Notes under the pieces: generated by a model | Database searches by the model: none | Told to the model about the DNA's origin: nothing | Seen by the model: only the letters and a program-made list of their open reading frames with translations | Shown: positions 1 through 45,696 of the stretch, in pieces | Layout: each line of letters starts with the position of its first letter | Numbering within the stretch: the first letter of the stretch is position 1 | Made by a program: the position numbers and the translations under genes | Source: Ignavibacteria bacterium | GTDB taxonomy: Bacteria > Bacteroidota > Ignavibacteria > Kapaibacteriales > UBA2268 | Direction: 5' to 3' | NCBI GenBank assembly: GCA_026416955.1 | Contig: JAOAEE010000043.1 | Coordinates: 1 to 45,696, forward strand | DNA: 45,696 bases

Positions 1-1
1 T

Positions 2-694
2 ACAGCTTCGAAGCAGTTTACCAACAGTTCCGACTTTAATTTCAATTCAAATTCTGAGCAAAAACTTTCGGTAGTAACCAAAAATCAACATAATGATAAA
101 AGCGAACAAAAATTTGACGATATTTCCACATTCAGAGTTGAGGCGAATAGAAAAACAGAACTTAAAAACGAAAGAATACCAACAAATGTTATCGACATAA
201 ATTCTCAAACAAAGAAAGAAGTAATTGAAAAAGACGAACTTACAAGTCAAAATTCCAAACCAACACCAGTGCGAGTTAGCGATATTCCAACTAAAGTAGC
301 TTCTTTCGTACAAAATGCAAAGGAAGTACCTATCAAAGCAGAAATTCTTCTCCATCCAAAATCGCTTGGTACAGTTGTTGTAGAAATGAATGTGATTAAC
401 GATAAAATTGAAATTATGTTTAAATCCGAACAAAAAGAAACACTACAAGCAATTGAAAGCCAAGTTGGTATTCTAAAAGATAAATTGCAAAATCTTGGTT
501 TCGAAAAACAAACATTTTCATTCCACCACCAATTAGAAGAAAGAGATAGCGGTTTCGGTGCTTTTTCGAATAGGCAAAACAAACAACAAGATGAAGCATT
601 AAAGCGAGAATTTCTACGCTCGTTCCTCAAGCATCAAATTTATAATGGAAATTTCACAAAAGATAGATGGGGGGAAAATGATTACCAGCATTAA
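2..694 (+). CDS. fliK: Flagellar hook-length control protein FliK, C-terminal part (5' truncated by window edge)
   Basis: The frame is open from base 2, so the start lies outside the window. The visible 230 residues begin with a low-complexity Asn/Ser/Lys/Gln-rich stretch, as in the disordered FliK linker. A C-terminal Flg_hook-type domain follows (about nt 320-600). Its core ILLHPKSLGTVVVEMNV and the amphipathic helix after it match the family pattern L-x-P-x-x-L-G-x-V-x-V. FliK measures hook length and switches the flagellar export apparatus from hook to filament substrates. The domain is followed by a basic tail. The 3' end overlaps flgD by 17 bp, which suggests translational coupling within a hook operon. 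The identification rests on the domain and on the flgD/flgE context. Confidence 0.85.
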   Translation, partial: TASKQFTNSSDFNFNSNSEQKLSVVTKNQHNDKSEQKFDDISTFRVEANRKTELKNERIPTNVIDINSQTKKEVIEKDELTSQNSKPTPVRVSDIPTKVASFVQNAKEVPIKAEILLHPKSLGTVVVEMNVINDKIEIMFKSEQKETLQAIESQVGILKDKLQNLGFEKQTFSFHHQLEERDSGFGAFSNRQNKQQDEALKREFLRSFLKHQIYNGNFTKDRWGENDYQH

Positions 695-1364
695 TTCGAT
701 TATGGGCAACCAAGCGAACAGCTCTACGAGCCAAACAAAGCAAAGCAACCTTGGAAAAGACGAGTTTCTAAAGTTGCTTCTAATTCAACTTAAATCACAA
801 AATCCTATGAAACCACTTGATAATATGGAATTCGCTACGCAACTTGCACAATTTTCTCAACTCGAACAACTTACAAATATTCGAAGCGTCCTTGAAAATC
901 AAAGTAAACTTTTTGAATCCCTTACGCAAGCGTTGCAAGGCTCTGCAATGAGTACTGTACTTGGCGAATTTGGAACAGTCTACACAAACAAAATGAACTA
1001 TACTGGCGATAACGAACCAACAATAGGATATTCGCTCGACTCGAACGCTCAAAGTGGCGAAGCAATTATCAAAGATTCAAATGGGCGCGAAATTCGTAGG
1101 ATACCACTTCCCTCTACTATGCTTTCTGCTGGTGAGCATCAGCTAAAGTGGGACGGAAAAGATAACGATGGAAACAAAGTTAATCCGGGTGAATTTACTA
1201 TTCAAATAATCGTATCGAATTATAATGGAAGTACATTTAACGCATCAACTTTCTTGACTGGGAAAATCGAAGCAATTCGCTTTAAATCCGAAGGAACAAT
1301 GCTTGTTATCGATGGAATTGAAGTTCCACTTAAAAACTTAATTTCTGTTAAATCAAAAGTTTAG
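678..1364 (+). CDS. flgD: Flagellar hook assembly scaffold protein FlgD
   Basis: A 228-residue protein of normal FlgD length. The ATG at 678 is preferred because it follows a run of six G bases with suitable spacing; an earlier in-frame codon at 645 would lie deeper inside fliK. The N-terminal region contains the FlgD signature (LGKDEFLKLLLIQLKSQNP and then the EFATQLAQFSQLEQL helix). The C-terminal half is a FlgD Ig-like/tudor module with LKWDGKDNDGN and a Pro-Gly-Glu-Phe strand. FlgD caps the growing hook and is needed to polymerise FlgE, which is encoded two genes downstream. The gap to the next gene is 7 bp, consistent with one transcript. Confidence 0.95.
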   Translation: MITSINSIMGNQANSSTSQTKQSNLGKDEFLKLLLIQLKSQNPMKPLDNMEFATQLAQFSQLEQLTNIRSVLENQSKLFESLTQALQGSAMSTVLGEFGTVYTNKMNYTGDNEPTIGYSLDSNAQSGEAIIKDSNGREIRRIPLPSTMLSAGEHQLKWDGKDNDGNKVNPGEFTIQIIVSNYNGSTFNASTFLTGKIEAIRFKSEGTMLVIDGIEVPLKNLISVKSKV

Positions 1365-1371
1365 GTTTAAT

Positions 1372-1755
1372 ATGGAAATCGATGGTGTTCGTCTTCCTTT
1401 TGTACCAATAGGTGGTGTAGAAACCTTAAATAGACCGACAAACCAAACTATTCCATCGAAGCGTAGTGGTTTCCAAGAAATTTTCGAAGCAGAAATTTCT
1501 AATCTAAAGTTCTCTGCCCACGCAAAATCCCGATTAACAAGCCGAGAAATTAATCTTTCTTTCGATGAAATTGAAAAGTTGGAAAAAGCTGTAAAGAGTG
1601 CCGAATCGAAAGGTGGCCGAGAAAGCCTTGTTATTTTCCCGGATAAATCTTTCTTGGTTTCCGTGCAAAACCGAACGATAATTACTGTTTTTTCTAACGA
1701 AAAACTTCAAGACAAAGTTATTACAAACATCGATAGTGTTGTATTTGGATATTAA
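1372..1755 (+). CDS. Flagellar operon protein, TIGR02530-like
   Basis: A 127-residue protein lying between flgD and flgE, where the small TIGR02530 flagellar operon family is usually found. The C-terminal two thirds carry the family pattern: FSAHAKSRLTSREINLS, a helix with EKLEKAVKSAESKGG, then short strands (LVIFPDKSFLVSVQNRTI and VFTNIDSVVF-like elements). It has no signal peptide or membrane segment. Its exact role is not known, although its position argues for hook assembly or regulation. It is translated 7 bp after flgD and is separated from flgE by an unusual 100-bp spacer. Confidence 0.8.
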   Translation: MEIDGVRLPFVPIGGVETLNRPTNQTIPSKRSGFQEIFEAEISNLKFSAHAKSRLTSREINLSFDEIEKLEKAVKSAESKGGRESLVIFPDKSFLVSVQNRTIITVFSNEKLQDKVITNIDSVVFGY

Positions 1756-1757
1756 TT

Positions 1758-1812
1758 GGGCTGGACCTTGCCAGATGGCGGGAGGCCCACCGACTCCGAA
1801 CGACTGAGGAGG
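1758..1812 (+). promoter_or_regulatory. GC-rich, potentially structured leader upstream of flgE
   Basis: This stretch is about 69% G+C in an AT-rich neighbourhood and lies between the stop of the TIGR02530-like gene and flgE. Complementary arms GGGC (1758-1761) and GCCC (1785-1788) enclose further pairable segments: CCT 1766-1768 with AGG 1783-1785 (partly exclusive with the outer arm) and GCC 1770-1772 with GGC 1777-1779. CTGG/CCAG (1761-1764/1771-1774) is an alternative pairing. The following part has two CGACT copies 10 nt apart and CTCC (1794-1797) able to pair with GGAG (1808-1811), inside an SD-like GAGGAGG that has no start codon after it. The real flgE SD lies 35 nt further on. A cis-acting RNA element or a dispersed repeat are both possible. 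Confidence 0.4.
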
Positions 1813-1855
1813 AAAATTCAAAAAAATCATTTATTAACAACAAATAGGAGGAAAT

Positions 1856-3178
1856 ATGGCAATATCAAGGGCATTATCAATCGGAACAAGTTCTCTTCGC
1901 AGCCATCAGCGCAGGTTCGACGTTATTGCAAATAACGTCGCAAATATTAACACAACAGGCTACAAAGCCTCTCGCGTTAATTTTGTCGAACAATTCAACC
2001 AAGTCATTAACCGCGGTAGAGCTTCGAATATTGTTGGAGGTCGAGGTGCAGGGGGTTATAATCCACTTCAATATGGACTAGGGGTACGTGTTGGTTCGAT
2101 ATCTCCCGACCTATCACAAGGTGTAATAGAAACTACTAATCGTCCACTTGATATGGCAATACAAGGCGACGGCTTCTTCGTTTACCAACTTAATGGTCGA
2201 CAATATTTCTCTCGTTCAGCACCAATAATTCGCGATAGCCAAGGCTATCTTGTTGACCCATCAACTGGTGCTGTACTCCAAGGATTCAATGTGATTCGCG
2301 ACGACAATGGTTTCATAATTTTTGATGCTAATGGAATTAGTTCTCTCAATAAAGCACTCAATAATCTCCAAATTCCAAGTAACACAATTACCCCGCCAAA
2401 ACAAACTCAAAACATAAAATTGAGTGGCAATCTTAATGCAAATGCTACAACTAATTCCACTGCTCTGACGAGTATTACAATCTACGACAATAATGGGACT
2501 GCCCACACTCTTTCTTTCACTTTTACTAAAACAGCTAATCCCAATGATTGGTCAGTATCTGCTACAATTGATGGAAACGCCTTAACACTTGGAGCAACAA
2601 CAATTACATTTAATGCAGACGGAACAATTAACACTCCAACTACTTTAACTATTACTGCTGCTAATTTAAATACTGCTCTTGGTCAAAACGTTTTCGATGC
2701 TACGACACCAAAGGATATTACCGTCGAACTTGCCCCCGCAAATAATTTATTGCAAGGTATTACTCAATTTTCCGGTGTAAACACTGTTACATTTCAATAC
2801 CAAGACGGTTACACTTTTGGCGAACTTTCGGACTTGAATGTCGATGACGAAGGTAAAATTTGGGGGTCATTTACAAATGGCAGAACCGAACTTTTAGGTC
2901 AAGTAGCACTTGCAAGGTTTGCCAATCCTTCTGCCCTTGTCCGCGAAGGGAATAATCTTTTCGCAGTTGCTCCCGATAGTGGGCTTCCAATTATTGGTAC
3001 AGCTGGCGAAATTTTTGCATCAAGTAGAATTTACTCCGGTGCACTTGAACAATCAAATGTCGACCTTGCAGAAGAATTTACTAATATGATAACAACCCAG
3101 CGTGCATACGAAGCAGCAGCAAGAACAATTACTATTACCGATGTAATGCTTGGCGAAACAAACAACTTGAAACGATAA
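1856..3178 (+). CDS. flgE: Flagellar hook protein FlgE
   Basis: A 440-residue hook protein. The ATG is preceded by a strong TAGGAGG ribosome-binding site. The N-terminus has the rod/hook signature (SSLRSHQRRFDVIANNVANI, then NTTGYKASRVNF). The DMAIQGDGFFV motif follows, and the C-terminal flagellar basal-body/hook domain ends with VDLAEEFTNMITTQRAYEAA. The middle, about residues 180-320, is Thr/Asn-rich and matches the variable surface domains of hook proteins. FlgE polymerises under FlgD into the curved hook joining rod and filament. It is the last gene of this cluster and is followed directly by an intrinsic terminator. Confidence 0.96.
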   Translation: MAISRALSIGTSSLRSHQRRFDVIANNVANINTTGYKASRVNFVEQFNQVINRGRASNIVGGRGAGGYNPLQYGLGVRVGSISPDLSQGVIETTNRPLDMAIQGDGFFVYQLNGRQYFSRSAPIIRDSQGYLVDPSTGAVLQGFNVIRDDNGFIIFDANGISSLNKALNNLQIPSNTITPPKQTQNIKLSGNLNANATTNSTALTSITIYDNNGTAHTLSFTFTKTANPNDWSVSATIDGNALTLGATTITFNADGTINTPTTLTITAANLNTALGQNVFDATTPKDITVELAPANNLLQGITQFSGVNTVTFQYQDGYTFGELSDLNVDDEGKIWGSFTNGRTELLGQVALARFANPSALVREGNNLFAVAPDSGLPIIGTAGEIFASSRIYSGALEQSNVDLAEEFTNMITTQRAYEAAARTITITDVMLGETNNLKR

Positions 3179-3205
3179 TACACTGAATAATTTTGCATTT
3201 TATTA

Positions 3206-3239
3206 GACAAGGGGATTTTTCCCCTTGTCTTTCTTTTTT
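3206..3239 (+). terminator. Intrinsic terminator after flgE
   Basis: An almost perfect inverted repeat, GACAAGGGGA / TCCCCTTGTC, with a short T-rich loop is followed by TTTCTTTTTT. It lies 28 bp after the flgE stop and closes the flagellar operon. Confidence 0.93.
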
Positions 3240-3674
3240 CTATTGTTATGCACAATTCGCAAACAAATTGCTCGCCTAAAATTATTCTAACATTTTTGCT
3301 TATTTAGTGCAAAATAAATTAGAACAATAAATCAGCTAAATACCTCTGTTCAATGAAACCAAAATTCAAAATGGCAAATGACTAAGAAACTAAGTTGTAT
3401 TATTTTTAAGTTTTTTATCGCCGAAATCACATAATAATAATGCTATAAAGACTAATAAAATTATTAATTAAAATCTAATTACTTCATCAAATCCAAAATA
3501 TTAATTGAAACATAGATAAACAAAGAAATTAGAAATTTTTGCATTTTGTTCAACAAGTATGAAAGAGATTTCAATAATTACAATTGGGTCAATTATACAT
3601 AGAATAGAATTTTCCCAAAATAGTAGCGGAAATAAGGGGATTACAAAACAAACCTAAACTTACGAAGAAATGAT
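3240..3674. other. AT-rich intergenic region without a convincing gene
   Basis: About 430 bp between the convergent flgE and mazG-like genes. It is very AT-rich. An ATG at 3559 opens a 32-codon frame, MKEISIITIGSIIHRIEFSQ..., preceded by a TTTTTGCATTTTG sequence. The frame has no good ribosome-binding site and its composition is not distinctive. I see no RNA gene or repeat. Confidence 0.5.
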
Positions 3675-4028
3675 TTAGTAATTTTCTCCCTTTTTTTGAA
3701 GAGATTGCCGTTTTTCTTCTATCGAGAGCAACTTTTTTGTCAACGAAGAAGTAAGGTCGATTTTTCGTGCGTTCACATAATTGAAAAGGGCAATAAAAAC
3801 ATCGGCGGCTTCTTCGGCGAGTAAGTTCTTGTCGATATTTTTGCCTTTCCAAATTTTCTTTTCGGCATTGGCCAACTCACCGGCTTCCCCATTCAACTCC
3901 AAGCAAAAAAATTCGGGCGGTCGAGTAGTAAAAAACTTTTCTTGATATTCATCGAAACACTTTTGTATTTCTGGTATGCCTTCAATAATTGAATTGATAA
4001 GTTTCTGTAAAGTAGAATTGTTATCCAT
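3675..4028 (-). CDS. MazG-like nucleotide pyrophosphohydrolase
   Basis: A compact protein of 117 residues if translation starts at the ATG at 4028; a GTG at 4055 would add nine residues. It carries the MazG/all-alpha NTP pyrophosphatase metal-binding pattern: an E-x3-E helix in LELNGEAGELANAEKK and, further on, EEAADVFIALFNYVNA with the E-E-x-x-D acidic set. Such enzymes hydrolyse (d)NTPs to monophosphates and pyrophosphate, for house-cleaning of non-canonical nucleotides. The ATG overlaps the end of the upstream response regulator by 8 bp, which suggests coupled translation. The single-domain length resembles MazG-like or dUTPase-type members rather than full-length two-domain MazG; substrate cannot be told from sequence. 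Confidence 0.75.
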   Translation of the reverse strand: MDNNSTLQKLINSIIEGIPEIQKCFDEYQEKFFTTRPPEFFCLELNGEAGELANAEKKIWKGKNIDKNLLAEEAADVFIALFNYVNARKIDLTSSLTKKLLSIEEKRQSLQKKGENY

Positions 4029-4719
4029 TTGAAACACTATTTTCGTCGTATTCACGGATACGGTAACCTACCCCACGAATGCTTTGGATTAGCTGAGGAG
4101 CGTTTGGGTCGCTTTCTATCTTCTCCCGTAATCGCTTGATATATACATCAATAATGTTCGATTCTGGGTCGAAAGAATGTTTCCACACGTGTTGAAGAAT
4201 ACTACTTCTGCTAATTATTCGGTTTTTATTTCTCATCAGATATTCCAGAAGGGCATATTCTTTTGTAGTAAGTTCAATTTCTTTGCCGCCACGATAAGCA
4301 AAATGCGTAACAGTGTCTAAAATCAAATCGCCACATTGCAACTTAGTTGTTTTCTCGGTGCTCGACCTACGCAAAATTGACCGAAGTCGGGCAGCAAGTT
4401 CCTCGAAACTAAATGGTTTGGGCAAATAATCATCAGCCCCAAGGTCTAATCCCATAACTCTGTCTTCGGTTGCACCGCGTGCGGTGAGCATCATTATTGG
4501 AACGGAAATTCCAGCATTACGCAATTCCCGAAGTATAGTAAATCCATCCTTGCCGGGAAGCATAACATCGAGCAATATTGCATCGTAATGGTTATTCATT
4601 GCCAACTCGAGACCCTTGTTGCCATCGTTTGCAACTTCGACTATATATTTCTCCTCCTCTAATCCGTGTTTGATAAAATTAGCAAGTTTCTTCTCGTCTT
4701 CGACAACAAGAATTCGCAT
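4021..4719 (-). CDS. OmpR/PhoB-family response regulator
   Basis: A 232-residue two-domain regulator. The receiver domain has the acidic pair E7/D8, phospho-acceptor D51 in LLDVMLPGKDG, T79 and K101 in DYLPKPF. The C-terminal winged-helix domain includes ELTTKEYALLEYLMRN, the VDVYIKRLREKI-type recognition helix and the terminal IRGVGYRI hairpin. The ATG at 4719 is preferred over an in-frame TTG four codons upstream because the family normally begins with MRILVVED. The sequence resembles CusR/ArlR-type regulators. No histidine kinase lies next to it; the next gene downstream is the overlapping MazG-like gene. It is probably a DNA-binding transcription factor whose kinase is encoded elsewhere. 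Confidence 0.92.
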   Translation of the reverse strand: MRILVVEDEKKLANFIKHGLEEEKYIVEVANDGNKGLELAMNNHYDAILLDVMLPGKDGFTILRELRNAGISVPIMMLTARGATEDRVMGLDLGADDYLPKPFSFEELAARLRSILRRSSTEKTTKLQCGDLILDTVTHFAYRGGKEIELTTKEYALLEYLMRNKNRIISRSSILQHVWKHSFDPESNIIDVYIKRLREKIESDPNAPQLIQSIRGVGYRIREYDENSVSNG

Positions 4720-4745
4720 ATTGTTTTGCAATTAATAATACAAAA

Positions 4746-7676
4746 TTACTTTACGAATATAGGAAAAATTTCTTGAATTCCGTCCGAAGTTTCGATAAGA
4801 ATGTAATAAATGCCCGGGTCGGCAATACGATTATTTTCTGTTCTTCCATCCCAATATACACAGTAGTATGTGTCTTTTGTTCGAGGGGACGCCTCTATTA
4901 GTCTTGCAACTATTCTATTCGCAGCGTCAATGATTTTTATAGTTACTTCTGCATCTTTTTTTAAGATGAAACTAATTTCCGCTTGTTCAATATTGGGATT
5001 AAACGGGTTTGGAGCAACTGTGTTAATTATGCTTGGCTTTGTTATTAACAAGGTTGTGTCGGCAATCAAACATTCGTCGGGGCAAACTATACGAAAAGCA
5101 ATTCTATCGGGGAAAATACTTTGTTGTTCAAATAAATACTGAGATTTTACCGCTTCAACTTCTGCAATTTTTCGGAAAGTAGTACCCCCATCCAAAGAAA
5201 ATAGGATGGAGACCGTGTCGCACATCGGCAAATTCCATCGAATATGTTTTAAGCAACACAAAGTATTCGTCGTGTCGTATTGAATTGTAAAACTCTGTGG
5301 TTTAATTGCTTTGTAATAAATATCAGTAGTGTCTTTATAATCATATTTGGTAAAAATTGCGCGAATTGGTAAATCAAATTTTACAATTTTTGCAAAATAG
5401 TCGAATAATTTCAGACATTGCAAATTAATATACCGAGTTTCTAATAATGATGGTTTAACAATTTGAAAAATATTATTCCATTGCTTCCTATCAATCGAAT
5501 ATTGTATTATTAATGTATCGATGCAAACAGTATTTAAATCTATCCTTGCGTTGTTATAAAAATCCAATTGGTTCAATATCAATGTATCGAAGGCAATCGA
5601 TGGAAAATTGAACTGGAAAACTCCGGTGGAGTCGAAAATTTGGGTTGTATCTTGGGCATTTTCGACTATCACAATTCCAAATTTACCCAATATTTGCCGG
5701 CTTATTGGAATATTTATTAATGTTATTTCCTTATCAATTTTTATATTTTTAGTAATTAATACTGTGTTTTGATAATCATTTTGATTATTAACTCTTGGAA
5801 CAAATCGAATATTAATGTTAAAATCACTTCTCGATTTGGACTTAAGTGTAATCGACAAAGTGTCCCCATAGCAAAACTCTTTAATTCGATTTTCATCGTA
5901 AACTGGATTTAAAACTTCGATTAGTTTTGGAAGTGGTGAGCCAATCAAATAAGTATAGTTATTAGTTTGAACAACAATATCATTTTTACCGTCACCTTCC
6001 AAATCCACAACGATAGCGTCCATAATTGTTTCGTTTGGAAATTCACGCAAATAAAGCGTGTCGAAAGCGTTTCCTAAGCGAAATTCAAAAGATTGATAAT
6101 CTCGCATTTGCAAAACCAACAGTTTAGAACCATCAACAAGGACAATTTCTTCTTTGCCGTCATTTCCACCATCGAGGTCGTTTATGGCTGCAATCCAACC
6201 ACTAATACTTGCAGTACAAATAGTATCGAAAGGATAAAGAAAAGAATTTGGTGGATTTGGTTTGAGAACCGGATTACCAGCGTTGTATCTTAGCACCATT
6301 AATTTATTATTTGCAACAGAAGTAAACTTTGAACTATGTGTAACGACAATTTCTTTCCCCGGATTGTTTGGGAAATAGGGTAAAAAAGAGTTTGTGGAAT
6401 TACCATCAACATTTCCAAGGGCAACAGACCAAATGTGATTATTTTTTCCTACAAAAGAAGGGGAAAATAAGTCGTTTGGTAATGTAATTGCATTTCCATT
6501 CCCATCAAAAAGATGAAGGCGAGATTGCCCGAAAGAAGAGTCAATCCCAAGATATTCTTCGGCAACTAATATATAAAGCGAGTCTTGGCTTATTGAATTG
6601 TTCAATGTAATGAATAAAGGTCGTATTCGTGGTCTTTTCCCGCTTTTGTCGAGAATTGTTGTCAGTTCCAATGGCTGAAACTTTTGCCTAATCTGATTGT
6701 TCATAAGGGAATAAGCCAAAAGATAGGATTTCAAAGGATTTGTTTTTTCCAAAGAAATTATGCAAGGAATATTAACATCGGGACTTGTTGAAGCATAATT
6801 TGGAATAGCAACATAGAAATTAGCTCCCTCTTGAAAAAGCGATGGTGGAGCGAAAGAAATTTCTGGACCAAGCGTTATCCGAAACATTTTGTTGTCTGTA
6901 ATGTCGGGCATTGGAAATGTGTACAATATGTTATTGGATGAAAAGACCGAAAAACCACGAAAGAAAGGTGCCTTGCTTGGATTGCTTTCGTTCACTTCTG
7001 GTTTGAAAATATTTGTGGATGCATACACGAGAAACTCATTTGCAAAGCGTCTACCAAAAAATGGCTTAATCGAACCAAAAACATTTGGCTTGTATTCTCT
7101 CATATCCAAAACAAGACGCTTAAGAAGTGCTATTGTATCGGATTTACTGTCGTAACCAGCAATATACGAGTATATTAAAGTATCTTTTTGATTTTCGAAT
7201 TCAATAGTTTCCAACCCTAATACAACGCTGGAAGTTGGATTTGGGTAGAAACTTGCCGACATTGTATCGAAAAGAACCGATACGTTCTTCACATACTGGA
7301 AGCCAAAAGTATTTGATTTATGAGTGAAACCTTTTCCATCTATAACTATTACTTTTCCCCCAATGGAAGCAACAATTTCGTTAGGAGCATAAGTGAAAGT
7401 ATCGTCGATTTTTGCTGTATCTCTAATAACATTCCCTACAAGCATCTGAACATCGCCAGCGATAGACTTGTTGCGCCATTTAATAATAAAGTTCGAAACA
7501 TTTTGTGGAAAAGAGCGAATAGGTTGGTAACGCGTTCCTTGCGGGTTCCCATTTGGAAAAAGCCAAACCGATGGACTTGTTGCAAATGGTTGGGAAAATA
7601 AAAAAGTGGTTAATAATAGCCACAAAAATAAAAGAACTACCCTAAATCTTATAGTTTCCCTCATATCCAGTAACAT
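4746..7676 (-). CDS. Large secreted protein with FG-GAP-like segments and a T9SS type A sorting domain
   Basis: About 976 residues. It starts with an N-terminal signal peptide: basic RETIRFR, a hydrophobic Leu/Phe core, then cleavage near LFSQ. The start is uncertain between ATG 7676 and ATG 7664; both keep the signal. The body is rich in beta structure. Around residues 490-610 it has FG-GAP/VCBS-like integrin-type segments such as INDLDGGNDGKEEIVLVDG and VVDLEGDGKNDIVVQ, which are candidate calcium-binding blades. The last 90 residues form a Por secretion-system sorting module: APNPFNPNIEQAEISF, then YCVYWDGRTENNR and ADPGIYYILIE. This predicts export across the outer membrane by T9SS and anchoring or release at the surface. 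No enzymatic domain was recognised. It stands alone. Confidence 0.8.
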   Translation of the reverse strand: MLLDMRETIRFRVVLLFLWLLLTTFLFSQPFATSPSVWLFPNGNPQGTRYQPIRSFPQNVSNFIIKWRNKSIAGDVQMLVGNVIRDTAKIDDTFTYAPNEIVASIGGKVIVIDGKGFTHKSNTFGFQYVKNVSVLFDTMSASFYPNPTSSVVLGLETIEFENQKDTLIYSYIAGYDSKSDTIALLKRLVLDMREYKPNVFGSIKPFFGRRFANEFLVYASTNIFKPEVNESNPSKAPFFRGFSVFSSNNILYTFPMPDITDNKMFRITLGPEISFAPPSLFQEGANFYVAIPNYASTSPDVNIPCIISLEKTNPLKSYLLAYSLMNNQIRQKFQPLELTTILDKSGKRPRIRPLFITLNNSISQDSLYILVAEEYLGIDSSFGQSRLHLFDGNGNAITLPNDLFSPSFVGKNNHIWSVALGNVDGNSTNSFLPYFPNNPGKEIVVTHSSKFTSVANNKLMVLRYNAGNPVLKPNPPNSFLYPFDTICTASISGWIAAINDLDGGNDGKEEIVLVDGSKLLVLQMRDYQSFEFRLGNAFDTLYLREFPNETIMDAIVVDLEGDGKNDIVVQTNNYTYLIGSPLPKLIEVLNPVYDENRIKEFCYGDTLSITLKSKSRSDFNINIRFVPRVNNQNDYQNTVLITKNIKIDKEITLINIPISRQILGKFGIVIVENAQDTTQIFDSTGVFQFNFPSIAFDTLILNQLDFYNNARIDLNTVCIDTLIIQYSIDRKQWNNIFQIVKPSLLETRYINLQCLKLFDYFAKIVKFDLPIRAIFTKYDYKDTTDIYYKAIKPQSFTIQYDTTNTLCCLKHIRWNLPMCDTVSILFSLDGGTTFRKIAEVEAVKSQYLFEQQSIFPDRIAFRIVCPDECLIADTTLLITKPSIINTVAPNPFNPNIEQAEISFILKKDAEVTIKIIDAANRIVARLIEASPRTKDTYYCVYWDGRTENNRIADPGIYYILIETSDGIQEIFPIFVK

Positions 7677-7743
7677 ATTCGCCAATCAAATAATTGCAAA
7701 ATAAGAAAAAAAGAAATAAACAGAAATTATACCAAAAATTAGA

Positions 7744-8619
7744 TTATTTGGTACTTGTTTTATTTCCTTTTCCTTTCTTCGAGCTTTTTTTGGATGAAGA
7801 GAATTTTTTCCTTAGGTATTTGCTTTTCTTTTCCTTGCGAGAAGTCAAATTTAATGATGTTTTAGAAATTTTTGTAGCTTCTACTTCTTCGATGGATTGA
7901 ATTGGTAGGCCATCGAAACAAATTACAAACTCGCCTTTGAATTTCGTGTTTTTAAAAGTTTCATACAATTCTTTGAATGTTCCGTAATGATGGGTTTCGA
8001 ACGGCATTGTCAAGTTGCACCCAATGTAGGCGCGACGCTCGGGCATAATTTGTGCCGCTGCTTCTAACAATGGTACCAATCTATAAGGAGTTTCCAAAAG
8101 AACAACTGTTCTTTGTTCAGTACTCAAACGTCGAAGTTGAAGAATTCGCTCTTCTTTTTTTCTACTAAGAAATCCAGCATAAAGAAATTGGTCTATTGGG
8201 AAGCCACATCTAACAATAGCCGTCATTAAACTTGAAACTCCTGGTATTACTTTAATAGGAATGTTCTTCTTTAAACAAGATTGGACGAGCAACAGTCCAG
8301 GGTCGGCAAAAATTGGTGTTCCACCATCGCAAATTAAGGCAAGATTTTTCCCTTTTTCCAAAAGTTCAAGTAGTTGAGGAGTTTTTATCAATTCGTTTTG
8401 CTCGTTCAAAAGTTCCATCTTTTGCGATAAATTGTATTTATGCAATGTTCGTGCTCCAACCTTTGGTTCTTCGCAAACTACAATATCGACCATCTTCAAG
8501 ACTTTTAATGCCCGAATTGTAATGTCATCATCATTTCCAATTGGTGTGGAAACAATAAACAATGTTCCATATTTTTTTTCTTTTTTCTCTGTGTTGTTAC
8601 CCTCTGTTTTAGGTTCCAT
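7744..8619 (-). CDS. RsmI-like SAM-dependent methyltransferase (16S rRNA C1402 2'-O type, divergent)
   Basis: A 291-residue tetrapyrrole-methylase-fold protein. The N-terminus matches RsmI (LFIVSTPIGNDDDITIRALK), and the SAM-binding ICDGGTPIFADPG and PGVSSLMTAIVRCGFP segments are present. RsmI 2'-O-methylates C1402 in the 16S decoding centre. The usual acidic EDTR-type motif after the first helix is replaced by VVCEEPKVGARTL, so this is a divergent subfamily member and its target is uncertain. The last 35 residues are a Lys/Ser-rich tail, probably RNA-binding or disordered. The ATG overlaps the 3' end of alr by 11 bp, which places it last in the pheT-coil-alr-rsmI run. Confidence 0.75.
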   Translation of the reverse strand: MEPKTEGNNTEKKEKKYGTLFIVSTPIGNDDDITIRALKVLKMVDIVVCEEPKVGARTLHKYNLSQKMELLNEQNELIKTPQLLELLEKGKNLALICDGGTPIFADPGLLLVQSCLKKNIPIKVIPGVSSLMTAIVRCGFPIDQFLYAGFLSRKKEERILQLRRLSTEQRTVVLLETPYRLVPLLEAAAQIMPERRAYIGCNLTMPFETHHYGTFKELYETFKNTKFKGEFVICFDGLPIQSIEEVEATKISKTSLNLTSRKEKKSKYLRKKFSSSKKSSKKGKGNKTSTK

Positions 8620-9715
8620 TTTTCACATATATTCTTGGTACTCTATTCGAAATTGATGTTAATACTTCGTAGACAATTGTTTGCGAGTTACGAGCCAAAT
8701 CCCTTCCAGTTATTTGTTCATCCCCTTGCTTACCAAGTATTACAACTTCGTCGCCTAATTTTATTTCGTCGTTTCCTACATCGACCATTATTTCATCCAT
8801 ACAAATCCCACCAACTACTTTATATTTTTTGCCACGAATTAAACAAAATAATGAGTCGGAAGAAATCCTTGGCAAGCCATCGCCGTAACCAATCGGAACA
8901 GTTGCAATTGTAGTATTTTCCTTTGCTATAAATTTCCGACCATAGCCTACGCTTTCTCCACTTCTAATTTTGCGAATGGATATTACTTTGGAGTAAACTT
9001 CCATAATCGGTAAAAAATTGTATTGAGTATTCTCATTGTGTGTATATCCATAGAGTGCAAGCCCGGGCCGAACAGCATCAAAAAAAGACTCTGGATAAGA
9101 GAACAATGCCCCAGTGTTGGCTATGTGGCGAATTTCAAATTGGTAATTCAAACTCTCGAGTTCATCAAGAAGTTTCTTAAATCTTTCGACTTGCAATTTT
9201 GTGTATTGAATATCTGAATCAGAGGAAGCAAAATGCGACATAATCCCAACTGGTTCAATATTGGGTAAATCAAAGCACTTTTGAATCAAATCCTTTGCAC
9301 CTTCTGGGAAAATTCCATCGCGTCCCATTCCCGTGTCGATGTAAAAGTGTATTCTAGCTTTTTTGCCTTGTTGCTTTGCGTATGTGGAAATCTTTTTTGC
9401 AACTTCGAAATGCTCTATTGCATAGTCGAGCTCAAAATCAACAGAAGCTTCGATAGTTGCATCATTTTCTGGAACAAGAACAAGAATTGGCACGCTTATT
9501 CCAGCCTTTCGCAACATTATTCCTTCGGAGACGAAAGCAACAGCAAGATAATCGACCCCAAATTCTTGCAAATATCTCGAAATTTCGACTAAACCGTGGC
9601 CGTATGCGTTTGATTTGACAACGCCAATTATCTTTCTGTTCCCAATTATTCTTTTGATATTACAAAAATTATTGTAAAGATTATCTATGTTAACTTTTGC
9701 ATAGGTTGTTCTCAT
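8609..9715 (-). CDS. alr: Alanine racemase
   Basis: A 368-residue PLP enzyme interconverting L- and D-alanine for peptidoglycan. The PLP-binding lysine is K34 in VVKSNAYGHG. The TIM-barrel N-terminal domain has IDTGMGRDG and HFASSD. The second catalytic region SVGYGRKF (tyrosine near residue 257) and VPIGYGDGLPR of the C-terminal beta domain are intact. Length is normal. It follows the coiled-coil gene with a single base between stop and start, and overlaps the rsmI-like gene by 11 bp, so co-translation is likely. Confidence 0.96.
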   Translation of the reverse strand: MRTTYAKVNIDNLYNNFCNIKRIIGNRKIIGVVKSNAYGHGLVEISRYLQEFGVDYLAVAFVSEGIMLRKAGISVPILVLVPENDATIEASVDFELDYAIEHFEVAKKISTYAKQQGKKARIHFYIDTGMGRDGIFPEGAKDLIQKCFDLPNIEPVGIMSHFASSDSDIQYTKLQVERFKKLLDELESLNYQFEIRHIANTGALFSYPESFFDAVRPGLALYGYTHNENTQYNFLPIMEVYSKVISIRKIRSGESVGYGRKFIAKENTTIATVPIGYGDGLPRISSDSLFCLIRGKKYKVVGGICMDEIMVDVGNDEIKLGDEVVILGKQGDEQITGRDLARNSQTIVYEVLTSISNRVPRIYVKNGT

Positions 9716-9716
9716 A

Positions 9717-11528
9717 TTAATTTTCGCTTTCGATTAGTTTATCAATTTGATTTATCAAACTATTAACCTTTTCAATTAATACATTTTTAGTTTTATCTTT
9801 TTCTTGAATTGCCAAACGAAGTTTTGCAAGTTCTTCGTTAAGATTTCTGTAATCCAAAATCTTCTCATTATACAGTATTTCTATTTTTTCTTTTTCACGA
9901 AGTGCTTTAAGATAATTATCTTGCATCTCATTTTTATCCTTATTCAAAGAGAAAATCTTCTTTTGAAGTTCAATTTTTTCTTCGTTGATTTGCTTGTTTA
10001 GTTCTTTTAGTTCCTTATTTATCTGGCGGAGTGAATTTACCTCGCTTTGCAATTTATAAAACTCATTTCTATACTGCATTAATTCGCGAATTTGGTCTTC
10101 CTTCTTTCCCAACTCGCTTGTAATGCTATTAAGCTTTGTTTCAAGTTCTTTATTTTTACGATTTACTTCTAATATATCTGAATTGAGGTTCTCTATTTGA
10201 GTATTCAAATCGTCTATTGTTGTTCTGTCGATTTCTAATTGTTCAATTAGTTCTTCGAATTTTTTGTTTTTTGTGTTTATTTCCTCGGCCAATTTCAAAT
10301 TTTCGGCTCTAAGTTGCTCTATCGCTCTTTCAAGCGATTTGATTTGGGCAAGTTTATCCTCGTCTTGTGTCTTTAAATTTTTCACCAATGAATCGAGACT
10401 GTATCTTTCTTTTTCCCTTGTGGTCAATTCGACTTCTAAGCCAGCAATTCGATTTTTATGGAAAACTATTTCTTCTTCAAGTTCTTGAATTTTCTTTATG
10501 TTCTCTTTTTCTATGTCCTCGATAGTATTTCTTAATCGAAGATTTTCTTCTTTCAAAGAGCCAAATTCATTTGCCAATTCTCTAAGTTTTATTCCAATTT
10601 GCTTGGAAAGATTCAAAAAATCGGCAAAAGTTTTTCCCAAAAGCACAATTTCTTGCTTAGCGAAAAATGGGTCCGAAAAAATTTGCTCAAGTTCGTTGAA
10701 AAACTCTTTTTCCTTCGCATTGGTTTCGTCGAGTTCCTTCCGAAGTTTTTGAACTTCGCCCAATAGTTTTTCAATCTCGCGCTCCTTTTCAATCCTTTGC
10801 ATTACAGTCTGTTCAAGATTTTTCTCCAATTCGAACTGTTCCTTTTGCAATTTTTCGAGTTTTTCCTTTGCAACAATAAGCTCGTTGCTTTGAAGGCGCA
10901 AACCATCAAGTTCCCTTTTGTTCTGATTCAAGTGCTCTTGCAATTCATTATTATACTTTTGGAGTTCAAGAATTTTTGCCTCTAAGATTGCAATTTTTCT
11001 TTCCTTCTCCTCGAAATGAAATATTCTATTTTCGAGTTCAGCAATAGTCTCGTTCTTTTTCAAAATCTCTTCGTTCAATTGATTAATTAATAAGTTTTTC
11101 TGAATAATATCCTTTTTCGCAGCATCGTAATTCTCTTCCAATTCTCTATATTTTTCTTCATATTCCGAATAACCAAATAAACTGCCTTCGAGAAATTTTT
11201 TTTGCTTTTGGTACTCTTCGTAATACAACTGTAGCGACTTGTTTTCTTCTTCCAATTGAGCAATAATAGTTTCGTAGTTCTGAATAACTTCAGGAGAGAA
11301 CTTTGTTTCCAAAAATTTTATTTGTTTTTCTTGCTCCTCTATCCTTGTCTCCAAATCGGAAATTTTTTCAATGAGTTTACTGTTCTCTTGCTGGATTTGC
11401 CTATTTTGTTCAATCTGCTTTTGATATTTTTCAACAAAACCCTTAATTGCTGTCCATAAATTATCGATTACAATTTGGACACTGGGAGATGGAGTAAATT
11501 TCGGTTCTTCAAATTCGATTTGTTCCAT
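9717..11528 (-). CDS. Giant coiled-coil protein, function unknown (cytoplasmic)
   Basis: 603 residues, almost entirely Glu/Lys/Gln/Asn/Leu-rich heptad repeats from about residue 30 to the end. There is a short non-coiled N-terminus with several prolines (FEEPKFTPSPSVQIVIDNLW). A possible break lies near residues 120-130 (SLFGYSEYEEKY) and another near residues 275-310 around a Phe/Pro-rich segment (IFSDPFFAKQEIVLLGKTFA). It has no signal peptide or transmembrane segment. The C-terminus ends with VNSLINQIDKLIESEN, which resembles the end of small ZapB-type coiled coils. In related genomes a short cell-division coiled coil and zapA often follow pheT, so a division or cytoskeletal role is possible, but this is inference only. 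It sits 28 bp after pheT and 1 bp before alr. SMC/myosin-like database hits to such proteins are normally compositional. Confidence 0.7.
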   Translation of the reverse strand: MEQIEFEEPKFTPSPSVQIVIDNLWTAIKGFVEKYQKQIEQNRQIQQENSKLIEKISDLETRIEEQEKQIKFLETKFSPEVIQNYETIIAQLEEENKSLQLYYEEYQKQKKFLEGSLFGYSEYEEKYRELEENYDAAKKDIIQKNLLINQLNEEILKKNETIAELENRIFHFEEKERKIAILEAKILELQKYNNELQEHLNQNKRELDGLRLQSNELIVAKEKLEKLQKEQFELEKNLEQTVMQRIEKEREIEKLLGEVQKLRKELDETNAKEKEFFNELEQIFSDPFFAKQEIVLLGKTFADFLNLSKQIGIKLRELANEFGSLKEENLRLRNTIEDIEKENIKKIQELEEEIVFHKNRIAGLEVELTTREKERYSLDSLVKNLKTQDEDKLAQIKSLERAIEQLRAENLKLAEEINTKNKKFEELIEQLEIDRTTIDDLNTQIENLNSDILEVNRKNKELETKLNSITSELGKKEDQIRELMQYRNEFYKLQSEVNSLRQINKELKELNKQINEEKIELQKKIFSLNKDKNEMQDNYLKALREKEKIEILYNEKILDYRNLNEELAKLRLAIQEKDKTKNVLIEKVNSLINQIDKLIESEN

Positions 11529-11556
11529 AGTTTATTTTATTTTCAAAATATCAAAT

Positions 11557-13974
11557 TTAGAAAACTCTATGTTCTGCACCAACCTCGCTCGAAACCCTTT
11601 CAATTATTCTATTAATCCAATCTTGAACTTCTTCGTCGGTTAATGTTCTTTCGTAAGAGTTAAAGAATAAAGCAAAAGCCAAATTCTTTTTTCCCTCGCC
11701 AATATTTTTACCACGATAAACATCGAAAAGTATAACTTCTCTTAGATTTTCTCCTCCGTTTTCGCGTATAACTTTTTGCAAGGTAAGTGCACTTACTTGC
11801 TCGTCTACAACGAACGCTAAGTCCCTACGAACAACCGGAAAAGGCGAAATTTTCGAAAACTTGCTCAATTCTTTCCTACGATTGTAAATTGCTTCAAGGT
11901 TAATATAAAAAATATAGACAACACTTTGTAAATCAAGAAATTTCTTGATTTCTTCCGCTATCACTCCAAATTCTCCAAGTAAAGCACCATTTATCTTAAT
12001 TTTCCCATACTCACTCCCAAAAACTTTGTTTCCTTGGTTATCATATTCAATTTCGAATTCATTAATACCAAGCGTAAATAATAAGTGCTCGACCATACCT
12101 TTGACATCGAAGAAATCTACTTCGCGTTGGGGATATCCCCACTGCAAGGGGAAACAAAGTCCAGAAAGTGTACCAGCAAGCACTTCTCTTTCCTCGATAC
12201 CTTCGATAAATTTTCTCGAGTTCTCATTTTTTCTAAATTCTTTGCCTATTTCAAAAAGTTTTAAATCTTTTTTGCCAATGTTCATATTGAGTTTGACAAT
12301 TTCTAATATAGATGGCAAAATACTTGGGCGTACGATTGAATATTCTTCGCCAAGTGGATTTGCAATTTCAATTGTCTCCCCTTCGAAAAACTTAGAAGTT
12401 TTCTTTGGACTATACAGATTTTGGGTAAGAATTTCGGTAAAGCCGCGAGAAACAAAGTAACTTTTCAACTCGTTCCTTAGTTTTGGTACGAGTAAAGGTG
12501 TTTCCTTCGTTTCCCCCGAAAAAGTTACCGAATAACTTCTATCTTCTGGAATATTGTCGTAACCGTAAAATCTTGCAATATCTTCAATTAAGTCAATTTC
12601 TTGTTCAACATCAAAACGAAACGAAGGAACTTCGAAAATTAACTTCTCGGCATTTTTCCCTTCTTCTTTAAAACCCAAGGAAACAAGGATTTCCTTCATT
12701 TTTTCTTCTTTTATGTCGGCACCAAGAACTTTCCTTGCTCGCTCGAAGCGAAAAGAAACATATTTCCGAGGTATCTTGTTTGGGTAAATGTCAATGTAAC
12801 CAGCGACAAGTTCTCCTTTGCTCAGCAAGGCAATTAATTGGGAAGCCCTATTTAAAGCAAAAACAACATTTTCGTAATCAACACCCCTTTCAAATCGATA
12901 CGACGACTCGCTCGATATTCCAAGTTTCTTTGTTGTCCTTCGAATTGAAACTGGATTGAAAAACGCAGACTCTAAAAGCACATTTTTAGTTTCGAAACTT
13001 ATCTCGCTGTTTTCGCCACCCATAACACCACCAATTGCAACTGGTTTCTCTGCGTCGCAAATCATTAGCATCGTATCGTCAAGTTCTCTTTTCTTTCCGT
13101 CCAAGGTAACAAATTCTTCACCATTATTTGCAGTGCGAACAATAATGCGTTTTTGTGCAAGTTTATCATAATCGAACGCGTGCAATGGTTGTCCAAGTTC
13201 CATCATAACATAGTTTGTTACATCAACAACACAGTTAATAGGCCTTAGTCCTAAAAGGATTAATCTGGATTTCAACCAGTTTGGCGACTCTTGAACAGTA
13301 ATATTTTTTATTATTCTTGCAGAATACCTTGGGCACTTCTCTTTATCCAAAATTTCAATATTTACGAATTCTTGGATAGTGGTCGAGAAATCTTCCTTAG
13401 GTTCAACAGAAGGTACTTTCAAAGGCAACATAAAAAAGGCAGCAAGTTCCCTTGCTATTCCAAGGTGGCTAAGACAGTCGCCTCGATTTGGTGTAATTCC
13501 TATTTCGAAAACAACATCATTTAAACCATAGTAATCCGAAAAAGAGGTTCCAATTGGAGCATTATTATCGAGCACGAAAATTTCGGTGCTACAGTCCCCA
13601 ATTTCAAGTTCGTCTTCGCTACATATCATTCCGCTGGATTCGTACCCCCGAATTGTTGTAGGTTTTATTACTAATCCACTCTTTGGGATAACTGCGCCGG
13701 GTAGGGCAAGTACAACTTTTTGATTTATTGCAACATTTGGGGCTCCACAAATTACTTTATGTGTTTCTTTTCCATCGAATACACTACAATACGAAAGCTT
13801 TTCGGTTACCTTCTCGCAAGAAGTTACCTCGGCAACAACAAAATTTTGATACTTTTCTCCAAAATCAAAATACTCCTCGACTTCGAAGCCAATCGAAGTC
13901 AGAATGCTTGCAATTTCTTTCGGGGTTTTCGGCAAGTCTACAAATTCCTTCAACAAATTAAATGAAATTCTCAT
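11557..13974 (-). CDS. pheT: Phenylalanyl-tRNA synthetase beta subunit
   Basis: 805 residues, the full family length. In order: an N-terminal B1 segment (MRISFNLLKEFVDL); a tRNA-binding OB fold with VVAEVTSCEKVTEKLSYCSVF; the B3/B4 editing region (ARIIKNITVQESPNWLKSRL and NYVMMELGQPLHAFDYD); the B5 domain; the catalytic-like core (FLDLIEDIARFYGYDNIP-type helix); and a C-terminal FDX-ACB anticodon-binding domain (FPVVRRDLAFVVDEQ). With PheS, which is not in this window, it forms the alpha2-beta2 enzyme charging tRNA-Phe. It heads the run pheT-coiled coil-alr-rsmI. Upstream of the ATG is a TTAATTTGCA sequence resembling the local promoter box. Confidence 0.97.
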   Translation of the reverse strand: MRISFNLLKEFVDLPKTPKEIASILTSIGFEVEEYFDFGEKYQNFVVAEVTSCEKVTEKLSYCSVFDGKETHKVICGAPNVAINQKVVLALPGAVIPKSGLVIKPTTIRGYESSGMICSEDELEIGDCSTEIFVLDNNAPIGTSFSDYYGLNDVVFEIGITPNRGDCLSHLGIARELAAFFMLPLKVPSVEPKEDFSTTIQEFVNIEILDKEKCPRYSARIIKNITVQESPNWLKSRLILLGLRPINCVVDVTNYVMMELGQPLHAFDYDKLAQKRIIVRTANNGEEFVTLDGKKRELDDTMLMICDAEKPVAIGGVMGGENSEISFETKNVLLESAFFNPVSIRRTTKKLGISSESSYRFERGVDYENVVFALNRASQLIALLSKGELVAGYIDIYPNKIPRKYVSFRFERARKVLGADIKEEKMKEILVSLGFKEEGKNAEKLIFEVPSFRFDVEQEIDLIEDIARFYGYDNIPEDRSYSVTFSGETKETPLLVPKLRNELKSYFVSRGFTEILTQNLYSPKKTSKFFEGETIEIANPLGEEYSIVRPSILPSILEIVKLNMNIGKKDLKLFEIGKEFRKNENSRKFIEGIEEREVLAGTLSGLCFPLQWGYPQREVDFFDVKGMVEHLLFTLGINEFEIEYDNQGNKVFGSEYGKIKINGALLGEFGVIAEEIKKFLDLQSVVYIFYINLEAIYNRRKELSKFSKISPFPVVRRDLAFVVDEQVSALTLQKVIRENGGENLREVILFDVYRGKNIGEGKKNLAFALFFNSYERTLTDEEVQDWINRIIERVSSEVGAEHRVF

Positions 13975-14223
13975 TTTGCAAGGAAATAAATATTTTAAAA
14001 ATATGCAAATTAATTAAATTTTAGTTCTTATTTAATATTCTACAAACTTGACCCATAATCCTTTTCGTTGGACAAAGAACTTTTTGAGAAAATTCGCAAG
14101 AGAATTCAGAAAATATCTCTTACATTTGGTTTTAATTGGCAAAAGATTTTTCTTACTAATTAATATTTAGCAAACTTTGTCTTAAAAAAATTTAAAAATG
14201 GAAAACGCAACTGTTATGTTATC
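13975..14223. other. AT-rich spacer upstream of pheT
   Basis: It probably holds the pheT promoter (a TTAATTTGCA-like sequence on the minus strand about 30-40 bp before the ATG). A plus-strand frame near 14003-14161 reads somewhat protein-like but contains an internal TAA and has no start. It is not called as a gene. Confidence 0.4.
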
Positions 14224-14261
14224 CTGTAAAAACAACAGGTTGCCACTCTTGGCAACCTGTT
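14224..14261 (-). terminator. Intrinsic terminator after the Lys/Glu-rich protein gene
   Basis: Perfect 11-bp inverted repeat AACAGGTTGCC / GGCAACCTGTT with a 6-nt loop (14234-14261). On the minus strand it is followed by TTTTTAC. It lies about 30 bp past the stop at 14293. Confidence 0.9.
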
Positions 14262-14292
14262 AAACTCTCTCATTTTTTGATTTAGAAAAATA

Positions 14293-14610
14293 TTATTTCT
14301 TATTTTCTTTTTTCTCTTTCTTCTCTTCCTTCTTCATTTCTTTTTTTTCTGCTTTCTTCACTTCCTTTTTCTCTTCTTTTTTCATCTCTTTCTTTTCTTT
14401 TGCTTCTGCCTTTTTCATCTCTTTCTTTTCCTTCGGTTCAGCTTTCTTTTCTTCTTTCATTTCCTTCTTTTCCTTCTTAACTTCTTGTTTTGCTTCGGTC
14501 TTGACCTTCGCTTTCTTTTCTTTTACTGTTCCTTGGGCTTGCGCTTGTGCAAAAATATTAGTAGCAATGAATGCAATTGCTACTATTGCTGCAATAAGAG
14601 CTTTTTTCAT
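14293..14610 (-). CDS. Small secreted Lys/Glu-rich repeat protein
   Basis: A 105-residue protein. It begins with a clear signal peptide (MKKALIAAIVAIAFIATNIF, cleavage near the AQAQA region). The remaining roughly 75 residues are almost only Lys, Glu, Ala and Met in imperfect repeats built on KKEMKK/EEKKE/AEAKEK units. Such a segment should form a highly charged single alpha helix or a disordered chain in the periplasm or outside the cell. The start is supported by a strong GGAGGAATT ribosome-binding site, a promoter-like box upstream and a terminator downstream, so the gene is real despite its low complexity and is probably well expressed. The function is unknown; similar Lys-rich exported proteins are annotated only as hypothetical. 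The repeat may vary in copy number between strains. Confidence 0.8.
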   Translation of the reverse strand: MKKALIAAIVAIAFIATNIFAQAQAQGTVKEKKAKVKTEAKQEVKKEKKEMKEEKKAEPKEKKEMKKAEAKEKKEMKKEEKKEVKKAEKKEMKKEEKKEKKENKK

Positions 14611-14651
14611 AATTCCTCCAAAAAATGTTTAACATATGCCAAAAGGCAATG

Positions 14652-14685
14652 CAAAATTAACCTTATCTTTTTTTCGTTATTCAAA
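14652..14685 (-). promoter_or_regulatory. Bacteroidota-type promoter for the Lys/Glu-rich protein gene
   Basis: On the minus strand TTTG (14685-14682) and TAATTTTG (14659-14652) are separated by 22 bp. This is close to the known Bacteroidota -33 TTTG / -7 TAnnTTTG consensus, whose usual spacing is 19-21. The -7 box is about 40 bp before the ATG and is followed by CA, a plausible transcription start. Confidence 0.6.
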
Positions 14686-14758
14686 TTTTTATAAATTTTT
14701 ACCATTTTTTTTACTACTTTGTAGTTTTTTTTGTACTTATTTGTCAATTTAAGTGTAT

Positions 14759-15691
14759 ATGTCAAAAATTATATACATACTTGCATTTAATATCACTTTC
14801 CTTACGATTTTAAAAATAGAACTTTTTTGCCAATGCGGTTGCTCCTCTGCACAGCAATTTTTGCCTCCTTTGCATTGGATAGGTAAGAGCGAGTTTACAA
14901 TTGCCGCAAAAAAAAGATTGTTTTTGGATTTAATATATAAACATAGCCTTAGCAATAAAATTTACAAGGGTTCCAAATCAATCTCCTCTATTGATTTTTT
15001 CTATCATTCTTTTGATTTATTCGCTAGTTATGGATTTTCGAACTATTCTGCAATCGACCTCTTTATTAATTATAACCTCCGAGAATTAAATCAATTTCAA
15101 TTTGTTTCGAAATCTTCGGGCTTTTCGCATTTATCCTTGGGCGGTAGACACACTTTCTACGAAAGCGAAAACTCGGATTTCATTATTAATGCAGGGTTGG
15201 GAGTTCGCCTTCCTCTTACGAAATTCAAGCCAATTGATTCTATTCCAATTGTCGTTCAACCTTCGAATGGTGCTTTCGGGTTCTACGGTTTCGGTTTGAT
15301 TCAAAAGTCATTTCCCTCGCTAAATCTGAACCTACTTTTCTTCAACCGCTTCGATTATTTTTTCGAGAATAATTTGGATTATCAATTTGGTCCAACCAAT
15401 TCGAGTTCCATATTAATTTCTTTAAGAATTTCAGAAAGCCTTAGTGCATTACTTGAATTACGCAATATTTTCTCGTTGCAAGATAAGCACATCGATACAA
15501 TATTCACAAATTCTGGTGTTAATCTTCTTTTGGTTATTCCAAGAGCAACAATCTCTTTCGACAATCTTAGTATCTCCCCCTTTTGCGAAATACCCATTTT
15601 TCAATATTATAAAGGCGAACAAATCGCTTCGAAAATAGCATTTGGCTTCAATCTTAATTATCTTCTCAACTTTTCAAAAAGGAAATTATAA
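14759..15691 (+). CDS. Predicted outer-membrane beta-barrel-like protein
   Basis: 310 residues starting at ATG 14759 (a GTG two codons earlier is less likely). The hydrophobic N-terminal segment IIYILAFNITFLTILKIELF acts as a signal peptide and is followed by a Cys-rich CQCGCSSAQ, so lipidation or a heme/metal-type Cys cluster cannot be excluded. The rest consists of alternating hydrophobic/polar strands with many aromatic residues and glycines (INAGLGVRLPLTKF, FGFYGFGLIQKSF, LLVIPRATISF), typical of outer-membrane barrels of the phenol-degradation or transporter-like type. The final residues are basic rather than aromatic. It may share a transcript with the two small genes that follow. I do not recognise a specific family. 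Confidence 0.65.
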   Translation: MSKIIYILAFNITFLTILKIELFCQCGCSSAQQFLPPLHWIGKSEFTIAAKKRLFLDLIYKHSLSNKIYKGSKSISSIDFFYHSFDLFASYGFSNYSAIDLFINYNLRELNQFQFVSKSSGFSHLSLGGRHTFYESENSDFIINAGLGVRLPLTKFKPIDSIPIVVQPSNGAFGFYGFGLIQKSFPSLNLNLLFFNRFDYFFENNLDYQFGPTNSSSILISLRISESLSALLELRNIFSLQDKHIDTIFTNSGVNLLLVIPRATISFDNLSISPFCEIPIFQYYKGEQIASKIAFGFNLNYLLNFSKRKL

Positions 15692-15731
15692 TTTTTTTTA
15701 TATATTAGAAATTTCATTTGTTAGGTGCAAT

Positions 15732-16202
15732 ATGAAGAATTTGTTTGTATTTTGCCTTACCTTTTGTCTATTTTTCTTTTTCAATGTCCAATTAATAGGA
15801 CAAAATACCGAGCATTCCGCCGAAACTAAACAAGGTAAAAAGACCGTGCGAAAAGTAGATACAACTTCCGATGACTACTTGATAAGGGAAGCCCGTAAGG
15901 AAGCAAAAATTAAAGTCAAAGAAGCAGAACTTCGTGCGAAACAAAAAATCGACGAAGCAAAAGCCCTTTCCAAACAAAGAATTACCATAGCCCGCGAAAA
16001 AACAAAATTGGAAATTGAAAAAGCAAAGGAAAAAGCATATAAAGAACTTCAAAAAATAATTGACCAAGAAAACAAAAAACTTGAAAATATCAAGAAAGAA
16101 GCCTACCAAGAAGTAGAAAAAGTTCGGCAAGAACAAATGAAAAAAATCGAACAAATGATTTCGAAAGGGAATGCCTTGAAAAATCGCACTAAGAAAAAGT
16201 GA
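15732..16202 (+). CDS. Small exported coiled-coil protein
   Basis: 156 residues from ATG 15732, which begins a clean signal peptide (MKNLFVFCLTFCLFFFFNVQ, cleavage near LIGQ). Upstream in-frame codons exist but lie inside the previous gene. The mature part is a Lys/Glu/Ala-rich helix from about residue 45 to 150 with heptads (KEAELRAKQKIDEAKALSKQ), loosely like periplasmic OmpH/Skp-type or stalk proteins, but without enough similarity to assign a function. It overlaps the ComEA-like gene by 4 bp (GTGA), so the two are translationally coupled. Confidence 0.7.
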   Translation: MKNLFVFCLTFCLFFFFNVQLIGQNTEHSAETKQGKKTVRKVDTTSDDYLIREARKEAKIKVKEAELRAKQKIDEAKALSKQRITIAREKTKLEIEKAKEKAYKELQKIIDQENKKLENIKKEAYQEVEKVRQEQMKKIEQMISKGNALKNRTKKK

Positions 16203-16696
16203 ATAAATTCCCAAACAAAGTAATCGATTTTTTTCGTAAAAACTTAGCAATTACTAAACAAGAAGTGATTTTCGTAGGCTTTTTGTTTTTCGCTCTTGTT
16301 GTTGCTTCATTAAACAAGTTCATAAATCAAAATCCAGCACACGAAGGAACAAGAAAATACTTACAATACTTAATCGACAGCCTTGAAGATGAGGAAACAA
16401 AGACCTTTGTTGGCACCGATATTAATTCCAACCCCGTAGACACAGCAAATCTGACCAATATCATCAAGACAACAACATTTTCGAAACTTAAAGATAGCGA
16501 TACTTTAAAAAAAATCAATATCAATACTGCATCAAGAGTTGAACTAATGCGGCTTCCGGGAATTGGAGAAAAAACAGCACAAAAGATTATTGAATTGCGA
16601 ATGAAAAAGAAATTTATTAAAAAAGATGATTTATTGGAAATCGATGGAATTGGTAGAAAAAAATTAGAACGCATAGAAAAGTTTATTACTTATTAA
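16199..16696 (+). CDS. ComEA-like membrane-anchored helix-hairpin-helix protein
   Basis: 165 residues with a GTG start overlapping the previous stop. One membrane anchor at about residues 22-40 (EVIFVGFLFFALVVASL) is followed by a linker of about 70 residues. The C-terminal domain carries two HhH motifs (INTASRVELMRLPGIGEKTA and LLEIDGIGRKKLERIEKF). This is the architecture of ComEA, the double-stranded-DNA receptor of natural transformation. Stand-alone HhH proteins of this type are also widespread in non-competent bacteria, and no other com genes are in the window. Confidence 0.8.
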   Translation: MNKFPNKVIDFFRKNLAITKQEVIFVGFLFFALVVASLNKFINQNPAHEGTRKYLQYLIDSLEDEETKTFVGTDINSNPVDTANLTNIIKTTTFSKLKDSDTLKKININTASRVELMRLPGIGEKTAQKIIELRMKKKFIKKDDLLEIDGIGRKKLERIEKFITY

Positions 16697-16724
16697 ATTG
16701 CATTTTTTTTCAATGGTGAAACAG

Positions 16725-17813
16725 ATGAAAAAAACAGTCTTCAATGAAATTCATAAGCAACTTGGCGCTAAAATGGTGGAATTCGCTGGTTTTGAAATGC
16801 CAATTCAATATCAAAAAGGCATTATCTACGAACATCTTGCTGTTCGCAAAAGCGTAGGTGTTTTCGATGTTACTCATATGGGTGAGTTCGATATTTCTGG
16901 TCCCGACGCGTTAATATTCGTCCAAAAAGTTACAATAAACGATGCAAGCAAATTATACCCGGGGAAAGTACAATATTCGGCAATGTGTTACCATAATGGG
17001 GGTATAGTTGATGATTTGCTTGTATACAGACTGGAAGAAAACCATTTTATGTTTGTTGTCAATGCTGCAAACATCGAAAAGGACTTCAATTGGTGCTTGG
17101 AAAATTCGAAAGAATTCGATGTTGTTCTAAAAAATATAAGCGACGAGACAAATTTGCTTGCTGTTCAAGGACCAAATTCATTGAAAACCTTGCAAAAATT
17201 AACTCCTATAAATTTAGAAGAATTAAAATACTACACTTTTACAATAGGGAAACTTGCCGACATCGATATGATAATTTCACGAACAGGATATACCGGAGAA
17301 CTTGGATTTGAACTTTACTTCCGTGGCGATTTCGAAACGGCAAAGAAATTATGGGACGCTATTTTCGATGCTGGCAAGGAATTCCAAATTGAACCAGTAG
17401 GATTAGGTTGCCGCGATACACTTCGGCTCGAAAAGGGCTATTGTCTCTATGGAAACGATATCGACCAAACGACTAACCCTATCGAAGCTGGGCTTGGTTG
17501 GATTACCAAATTGGAAAAAGGCACTTTTAATGGTTCCGAAGCAATTGCAAAAGTTAAAGAAGAAGGACCGAAAAGAAAACTCGTAGGTTTTGTATGTGAT
17601 GCAGATAAGTTTATTCCCCGACACAACTATAAAATATTCCTCGATGGTAGAGAAATTGGCTTTGTTACAAGTGGGAATTTTTCGCCCGTTCTAAGCAAGC
17701 CTATTGGAATGGGTTACGTTTCTATCGAGCATTCAAATCCAGAGACATTAATTCAGATAGAATCACGTGGAAAACTTTATAATGCAAAGATAGTCAAATT
17801 ACCTTTTGTCTAA
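16725..17813 (+). CDS. gcvT: Glycine cleavage system T protein (aminomethyltransferase)
   Basis: 362 residues from ATG 16725, where the family N-terminus begins (MKKTVFNEIHKQLGAKMVEF). An ATG four codons upstream at 16713 is also possible. Landmarks: AGFEMPIQYQ, FDVTHMGEFDISGPDA, the RTGYTGELGFELYF folate-binding region, GLGCRDTLRLEKGYCLYG, and the C-terminal barrel with GMGYVSIEHS. It transfers the methylene unit from the aminomethyl-lipoyl H protein to tetrahydrofolate with release of ammonia. The other gcv genes are not adjacent. An AAATTGCA sequence precedes the start. Confidence 0.96.
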   Translation: MKKTVFNEIHKQLGAKMVEFAGFEMPIQYQKGIIYEHLAVRKSVGVFDVTHMGEFDISGPDALIFVQKVTINDASKLYPGKVQYSAMCYHNGGIVDDLLVYRLEENHFMFVVNAANIEKDFNWCLENSKEFDVVLKNISDETNLLAVQGPNSLKTLQKLTPINLEELKYYTFTIGKLADIDMIISRTGYTGELGFELYFRGDFETAKKLWDAIFDAGKEFQIEPVGLGCRDTLRLEKGYCLYGNDIDQTTNPIEAGLGWITKLEKGTFNGSEAIAKVKEEGPKRKLVGFVCDADKFIPRHNYKIFLDGREIGFVTSGNFSPVLSKPIGMGYVSIEHSNPETLIQIESRGKLYNAKIVKLPFV

Positions 17814-17862
17814 TATTTTCAAATTGCAACAAAGTAAATTTTTACTATCTACTGTCTATCAA

Positions 17863-18872
17863 TTAATTAGATTTCGATAATATTTCGCCAATACCTTCTT
17901 CTAATTCGCTACAATCATCTTGTATCCCTTTCGCTTTGCAAAACTTGAGCAATAAAGAAACACAACACGTTAAGAATTTTCCTTTTCAGCACTCCGAACT
18001 TATACTTACTTGCTTAAAAGTTTCCTACGAATATCATTTTTTCCTTCCCCACGGTATTAAAACCCAGTTGCATTTGACTTTGTTTCTACAAACTTTACTT
18101 CAATTGCAAGGTTGTTTTAGTTTGTTCCTTCCCTAGCCTTCAATCTAATTTTCTGTTCCCAACATTTGTTCTTGAAACGAACTTCTTCCCGCACATTTCT
18201 CCTTGCTCAAAAAATCTACTTTCCTTACTAATATCGAAATGTTTCAATACTTCTCCAAACATTATTTTACCTTTTGCGTTACATATTAATCACTTAGCCA
18301 ACTTAATTGTAATCCTATCACACTCACCACGCTATCAATAACTAACGACCAATCTGATTTGTAGTTCCCTTTCAATACCTCTTGTGCAAGGTAAAGAAAT
18401 ACTCAACGCGAGTAGCCGAGACCATCTTTTGCAAAGTATCAAACCCATTTTTTAAATAAAGTTCTAATAGAGGTTCTGTTGTATTTACTCTGCTCTCCTT
18501 AAATGTTTCTACAAAGTCCATAGGCAACTCAGCGGGATATGCTAAAATTCATTCATTGCAAGGTAAAAATGCTTGAGTATTGCCACAACACCAAACGGGT
18601 TAGTCAAAAACATTTTTCTTCCACACAAAAGATGAATCATAATATGTTTGTTAGAACTACTGGTCAGCAGAAAGAAGAAGAGAAACAACGATTTTCCATC
18701 CCTTTGTTTTAAAAAAGGAAGGCAAGAAATTAAAAGTCGACATAGTAACTTCCCACAAGTTAAAAATAAAATCAACAAGAATTGCAAGAAAAAAAATCAT
18801 TATGTCGCAATAAAAATCTCCTCAACCCATTGCGTTTTCTTTCATTAATCCCTTGGCTCGCACTTTAACAAA
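17863..18872 (-). pseudogene. Decayed gene(s), first part resembling Rpn/PD-(D/E)XK nuclease-type proteins
   Basis: No intact gene exists here, but minus-strand frames read like protein across stops and shifts. Frame A (18872 to 18600) includes IFNLWEVTMSTFNFLPSF and KGWKIVVSLLLSADQ, with in-frame TGA at 18824-18822 and TAG at 18659-18657. The reading then moves one frame to NPFGVVAILKHFYLAMNEF (stop 18544-18542) and again to YPAELPMDFVETFKES...LKNGFDTLQKMV (stop 18374-18372). The VVSLLL-x-D, Y and NPFGVV order resembles Rpn-family transposase-associated nucleases, but only weakly. Near the end, KGIQDDCSELEEGIGEILSK stops at 17865-17863 and may belong to the same or another dead gene. The segment shows several disabling changes and no remaining start. 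Confidence 0.5.
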
Positions 18873-18877
18873 TTAAT

Positions 18878-19110
18878 ACTGACCAAAGTGGCAAGTCTAA
18901 ACCAAGCATATTTACCGAAGGGAAGGATGTCCCCGCTGTTTCAATTCACTCAGGTTGTAAGCCCGTGCTCACCACGGAAGCACCAACATTTTGCATTTGC
19001 TTAAAATTAAGTTTCCCGACGGAGAAGTTGTCGGCGGTACTTCGGAAGGAGAACAACTATCTTTGTTTTTGAAAAAAAAGTGGGGCATTCAATTGTCTTG
19101 TTCATTCTAA
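18878..19110 (+). pseudogene. Possible decayed coding fragment, origin unknown
   Basis: On the plus strand, one frame from 18878 gives DQSGKSKPSIFTEGKDVPAV and stays open to 19072. A second frame gives NILHLLKIKFPDGEVVGG and then SEGEQLSLFLKKKWGIQL, ending at the TAA at 19108-19110. The second stretch looks strongly protein-like but has no start and is out of frame with the first. G+C is higher here than in the surrounding decayed region. I recognise no family. Confidence 0.3.
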
Positions 19111-19173
19111 TTGAATTCACTACACTCTTCTCTTACAATAATTCTTACGACATTAAAAGGGGAGGGGTGGTGG

Positions 19174-19211
19174 AAAAAAAAAACAAAGACAGGTTTGTGC
19201 CTGTCTTTGTT
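19174..19211 (-). terminator. Intrinsic terminator after icd
   Basis: Inverted repeat AACAAAGACAGG / CCTGTCTTTGTT with a 6-nt loop (19182-19211). On the minus strand it is followed by an uninterrupted T run (the A run at 19174-19183 on the plus strand). It lies 33 bp past the icd stop. Confidence 0.93.
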
Positions 19212-19243
19212 TAGTTTTTTGGAATAATAACATTCTTTTTGGA

Positions 19244-20515
19244 TTAATCGTCCATATTCTCGATTATAGCAGAACCGAACTCAGAAGTTTTCAGCAAAGT
19301 AGCGCCTTCCATTAATCTATGGAAATCATAAGTAACACGTTTTTGTTTAATAGTTCGCTCCATACCTTTGATAATCAAGTCGGCTGCTTCTTGCCAGCCC
19401 ATATATTCAAGCATCATAACACCCGAAAGAATAACCGACCCGGGATTAACCTTGTCTTGGTTAGCGTAGCGCGGTGCCGTTCCGTGGGTTGCCTCGAATA
19501 TAGCGTGGCCAGTAATGAAGTTAATATTTGCACCGGGGGCAATTCCAATACCACCAACAGTAGCCGCAACTGCGTCGGAAATATAATCGCCGTTTAGGTT
19601 TAAAGTGCAAATCACGGAATAATCATTTGGTCGGGTAAGAATTTGTTGCAAGAATGCATCGGCAATAAAGTCCTTAACCAGCAACTTCCCTTTTGCTAAT
19701 TCCTCGGCTTGAACTCGATTAGCCTCTTCTTCGCCTTTTTCTGCTTTAATTTGGTCGTATTGTCTCCAAGTAAAAACTTTATCGCCATACTCTTGTTCCG
19801 CAACATCGTAGCCCCAATTTTTGAAGGCACCCTCGGTGAACTTCATAATATTTCCTTTATGGACAAAGGTAACCGAAGGAAGTTTCTTTTTCAAAGCATA
19901 TTCAATTGCAGCTCGGGCAATTCTCTTTGTTCCTTCTTCCGAAACTGGTTTCACCCCAATTGATGAAGTCTCGGGAAAGCGAATTTTGGTAACTCCCATT
20001 TCCTCTTGGAGAAACTTAATAACTTTTTTTACCTCTGGTGTTCCAGCCATCCATTCAATACCAGCATAAATATCTTCGGAATTTTCGCGGAAAATAACCA
20101 TATTTGTAAGTTCTGGATGTTTTACTGGGGAGGGAACCCCTTCGAAATAACGCACTGGCCTAAGGCACACATATAAATCCAAAAGTTGCCTTAATGCAAC
20201 ATTTAAAGAACGAATTCCGCCACCAACAGGTGTTGTCAAAGGTCCTTTAATACCGATAATGTATTCTTTGAAAGTATCGAGAGTTTCCTGTGGTAGCCAT
20301 TCTCCTTTTAATTTATAAGACTTTTCCCCAGCGAGAACTTCCATCCAATGGATTTTCCTCTTTCCTTTGTATGCTTTTTCGACAGCAGCATTAAAAACAC
20401 GCACACTTGCTCGCCAAATATCCGGTCCGGTTCCGTCGCCTTCGATAAATGGTATAATTGGGTCGTCGGGAACATTCAATTTCCCGTCTTGCATTGTGAT
20501 TTTTGTACCAGCCAT
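19244..20515 (-). CDS. icd: Isocitrate dehydrogenase (NADP-dependent type)
   Basis: 423 residues, collinear with bacterial type I NADP-IDH. It has [14 protein letters not shown] near the start, the substrate/phosphorylation loop ([20 protein letters not shown]), [20 protein letters not shown], and [23 protein letters not shown] specificity is suggested by the tyrosine in APRYANQ and by Tyr and Arg in [11 protein letters not shown], the positions that bind the 2'-phosphate in E. coli IDH; E. coli has Lys where this protein has Arg before the first tyrosine. It oxidatively decarboxylates isocitrate to 2-oxoglutarate in the TCA cycle. It is monocistronic, with a TTAATTTGCA box upstream and its own terminator. 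It is divergent from the carboxylase operon. Confidence 0.96.
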
Positions 20516-20762
20516 AGTAAACTCTTATTAAACCTACAAACAAATTGCAAATTAAACAATAATATTTTGGAAAAAAAATTAAAAAACCTTATTTTAAAAA
20601 CTTATCGGTTACAAAATTTTTTTGTTTTACCGAATGTTTGTATAAAAAATTTATTGAACAATTGCTGAAACTAAATCCAAAAAAATTTAGCTTTTTGTTA
20701 ACGATTTGTTTCAAAATGAAAATTAATTTAAATTTCACCTTTTAAATTTTGCAAAATAAATT

Positions 20763-22265
20763 ATGATAAAAAAGATACTTGTGGCAAATCGAAGCGAAAT
20801 TGCTTGCCGAGTAATAAAGGCTTGCAAGGAACTTGGAATAAAGACAGTTGCAGTTTATTCCGATATCGACAAGAATGCACTTCATACATTGCTTGCCGAC
20901 GAAGCAGTTTACATCGGAGAATCTCCACCTTTGAAATCCTACTTAAATATGGAATCGATAATCGAAGCAGCAAAAAGAACACATTGCGACGCAATACACC
21001 CCGGGTATGGTTTCCTTTCCGAAAGAGCTGAATTCAATAAAATGGTTCGGGATGCTGGCTTGATATTTATTGGTTCGAACCCCGAGTCGATGCAGCTTCT
21101 GGGCTCAAAAGTCCAATCCCGGCAAACTATGATGAGCTCGGGGGTGCCAGTAATTCCGGGAATGAAGTCTGCTTCGAAAGACATCGAAGAATTCAAATCT
21201 GTTGCCCGAGAATTAGGTTACCCAGTTCTTGTGAAAGCATCCGATGGTGGCGGTGGCAAAGGAATGCGGGTCGTCCAGTCCGAAGACGACTTAGAAGTTG
21301 CGGTTGCTTCGGCAATGCGAGAATCTATCTCGGCATTTAAAAGCGACGCAATCTACTTGGAAAAATATATCGAATCACCTCGGCACATTGAGTTCCAAGT
21401 TGCTGCGGACAACTTTGGAAATGCTGTCTACCTATTCGAAAGGGAGTGTTCAATCCAAAGGCGTCACCAAAAAATAATCGAAGAGACCCCATCGGTTGCA
21501 CTCGACCCAGATTTACGCCGAAGAATGGGCGAAGCCGCAGTCCGGGCAATCAAAGCCGCCGGGTATACAAATTTAGGCACCGTTGAATTTCTTTTAGATA
21601 AATACGGGAACTTCTACTTCCTTGAAGTAAATGCAAGAATCCAAGTTGAACATCCGATTACTGAACTTACTACTGGAGTAGATTTAGTAAAACTACAAAT
21701 TCATATAGCCAACGGAGGCAAATTGCCTTTCGAACAAGACGATTTGAAGCAACACGGCCACGCAATCGAGTGTCGTATCTACGCAGAAGACGCTGAAAAC
21801 AACTTCCTACCATCGAGTGGAAAAATCCTTTTTTTGCGCGAGCCAACCGGTCCGGGGATTCGTTTCGATTCGGGAATTTATATTGGCTCGGAAGTACCAA
21901 TTTTTTACGACCCAATCCTTGCAAAGTTAATTGTTTGGGGAAAAGACCGCGAGGAAGCCCGAAATCGCATGATTAATGCTTTGAAAAACACTGTGATTTT
22001 AGGAGCCAAAACTTCCATCGGATTTATGATTAAAGTGCTTGAACATCCAGAATGGATTGCTGGCAATACTTATACAAACTTTATCGAAAAACATTTCTCC
22101 CAAGGCTACACTGCCGACCCAAATCTTTTGAAATTTGCTCTTGCCGCCGCCGAATTCTCTTTCAGAAACCAAAAGAAAGTGGTAGTTTCATACAAAGGGA
22201 AGGAAGAAATTCCATCGCCTTGGGCATCTATTGGTCCTTGGGAAATTGCAATGAACAAATCGTAG
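20763..22265 (+). CDS. accC: Biotin carboxylase subunit of an acyl-CoA/pyruvate carboxylase
   Basis: 500 residues. N-terminal biotin carboxylase domain (KKILVANRSEIACRVIKACK, then HPGYGFLSERAEF). The ATP-grasp domain has the glycine-rich loop KASDGGGGKGMRVV, the bicarbonate/biotin-site ERECSIQRRHQKIIEE and FLEVNARIQVEHPITEL. The C-terminal domain includes AIECRIYAEDAENNFLPSSG. It carboxylates biotin on the carrier protein encoded 8 bp downstream. The family pattern fits pyruvate-, propionyl- or methylcrotonyl-CoA carboxylase A subunits as well as AccC. No carboxyltransferase gene is adjacent, so the final acceptor is undetermined. The accC symbol therefore denotes the domain family. Confidence 0.9.
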   Translation: MIKKILVANRSEIACRVIKACKELGIKTVAVYSDIDKNALHTLLADEAVYIGESPPLKSYLNMESIIEAAKRTHCDAIHPGYGFLSERAEFNKMVRDAGLIFIGSNPESMQLLGSKVQSRQTMMSSGVPVIPGMKSASKDIEEFKSVARELGYPVLVKASDGGGGKGMRVVQSEDDLEVAVASAMRESISAFKSDAIYLEKYIESPRHIEFQVAADNFGNAVYLFERECSIQRRHQKIIEETPSVALDPDLRRRMGEAAVRAIKAAGYTNLGTVEFLLDKYGNFYFLEVNARIQVEHPITELTTGVDLVKLQIHIANGGKLPFEQDDLKQHGHAIECRIYAEDAENNFLPSSGKILFLREPTGPGIRFDSGIYIGSEVPIFYDPILAKLIVWGKDREEARNRMINALKNTVILGAKTSIGFMIKVLEHPEWIAGNTYTNFIEKHFSQGYTADPNLLKFALAAAEFSFRNQKKVVVSYKGKEEIPSPWASIGPWEIAMNKS

Positions 22266-22273
22266 AGGTAAAA

Positions 22274-22765
22274 ATGAAAATTGCATACAAAGAAAATCAA
22301 TTTACTATTGAAACAAGTGGAAGCATTATAAAAATCGATAACAACGAGTATCCCTTAGAAATTGAAAAATATTCAGACAATATCTTGAAAATTTCTATTG
22401 ATGGCGAACAAAAAGTCGTTTATGTTGCAAACGACAATAACAATTGCTATGTTTTTATCGACGGGGACCAATACACATTGCAAAAAACCGACGAAAACAT
22501 ACTTGAAGACAAAGTAATCGAAGCAAAAGAAAAAGATATTGAATTTATCAAACCACCTATGCCGGGAAGCGTTGTAAAATTGCTTGTTGAAAAAGGAAAA
22601 GAAGTTGAAGAAGGTGCCCCCATTATCGTTGTCGAAGCAATGAAAATGGAAATTACTCTATATTCCTCGATTAATGGAATTGTCTCGGAAATAAATGTCG
22701 AGCCCGGTCAACAAGTCGACGCAGACAAAGTGCTTGTCGTAATTAAAAGAAACGAAAATAGTTAA
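22274..22765 (+). CDS. Biotin carboxyl carrier protein (propionyl/pyruvate carboxylase type)
   Basis: 163 residues from ATG 22274, preceded by an AGAGGT ribosome-binding site. The first 90 residues form a beta-rich domain of the kind found in acyl-CoA carboxylase A-chain linkers. The C-terminal 75 residues are a biotinyl domain with PPMPGSVVKLLVEKG and the biotinylation site VEAMKMEI (K124). It shuttles carboxybiotin between the carboxylase encoded immediately upstream and an unlinked carboxyltransferase. The separate gene, rather than fusion to the carboxylase, fits a multi-subunit enzyme. The sequence lacks the Pro/Ala-rich linker of classical AccB. Confidence 0.88.
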   Translation: MKIAYKENQFTIETSGSIIKIDNNEYPLEIEKYSDNILKISIDGEQKVVYVANDNNNCYVFIDGDQYTLQKTDENILEDKVIEAKEKDIEFIKPPMPGSVVKLLVEKGKEVEEGAPIIVVEAMKMEITLYSSINGIVSEINVEPGQQVDADKVLVVIKRNENS

Positions 22766-22770
22766 TTTTG
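22763..22770 (+). promoter_or_regulatory. Candidate promoter box upstream of sucC
   Basis: TAATTTTG followed by CA overlaps the last codons of the carrier protein gene, about 40 bp before the sucC ATG, and matches the TAnnTTTG -7 consensus. No good TTTG is seen at the -33 distance, so support is partial. Confidence 0.4.
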
Positions 22771-22808
22771 CATTTTATTTCTTTTGTTTAAATAAATAGA
22801 AATTGTTT

Positions 22809-24050
22809 ATGAAAATTCACGAGTATCAAGCAAAGGAACTATTACGTAAGTTCAATGTTCCAACTTTGTTCGGGAAGGTTGTCTTCACCAGCGAAGAAGC
22901 CGGGCGAGTTGCATACAATGAATTCGAAACACAAGGAAGAAATGTCGTTGTCGTAAAAGCACAAGTCTTTGCCGGAGGCAGAGGCAAAGGTATTGTCTAC
23001 GACCCCGAAACCGACCAACCAATGCTATTGTTCGATAAAGAAGTCCGTGGGGTAAATGTAGTTACTGGCGAAAATCTTGCCGACAAAGTTTACCAGTATT
23101 CGGTAAAAATGCTTGGGAAAAAACTTGTTACAGTGCAAACGGGCTCGGCTGGAACAATTATTCGAAAAATCTTACTCGAAGAAGGTGTTTCCATAGCAAA
23201 AGAATTTTACGCCGGGATTGTACTCGATAGGAATGTTGGTCGGAACACAATTATGGTTTCCACCGAAGGTGGAGTTGAAATCGAAAAGGTTGCCGAGGAA
23301 TCCCCTGAAAAAATATTAAAGGAATGGATAAATCCTTCGATTGGCTTCCAGCAATATCAAGCCCGAAGGCTTGCTTTCGGTTTAGGACTTACTGGCGAGG
23401 CTTTCAAAAACTTTGTCTATTTCATAAATCAACTTGTTCGTGCTTACGAAGAATTGGATTGTAGTTTATTGGAAATCAATCCGTTGGTTCTGACAACTGA
23501 TGGCAAGATGATAGCACTCGACGCAAAAATGAATTTCGACGACAATGCCCTTTTCCGACATCCAGAATATGCAGAACTCCGAGACATTACCGAAGAAGAC
23601 CCGCTTGAAGTTGAAGCCTCGAAGTATGACTTAAGTTACATCAAATTGGACGGCAACGTCGGGTGTATGGTAAACGGAGCCGGTTTGGCAATGGCAACGA
23701 TGGATTTAATCCAACTTTCCGGAGGTAAACCCGCGAACTTCCTCGATGTCGGAGGCGGAGCCAATGTTGAAAGAATTGCAAATGCTTTTCGAATAATGGT
23801 TTCGGACCCAAATGTGAAAGCCGTTCTGATAAATATTTTCGGGGGTATTGTTCGTTGCGATAAAGTAGCAAACGGAATTGTCGAAGCATTGAAAAACGTC
23901 GAGGTAAAGGTTCCAGTTATTGTTCGCCTCGATGGGACAAACGCCGAGGAAGGTCTGAATATCCTTCGAAATTCGAACCTTGAATTTCGTGTAGCGAGAA
24001 CATTCGAAGAAGCAGCAAAAACCGTTACCGAAGTTGTATCGAATTTGTAG
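22809..24050 (+). CDS. sucC: Succinyl-CoA ligase (ADP-forming) beta subunit
   Basis: 413 residues from ATG 22809, where the family N-terminus KIHEYQAKELLRKF begins. The ATP-grasp domain has VKAQVFAGGRGKG and LEINPLVLTTDGKMIALDAK. The C-terminal ligase domain contains NVGCMVNGAGLAMATMDLI, GGKPANFLDVGGGA and NIFGGIVRCDKVA. With SucD, which is not present here, it makes ATP from succinyl-CoA in the TCA cycle. About 25 residues longer than the E. coli protein, mostly by internal insertion. Downstream is only a weak hairpin. Confidence 0.96.
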   Translation: MKIHEYQAKELLRKFNVPTLFGKVVFTSEEAGRVAYNEFETQGRNVVVVKAQVFAGGRGKGIVYDPETDQPMLLFDKEVRGVNVVTGENLADKVYQYSVKMLGKKLVTVQTGSAGTIIRKILLEEGVSIAKEFYAGIVLDRNVGRNTIMVSTEGGVEIEKVAEESPEKILKEWINPSIGFQQYQARRLAFGLGLTGEAFKNFVYFINQLVRAYEELDCSLLEINPLVLTTDGKMIALDAKMNFDDNALFRHPEYAELRDITEEDPLEVEASKYDLSYIKLDGNVGCMVNGAGLAMATMDLIQLSGGKPANFLDVGGGANVERIANAFRIMVSDPNVKAVLINIFGGIVRCDKVANGIVEALKNVEVKVPVIVRLDGTNAEEGLNILRNSNLEFRVARTFEEAAKTVTEVVSNL

Positions 24051-24149
24051 TTTTGTTACAAATTCCCTTTATTTTTTCAAACATAGTTAATTTAAAAATT
24101 CGAAAAGTAGATTTTATTGGAATTGGTTTAAGTATTTGCTTTCTTTTCT

Positions 24150-24184
24150 CCTTTTCCCACAGAAAAGGATATTTCAATTTTTTT
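24150..24184 (+). terminator. Weak candidate terminator after sucC
   Basis: A 6-bp stem CCTTTT/AAAAGG with a 7-nt loop (24150-24168) is followed, after ATATTTCAA, by seven T bases. The short AT-heavy stem makes it uncertain. Confidence 0.35.
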
Positions 24185-24225
24185 AAAAAGAACTCGTTAA
24201 TTCTTTTTTATATATCGAGGATAAA

Positions 24226-24690
24226 ATGAACAAAGTTATCGAAGGTATTCTCGACGCAACGGGAAAAAAATTTGCAATAGTAGTTTCTCGTTGGAATCAA
24301 TTCATTGTTTCTAAGATGCTTGATGGTGCGTTGGACGCACTTCGACGACATAATGCAACAGACGAAAACATTACTATTGTTTACTGTCCGGGCTCTTTCG
24401 AAATACCTCTTGTTTGCAAACGACTTGCTCTTTCTAAGCAATTCGATGCAATTATTGCTCTTGGAGCAGTAATTCGTGGGGCTACTCCACATTTCGACTA
24501 CATTGCGAGCGAAGTTGCAAAAGGAGTTGCCCAAGTGAACCTCGAAACTGGTGTTCCAGTTGTTTTCGGTGTCCTAACCACCGATACAATCGAGCAAGCA
24601 ATCGAGCGTGCGGGTAGTAAAAGTGGTAATAAAGGTTTCGATGCAGCTATGGCTGCAATTGAACTTGTCTCGCTTTTCGAAAAAATATAA
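24226..24690 (+). CDS. ribH: 6,7-dimethyl-8-ribityllumazine synthase
   Basis: 154 residues, normal length. Signature elements: [20 protein letters not shown] (substrate-binding Trp-Asn), [36 protein letters not shown] with the catalytic histidine, and [19 protein letters not shown]. It condenses the ribityl pyrimidinedione with dihydroxybutanone phosphate in the penultimate step of riboflavin synthesis, in a 60- or 10-mer shell. A GAGG ribosome-binding site precedes the ATG. The next gene starts 7 bp later, an unexpected pairing with an exported protein. Other rib genes are not in the window. Confidence 0.97.
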
Positions 24691-24697
24691 TTCTGTT

Positions 24698-26950
24698 ATG
24701 AAAAATTTTTTTGCTTGTTTATTATTTTTTTTAACTACTTTTTCTTTTCTTACTGCCCAAACACCCATTGATTTAACTAACTGGACTGTTTATTCTTCTC
24801 AAATGAATGCTATTTCTGTTACTTTGGACAGAGACGGCAATTTGTGGTGTGCTACCAATGGTGGCGTTTATTCCTTTAATCCGCAATCGAGCGAAAACTT
24901 TGTAAGTTTCAACTCGATGAACGGCTTATACTCTATCGATACAAAATTCATAACCTACAACCAAGCAACGAACGAAATCTATGTTGGTACCTACGATGGT
25001 GTCTTAAGTATTTACAACAAAGATAACGAGTGGGAAAATATTTTAGACATCAGAAAATCCAAGTTCACAAGGTTCGAAATCAACCATATTCTTTTCCAAG
25101 ACACAATTGCATATATATGTGGTGGCTTTGGGCTTACTACTTTCGATACTCGTAAGAAAGTATTTTTGAAGACACCATCACGGCTGGGGGCTTTTCCTTC
25201 TGGGACAAGCTGCAAACAATCAATAATCTACAACAATTATCTTTGGGTTGCTACCGAAAGTGGCATTGCCAGAATTAGGCTAAACCAAAAAATCACAAAT
25301 CCAGATAGTTGGGAAAACTTTTCGACTAAGGAACTCTATTTAGACGCAGACATAAACTTTCTTGCTGTCGAAAACGATGTGCTTTATGCTTTTGCCTCGA
25401 CCACAATTTATCGATTTAATGGCAAAACTTTCGATACCTTAGCAACTTTGCCAACTTACGACAAAATTAATTCAGTGCAAGTTTTTGGCGGTAAAATTTA
25501 TTTTTCGACCCCAAATGTTGTTCGAAATTTGAATATGGATTTGATTTACTTCATTGCCGAATCGCCACAAAAAGCAAGTCTCAATGGGTTCTATTTCTTC
25601 GAAAACAATAAAATCTGTGTATTATTGAACAAAAGCGGTCTTGCTTTGAAAAATTTGACAACTGGAAAAATTGACTTCTTCTTGCCCAAATCTCCAATCT
25701 CGAATCAATTTACTTATTTCGATGTTACAAAGTCGGGTGGTTTTTGGTCTGCAACAAATTCCGACCCACGCGGCGAGGGATTAATGTATTTGAAAAACGG
25801 TTCTTGGGTAAATTTCACGACTTTTACGAACTCTTCGATAAAAACAAACAACTTCACAAAAGTAACTTGCGTTGCCGATACAGTTTATGCAAGCACTTGG
25901 GGAAATGGCCTTTATATGATTTATCCCTCGGCAGATACTTTTGTAATTAAGATTTACGATAATACAAATAGCCCATTAACTGGTATCCCCGCAAATCCAA
26001 ATTATGTCGTTGTCGAGCAAACTGCCTACGAGCAACGAAAATCTATTCTTTGGATTGTAAACTATTCCGACGCTAAATCGGGTTATTTGCTTGTTGCAAA
26101 AGATAAAAAAGGACAATTCCACGGTTTCATTTACACACCAGTTCGAAAGTTCCACAACCTTTTGATTGATGAATTTGGAACAAAATGGATTTCCTCTGTC
26201 GATGGAACTGGCTTGTATTATTTCAACGAGCGCGGAACATTAGACGATACCACAGACGATATTTACTCGAACTTGATTTGGAACACAAATCTACCATCGA
26301 ATAAGATAAACACAATGGCTTTCGACTATAACGGCTACATCTGGTGCGGTACCGATAAAGGAATGTTCCTTATTCTTAACCCCGGTGCAGTTTTGAACAA
26401 TTCTATTCCAGTTATTAAAAAATTGAAAATGCTCGAAGATTACCCAATCAATTGCATTCACATCGATGCTCTAAATTATAAATGGATTGCAACAAACAAA
26501 GGTGTTTTTGTTGTTTCTCCCGACGGGAGCGAAATTCTTCTAAATCTGACGAAAGACAATTCCGATTTGCTATCCGACGAAATCCTTCACATTAAATCGA
26601 ACCCAGCAAATGGAAACTTTTACTTTGGCACCTCGAAAGGTCTCGTAGTTGCTACTTCTATGATTGTCCAACCTTTGGATAATTACGATATCTTTGTTTA
26701 TCCCCAACCTTTGCACTTGCCCAAAGACCAGCATCTTCTTATTGATGGTCTTGCTATGGACACCGAAATCAAAATTCTAACCGTAAATGGGGAAATAGTC
26801 CGTACTATTCTCACACAAAGCAAAAAAACCATTTGGGATGGTAAAGATGACAATGGCAATTATGTCGCTACTGGAATATATCTTCTTGTTGCAAAATCGT
26901 TGACAACAAAAGAATCGGCAGTATACAAAATTGCCGTAATCAAAGAATAA
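24698..26950 (+). CDS. Exported beta-propeller protein with T9SS sorting domain (PorZ-like architecture)
   Basis: 750 residues from ATG 24698. The start is chosen because it opens a signal peptide (MKNFFACLLFFLTTFSFLTA, cleavage near AQTP); an upstream in-frame codon lies inside ribH. Repeated two-component-regulator-propeller blades cover the body: SVTLDRDGNLWCATNGGVYS, MAFDYNGYIWCGTDKGMF and LNYKWIATNKGVFVV. The last 80 residues are a sorting/FlgD-Ig-like module (EIKILTVNGEIVRTI, KKTIWDGKDDNGNY, ATGIYLLVA). The combination recalls PorZ, the surface component of the T9SS attachment complex, but general propeller cargo proteins share it, so PorZ is only a suggestion. It lies between ribH and a membrane glycosyltransferase gene whose ATG follows the stop by one base. 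Confidence 0.78.
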   Translation: MKNFFACLLFFLTTFSFLTAQTPIDLTNWTVYSSQMNAISVTLDRDGNLWCATNGGVYSFNPQSSENFVSFNSMNGLYSIDTKFITYNQATNEIYVGTYDGVLSIYNKDNEWENILDIRKSKFTRFEINHILFQDTIAYICGGFGLTTFDTRKKVFLKTPSRLGAFPSGTSCKQSIIYNNYLWVATESGIARIRLNQKITNPDSWENFSTKELYLDADINFLAVENDVLYAFASTTIYRFNGKTFDTLATLPTYDKINSVQVFGGKIYFSTPNVVRNLNMDLIYFIAESPQKASLNGFYFFENNKICVLLNKSGLALKNLTTGKIDFFLPKSPISNQFTYFDVTKSGGFWSATNSDPRGEGLMYLKNGSWVNFTTFTNSSIKTNNFTKVTCVADTVYASTWGNGLYMIYPSADTFVIKIYDNTNSPLTGIPANPNYVVVEQTAYEQRKSILWIVNYSDAKSGYLLVAKDKKGQFHGFIYTPVRKFHNLLIDEFGTKWISSVDGTGLYYFNERGTLDDTTDDIYSNLIWNTNLPSNKINTMAFDYNGYIWCGTDKGMFLILNPGAVLNNSIPVIKKLKMLEDYPINCIHIDALNYKWIATNKGVFVVSPDGSEILLNLTKDNSDLLSDEILHIKSNPANGNFYFGTSKGLVVATSMIVQPLDNYDIFVYPQPLHLPKDQHLLIDGLAMDTEIKILTVNGEIVRTILTQSKKTIWDGKDDNGNYVATGIYLLVAKSLTTKESAVYKIAVIKE

Positions 26951-26951
26951 G

Positions 26952-28496
26952 ATGAAAATAAAGCAATCTATCGTTTTTTTACTTGTAATTGTTTTTATTA
27001 ATCTGTTTGTTTGGTTCAAAACCTTTTCCTTGGATTTTTACAATGATGATTTTCAAATTCTTGGATTTATTCAAGAAAAATTTGCCTCGAACCCATTATC
27101 CGTTTTTACTCAAAAAGATGTGTCGGTTTACTATTACAGACCAATTCCAAATTTTCTGATTACTCTATTGATTGCCACTTTCGATTTCAATCCACTTCCA
27201 TTTCGAATTTTTAATTTTCTGCTTTATGTTCTTTTATTAACTTTTCTTTTCTTGTTTACACAAAAATTATTTAACAGCGAAAAATTGGCTTTTGCCTCAA
27301 CTTTGCTATTCTCGTTGCTACCCTCGCACGATATTTTCCTTACTTGGATTGCTTCGAGTGGGGATTTGCTCGCCACACTTTTTATTTTGCTTGCCTTCTT
27401 CTACTTGTTATTCGGAAATACAAAGTCGTCTCTTTTTCTCTCACTACTTTTTTTTCTGCTTTCAATTCTATCGAAGGAAAGCACAATACTCGCTCCTTTC
27501 TTAGCATTCTTCCTTGCATTAATTGTGAAAGACAGAAGAGAAAGGTTTCTTAGCTTTGCTTTGTTTACCTTTGCAATATTGGTTATTCTATTTGCCTATC
27601 GAAATTATTTCTTGGAAATAGATTTTCTTTCATCCCCGAATGTTGCCAATATTACTCCATTACAAGTTGTAACCAATTTTTTTCTCTATCCATTTGTTCT
27701 ATCAATACCTACTTTTGCATTTAGCAGCGAAAACACCCTTGCTTTTATTTTGAACTTTGTTTTGGTGCTTTCTACCGCTACGCTCGTCTTTGCATATCTT
27801 TTCAAGTTCGAAAAAAGGGAACCCAACAAGATTACTTTCGGTTTGTTGTGGTATTTTTGGTTTGTTTTGCCCGCTCTACCATTATTTATGCGGTGGTACT
27901 CGCTTCTACCTTCGCTTGGAATTTTTTTTGCAACGACCGAATTGGGGCGAAGCGTGAAATGGAAATTCCTTCTCCCACTTGTTATTGCAATTTCGTCAAT
28001 ATTTTTCGTAACAGACTACTACTCCCTTTCTGGTTGGAAAAAATCAAACTCAGTTGCACAAAAGATTTTAGATGCTTCGAACCAAATAAACTCTGGTGGA
28101 AAAAAGAGGATACTCCTTTGGTTCTTTCCACAATACTACAACAACTATCCAATCCTTCGTTCGGGAATACAGCAAGCAATTAATTACAAACGCTCCGAAA
28201 AGTTCGAGGAAGTTCTCTTTCCAGTTTCTGTAATTCTTACTCCAAAGACAAAAATAAAACTCGTTGACCATACTGTTGATACATACAATTTCCAAATAAC
28301 AAAAGGCACATTATTTCTAAATTCAAGACAAGAAAAATTGGAAAAAAGTAAAATTTCCAACGACTATTACGTGCTATGGATAGAAAAACAAAATAACAAC
28401 GAAACATTCAGTATTAAAGTCAATTTTATTCAAAAGAAGCAAGCATACATAAACTATTATTTCGATGGAAAGAATTTTATCCCTTTTGGGGAGTAA
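26952..28496 (+). CDS. Polytopic membrane glycosyltransferase, GT-C fold (GT39/ArnT-like)
   Basis: 514 residues with about 10-11 hydrophobic segments in the first 370 residues and a soluble C-terminal part of about 140 residues. The first periplasmic loop carries the acidic pair expected for GT-C enzymes (LDFYNDDFQILG), followed by YYYRPIPNF. Such proteins transfer sugars from polyprenyl-phosphate donors to lipids or proteins on the outer face of the inner membrane. The donor and acceptor cannot be read from sequence. Translation starts one base after the propeller gene's stop, so coupling is likely. No terminator is evident downstream. Confidence 0.78.
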   Translation: MKIKQSIVFLLVIVFINLFVWFKTFSLDFYNDDFQILGFIQEKFASNPLSVFTQKDVSVYYYRPIPNFLITLLIATFDFNPLPFRIFNFLLYVLLLTFLFLFTQKLFNSEKLAFASTLLFSLLPSHDIFLTWIASSGDLLATLFILLAFFYLLFGNTKSSLFLSLLFFLLSILSKESTILAPFLAFFLALIVKDRRERFLSFALFTFAILVILFAYRNYFLEIDFLSSPNVANITPLQVVTNFFLYPFVLSIPTFAFSSENTLAFILNFVLVLSTATLVFAYLFKFEKREPNKITFGLLWYFWFVLPALPLFMRWYSLLPSLGIFFATTELGRSVKWKFLLPLVIAISSIFFVTDYYSLSGWKKSNSVAQKILDASNQINSGGKKRILLWFFPQYYNNYPILRSGIQQAINYKRSEKFEEVLFPVSVILTPKTKIKLVDHTVDTYNFQITKGTLFLNSRQEKLEKSKISNDYYVLWIEKQNNNETFSIKVNFIQKKQAYINYYFDGKNFIPFGE

Positions 28497-28923
28497 TTTT
28501 ATTGTCTTTACGAAACATAGAATTTTCTTTACTATTCTTAAACTTTTTGAAAAATACAATAACCTATTAAATCTTTATTTTTTAGCACAGTGAATTCAAT
28601 GAATTGATTTTTTCAATACAATTGAAATTTTAAAACAAATTCAATTACTAATAAATCTTATTGATTAAAAGTGGAAAACATTCTAATATATAGAACTACT
28701 TGAAGTAGTATAAACTAATTTAGATTATCAGCCACAACCAACCGCTTTCTTTTCTAAGAATATACAGAAAAACTATTATTAGATAAATAGTAAAACAAAA
28801 AATAAAAAGCTCAAATGCGAAAGTCTTTGTTGTTACCACACGGTTGCAATTTTTATTTTTCTAATTGAATTTTTAATAAGAAATAAACAATTTGTTAGGA
28901 GGAATGGTGAAACTAATAATATT
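28497..28923. other. AT-rich intergenic region, no gene seen
   Basis: About 430 bp of roughly 75% A+T between the glycosyltransferase stop and a decayed lipoprotein gene. A perfect AGGAGG (28897-28902) precedes ATG 28904, but that frame ends after ten codons. I find no hairpin terminator, RNA gene or repeat. Confidence 0.5.
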
Positions 28924-29684
28924 TCACTTTTTTTGAATAAATCCACACGTTTGTGGGTAACGAACTGTTATTTCACTTTCTTTTATTGGATAAAATTTTT
29001 CTTTGGGTAAATTCTCAGTAGAAGACACATAAAAATGGTTGTAATTTATTGAACTTCGGTTGTTCTTTTCAAATGAAACTCTAATTCGAAAAACTATGGG
29101 ATTATTACTTTTGTAAAAATCAACCCTTTTATTTTCCTCTGGATATTTTCTAATAATTTGCTTTCGTAATAATATTGGACAATGAGAAGTTACCGTACAT
29201 TTATCCTTCTTAAAGATTTTGCTGGAATGATTATTTTGTCTGGTTCCCTAAAAATGATTGCCGAAGAAGAATAGACTCCCTTCTCAAATGTTTAATAATA
29301 TGAAAATAATGGAAACAAGGCTTTGGTGGTTCCAAGATACGTATTTTCAAAAGTTTGTAGTTGAACTTTTTGCTGTTCCGCTTTGGTGTTGATAGATTCG
29401 ATTTCCAAAATATAGAATTGAATAATTGTTAATAGTTAGGGAAGTTTCGTCTATGTTTATTTTTATATCCTCGTAAGAAAAATTTTGGAAAGTAAATTAT
29501 GCATTTTTTTCTTAGCCCAAAAATTAAATGATATTTTTCTTACCGAATCTTAGTAAAAGTATTCTTGCTCGCATTGATAAAATGGAAGTTCGAAAGAAAC
29601 GGTGAATACTTGGAAGTAGTTATAATTTGTAGAGCAAGAAAAAACCGCTACTTGTGTAAAAAGCTGAAGAAACTTTTTCTTGTA
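28924..29684 (-). pseudogene. Decayed lipoprotein-like gene (multiple frameshifts and stops)
   Basis: The minus strand reads as one protein broken into at least four frames. The 5' piece (29684-29550) looks like a lipoprotein signal, KKKFLQLFTQVAVFSCSTNY, lacks an ATG and ends at TAA. The next frame (29496-29347) gives NFSYEDIKINIDETSLTINN. A third gives AEQQKVQLQTFENTYLGTTK, an in-frame TAA at 29294-29292, then EKGVYSSSAIIFREPDKIII and a stop at 29192-29190. The last (about 29220-28924) is an uninterrupted run containing CPILLRKQIIRKYPEENK, NPIVFRIRVSFEKNN and a natural-looking terminus CGFIQKK. The intact protein would have been about 250 residues, probably a surface lipoprotein. I recognise no family. 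The decay looks recent enough to leave the message readable. Confidence 0.6.
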
Positions 29685-29744
29685 TTACTTCTATTTTTTC
29701 TGTAATAATTAGTTAAAAAATATTTACAAACAAAGATAACTTAC

Positions 29745-30419
29745 TTAAATCAACATTGATTTTTGGCGTTCGGTAAGGTATCGGTCGTAGTCGCGGAGGA
29801 AGTTTTCGAGACCACGGTCGGTCAATGGGTTTTTCAAGGATTGCATAAGCACATTGTAGGGTATGGTTGCAATATCGGCACCAGCTCGGGCTGCTTCGAT
29901 AATATGCAAAGGATTGCGAATAGATGCTGCAATAATAAGCGAGTCGTAGCCTTGTACATCCCAAATTTCGCAAATATCGTTCAATATGGCAATGCCATCG
30001 TATGCAATGTCGTCCAATCTTCCAAGGAAAATAGATACATACGACGCTCCAGCTTGGTGTGCGGCAATTGCTTGTGTTGCTGAAAACACCAAAGTGACAT
30101 TGGTTGGTATTCCTCGCTTAGATAATTCTTTCACTGCAGCTAATCCTTGGGGAATCATAGGGATTTTAATTGTTGCCTCGGGGAACCACTCAACTATTTC
30201 CTCGGCTTCGCGAACCATTCCTTCTTTGTCGGTGGAAACAACTTCGACCGAAACGTGCCCACCAACCAATCTATGGATTTCCAGAATCCTTTGTTTGAAA
30301 TCGACACTTGGGTCTTCTTTCGCCAAAAGCGTTGGATTAGTTGTAACACCACGAATAATTCCTAATTCGGAAACTTCCTTTATTTCTTGCAAATTTGCTG
30401 TATCCAGATAGAGTTCCAT
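29745..30419 (-). CDS. tal: Transaldolase, TalC/fructose-6-phosphate aldolase-like small type
   Basis: 224 residues from ATG 30419. That start is preferred over GTG 30425 because GAGG lies five bases before it. Single TIM barrel with the Schiff-base lysine K85 in ATIKIPMIPQGL. Other family blocks are MELYLDTANLQEIKE, IRGVTTNPTLLAKE, PTNVTLVFSATQAIAAHQAG, YVSIFLGRLDDI and ATIPYNVLMQSL. It moves a dihydroxyacetone unit between sugar phosphates in the non-oxidative pentose phosphate pathway. Some relatives are fructose-6-phosphate aldolases instead. It is the last gene of the pgi-plsY-tal set, 34 bp after plsY. Confidence 0.94.
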   Translation of the reverse strand: MELYLDTANLQEIKEVSELGIIRGVTTNPTLLAKEDPSVDFKQRILEIHRLVGGHVSVEVVSTDKEGMVREAEEIVEWFPEATIKIPMIPQGLAAVKELSKRGIPTNVTLVFSATQAIAAHQAGASYVSIFLGRLDDIAYDGIAILNDICEIWDVQGYDSLIIAASIRNPLHIIEAARAGADIATIPYNVLMQSLKNPLTDRGLENFLRDYDRYLTERQKSMLI

Positions 30420-30453
30420 ATGCACCTCGTAAAAAATTTCAATTTAAAAAAAA

Positions 30454-31071
30454 TTACTTTTTTAAAATTCTTGGTAAAAATAAAAATAAATACTTCGAAA
30501 CAATAATTATTGCTAAAATCCCAACAATTATAAAGAGCATAATTTTCGAATGAAGGGGAACGAAAGCAGAAAGTTTGGCAAACCATTCTGGTATCAGAAA
30601 GAAGAAGAAAGGGGTAAGAATAGTTGCAAATGGATTTGCATAATCCATATCTTTTCGGATAAAATTGTAAAATAGGAACCAAACAATGGCCCAAAACAAC
30701 AATAATATAGGTTGGATTAAAAAGAGTATTCCCGAAGTCGTAGCAAGACCTTTGCCACCTTTGAACAAGAGGAAAATGCTATAGTTATGTCCAAGAACTG
30801 CACAAGCACTTGCAACAAGAATTGCAAAGTCGTTCTGTGGGAAAAATTTATTTGCAGCAAGAATTGGAACCAAACCTTTTGCAAAGTCGAAAACAAAAAC
30901 AGCCAAACCAATCCACCGATTTCGAGTAACTTCGTATGAATTCATTGCCCCGACATTTCCGCTTCCTTCTTCTATTACGTTTTTCCTTGCAAATATCTTT
31001 ACAAAAATGTAAGCAAACGGGATTGAGCCCAAAACATAAGAAAAAAGAGCAAGCCATAAGAATTGATACAT
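30454..31071 (-). CDS. plsY: Acyl-phosphate:glycerol-3-phosphate acyltransferase PlsY
   Basis: 205 residues with five to seven membrane segments. The three conserved cytoplasmic motifs are recognisable: an N-terminal LGSIPFAYIF with the GSGNVGAMNSYEVTR loop, then HNYSIFLLFKGGKGLATTSG, and a third segment with RKDMDYANPFAT. The usual motif GSGNPGATN is changed to GSGNVGAMN. It acylates glycerol-3-phosphate in the first step of phospholipid synthesis. It starts two bases after the pgi stop, so it is almost certainly co-translated with it. Confidence 0.92.
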   Translation of the reverse strand: MYQFLWLALFSYVLGSIPFAYIFVKIFARKNVIEEGSGNVGAMNSYEVTRNRWIGLAVFVFDFAKGLVPILAANKFFPQNDFAILVASACAVLGHNYSIFLLFKGGKGLATTSGILFLIQPILLLFWAIVWFLFYNFIRKDMDYANPFATILTPFFFFLIPEWFAKLSAFVPLHSKIMLFIIVGILAIIIVSKYLFLFLPRILKK

Positions 31072-31073
31072 TT

Positions 31074-32723
31074 CTACCTTTTGTTTTGTTTCAAAAAGTA
31101 ATTGATTAAAAGCCTTGTCGAAGGATTAGCATTCTCGTCGACTTGTCGGGTTTCGATTTGAGTATGAATTTTCTTTGCAAGTTGCTTGCCAAGCTCCACT
31201 CCCCATTGGTCGAATGAGTTAATATCCCAAAGAATGCCCTCGACAAAGACCCTATGCTCGTAGAAAGCAAGCAATGAACCAAGCGTTTTGGGTGTCAACC
31301 GCCGATAGAATATGGTTGTCGAAGGTCGGTTGCCCGGGAAAATTTTGTGTGGCAAAAGTTCAATTCTATCCAATGGGTCTATATCGCCCTTAGAAAGCTC
31401 TTCTTCGACTTCTTCCTTGCTTTTCCCATTCATTAATGCTTCCGATTGAGCAATTACATTTGAAATCAAAACCTTATGATGGTTCTCGAAAGGATGGAAA
31501 GGCTCCATCGGTGCAAGAAAATCTATTGGGACAACTTCTGTCCCTTGGTGCAATAACTGGAAAAAAGAATGCTGGCAATCGGTGCCTACCTTGCCCCAAA
31601 TAATTGGGCTTGTCGAATATTCAACTACTTCGCCATTCCTTGTAATTCTTTTCCCATTACTTTCCATAATTAGTTGCTGAAGGTAATCGGGGAATAGTCG
31701 TAGTTGCATATCGTAAGGGACAATTGCTTGGGAGTGATAATTCCAAAAATTGTTGTACCAAACAGAAAGCAAACCCATAATAATCGGAATATTTCTATGA
31801 AAAGGTTCGCTCGAAAAATGCTTATCGACAAGGTAAGCACCTTCGAGTAGGCTTTGAAAATTGTCGAACCCCAAGTAAAGAGCAATTACAAGACCTATAG
31901 CACTCCACAAGGAAAAACGGCCTCCCACCCAATTCCAGAAATGGAACATATTTTCTGGCGGAATACCAAATTTCTGGCAAGCCTCCTCGTTTGTCGAAAT
32001 TGCAACAAAATGCTTTGCGATATCTTTATCGGTTGCATTTGTGTTCCGAAGAAACCATTCTTTTGCAGTACTTGCATTGATAAGTGTCTCTTGGGTAGTA
32101 AAACTTTTCGAAGCAATTATGAACAATGTTCTATATGGATTTAACACATTCAAAGTCTTTTGTATGTCGCGTCCGTCGACGTTCGAAACAAAATGCACAT
32201 TGATATTTGGTTTTCGATAAGGTTCTAATGCATCGCAAACCAGACGTGGACCAAGGTCGGAACCACCAATACCAATATGGACAATATCGGTGATACGCTC
32301 CCCGCGAAAACCTCGCCAAAAGCCATTGTGTATCATTTCAGTAAAATTGCGAACTTTAAGTAGGACAGAGTTGACTTTCGGCATTACATCCCAACCATCG
32401 ACCTTTATTGGTTTGTTCTCGAAGTTCCGCAATGCAATGTGCAAAGCTGCTCTTTTTTCCGTGAAATTAATTTTTTCCCCACTAAACATTTGCTCTATTC
32501 TTTCTTGCAATCGTTGCTCGTTAGCAAGCTCGAGCAACAAATTCAATGTTTGCTTTGAAATTAAATTCTTTGAAAAATCAAACAAAATATCGTTGAACTC
32601 GAAGGAAAGATTGTTTATTCTTTCTGGGTCAATGTCGAAAAGATTGGCAATTCGAACATTTTCCAAACTTTTCTTGTGGTCCACCAGCTTTTCATATACA
32701 GTAGTCTCTGTTAATTTTGCCAT
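31074..32723 (-). CDS. pgi: Glucose-6-phosphate isomerase
   Basis: 549 residues, the long PGI form. Family signatures: VHIGIGGSDLGPRLVCDALE, FVSNVDGRDIQKTL, SKSFTTQETLINA, WVGGRFSLWSAIGL, LIMESNGKRITRNG with the catalytic glutamate region, IIWGKVGTDCQHSFFQLLHQ, and the C-terminal FDQWGVELGKQLAKKI with the active-site lysine. It interconverts glucose-6-phosphate and fructose-6-phosphate. It is first in the set pgi-plsY-tal and is transcribed divergently from the dihydrouridine synthase gene. Confidence 0.97.
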   Translation of the reverse strand: MAKLTETTVYEKLVDHKKSLENVRIANLFDIDPERINNLSFEFNDILFDFSKNLISKQTLNLLLELANEQRLQERIEQMFSGEKINFTEKRAALHIALRNFENKPIKVDGWDVMPKVNSVLLKVRNFTEMIHNGFWRGFRGERITDIVHIGIGGSDLGPRLVCDALEPYRKPNINVHFVSNVDGRDIQKTLNVLNPYRTLFIIASKSFTTQETLINASTAKEWFLRNTNATDKDIAKHFVAISTNEEACQKFGIPPENMFHFWNWVGGRFSLWSAIGLVIALYLGFDNFQSLLEGAYLVDKHFSSEPFHRNIPIIMGLLSVWYNNFWNYHSQAIVPYDMQLRLFPDYLQQLIMESNGKRITRNGEVVEYSTSPIIWGKVGTDCQHSFFQLLHQGTEVVPIDFLAPMEPFHPFENHHKVLISNVIAQSEALMNGKSKEEVEEELSKGDIDPLDRIELLPHKIFPGNRPSTTIFYRRLTPKTLGSLLAFYEHRVFVEGILWDINSFDQWGVELGKQLAKKIHTQIETRQVDENANPSTRLLINYFLKQNKR

Positions 32724-32791
32724 AAACTATAAAACAATAATTCACAAAAATTTGTGTTTCTAAACTATGAAAAAATAACGAAATTGAAAAG

Positions 32792-33847
32792 ATGGCAATA
32801 TTAAAAATTGGGGAAAAAATAGAAATAGAAAACGCAGTTGTTTTGGCACCAATGGAAGATGTGACCGAATTGCCATTTCGATTGATATGCAAGCAATACG
32901 GTGCCGATGTCCTTTATTCCGAATTTATTTCCAGCGAAGCCTTGTTCCGAAGGGTCGAAAAGTCGATAAAAAAAATTTATTTCGACGAACAAGAACGGCC
33001 TATTGGAATTCAGATATTTGGGGCAAACGATGAGCCAATGATAGAAAGTGCTCGCCTTGTCGAACAATTCAACCCCGATTTTATAGATATCAATTACGGA
33101 TGTTGGGTAAAGAATGTAGTAAGAAACAACGCTGGGGCAGCTATGCTGAAACAACCCGAGCGTATGGAAGAACTCACTCGTAATGTCGTAAAAAGTGTTA
33201 ATCTACCCGTAACAGTAAAGACGCGACTTGGCTGGGACAAAAAAAGCATAGTCATTTGCGATGTAGCAAAGCGATTGGAAGATGCCGGAATTTCTGCCTT
33301 AGCAATTCATTGCCGAACGCGTGAAGATGCACACAAAGGAGAAGCCGATTGGTCGTGGATTTCAAAGGTAAAGCAAGTGGTTTCGATACCAGTCATTTTA
33401 AATGGTGATGTAAAAAGTGCACTTGATGTAAAAAGAGCCTTCGACGAAACTGGTTGCGATGCAGTTATGATAGGTCGAGCAGCAATTGGAAATCCTTTTA
33501 TTTTTCGCCAAGCAAAAGAATACTTAAAAACTGGAAACTTAATTCCACCACCAACTTTCTATGAACGAGTGAAAGTTTGCTTGCAACATTTAAAGTTAAA
33601 TATTCAATACAAAGGTGAGCGACTTGGAATAATTGAATTTCGTAAATTCTACAGTGGCTACTTAAAAAATTTACCCAATGCGAGCAAAGTTCGTTCCCAA
33701 CTTGTGGTTTCCGACTCCTACCAGCAAATAGAAGAAATTCTAAACAATTACATTGCTTATATGGAAGACCTTATGGACAAACGAAAATTTATTCTGCATT
33801 CCCAAGCCGAGGAAATAGAGGATTTCGAAAAATTTAATTCTTGTTAA
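32792..33847 (+). CDS. dusB: tRNA-dihydrouridine synthase (Dus family, DusB-like)
   Basis: 351 residues. FMN-binding TIM barrel with VVLAPMEDVTELPFRLICKQ, IQIFGAND, DFIDINYGCWVKNVVRN containing the catalytic cysteine C104, VKTRLGWDKKS, AIHCRTREDAHKGEADW and GCDAVMIGRAAIGNPFIFRQ. The usual NxGCP-x-x-K is NYGCWVK here: the proline after the catalytic Cys is replaced by Trp. It reduces uridine in tRNA D-loops; DusB is the closest type but exact position specificity is inferred. It is divergent from pgi with a 68-bp gap. Confidence 0.93.
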   Translation: MAILKIGEKIEIENAVVLAPMEDVTELPFRLICKQYGADVLYSEFISSEALFRRVEKSIKKIYFDEQERPIGIQIFGANDEPMIESARLVEQFNPDFIDINYGCWVKNVVRNNAGAAMLKQPERMEELTRNVVKSVNLPVTVKTRLGWDKKSIVICDVAKRLEDAGISALAIHCRTREDAHKGEADWSWISKVKQVVSIPVILNGDVKSALDVKRAFDETGCDAVMIGRAAIGNPFIFRQAKEYLKTGNLIPPPTFYERVKVCLQHLKLNIQYKGERLGIIEFRKFYSGYLKNLPNASKVRSQLVVSDSYQQIEEILNNYIAYMEDLMDKRKFILHSQAEEIEDFEKFNSC

Positions 33848-33850
33848 TTT

Positions 33851-33881
33851 TTTGTTTTTTTGTAGAAAATTCTTAATTTTG
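33851..33881 (+). promoter_or_regulatory. Bacteroidota-type promoter for rpsF
   Basis: TTTG (33851-33854) and TAATTTTG (33874-33881) are separated by 19 bp, exactly matching the known Bacteroidota sigma-A pattern TTTG-N19..21-TAnnTTTG. The -7 box is 49 bp before the rpsF ATG. This is the clearest promoter in the window. Confidence 0.7.
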
Positions 33882-33930
33882 AAACTCTTTTTTAAGCAAA
33901 AGGTTAGAAAATTATTGTTTTGGTGTTGAT

Positions 33931-34404
33931 ATGAGTATTAGAAAAATTTACGAAACAACATTTATAGTAAATGCTGCATTGGAGGACCCGGATATCGAGG
34001 CAATTATTACGAAGGTAACCAATTATGTCCAAAATTTGGGTGCCGACATTTTGCAGATTAACAAGTGGGGGCGTCGGCGTCTTGCCTACCCAATCAACAA
34101 GAAATACAATGGTTTCTATGTCCATATCATCTACGATGCCTCGCCAACCATTATTCCATTAATCGAAAGATTTCTTGTGTTGGACGATACAATCCTAAGG
34201 CATTTAACATTGGCACTTCCCAAAAAATTGCGCGAGTATCGATTGAAAGCAATATCCGAAGGCAAAGCAACCGAAATCGCACCCCAAGAACAAGCCGTTG
34301 CCCAACAACCAGCTACCGAACAAACCACAGAAATTGTCGAAAGCGAAATTGCCGAAACTCCATCCCAAGTTGATGAACAATCTGAACAAGTTGGTAATTC
34401 CTAA
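33931..34404 (+). CDS. rpsF: 30S ribosomal protein S6
   Basis: 157 residues. The first 110 are S6: YETTFIVNAALEDPDIEAII, INKWGRRRLAYPINKKYNGF, and the C-terminal strand DTILRHLTLALPK. The last 45 residues are a Gln/Glu/Ala/Thr-rich acidic tail, longer than in most S6 proteins but common in this phylum. S6 binds 16S rRNA together with S18 in the small-subunit platform. Genes usually found between S6 and L9 (ssb and rpsR) are missing; rplI follows after 31 bp. Confidence 0.96.
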   Translation: MSIRKIYETTFIVNAALEDPDIEAIITKVTNYVQNLGADILQINKWGRRRLAYPINKKYNGFYVHIIYDASPTIIPLIERFLVLDDTILRHLTLALPKKLREYRLKAISEGKATEIAPQEQAVAQQPATEQTTEIVESEIAETPSQVDEQSEQVGNS

Positions 34405-34435
34405 ATATGTATTATAGTTTTTTAAGGATGGAAAA

Positions 34436-34891
34436 ATGAAAGTTATACTTAGAAAAGATTTAGAAAATTTAGGACGAATGGGCGATGTAGTCAATGTCAA
34501 AGATGGTTATGCCCGAAACTACTTAATCCCCCGAGGATACGCATACTTCGCAAGCGAAGGTGCTATAAAAGCAATTGAAATAGAGAAAAAGAGACAAGTT
34601 AAAAGAATAGAACAAGAAAGAGCAAAAGCCGAAGCCTTTGCACAAGAACTTTCGCAAATACAATTAACAATCCCAATGAAAGTTGGAGACGAAGGGAAAT
34701 TGTATGGTTCGGTTACTCCTTTGATAATCTCTGAATATTTAATGAACGAGCATAAAATCGAAATCGACAAGAAACAAATTCAACTCGATGAACCTATTAA
34801 ATCTTTGGGTGTCTTCGACGTAAAAATTAAGTTATTCCAAGACATATATGCAACAATCAAAGTGTGGGTAATAAACGAAGAAGAAGGATAA
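34436..34891 (+). CDS. rplI: 50S ribosomal protein L9
   Basis: 151 residues. N-terminal rRNA-binding domain (MKVILRKDLENLGRMGDVVN, then VKDGYARNYLIPRGYA), a long connecting helix rich in Lys/Glu/Arg, and the C-terminal domain with GDEGKLYGSVTPLIISEYL and KSLGVFDVKIKLF. An AAGGATGG ribosome-binding site precedes the ATG. It shares the rpsF transcript. The restriction-modification pair begins 41 bp downstream. Confidence 0.97.
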   Translation: MKVILRKDLENLGRMGDVVNVKDGYARNYLIPRGYAYFASEGAIKAIEIEKKRQVKRIEQERAKAEAFAQELSQIQLTIPMKVGDEGKLYGSVTPLIISEYLMNEHKIEIDKKQIQLDEPIKSLGVFDVKIKLFQDIYATIKVWVINEEEG

Positions 34892-34932
34892 TTTACAGAT
34901 TTTCATAGTAAAAATTTGAAAAATAATAAATA

Positions 34933-35871
34933 ATGCAAAAAAATAAAGAATTCAACAATTTATTACCCCAGGATACTACCTTATACGAGAATTCAGAATT
35001 TGTTATAGAAGATAAAGAAACAATAAATTTTTATCCACTTGAAAAAATAACAAATAAGGTTGTTTGGGGAAATGCATTCAATGTACTCCCTAAACTTGCG
35101 AAAGAATCATTCGATTTAATATTTATCGACCCACCATATTTCCTTCAATTACCAAAAAAAGAATTGCGGAGATGGAATGTTAATACAGTCGTTGAAGGAG
35201 TTGACGACGAATGGGATAAATTTCAATCTTTCGAGGACTACGACAATTTTATTACCAAATTGCTTACTTTGACTAAAAATTTAATGAAACCCAATGCAAC
35301 AATTTGGGTCATATCTACTTATCATAGTATTTTCCGAATCGGAAAAATAATGCAAGATTTAGGCTTTTGGATATTAAACGATATAGTATGGGTAAAAACC
35401 AACCCAATGCCAAATTGGTTAGGTGTTCGTTTTACAAATGCAACCGAACATCTTATTTGGGCAGTAAAAGATAAAGAAACAAAAAAATATAAATTCAATA
35501 AAGAATACGCTAAAATGTTTGGAATTGGTAATGTTGGAGCGAATGTATGGTTCCTTCCGATTTGCCAAGGAAATGAAAGACTAAAAGATAAAACTGGTAA
35601 AAAACTTCACTCCACACAAAAACCAATTGAACTATTGAAACGTGTTATTCTTACCTCCTCGGCCGAAGGTGATTTTATTCTTGACCCAATGGCTGGAACT
35701 GGTACAACTGGCTTTGTTGCCAAGGAATTAAAGAGAAATTTTGTAATGGTTGAATTAAATCCAAATTACATTGCAGGAATAAAAGAACGATTTACAAAAC
35801 AATTCTTGAGCGAAAGAAACCTAAACAAAAATTATCAACCTCATAATAATAATCTTGGTCTAATGTTATGA
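34933..35871 (+). CDS. DNA adenine-N6 methyltransferase, CcrM/M.HinfI-like (beta class)
   Basis: 312 residues. The catalytic DPPY is at residues 66-69 (DLIFIDPPYF). A long target-recognition segment follows with VDDEWDKFQSFEDYDNF, TIWVISTYHSIFRIGKIMQD, LGFWILNDIVWVKTNPMPN and GVRFTNATEHLIWA. The SAM-binding FxGxG equivalent is DPMAGTGTTG at residues 251-260. This order defines beta-class amino-methyltransferases. The middle blocks closely recall CcrM and M.HinfI, which methylate GANTC, so GANTC is the predicted target. It overlaps the downstream nuclease gene by 4 bp (ATGA), forming a type II R-M pair. CcrM's extra C-terminal domain is absent, as in R-M-associated enzymes. Confidence 0.9.
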   Translation: MQKNKEFNNLLPQDTTLYENSEFVIEDKETINFYPLEKITNKVVWGNAFNVLPKLAKESFDLIFIDPPYFLQLPKKELRRWNVNTVVEGVDDEWDKFQSFEDYDNFITKLLTLTKNLMKPNATIWVISTYHSIFRIGKIMQDLGFWILNDIVWVKTNPMPNWLGVRFTNATEHLIWAVKDKETKKYKFNKEYAKMFGIGNVGANVWFLPICQGNERLKDKTGKKLHSTQKPIELLKRVILTSSAEGDFILDPMAGTGTTGFVAKELKRNFVMVELNPNYIAGIKERFTKQFLSERNLNKNYQPHNNNLGLML

Positions 35872-36731
35872 CCTATGATGAGTTTTCTCAAATTCTAAAT
35901 AAGCACATCTTTGAAAATGAAAAAACCGCTTTGTTAAAAAATATTGCAAATCGACCCGAAAGATTTATTGGATTGTTTCGCCCAACAAAGCTAAAAACTA
36001 AAATTCTTCAGTTCCTTCTACAATCCCACGAAATTAGAATGGGAGACGCAATCGAAGAATTAATAGAATTAATATTATCTGAATTAAACTTTTTATTATT
36101 ACCAAAAAATATTAAAACAAACAGTAACGAAACCTTAAAGCTAGACCAATATTTCACTGACGGGGCAAAATACTACTTTATAGAACAAAAAATACGCGAT
36201 GACCACGACTCCACAAAGAAAAAAGGGCAAATCGAAAATTTCAAACAAAAAGTCAATGCGTTATTTTCTCTTCACGGTTCGAAACTTTGTGCTATTATGT
36301 ATTTCATCGACCCAACCCTGAAAAAAAATAAAAATTTTTATGCTAATGAATTAAAAATTATAGAAAATTACTTGAGGATTTCGACTTACCTATTTTATGG
36401 GAATGAACTTTTCGATTTTATTAATCACCCAGAAATTTGGGACGACTTGCTAAATAAATTCAACCGCTGGAAGGAAAATTTACCAGATTTGCCAAACATT
36501 AATTTCGATAGTTCCCCTAAAAAGTCTTTCGAGGAATTAAAAAATTTAGAACCGTCTGTTTGGAAAAAGATTTTAACAAACCAATTACTTTGGTCAGAAG
36601 GTGTTATTAAAGTAATTTTCAAAGACGGTTCTACTTTTAAACTCTTAAAATCTTATTTCGAAACTTTTCAATCTAAAACCTATAAACAATTGTTCAATAT
36701 CCTTTCTGAAAAACTTAACGAATATTATTAA
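35868..36731 (+). CDS. Predicted type II restriction endonuclease of the PD-(D/E)XK type
   Basis: 287 residues. Its role is inferred from the 4-bp overlap with the methyltransferase gene and from a nuclease-like core: D93 in LKLDQYFTDG, then E106-x-K108 in YYFIEQKIRDDHDSTKKKGQ, a D-x12-E-x-K arrangement. The helix before it (GDAIEELIELIL) offers a further acidic residue, E64. The EQK-RDDHDSTKK-GQ pattern is shared by several type II nucleases including TdeIII-type enzymes. With a CcrM-like partner, cleavage at or within GANTC is expected but unproven. The gene is AT-rich even for this window, and is followed by about 45 bp before the RlmD-like gene. Confidence 0.78.
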   Translation: MTYDEFSQILNKHIFENEKTALLKNIANRPERFIGLFRPTKLKTKILQFLLQSHEIRMGDAIEELIELILSELNFLLLPKNIKTNSNETLKLDQYFTDGAKYYFIEQKIRDDHDSTKKKGQIENFKQKVNALFSLHGSKLCAIMYFIDPTLKKNKNFYANELKIIENYLRISTYLFYGNELFDFINHPEIWDDLLNKFNRWKENLPDLPNINFDSSPKKSFEELKNLEPSVWKKILTNQLLWSEGVIKVIFKDGSTFKLLKSYFETFQSKTYKQLFNILSEKLNEYY

Positions 36732-36778
36732 ACCCAAAAAACTTTTTATGTGTTATGTTTTCCTTATTTTCATAAGAA

Positions 36779-38185
36779 ATGAATACAAAGAAAATAAACA
36801 TATTTGTAGATACATTAGCATACGAGGGGAAGGGAGTTGCCCGCGCAGAAGGCAAAGTGGTATTCGTGCGAAATGGAGTTCCGGGCGACTTGCTCGAAGT
36901 CGAAATCATTAAAAACAAAAAGAATTTTGCCGAAGGAAAAATCTTGAAAATCCTTGAACCTTCGCCTTATCGAATTGACCCAATTTGCGAGCATTTTGGG
37001 GAATGTGGTGGGTGTAGTTTCCAAAATATTTCCTACGAACAACAATTAGAATGGAAACATAAATTCGTTGCCGACGCTTTCGAAAGAATTGCAAAGATAC
37101 CCAAAGTCGAAATCAAAAAAGTTATTCCTGCTTCGAAAATTTTTGGCTATAGGAACAAAATGGAATTTTCTTTCGGAACGAGCCGTTGGATTACTGAAAA
37201 AGAAGTTCAATCTGGAAAAGATATCGACGAAGGCGAAAAGCACTTCGCACTTGGCTTTCATATCCCAGAACGATTCGATAAAGTGTTGGATATTAACAGA
37301 TGTTTCCTGCAAGACGAAAAAGGAAATCTTATCATCAATGCTATACGAGAAAAAGCAAAAGAGTTTCGTATTCCAGCGTACAATCTTAAAACCCACTTTG
37401 GGTTCCTTCGCAATGTAGTGCTTCGTTTTTCTGCTCTAAATGGCGAAATAACATTGAATTTAGTAACTACTTCGAAAATTGGAGAAAACGAAAAGAATTT
37501 TCTCTCTTGGTTCGAAACCTTTTTCAGTAAGTTGGAATTTATTACAAATTTAGTCCACACAACCAACGACTCTCTTTCGCCAACAGTAACAGGAAACTAC
37601 CGAATTATCAAGGGAACAGGTTACCTTTTCGAAGAACTTAAAGGAGTTCGTTTCAGAATATCGCCTTTTTCATTTTTTCAAGTTAATACAAAACAAGCCG
37701 AATCCCTTGTCGAAAAAGTTATTGAATACGCAACACCCAAAGACAAAATGATTTGGGATTTGTACTCTGGCGCGGGGACCTTTTCGTTGCCATTGGCAAG
37801 GAGTGCAAAAAAAGTTATTGGCTTCGAATCTGTTGAATCTGCCGTCGAGGATGCAAAATTCAATGCTAAATTGAACAATATTGAAAACGTTTCTTTCTTT
37901 GTTAAAGATTTACATACAAAGAAAATTTTCCAAGAATTAATTGAGTTCGAAAAGCCTGATATTATCATAATTGACCCACCAAGGACTGGGATACACAAAA
38001 ATTTACTTCTTACAATCTCCAAGATTTTGCCAGAAAAAATTGTTTATGTAAGTTGCAATCCTACGACAATGGCTCGCGATTGTTATGAACTTTCGAAATA
38101 CTATAAAGTTGTTGAAATACAACCAGTGGATATGTTTCCTCAAACATACCATATCGAGACTATTGGTTTATTAATCAAACAATAG
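36779..38185 (+). CDS. RlmD/RumA-type 23S rRNA (uracil-C5)-methyltransferase
   Basis: 468 residues. N-terminal TRAM domain (IFVDTLAYEGKGVARAEGKV). The iron-sulfur cluster cysteines C70, C76 and C79 (CEHFGECGGC) and C175 (INRCFLQD) are all present. The SAM-dependent methyltransferase domain has FSFFQVNTKQAESL, IWDLYSGAGTFSLPLA, IIIDPPRTGIH and the nucleophile loop YVSCNPTTMARD. It methylates C5 of a specific uridine in 23S rRNA; which position (747 or 1939 in E. coli numbering) cannot be told, and some homologues act on tRNA. It is followed by queE after 7 bp. Confidence 0.92.
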   Translation: MNTKKINIFVDTLAYEGKGVARAEGKVVFVRNGVPGDLLEVEIIKNKKNFAEGKILKILEPSPYRIDPICEHFGECGGCSFQNISYEQQLEWKHKFVADAFERIAKIPKVEIKKVIPASKIFGYRNKMEFSFGTSRWITEKEVQSGKDIDEGEKHFALGFHIPERFDKVLDINRCFLQDEKGNLIINAIREKAKEFRIPAYNLKTHFGFLRNVVLRFSALNGEITLNLVTTSKIGENEKNFLSWFETFFSKLEFITNLVHTTNDSLSPTVTGNYRIIKGTGYLFEELKGVRFRISPFSFFQVNTKQAESLVEKVIEYATPKDKMIWDLYSGAGTFSLPLARSAKKVIGFESVESAVEDAKFNAKLNNIENVSFFVKDLHTKKIFQELIEFEKPDIIIIDPPRTGIHKNLLLTISKILPEKIVYVSCNPTTMARDCYELSKYYKVVEIQPVDMFPQTYHIETIGLLIKQ

Positions 38186-38192
38186 GTGAAAA

Positions 38193-38873
38193 ATGGGTGC
38201 TTTTGAAACAATAATGAAGTTTAAATATAATGTTTCAGAAGTATTTACATCAATACAAGGCGAAGGAACACGTGCAGGTTTGCCAAGTGTGTTCATTAGG
38301 TTGCAAGGGTGTGAATTGCGATGCAAATGGTGCGATACACCTTACGCTTTAGACCTTAAAGAAAGAGCAACTATGCTCTCGGGCGAGGATTTGATGAACA
38401 AAATATATTCTTCTGGAATAAAAATTGTTACAATTACAGGCGGTGAACCATTGAACCAAAAAGCGATTTTGCCATTTATGTCGTTCCTTTGCGATAAAGA
38501 TTATGTTGTTATATTAGAAACTAACGGACATTTAGATATATCCGAAGTGGACAAGCGAGTTGTGAAAGTTATGGACTTGAAATGTCCGGGTTCTGGTATG
38601 GAAAAATTTAACAACTACAAAAACATAGAGCATCTCGACAAAAAAGATGAGATTAAGTTTGTAATATTAAACAAGCTAGACTACGATTGGGCAAAAGATA
38701 AAATCCGCGAATACGACCTTGACAAAAAAGTTGGAACAATCCTTTTTTCACCTGTTTGGGACGAACTTGAACCAAAATACCTTGCCGAATGGATAATCAA
38801 AGATTCCCTAAAAGTTCGTTTAAATTTACAAATACACAAGTATATCTGGGGTGGAAATGTTAGAGGAGTATAA
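38193..38873 (+). CDS. queE: 7-carboxy-7-deazaguanine synthase (radical SAM)
   Basis: 226 residues. The radical-SAM cluster motif is C40-x3-C44-x2-C47 (CELRCKWCDTPYALD), the standard QueE pattern. The N-terminus SEVFTSIQGEGTRAGLPSVF and the GGEPLNQKAILPFMSFL block support the call, as does the C-terminal NLQIHKYIWGGNVRGV. It converts carboxytetrahydropterin to 7-carboxy-7-deazaguanine on the path to queuosine. An AGGTGA ribosome-binding site precedes the ATG. It sits between an RNA methyltransferase gene and the ManC-like gene, with only 3 bp to the latter. Other que genes are not here. Confidence 0.95.
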   Translation: MGAFETIMKFKYNVSEVFTSIQGEGTRAGLPSVFIRLQGCELRCKWCDTPYALDLKERATMLSGEDLMNKIYSSGIKIVTITGGEPLNQKAILPFMSFLCDKDYVVILETNGHLDISEVDKRVVKVMDLKCPGSGMEKFNNYKNIEHLDKKDEIKFVILNKLDYDWAKDKIREYDLDKKVGTILFSPVWDELEPKYLAEWIIKDSLKVRLNLQIHKYIWGGNVRGV

Positions 38874-38876
38874 TAA

Positions 38877-39971
38877 ATGGATGTTAATACAATAGCAATA
38901 GTTATGGCTGGGGGTCAAAGTCCGGCCCTCTGGCCAAAAAGTAGCGAAAAATTGCCAAAGCAATTCCAGCACTTTATTGGAAACGGAACCCTTCTCCAGA
39001 ACACAATTGAAAGAATATTGAAAATTTTCCCAATCGAGAATATTTTTGTTGTAACAAGCAACAACTTCTCAAATATCATAGAAGAACAATTGCCAGAACT
39101 CCCGAAATCTAACGTCATTTACGAACCATTTGCAAGGCATACTCTACCTTGCGTTTCCTTAGCCTTGACGCAATTATCGTTAGACACAAGAGATGAAACT
39201 GTTTTCGTGTTGTTTCCTTCGGACCATCACATCGCAAACATTGGAGAATTTTATCAAACTCTTGAAGTTGCAATCGAATTTGCAAGAAGTCGGGACGCAA
39301 TCGTTGCCATTGGAGTAACACCAACTCGTCCCGAAACTCATTATGGATATATACAAATAGACAGAAATAGCGAAGGATTGGAAGGTTTCTACGAAAAAGG
39401 GATAAGATTTTCCAAAACATTCGCCGAAAAACCCGACTACGACACCGCACGTAGGTTCCTCTCTACTGGTGAATTCCTTTGGAATACTGGAATTTATGTT
39501 ATGAAAGTTTCTACATTTTGGAATACATTAAAAGTATGTTCTTCCGAGATATACAATTATTTTACTATATTAAAGAAATTTGTTGGAAGACCACAATTTG
39601 AACAAGCACTTCTTGAAACATTCCGCCAAATTCAATCTGAATCTATTGATACTGGAATTATGGAACGAACCAGCAATGTTTATGCAATTGAATCTGGATT
39701 CACCTGGAGTGATGTTGGGACTTGGGACGAAATCTATCGGCTTTCGTTAAAAGATGCCGACAATAACTGCTTGGTAGGGGATATAATCGCTATGGACACA
39801 AAAAATTGTTTAATTCAAACAGACGAAAAGCCTATTGCTGTCGTAGGTGTCGAAGATTTATTAATCATAGATAGTAAGCGGGCTCTTCTTATATGCAAAC
39901 GCGGGCTATCCGATAGAGTTGGTGAAATTGTTAGTTACTTACGCCGAAAAAATGCTGAACCTTTGTTGTAA
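38877..39971 (+). CDS. Mannose-1-phosphate guanylyltransferase-like nucleotidyltransferase with altered signature loop
   Basis: 364 residues with the ManC/GMP nucleotidyltransferase layout: the N-terminal loop and PKQF, then FPSDHHIANIGEFYQ, GVTPTRPETHYGYIQI, FAEKPDYDTARRFLSTGEFL, WNTGIYVMKVSTFW and IESGFTWSDVGTWDEIY. Homologues make GDP-mannose from GTP and mannose-1-phosphate for surface glycans. The pyrophosphorylase signature G-x-G-x-R-x-W-P reads GGQSPALWP at residues 12-20: the second Gly is Ser, and the Arg that contacts the triphosphate is Ala17. PKQF and the mannose-site motifs are intact. Activity may be reduced, changed or lost. No phosphomannose isomerase domain. rlpA starts inside its 3' end. 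Confidence 0.85.
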   Translation: MDVNTIAIVMAGGQSPALWPKSSEKLPKQFQHFIGNGTLLQNTIERILKIFPIENIFVVTSNNFSNIIEEQLPELPKSNVIYEPFARHTLPCVSLALTQLSLDTRDETVFVLFPSDHHIANIGEFYQTLEVAIEFARSRDAIVAIGVTPTRPETHYGYIQIDRNSEGLEGFYEKGIRFSKTFAEKPDYDTARRFLSTGEFLWNTGIYVMKVSTFWNTLKVCSSEIYNYFTILKKFVGRPQFEQALLETFRQIQSESIDTGIMERTSNVYAIESGFTWSDVGTWDEIYRLSLKDADNNCLVGDIIAMDTKNCLIQTDEKPIAVVGVEDLLIIDSKRALLICKRGLSDRVGEIVSYLRRKNAEPLL

Positions 39972-40365
39972 ATTGTTTTGTTTCTTAGGGCTTAGCCTTC
40001 TAATTTCCTCGTGTACATCAATTGCTTTTTTCAATTCTTCAATTAAACAATCGGAGCAAATAGGGTATAGTAATTATTCCGAAATTGGGCTTGCTTCGTT
40101 CTATGGGGAAGAATTTAGCGGAAGAAAAACAGCAAGTGGCGAATTATTTAATCCCAACGACTATACTGCTGCTCACAGAATTTTACCCTTCGGCACTAAG
40201 GTAAAAGTTGTCAACCTTGAAAACGGGAAAGAAATCATTGTCAGAATAAATGATAGGGGACCTTTCGTCGAAGGGAGAATAATAGACTTATCCAAAGCGA
40301 GTGCCAGAGCACTTGGCTTTTTGAACAAGGGTATTGCTAGGGTAAAAATTGAGGTTGTAGAATAA
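39952..40365 (+). CDS. rlpA: RlpA-like septal-ring lytic transglycosylase lipoprotein (DPBB domain only)
   Basis: 137 residues from ATG 39952, which opens a lipoprotein signal with lipobox LISSC (C21); an in-frame codon at 39919 lies further inside the manC-like gene. The double-psi beta-barrel has GLASFYGEEFSGRKTASGE, AAHRILPFGTKVKVVNLENG, VRINDRGPFVEGRIIDLSKA and ARALGF. RlpA cleaves denuded glycan strands of peptidoglycan. The usual C-terminal SPOR domain is absent, so septal targeting by that route is not expected. It overlaps the ManC-like gene by 20 bp. A short hairpin AGTGTG/CACACT (40367-40388) follows without a T tract. Confidence 0.9.
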   Translation: MLNLCCKLFCFLGLSLLISSCTSIAFFNSSIKQSEQIGYSNYSEIGLASFYGEEFSGRKTASGELFNPNDYTAAHRILPFGTKVKVVNLENGKEIIVRINDRGPFVEGRIIDLSKASARALGFLNKGIARVKIEVVE

Positions 40366-40551
40366 AAGTGTGTAAATTTTTCCACACTGTTAACAAATAT
40401 CAACACAAAACTCACTTATACCTTTTGCTTGCAAGATGATTGTTTACATTTTTTTTCGCTTAAAGATTATATTATCAAGAATATTTAGTATTTTAGAAAG
40501 CAACAATTCTTTGAATTAAATAAGTTTTGTGGAACATTTTAGGGCTATATT

Positions 40552-43500
40552 ATGAAAAAGAATCTAAAAAAGTCATTTTTGCTGGTAACAGCAATATTTA
40601 TGCTGTTAGGCTATTCTGCAAAGTCCCAATTATTAACTGAAATGACATTTTCAGTTTCCCAAGGGACTTGGCAACAAGCAACTGGCTGGACAGTCCTTGC
40701 TACTGTTGTCGACGACGCTTCATATTATGTCTCGCTTCCTTTCCAATTCAAGTTCGATAACTACTTCAATTCTTACGTTTATATGAGTTCGAACGGTCAT
40801 ATCTCTTTCTATCCGTACTACGGATATTATAATCTTACAAATTACTATCTTACCTATACTTACGCCTCGGTTCAAGTAATGAAACGAGACCTTTATGTCT
40901 ATAGTGGTATGGGATACGAAGTTCAAGGTGTTGCGCCAAACCGTCGAATTGTTTTCCAATGGTTAGGAATGGATTTCTACTATGGCTACAGTGCGAATAT
41001 GAACTTCCAAGTCATTCTTCACGAAACTACCAATCGAGTTGATATAGTTTTTGGTCCAATGAACTATGGAACATTCCCCTTCCAAGATTACTACTACTAT
41101 GCACCTCATCTTGGATTTACTGGCATCGATGGTTCAAGATATATAAATATCGAACCCGGACCAACATTTGTCGCCCATTTCTCTAATAGAAATCCAGAAC
41201 CCCGATACACAAATTCCTACATTGTTAGTAGCCAAATAGCAAGCTACTTGACCCAAGGGTTGACGATTTCTTTAACATCGTTCCCTTCGCTTGTTGGTGC
41301 TTGGCCACAAAGTGGTACAATTCTTCGACGAGGAAATATCTACGACGGCACCGGTGGAACAATGAAACCGGGTATGTATTTCGATAGAATTTCTGGTCAG
41401 GCAGAAGTTTATGGCCGCTATCAAATATCAGGTCCGTTACCAGCCGACCCAAGACGAAACCCACAGTATAAAGTGATTTATACTGGAACAAGAGTTGGCA
41501 ATCCAACTGAAGAATTAATTTATTTCTCTCCCCAACCTATTGGACAACCAGCCTTTGCACCAATTCCCGCTGCAAAAGGTATCGCCGCTGGAACTGGTGG
41601 TGCTTTGGATTTGTTTACCAATAGAACACAAATCCCCGGCGGTGAATATATGGTCGAAGCAAGAATGGAATTACCATCGTTCAATTATATTCAATCTATC
41701 GACCCAATAATTTTTGTTATTGCAAACGATTACGATTTAGCCGTTACAAGTTTGATTTCGCCCAAACCAAAAGTAGAGAGAAAGTACCCACTTTCCGTAA
41801 ATATTCCTATTCAAGCAAGAATAACAAATATTGGTATTGCTACAATAGACTCATTTATCGCAACTGCAACAGTTCTCAAAAACAACAATATCGAATTAAC
41901 AGACACAGTGCGATGGCCCACTATGGCTAATACTCCGGGGTTGACTACAGGACAAAGTGTTCAAATAAACTTTAGGTCCCTCAGACCAAGAGATGTTGGT
42001 GACTATGATGTTGTTGTTACTGTAAGACCAACTTATCCACCATACGATGACGAAACTTACAACAATAGATATCCAAGGTCTGGCGAAACTTATACATTTA
42101 CCATTGCCTATGATGTTGAAGCCGAAGCAAAATCTATTACTACGCCCGAAGATAGTGTCTTTGTTGGAAGACCTTTCAGAGTGCGTGCTGTTTTCCAAAA
42201 TAACGGAGTAGGTGTTATTTCGGATGCACCAGCCTTTGTTTACATTGTAAAAATGGACCCACCCTATGACACTGTGTTCCGTTCAACAACAATAATCCAA
42301 GACATTCCAACTGGAAGAAACAACATCACAACTGTGATTTTCCCCGACAATTTCATTCCACCATCTGCTGGAACATACAAGATTTGTATCGGTATTAAAG
42401 CAGAAGGCGACCCAGTTGAATCCAACGACGTATACTGCAAACTCTTCCGGGTTGTCCACGCAATGGCTGGAACATATACAATCGGAACGACTAATTCTGG
42501 GAACCCAAGGAATTATCTAACCATACAAGATGCTATTAATGATTTGTATAGGCGCGGGGTAACCGGTCCGGTTGTATTTGAGTTAACTGATGCATATTAC
42601 GATGTGGGAAGTATTAATGCACCATTGCCTGCTATCGACTTGACCTCGAAAATAATTGGTGTTAGCCCAGAAAATACAATAACATTCAAACCTTCTTTAA
42701 TGCGAAGTTTATCCCGTGCTTCTGTTACAATTAAATTGAATTCTGGAATTGGTATTGGTGTTCTTATTGGTCAAAATTCTTCTCCATCAAATAATTTTGC
42801 CCCTGTGTTGGAAGTTGTCCCAAGTATTATCCGAAAATATGCAAACTCCGATGGCTACATAATCTTCGACGGTGGAAAACAAAAGTCCTTGCGCTTTGCA
42901 TTGAATACAAATAATACATTCCGTGCTGTTTTCTACCTTTCCAACGGTGCTTCTAACATCACAATTCAAAACTGCATCATAGAAAACTTCGATAATACTA
43001 ATATTTCGAAACGAGTTTCTTTGCCCTTGACACTTTACAATTCTGCCCTCTCTATGTTCCAATTCCAAGACGATAAACGCACCGACACAGAAACTTATAG
43101 TGCTGGTATTGTCCTAAGAAGTAAAACTCCAACAGATAAGAACGACCCAACTGCCAATACATTCAATCTCGATACAATTCCAAATATGAACAACATTATT
43201 AAAGGAAACGAAATTAATGGCTTTGGCTATGGAATTGTTTCGCTTGGGATTGGACCTTTGTTCAACGCAGGCAAAGCTGTCTATACAAGGTATTACAATT
43301 CGAACAACTTAATTGCAGAAAACAAAATCTACGATGTTGCCCGTGCGGGTATCTTCCTTGGCTACGAAGAAAATTCAAAAGTTAAAAACAATAGAATTTA
43401 CAATGTAAATGCTCCCAGTGGTTGGGATGCTGCTGGAATCCTTTTAGGCGGTCAACGAAGGACTGGCTTCAATGGATACAACAACATTGGTGTCGAAATT

Positions 43501-45696
43501 AATGGAAACGAGATAAGCAGTGTTAATTCTTCTGTTGCTTCTTGGGGTATACGGGTCGAACAAGCTCGCAACTCTTATCCCTATACAAATCCACCACAAG
43601 TGTTCTATCCCGATGTTGAAGAAAATGTAAAAATAATCAACAACATTGTTTGGGGATTAAACACCACCTCGCAAAGTGCACATCGCGCTGGTATTTATCT
43701 TTTGACCGAAAGAGGAAGTTCGCTTGAAATCCCGTTTGTAACCGGTTATTACACTCGAAACGACAAAATCGCAAACAATACAGTTGTCATTCAAAACATT
43801 TCTTCGTTGACAAACGGAAATGTTGCTGGCATCGCTATTCAACAAGCAAAGAACACTTCGCTATTCAATAATGCAATTGCTTTATTGGATATGAATGTTA
43901 ACACAAATAATCCAGTCTATGCTTGCTTGTTCTACCAAGGAATGATGCCAAGCGAAATGGGGTTCACTAGCGACCGCAATGCCTTCTGGTATGCAAATGG
44001 CAGTGGCGGAACTGTTGTCCGATTTGTCGAAACCGACAAAAACGACAACATTTTGGACAATGGTGGAAATCGCAACGACTTTGCAACACTTGAACAATGG
44101 CAAAATTGGACCGGAATGGATGCCAACTCTGTCTTTGGTAACTTTACGAACGACTTTGTTTACCTTGGATATGAACCTAATCAAAGACTACGCATTGCAA
44201 CCAATCCTACTCCTATTGGCTCACTTTTGAACAACCGTGGCAACCGAATTGATTGGGTGACCCACGATATTGATGGCAATCTACGCGGTGCCGCTGGTCA
44301 AAGATATGATATTGGTGCAGTAGAATTCGATGGTCGATTGTATCTTAGCGACCTTGAAGTTGTGAAGATTACCTACCCAGCGAAGTATCAAGCTTCGACT
44401 GGATTTTTCAGCGACGCTCAATATGTAATGGATAATTCCCCCACCAATGTAAAAGCACTAATAAGAAATAATGGTAACTTACAACAATCTTCAATCAATG
44501 TTACATTAAATATTTATCGTGAACTACCAAACGGAACATTCTCTACCACACCAGAAGTTACTGCAACAAAGCGAGTTACTCTTGCTAGTGGCGAAAGTGT
44601 TGAACTTGATTTCCAATTGAATGATGGCGTTGCCCCAGACTTCAAACCAAAGACATACGGAGAATTGAGAAATCAAGGTTATTACGTCCCAGACCAATTT
44701 ATTACAATGATAGCAAACGTTACTCCAAGATACAGAATTGTTGTTTCCTTGGGAAGCGACCAGCAAGATGCTAATAATGTGGCTACAAAAACTGTTCGCT
44801 ACTATATTCCGCAAAGCAAGACCCGAGCATTGTTAAGCGTCGAGAATAGTATGCTCCGCTTGGATGCTAATTCGACAATAGACGAAATTGCCGGCAAGTT
44901 GAACTACGACAGTTTATTAACTGCTCTACGCAAATTGGGTTGGTATATTGATATTGCCGAAGGAATCTACGACTTCGATATTTTCGACCGCAAAGGCTGG
45001 GAACCCAGAACAGTAGATTATACTTTGTTCGGTTCTATCTTGTGGGCCGATGGCAACGATAAAGCCTTGACCCGACTTGAAAAGAATGATTTGCGTAGGT
45101 TCTTGACAAGTGGTAAGATTGAAGCAAAGAAGAACTTGGTCATTAGTAGCCAAGAAATTATACGAGCAAATTCCACCGATTCAGAGTTTGTTGGTGGTTT
45201 GTTGCGTGCTCGAAATGTATCGCCGGGCAACCCAATGGGAGCAAACCAAAGCAATAACGGTAACGATGTAATCGGTATGGCAGTAGGTCGCAAGCTAGCA
45301 ATGAAAGTGCAAAGCACTGGTTACACTGGCGATGTTCCACCATATTGCGGTTTGATGAGAGTTGAACCTAACGGCGAAGGCCAAGCCCTTGCTGCTGGTT
45401 ACTATCGAAATCATCCCGCAAGTACGACAGATTCTATTGCTGGTGTTGCAACTGCTGCTCTGACAAGGAATGTAATCCTCTTTGGTGTCGACTGGCGACA
45501 TTGGGGTAGAGTGGATTTAGTAATTCGGGCAATTCTCGACTATGCAAATCAAAACGGTGGCTTCATCATACCAGTAGAGTTAAGCCAATTCGATGCGAAA
45601 GCAATTGGTAACGCAGTGTATGTAAGTTGGGCAACAGAAAGTGAATACAACACAAGCAAGTTCGAAGTCGAGCGAGCCGAATACCGAGATGGAATT
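40552..45696 (+). CDS. Giant multidomain secreted protein with beta-helix and Ig-like repeats, probable T9SS substrate (3' truncated by window edge)
   Basis: 1715 residues with no stop before the window end. Signal peptide: KKNLKKSFLLVTAIFMLLGY, cleavage near AKSQ. Residues 30-230 are a Tyr-rich beta domain. About 396-515 and 520-633 are two CARDB-like Ig modules (PIQARITNIGIATIDSF; RVRAVFQNNGVGVISDA). About 637-1255 is a right-handed parallel beta-helix with many N-N-I/N-x-I rungs (IIKGNEINGFGYGIV; VKIINNIVWGL), closing with the typical YDIGAVEFDG. About 1262-1416 is a third CARDB-like module. About 1427-1655 has an alpha/beta domain resembling ThuA/GATase-like modules (LRRFLTSGKIEAKKNLVISS). 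The end, VELSQFDAKAIGNAVYVSWA, is the fibronectin-like segment that usually precedes a T9SS C-terminal sorting signal. Likely surface-exposed or released; function unknown. Confidence 0.85.
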   Translation, partial: MKKNLKKSFLLVTAIFMLLGYSAKSQLLTEMTFSVSQGTWQQATGWTVLATVVDDASYYVSLPFQFKFDNYFNSYVYMSSNGHISFYPYYGYYNLTNYYLTYTYASVQVMKRDLYVYSGMGYEVQGVAPNRRIVFQWLGMDFYYGYSANMNFQVILHETTNRVDIVFGPMNYGTFPFQDYYYYAPHLGFTGIDGSRYINIEPGPTFVAHFSNRNPEPRYTNSYIVSSQIASYLTQGLTISLTSFPSLVGAWPQSGTILRRGNIYDGTGGTMKPGMYFDRISGQAEVYGRYQISGPLPADPRRNPQYKVIYTGTRVGNPTEELIYFSPQPIGQPAFAPIPAAKGIAAGTGGALDLFTNRTQIPGGEYMVEARMELPSFNYIQSIDPIIFVIANDYDLAVTSLISPKPKVERKYPLSVNIPIQARITNIGIATIDSFIATATVLKNNNIELTDTVRWPTMANTPGLTTGQSVQINFRSLRPRDVGDYDVVVTVRPTYPPYDDETYNNRYPRSGETYTFTIAYDVEAEAKSITTPEDSVFVGRPFRVRAVFQNNGVGVISDAPAFVYIVKMDPPYDTVFRSTTIIQDIPTGRNNITTVIFPDNFIPPSAGTYKICIGIKAEGDPVESNDVYCKLFRVVHAMAGTYTIGTTNSGNPRNYLTIQDAINDLYRRGVTGPVVFELTDAYYDVGSINAPLPAIDLTSKIIGVSPENTITFKPSLMRSLSRASVTIKLNSGIGIGVLIGQNSSPSNNFAPVLEVVPSIIRKYANSDGYIIFDGGKQKSLRFALNTNNTFRAVFYLSNGASNITIQNCIIENFDNTNISKRVSLPLTLYNSALSMFQFQDDKRTDTETYSAGIVLRSKTPTDKNDPTANTFNLDTIPNMNNIIKGNEINGFGYGIVSLGIGPLFNAGKAVYTRYYNSNNLIAENKIYDVARAGIFLGYEENSKVKNNRIYNVNAPSGWDAAGILLGGQRRTGFNGYNNIGVEINGNEISSVNSSVASWGIRVEQARNSYPYTNPPQVFYPDVEENVKIINNIVWGLNTTSQSAHRAGIYLLTERGSSLEIPFVTGYYTRNDKIANNTVVIQNISSLTNGNVAGIAIQQAKNTSLFNNAIALLDMNVNTNNPVYACLFYQGMMPSEMGFTSDRNAFWYANGSGGTVVRFVETDKNDNILDNGGNRNDFATLEQWQNWTGMDANSVFGNFTNDFVYLGYEPNQRLRIATNPTPIGSLLNNRGNRIDWVTHDIDGNLRGAAGQRYDIGAVEFDGRLYLSDLEVVKITYPAKYQASTGFFSDAQYVMDNSPTNVKALIRNNGNLQQSSINVTLNIYRELPNGTFSTTPEVTATKRVTLASGESVELDFQLNDGVAPDFKPKTYGELRNQGYYVPDQFITMIANVTPRYRIVVSLGSDQQDANNVATKTVRYYIPQSKTRALLSVENSMLRLDANSTIDEIAGKLNYDSLLTALRKLGWYIDIAEGIYDFDIFDRKGWEPRTVDYTLFGSILWADGNDKALTRLEKNDLRRFLTSGKIEAKKNLVISSQEIIRANSTDSEFVGGLLRARNVSPGNPMGANQSNNGNDVIGMAVGRKLAMKVQSTGYTGDVPPYCGLMRVEPNGEGQALAAGYYRNHPASTTDSIAGVATAALTRNVILFGVDWRHWGRVDLVIRAILDYANQNGGFIIPVELSQFDAKAIGNAVYVSWATESEYNTSKFEVERAEYRDGI

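Follow-up and report, generated by a model that had tools for sequence, protein, structure and literature searches.

Analysis of the window, by which we mean the whole 45.7-kb stretch of DNA presented above, placed a GC-rich island at positions 1758–1812, between the stop codon of the ORF at 1372–1755 (TAA, 1753–1755) and the flgE start codon (ATG, 1856). A gap of two bases separates this stop codon from the island start, and 33 nt lie between the island end and the flgE Shine-Dalgarno (SD) sequence, which is left uncovered by the RNA element described below. The protein encoded by the ORF, here called flg_new, met the cut-off of the TIGR02530 equivalog model (94.1 bits, cut-off 83.2), and Pfam identified fliK-like and flgD genes as its upstream neighbours. 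Downstream of flgE, the minus strand carries an ORF of 126 aa (3675–4055) with no Pfam match at E ≤ 0.001 and no NCBIfam match at E ≤ 0.01. The coordinates of the features are listed in Table 1.

Table 1. Genes and RNA features around the flg_new–flgE junction of the window
Feature	Position	Strand	Evidence
flgD, hook cap, upstream operon context	645..1364	+	Pfam
flg_new gene, TIGR02530/PF12611, 127 aa; candidate trans-acting partner	1372..1755	+	NCBIfam, Pfam
Whole RNA element, covariance model R1 match	1755..1819	+	66.1 bits
Hairpin 1	1757..1789	+	R1 alignment, pair counts
Hairpin 2: CUCC 1794-1797 paired with GGAG 1808-1811	1794..1811	+	R1 alignment
flgE Shine-Dalgarno AGGAGG	1846..1851	+	sequence
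flgE, hook protein, 440 aa, downstream gene	1856..3178	+	Pfam FlgE_D2, Flg_bbr_C, others

The G+C content of the island is 69.1%, against 36.4% for the whole window, and among the 45,641 segments of 55 nt compared along the stretch it was the only one to reach this value. No promoter or intrinsic terminator was found near the element on the plus strand, and with no such site there we rejected the reading of the island as either; two terminator-like sites and one promoter-like site on the minus strand occurred at a frequency near that expected by chance. A DNA search of the own genome returned one place at E ≤ 0.001, and the covariance model returned one match. We disregarded the other DNA matches (E 4.6e-4 and weaker), which were confined to short pieces or to the AT-rich SD stretch. 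This single copy led us to reject a dispersed repeat.

Structure and covariation of the island RNA

The flgE gene was found in 45 of 60 relatives of the source genome. DNA divergence was beyond the reach of BLAST, the island being well aligned in only two relatives, and reading the upstream regions of 30 flgE-bearing relatives revealed a shared pattern. Twenty-four elements were aligned (alignment A2) and then modelled as R1; the window's own element belonged to this training set, which bears on its score.

The alignment defined two hairpins. In hairpin 1, the outer helix P1 (1757–1761 with 1785–1789) is followed by an internal loop in which UGGA (1762–1765) faces AG (1783–1784), and the inner helix P2 (1766–1768 and 1770–1772 with 1777–1782) is closed by the apical loop AGAU. 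The arms in the window are GGGC/GCCC (1758–1761/1785–1788), CC/GG (1766–1767/1781–1782), and GCC/GGC (1770–1772/1777–1779). In the consensus, the last pair of the outer helix is a covarying Y-R, the internal loop [UCA]GG[AC] faces mostly RR, the inner helix begins with C-G, and the apical loop is unconstrained in length, some copies carrying long inserts. The loop of hairpin 2 in the window (1798–1807) is GAACGACUGA; the loop columns of the multi-phylum alignment A6 give the consensus GA-NN-GA-NN-GA, so that the consensus hairpin is a variable helix closed by an N-GA-NN-GA-NN-GA-N loop.

Folding energy gave an ambiguous picture. A 61-nt piece folded at -22.5 kcal/mol (z -2.11, with 3 of 200 shuffles equally good), whereas with the AT-rich leader added the z-score fell to -0.67 and 48 of 200 shuffles did equally well. 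Energy alone is therefore insufficient, and the structure has to be decided by comparative evidence. In A2, we counted 109 double-change cells against 33.4 ± 4.9 after shuffling, and 83.1% of cells were paired against 39–52% when the partner was slid. Alignment A5 (52 sequences) contained 284 double-change cells against 82.5 ± 8.9, with 88.7% of cells paired and a covariation score of 0.722 against 0.221 ± 0.013 for shuffled and at most 0.184 for slid partners, while A6 (57 sequences from several phyla) contained 280 against 83.9 ± 9.0, with 91.4% paired. Changes on both sides were seen in all 19 pairs for A2 and A5 and in 18 of 19 for A6. These counts need two qualifications. A2 was aligned by MAFFT without structure, the structure then being named on A2 itself, and A3–A6 were fitted to a covariance model, which biases their counts towards that model; in addition, kinship among the sequences inflates covariation counts.

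Beyond the helices, the element carries letters that do not change. The GG of hairpin 1 is invariant in A6 (57/57 rows) and is followed by A in 52 of the 57, and the three GA of hairpin 2 are constant in all of the 49–52 A6 rows with letters there. Such invariance argues for recognition by something specific. High G+C is dispensable, the copy at L098 in a relative having 30%. L093, L095, L061, L092, and L046 carry long insertions, either within hairpin 1 or in the segment joining the two hairpins, indicating that the spacing of the two is not fixed. The congeners G001 and G002 (loci L033 and L034) retain an intact hairpin 1 with a decayed GA-NN-GA-NN-GA loop in hairpin 2, a natural loss of one module.

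Several claims of the original prediction could be evaluated at this point. The contrast of about 69% G+C with a region of about one third G+C held at the values given above. It had proposed nested complementary arms, which held for GGGC/GCCC and GCC/GGC, whereas the alternative CTGG/CCAG lies outside the conserved structure and failed; its pairing of an SD-like GAGGAGG (1806–1812) with CTCC (1794–1797) held. The check that it suggested, a covariance model built on relatives, revealed compensatory changes in the helices.

Distribution of the element and its linkage to flg_new

R1 gave one match per genome in 36 of the 60 relatives, 34 of them no more than about 150 nt ahead of flgE. The two remaining matches were weak and lay elsewhere (G039 C4, 23.6 bits; G037, 19.5 bits), and were taken as chance. 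With five more elements recovered by direct search of the loci, the element was found just upstream of flgE in 39 of the 45 flgE-bearing relatives, 15 of the 39 being outside the training set; six had none. One relative without it (G032, L101) has several copies of a palindromic repeat of the GATGC-GAAAC-AGTTC-GCATGACAG type upstream of flgE, and its flgE protein match is split in two pieces. Within the own class, the element occurred in 36 of 294 genomes, 11 of them outside the own order; gene context is known for six of these 11 (L112, L114, and L116–L119), and L121–L125 were only aligned. A draw from the phylum gave 21 of 395 genomes, all of the own class. Searches over more than 40 genomes used stricter filters and lost weak matches, and alignments A4 and A5 omit duplicates and the chance hit at L037.

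Model R2, whose training set came from the own class alone, was applied to 80 FlgE loci from many phyla. It matched upstream of flgE in Calditrichota (L169, L178, and L203), Latescibacterota (L195), Firmicutes (L157), and two unclassified bacteria (L171 and L184), and weak matches (E 0.05–0.15) lay at the right place in L143 (Bacillota), L139 (Chloroflexi), and L191 (Zixibacteriota). Chloroflexota leaders showed mostly hairpin 1 alone. Among the sources of A6, 56 of 64 were matched by R2, the eight missed being Chloroflexota loci (L148 and L260–L266); by eye, hairpin 1 was visible in L258 and L260–L265 and could not be made out in L266. R2 matched L259 clearly. The pan-phylum model R3 was built from A6, in which L258 is a weak row and the retained row of L171 at 4663 (9.4 bits) is probably a chance match. 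The element lies between flg_new and flgE in Ignavibacteria/Kapabacteria, Calditrichota, Latescibacterota, and Bacillota. These data show that two hairpins with invariant loop letters are maintained by compensatory mutation at the flg_new–flgE junction in many lineages, and that the element is older than the phylum. The island is almost certainly a structured cis-acting RNA element.

Occurrence of the element followed that of flg_new. In the own order, flg_new lay directly upstream in all 39 RNA-positive genomes (36 by pattern, 3 by reading) and in none of the six RNA-negative flgE genomes, for which only the upstream stretch was judged. Across phyla, 29 loci had the flg_new C-terminal signature, and a strict hairpin 1 was present in 23 of them, as against none of the 45 loci lacking the signature. 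This test covered 74 of the 80 FlgE loci (L131, L172, L193, L198, L201, and L202 were left out), its descriptor was written after examples had been seen, and shuffled upstream regions met it in 0–8 of 100 trials per locus. Eight of the 29 signature loci were checked by profile; all nine flg_new candidates scanned by NCBIfam matched, seven above the cut-off. When whole genomes were scanned for TIGR02530, all 12 in which the model or the descriptor had detected the element gave a match, none of 6 others did, and 14 well-known control genomes had no match.

The largest sample came from the phylum of the L157 genome, here called Bacillota, in which 182 of 249 genomes carry TIGR02530. R2 found the element after flg_new in all 30 top-scoring flg_new loci of this draw, within about 50 nt of the stop codon. 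R3 scored 169 of the 249 genomes as RNA-positive, all of them among the 182 with flg_new, and detected no RNA in the 67 flg_new-negative genomes, many of which may lack flagella. Of the 13 flg_new-positive genomes missed by R3, seven gained a match with laxer filters and six did not.

Relatedness inflates these raw counts, and a FlgE tree was used to obtain independent contrasts. A tree of 89 rows provided six on supported branches, of which 5.9 pointed in the same direction (mean of 200 pairings; median p 0.031, range 0.031–0.0625). The first tree, with 74 rows, had yielded only two. The larger tree drops 30 of those 74 rows, namely 24 distant flg_new-less loci and six closer ones (for five of these, the contig is that of a relative still in the tree), and both trees score L152, L163, and L164 as RNA-negative despite a hairpin 1 visible by eye. 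Furthermore, flg_new adjoins the flgE copy of the element, so their joint loss may be a single deletion.

Copies away from flg_new bear on this point. R3 gave at least two matches in 75 of the 249 Bacillota genomes, and we sampled 20 copies from the best-scoring part of the matches, of which two follow flg_new and 18 do not. Seventeen of the 18 precede flgG (16 by NCBIfam, and L278 by reading), and the preceding ORF ends FlgF-like in 15 of the 18 by eye. The genomes with such copies were also all flg_new-positive. Early flagellar subunits include FlgE and FlgG (PMC10936197), and the presence of the element at hook and distal rod genes makes a trans-acting factor likelier than a mere 3' tail of flg_new; a pure 3'-UTR role for flg_new is unlikely because 17 of the 18 copies precede flgG instead. 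Every copy whose context was read precedes flgE or flgG except that at L271 (G663; 1789–1847 of the locus, minus strand), a third copy in its genome, which follows a FlgF-like ORF and precedes a gene for an LCP-family (LytR-CpsA-Psr) transferase. No second copy was found in the own group, where each of the 26 positive genomes among 40 had one match at E ≤ 1. FlgG proteins of L270 and L274 are 362 and 397 aa long, with an apparent insertion after about residue 200; most of the other FlgG proteins read have about 260 aa.

Function of the element and rival explanations

The flg_new proteins share a conserved block, FSxHAxxRLxxRxI, which is reminiscent of DUF4258/RelE-like proteins; DUF4258 itself matched six of the seven flg_new proteins scanned, in each case below its cut-off (best E 0.003). 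Two AlphaFold models were built, both from the same 27 proteins. The model of the window protein had a mean pLDDT of 72.7, that of L195 had blocks from 51 to 110 at a pLDDT of 90 or more, and both showed a helix-helix-three-strand core. In VIA-align, the top 11 rows for the window model were RelE/ParE/HigB-type toxins or RNases (Z 5.6–6.0), including Cami1, which we take to have a RelE-like domain, and the top 20 rows for the second model were of the RelE/ParE/HigB/colicin E5/RegB kind (Z 4.6–6.2); the RegB row was poor (Z 4.9 at rmsd 6.8). Type III pantothenate kinases followed at Z 5.5 and 4.5, respectively. Foldseek with either model and PDB sequence searches with flg_new returned nothing significant, and a Z near 6 may reflect no more than a common arrangement. 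An RNA-handling fold is therefore suggestive only: the fold is predicted by the model, and any catalysis or RNA cleavage would be by analogy alone. In addition, the short motif F-x-x-x-[LIVMF] occurs at one aligned column near residue 34 in 27 of 27 flg_new proteins, within an N-terminus modelled at low confidence.

Our preferred reading, which the evidence favours by a modest margin, is that the element is a cis-acting leader controlling hook and rod mRNAs, bound most plausibly by flg_new; it rests on no transcript, binding, or phenotype data. Its parts differ in strength. Action on the downstream axial gene is inferred and highly probable, whereas the identity of flg_new as the ligand is an inference without binding data that we regard as even or slightly favoured. 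Under this reading, a dedicated protein would bind the leader and adjust how well the mRNAs for FlgE (hook) and FlgG (distal rod) are translated or how stable they are, flgE being the target throughout and flgG also in many Bacillota genomes. The best candidate would be flg_new, encoded immediately upstream and with a predicted RelE/ParE-like fold, which would bind the element and perhaps cut or shield it, the sign of the effect (repression, activation, or cutting) being undetermined. Hook and rod protein output would then track the amount of free flg_new.

The strongest rival, which remains possible, is that the leader is bound by a different protein (CsrA, an RNase, or a translational regulator yet to be identified), flg_new co-occurring as part of the same old flagellar operon type. 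In its favour, physical linkage confounds the co-occurrence at flgE, hairpin 1 carries the invariant GG, with A next in 52 of 57 A6 rows, and CsrA represses translation via GGA motifs, including that of flagellin mRNA (PMC4894983). However, the GGA at 1763–1765 lies in the internal loop of a covarying hairpin, so the apical-loop criterion for CsrA is not met (binding data are lacking), the invariants of hairpin 2 are GA-NN-GA-NN-GA and not GGA, and genomes with copies away from flg_new all retain that gene.

A second rival that cannot be dismissed is an mRNA processing or stability element, whose hairpins would mark or protect a 5' end and raise flgE above its operon neighbours. The intercistronic position soon after a stop codon and the absence of a promoter- or terminator-like site nearby on the plus strand are consistent with this, and hook protein is required in excess. 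Against it, generic stabilising hairpins need no invariant loop letters across phyla, and flgG is not required in comparable excess. This rival overlaps the preferred reading if flg_new is a nuclease.

Less likely is a targeting or export signal by which hook and rod mRNAs would be delivered to the export apparatus of the flagellum and translated near the gate. All context-read copies but L271 precede flgE or flgG, which are early export substrate genes; however, no receptor is known, and no element was seen at flgB, flgC, flgF, or flgD among the part of the genome-wide matches that was read.

A protein-free switch, an alternative fold in which the flgE SD region is paired with GGACCUC, the 5' arm of hairpin 1, and which a small ligand or temperature would open, is likewise improbable. 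Among 30 Bacillota loci (L228–L257), the SD reads GAGGUC in 21 of 24 with a GACCUC arm and in none of the six others, and the bases UC follow GAGG at 31 of 47 flgE starts, compared with 6 of 114 starts of other mechanical ORFs (alternative starts included). On the other hand, none of 15 flgG copies combines the GACCUC arm with the GAGGUC SD (L282 has such an SD with another arm), the window leader has no arm–SD match, and the pairing barely beats shuffled sequences (-10.46 against -10.21 kcal/mol, p 0.021) in loci that are related. Its absence at flgG copies and in the window indicates that the match is not a general device. We rejected an anti-SD switch as the general mechanism and retained it as a Bacillota-group feature, in which the GGACCUC arm could conceivably mask the flgE SD (often GGAGGUC) when hairpin 1 is open. 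Finally, a repeat, mobile element, or chance fold, for which the extreme local G+C might speak, is all but excluded by the single copy, the conserved locus, and the covariation.

The functional options of the original prediction fared accordingly. A cis-regulatory RNA is strongly supported by its conserved place at flgE, the covariation seen in every helix, invariant letters, and multi-phylum occurrence, while the suggestion that it times hook synthesis is without data; a processing site is not excluded; a dispersed repeat failed, with one own-genome copy and, elsewhere, all copies read but L271 preceding flgE or flgG. The main idea held and reaches well beyond the window.

The preferred reading, control of hook and rod mRNAs through the leader, can be extended to a bolder and speculative one, which we consider no more than a possibility: a secretion-coupled RNA checkpoint in which flg_new is a RelE-fold RNA-binding regulator with an export-gate motif. 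With the rod/hook export gate shut, flg_new would be retained and would hold or cut the leaders of flgE and flgG; when the gate came to accept early substrates, flg_new would be exported and hook and rod synthesis released. Export of flg_new, which would make it a secretion sensor, is itself a tentative inference without export data. If true, the checkpoint would parallel FlgM at the post-transcriptional level and would be ancient enough for several phyla to share it. To our knowledge, flg_new does not occur in the best-studied model bacteria, which is perhaps why such a checkpoint would have been overlooked; how cells adjust rod and hook subunit synthesis to whether the export gate is open is known chiefly from Salmonella. 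More generally, a leader common to hook and distal rod genes across phyla points to an RNA-level layer of control and provides a test of function for TIGR02530, a widespread flagellar family of unknown function, and the covariance model, together with mutant design, makes the element and its partner directly testable.

Comparison with known systems

The candidates closest by name are termite-flg (RF01729) and flg-Rhizobiales (RF01736), structured RNAs likewise named for flagellar genes and listed for the termite hind gut and Rhizobiales only (PMC2864571). Neither matched the window at the gathering score or the surroundings of the element at E ≤ 10, and neither matched the loci of 20 relatives (gathering) or 18 Bacillota-group loci (E ≤ 1); the relationship to the termite-gut motif that the original prediction had raised was thus tested and not found. 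None of the 4227 families of Rfam 15 gave a gathering-score match over the element in the window, the 20 relatives' loci, or the 18 Bacillota-group loci, and a known Rfam family was rejected as its identity on this basis. The sole Rfam match around the element was STnc130 on the other strand (16 bits, cut-off 55), and the scan of relatives' loci returned two tRNAs. Such a motif was also not found in the literature searched on flagellar RNA motifs, flgE/flgG leaders, and TIGR02530, and the main texts of PMC11109978, PMC8632094, and PMC6429828 (supplements excluded) do not contain flagell-, flgE, flgD, hook, or motility. We therefore describe a multi-phylum RNA element absent from Rfam 15 and from the literature searched, and claim novelty within that scope only.

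CsrA-controlled flagellin mRNAs resemble the proposed system in that a flagellar axial protein is controlled post-transcriptionally through GGA (PMC4894983). The element differs in its internal-loop GGA, its second hairpin with other invariants, its association with hook and rod genes, and its tie to flg_new. Autogenous ribosomal-protein leaders are small protein-binding leaders beside the gene of their binder; here, in contrast, the regulated genes encode export substrates of a secretion system, and the partner is unproven. The RelE/ParE/colicin E5/RegB group is known by the fold name BECR, and RegB prefers GGAG. The flg_new models align first to RelE/ParE/HigB toxins, the colicin E5 RNase, and T4 RegB (Z 4.6–6.2), but without a significant Foldseek or sequence match.

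Two flagellar proteins bear on the bolder reading. The gate recognition motif of Salmonella FlgD is FLTLL at residues 36–40 (PMC8983047), and the F-x-x-x-hydrophobic motif of flg_new lies at a near position, although export is not shown. FlgM is an exported anti-sigma factor, and in the bolder reading flg_new would likewise leave the cell and thereby signal competence for export; unlike FlgM, flg_new would act on the RNA leaders of early genes and not on a sigma factor.
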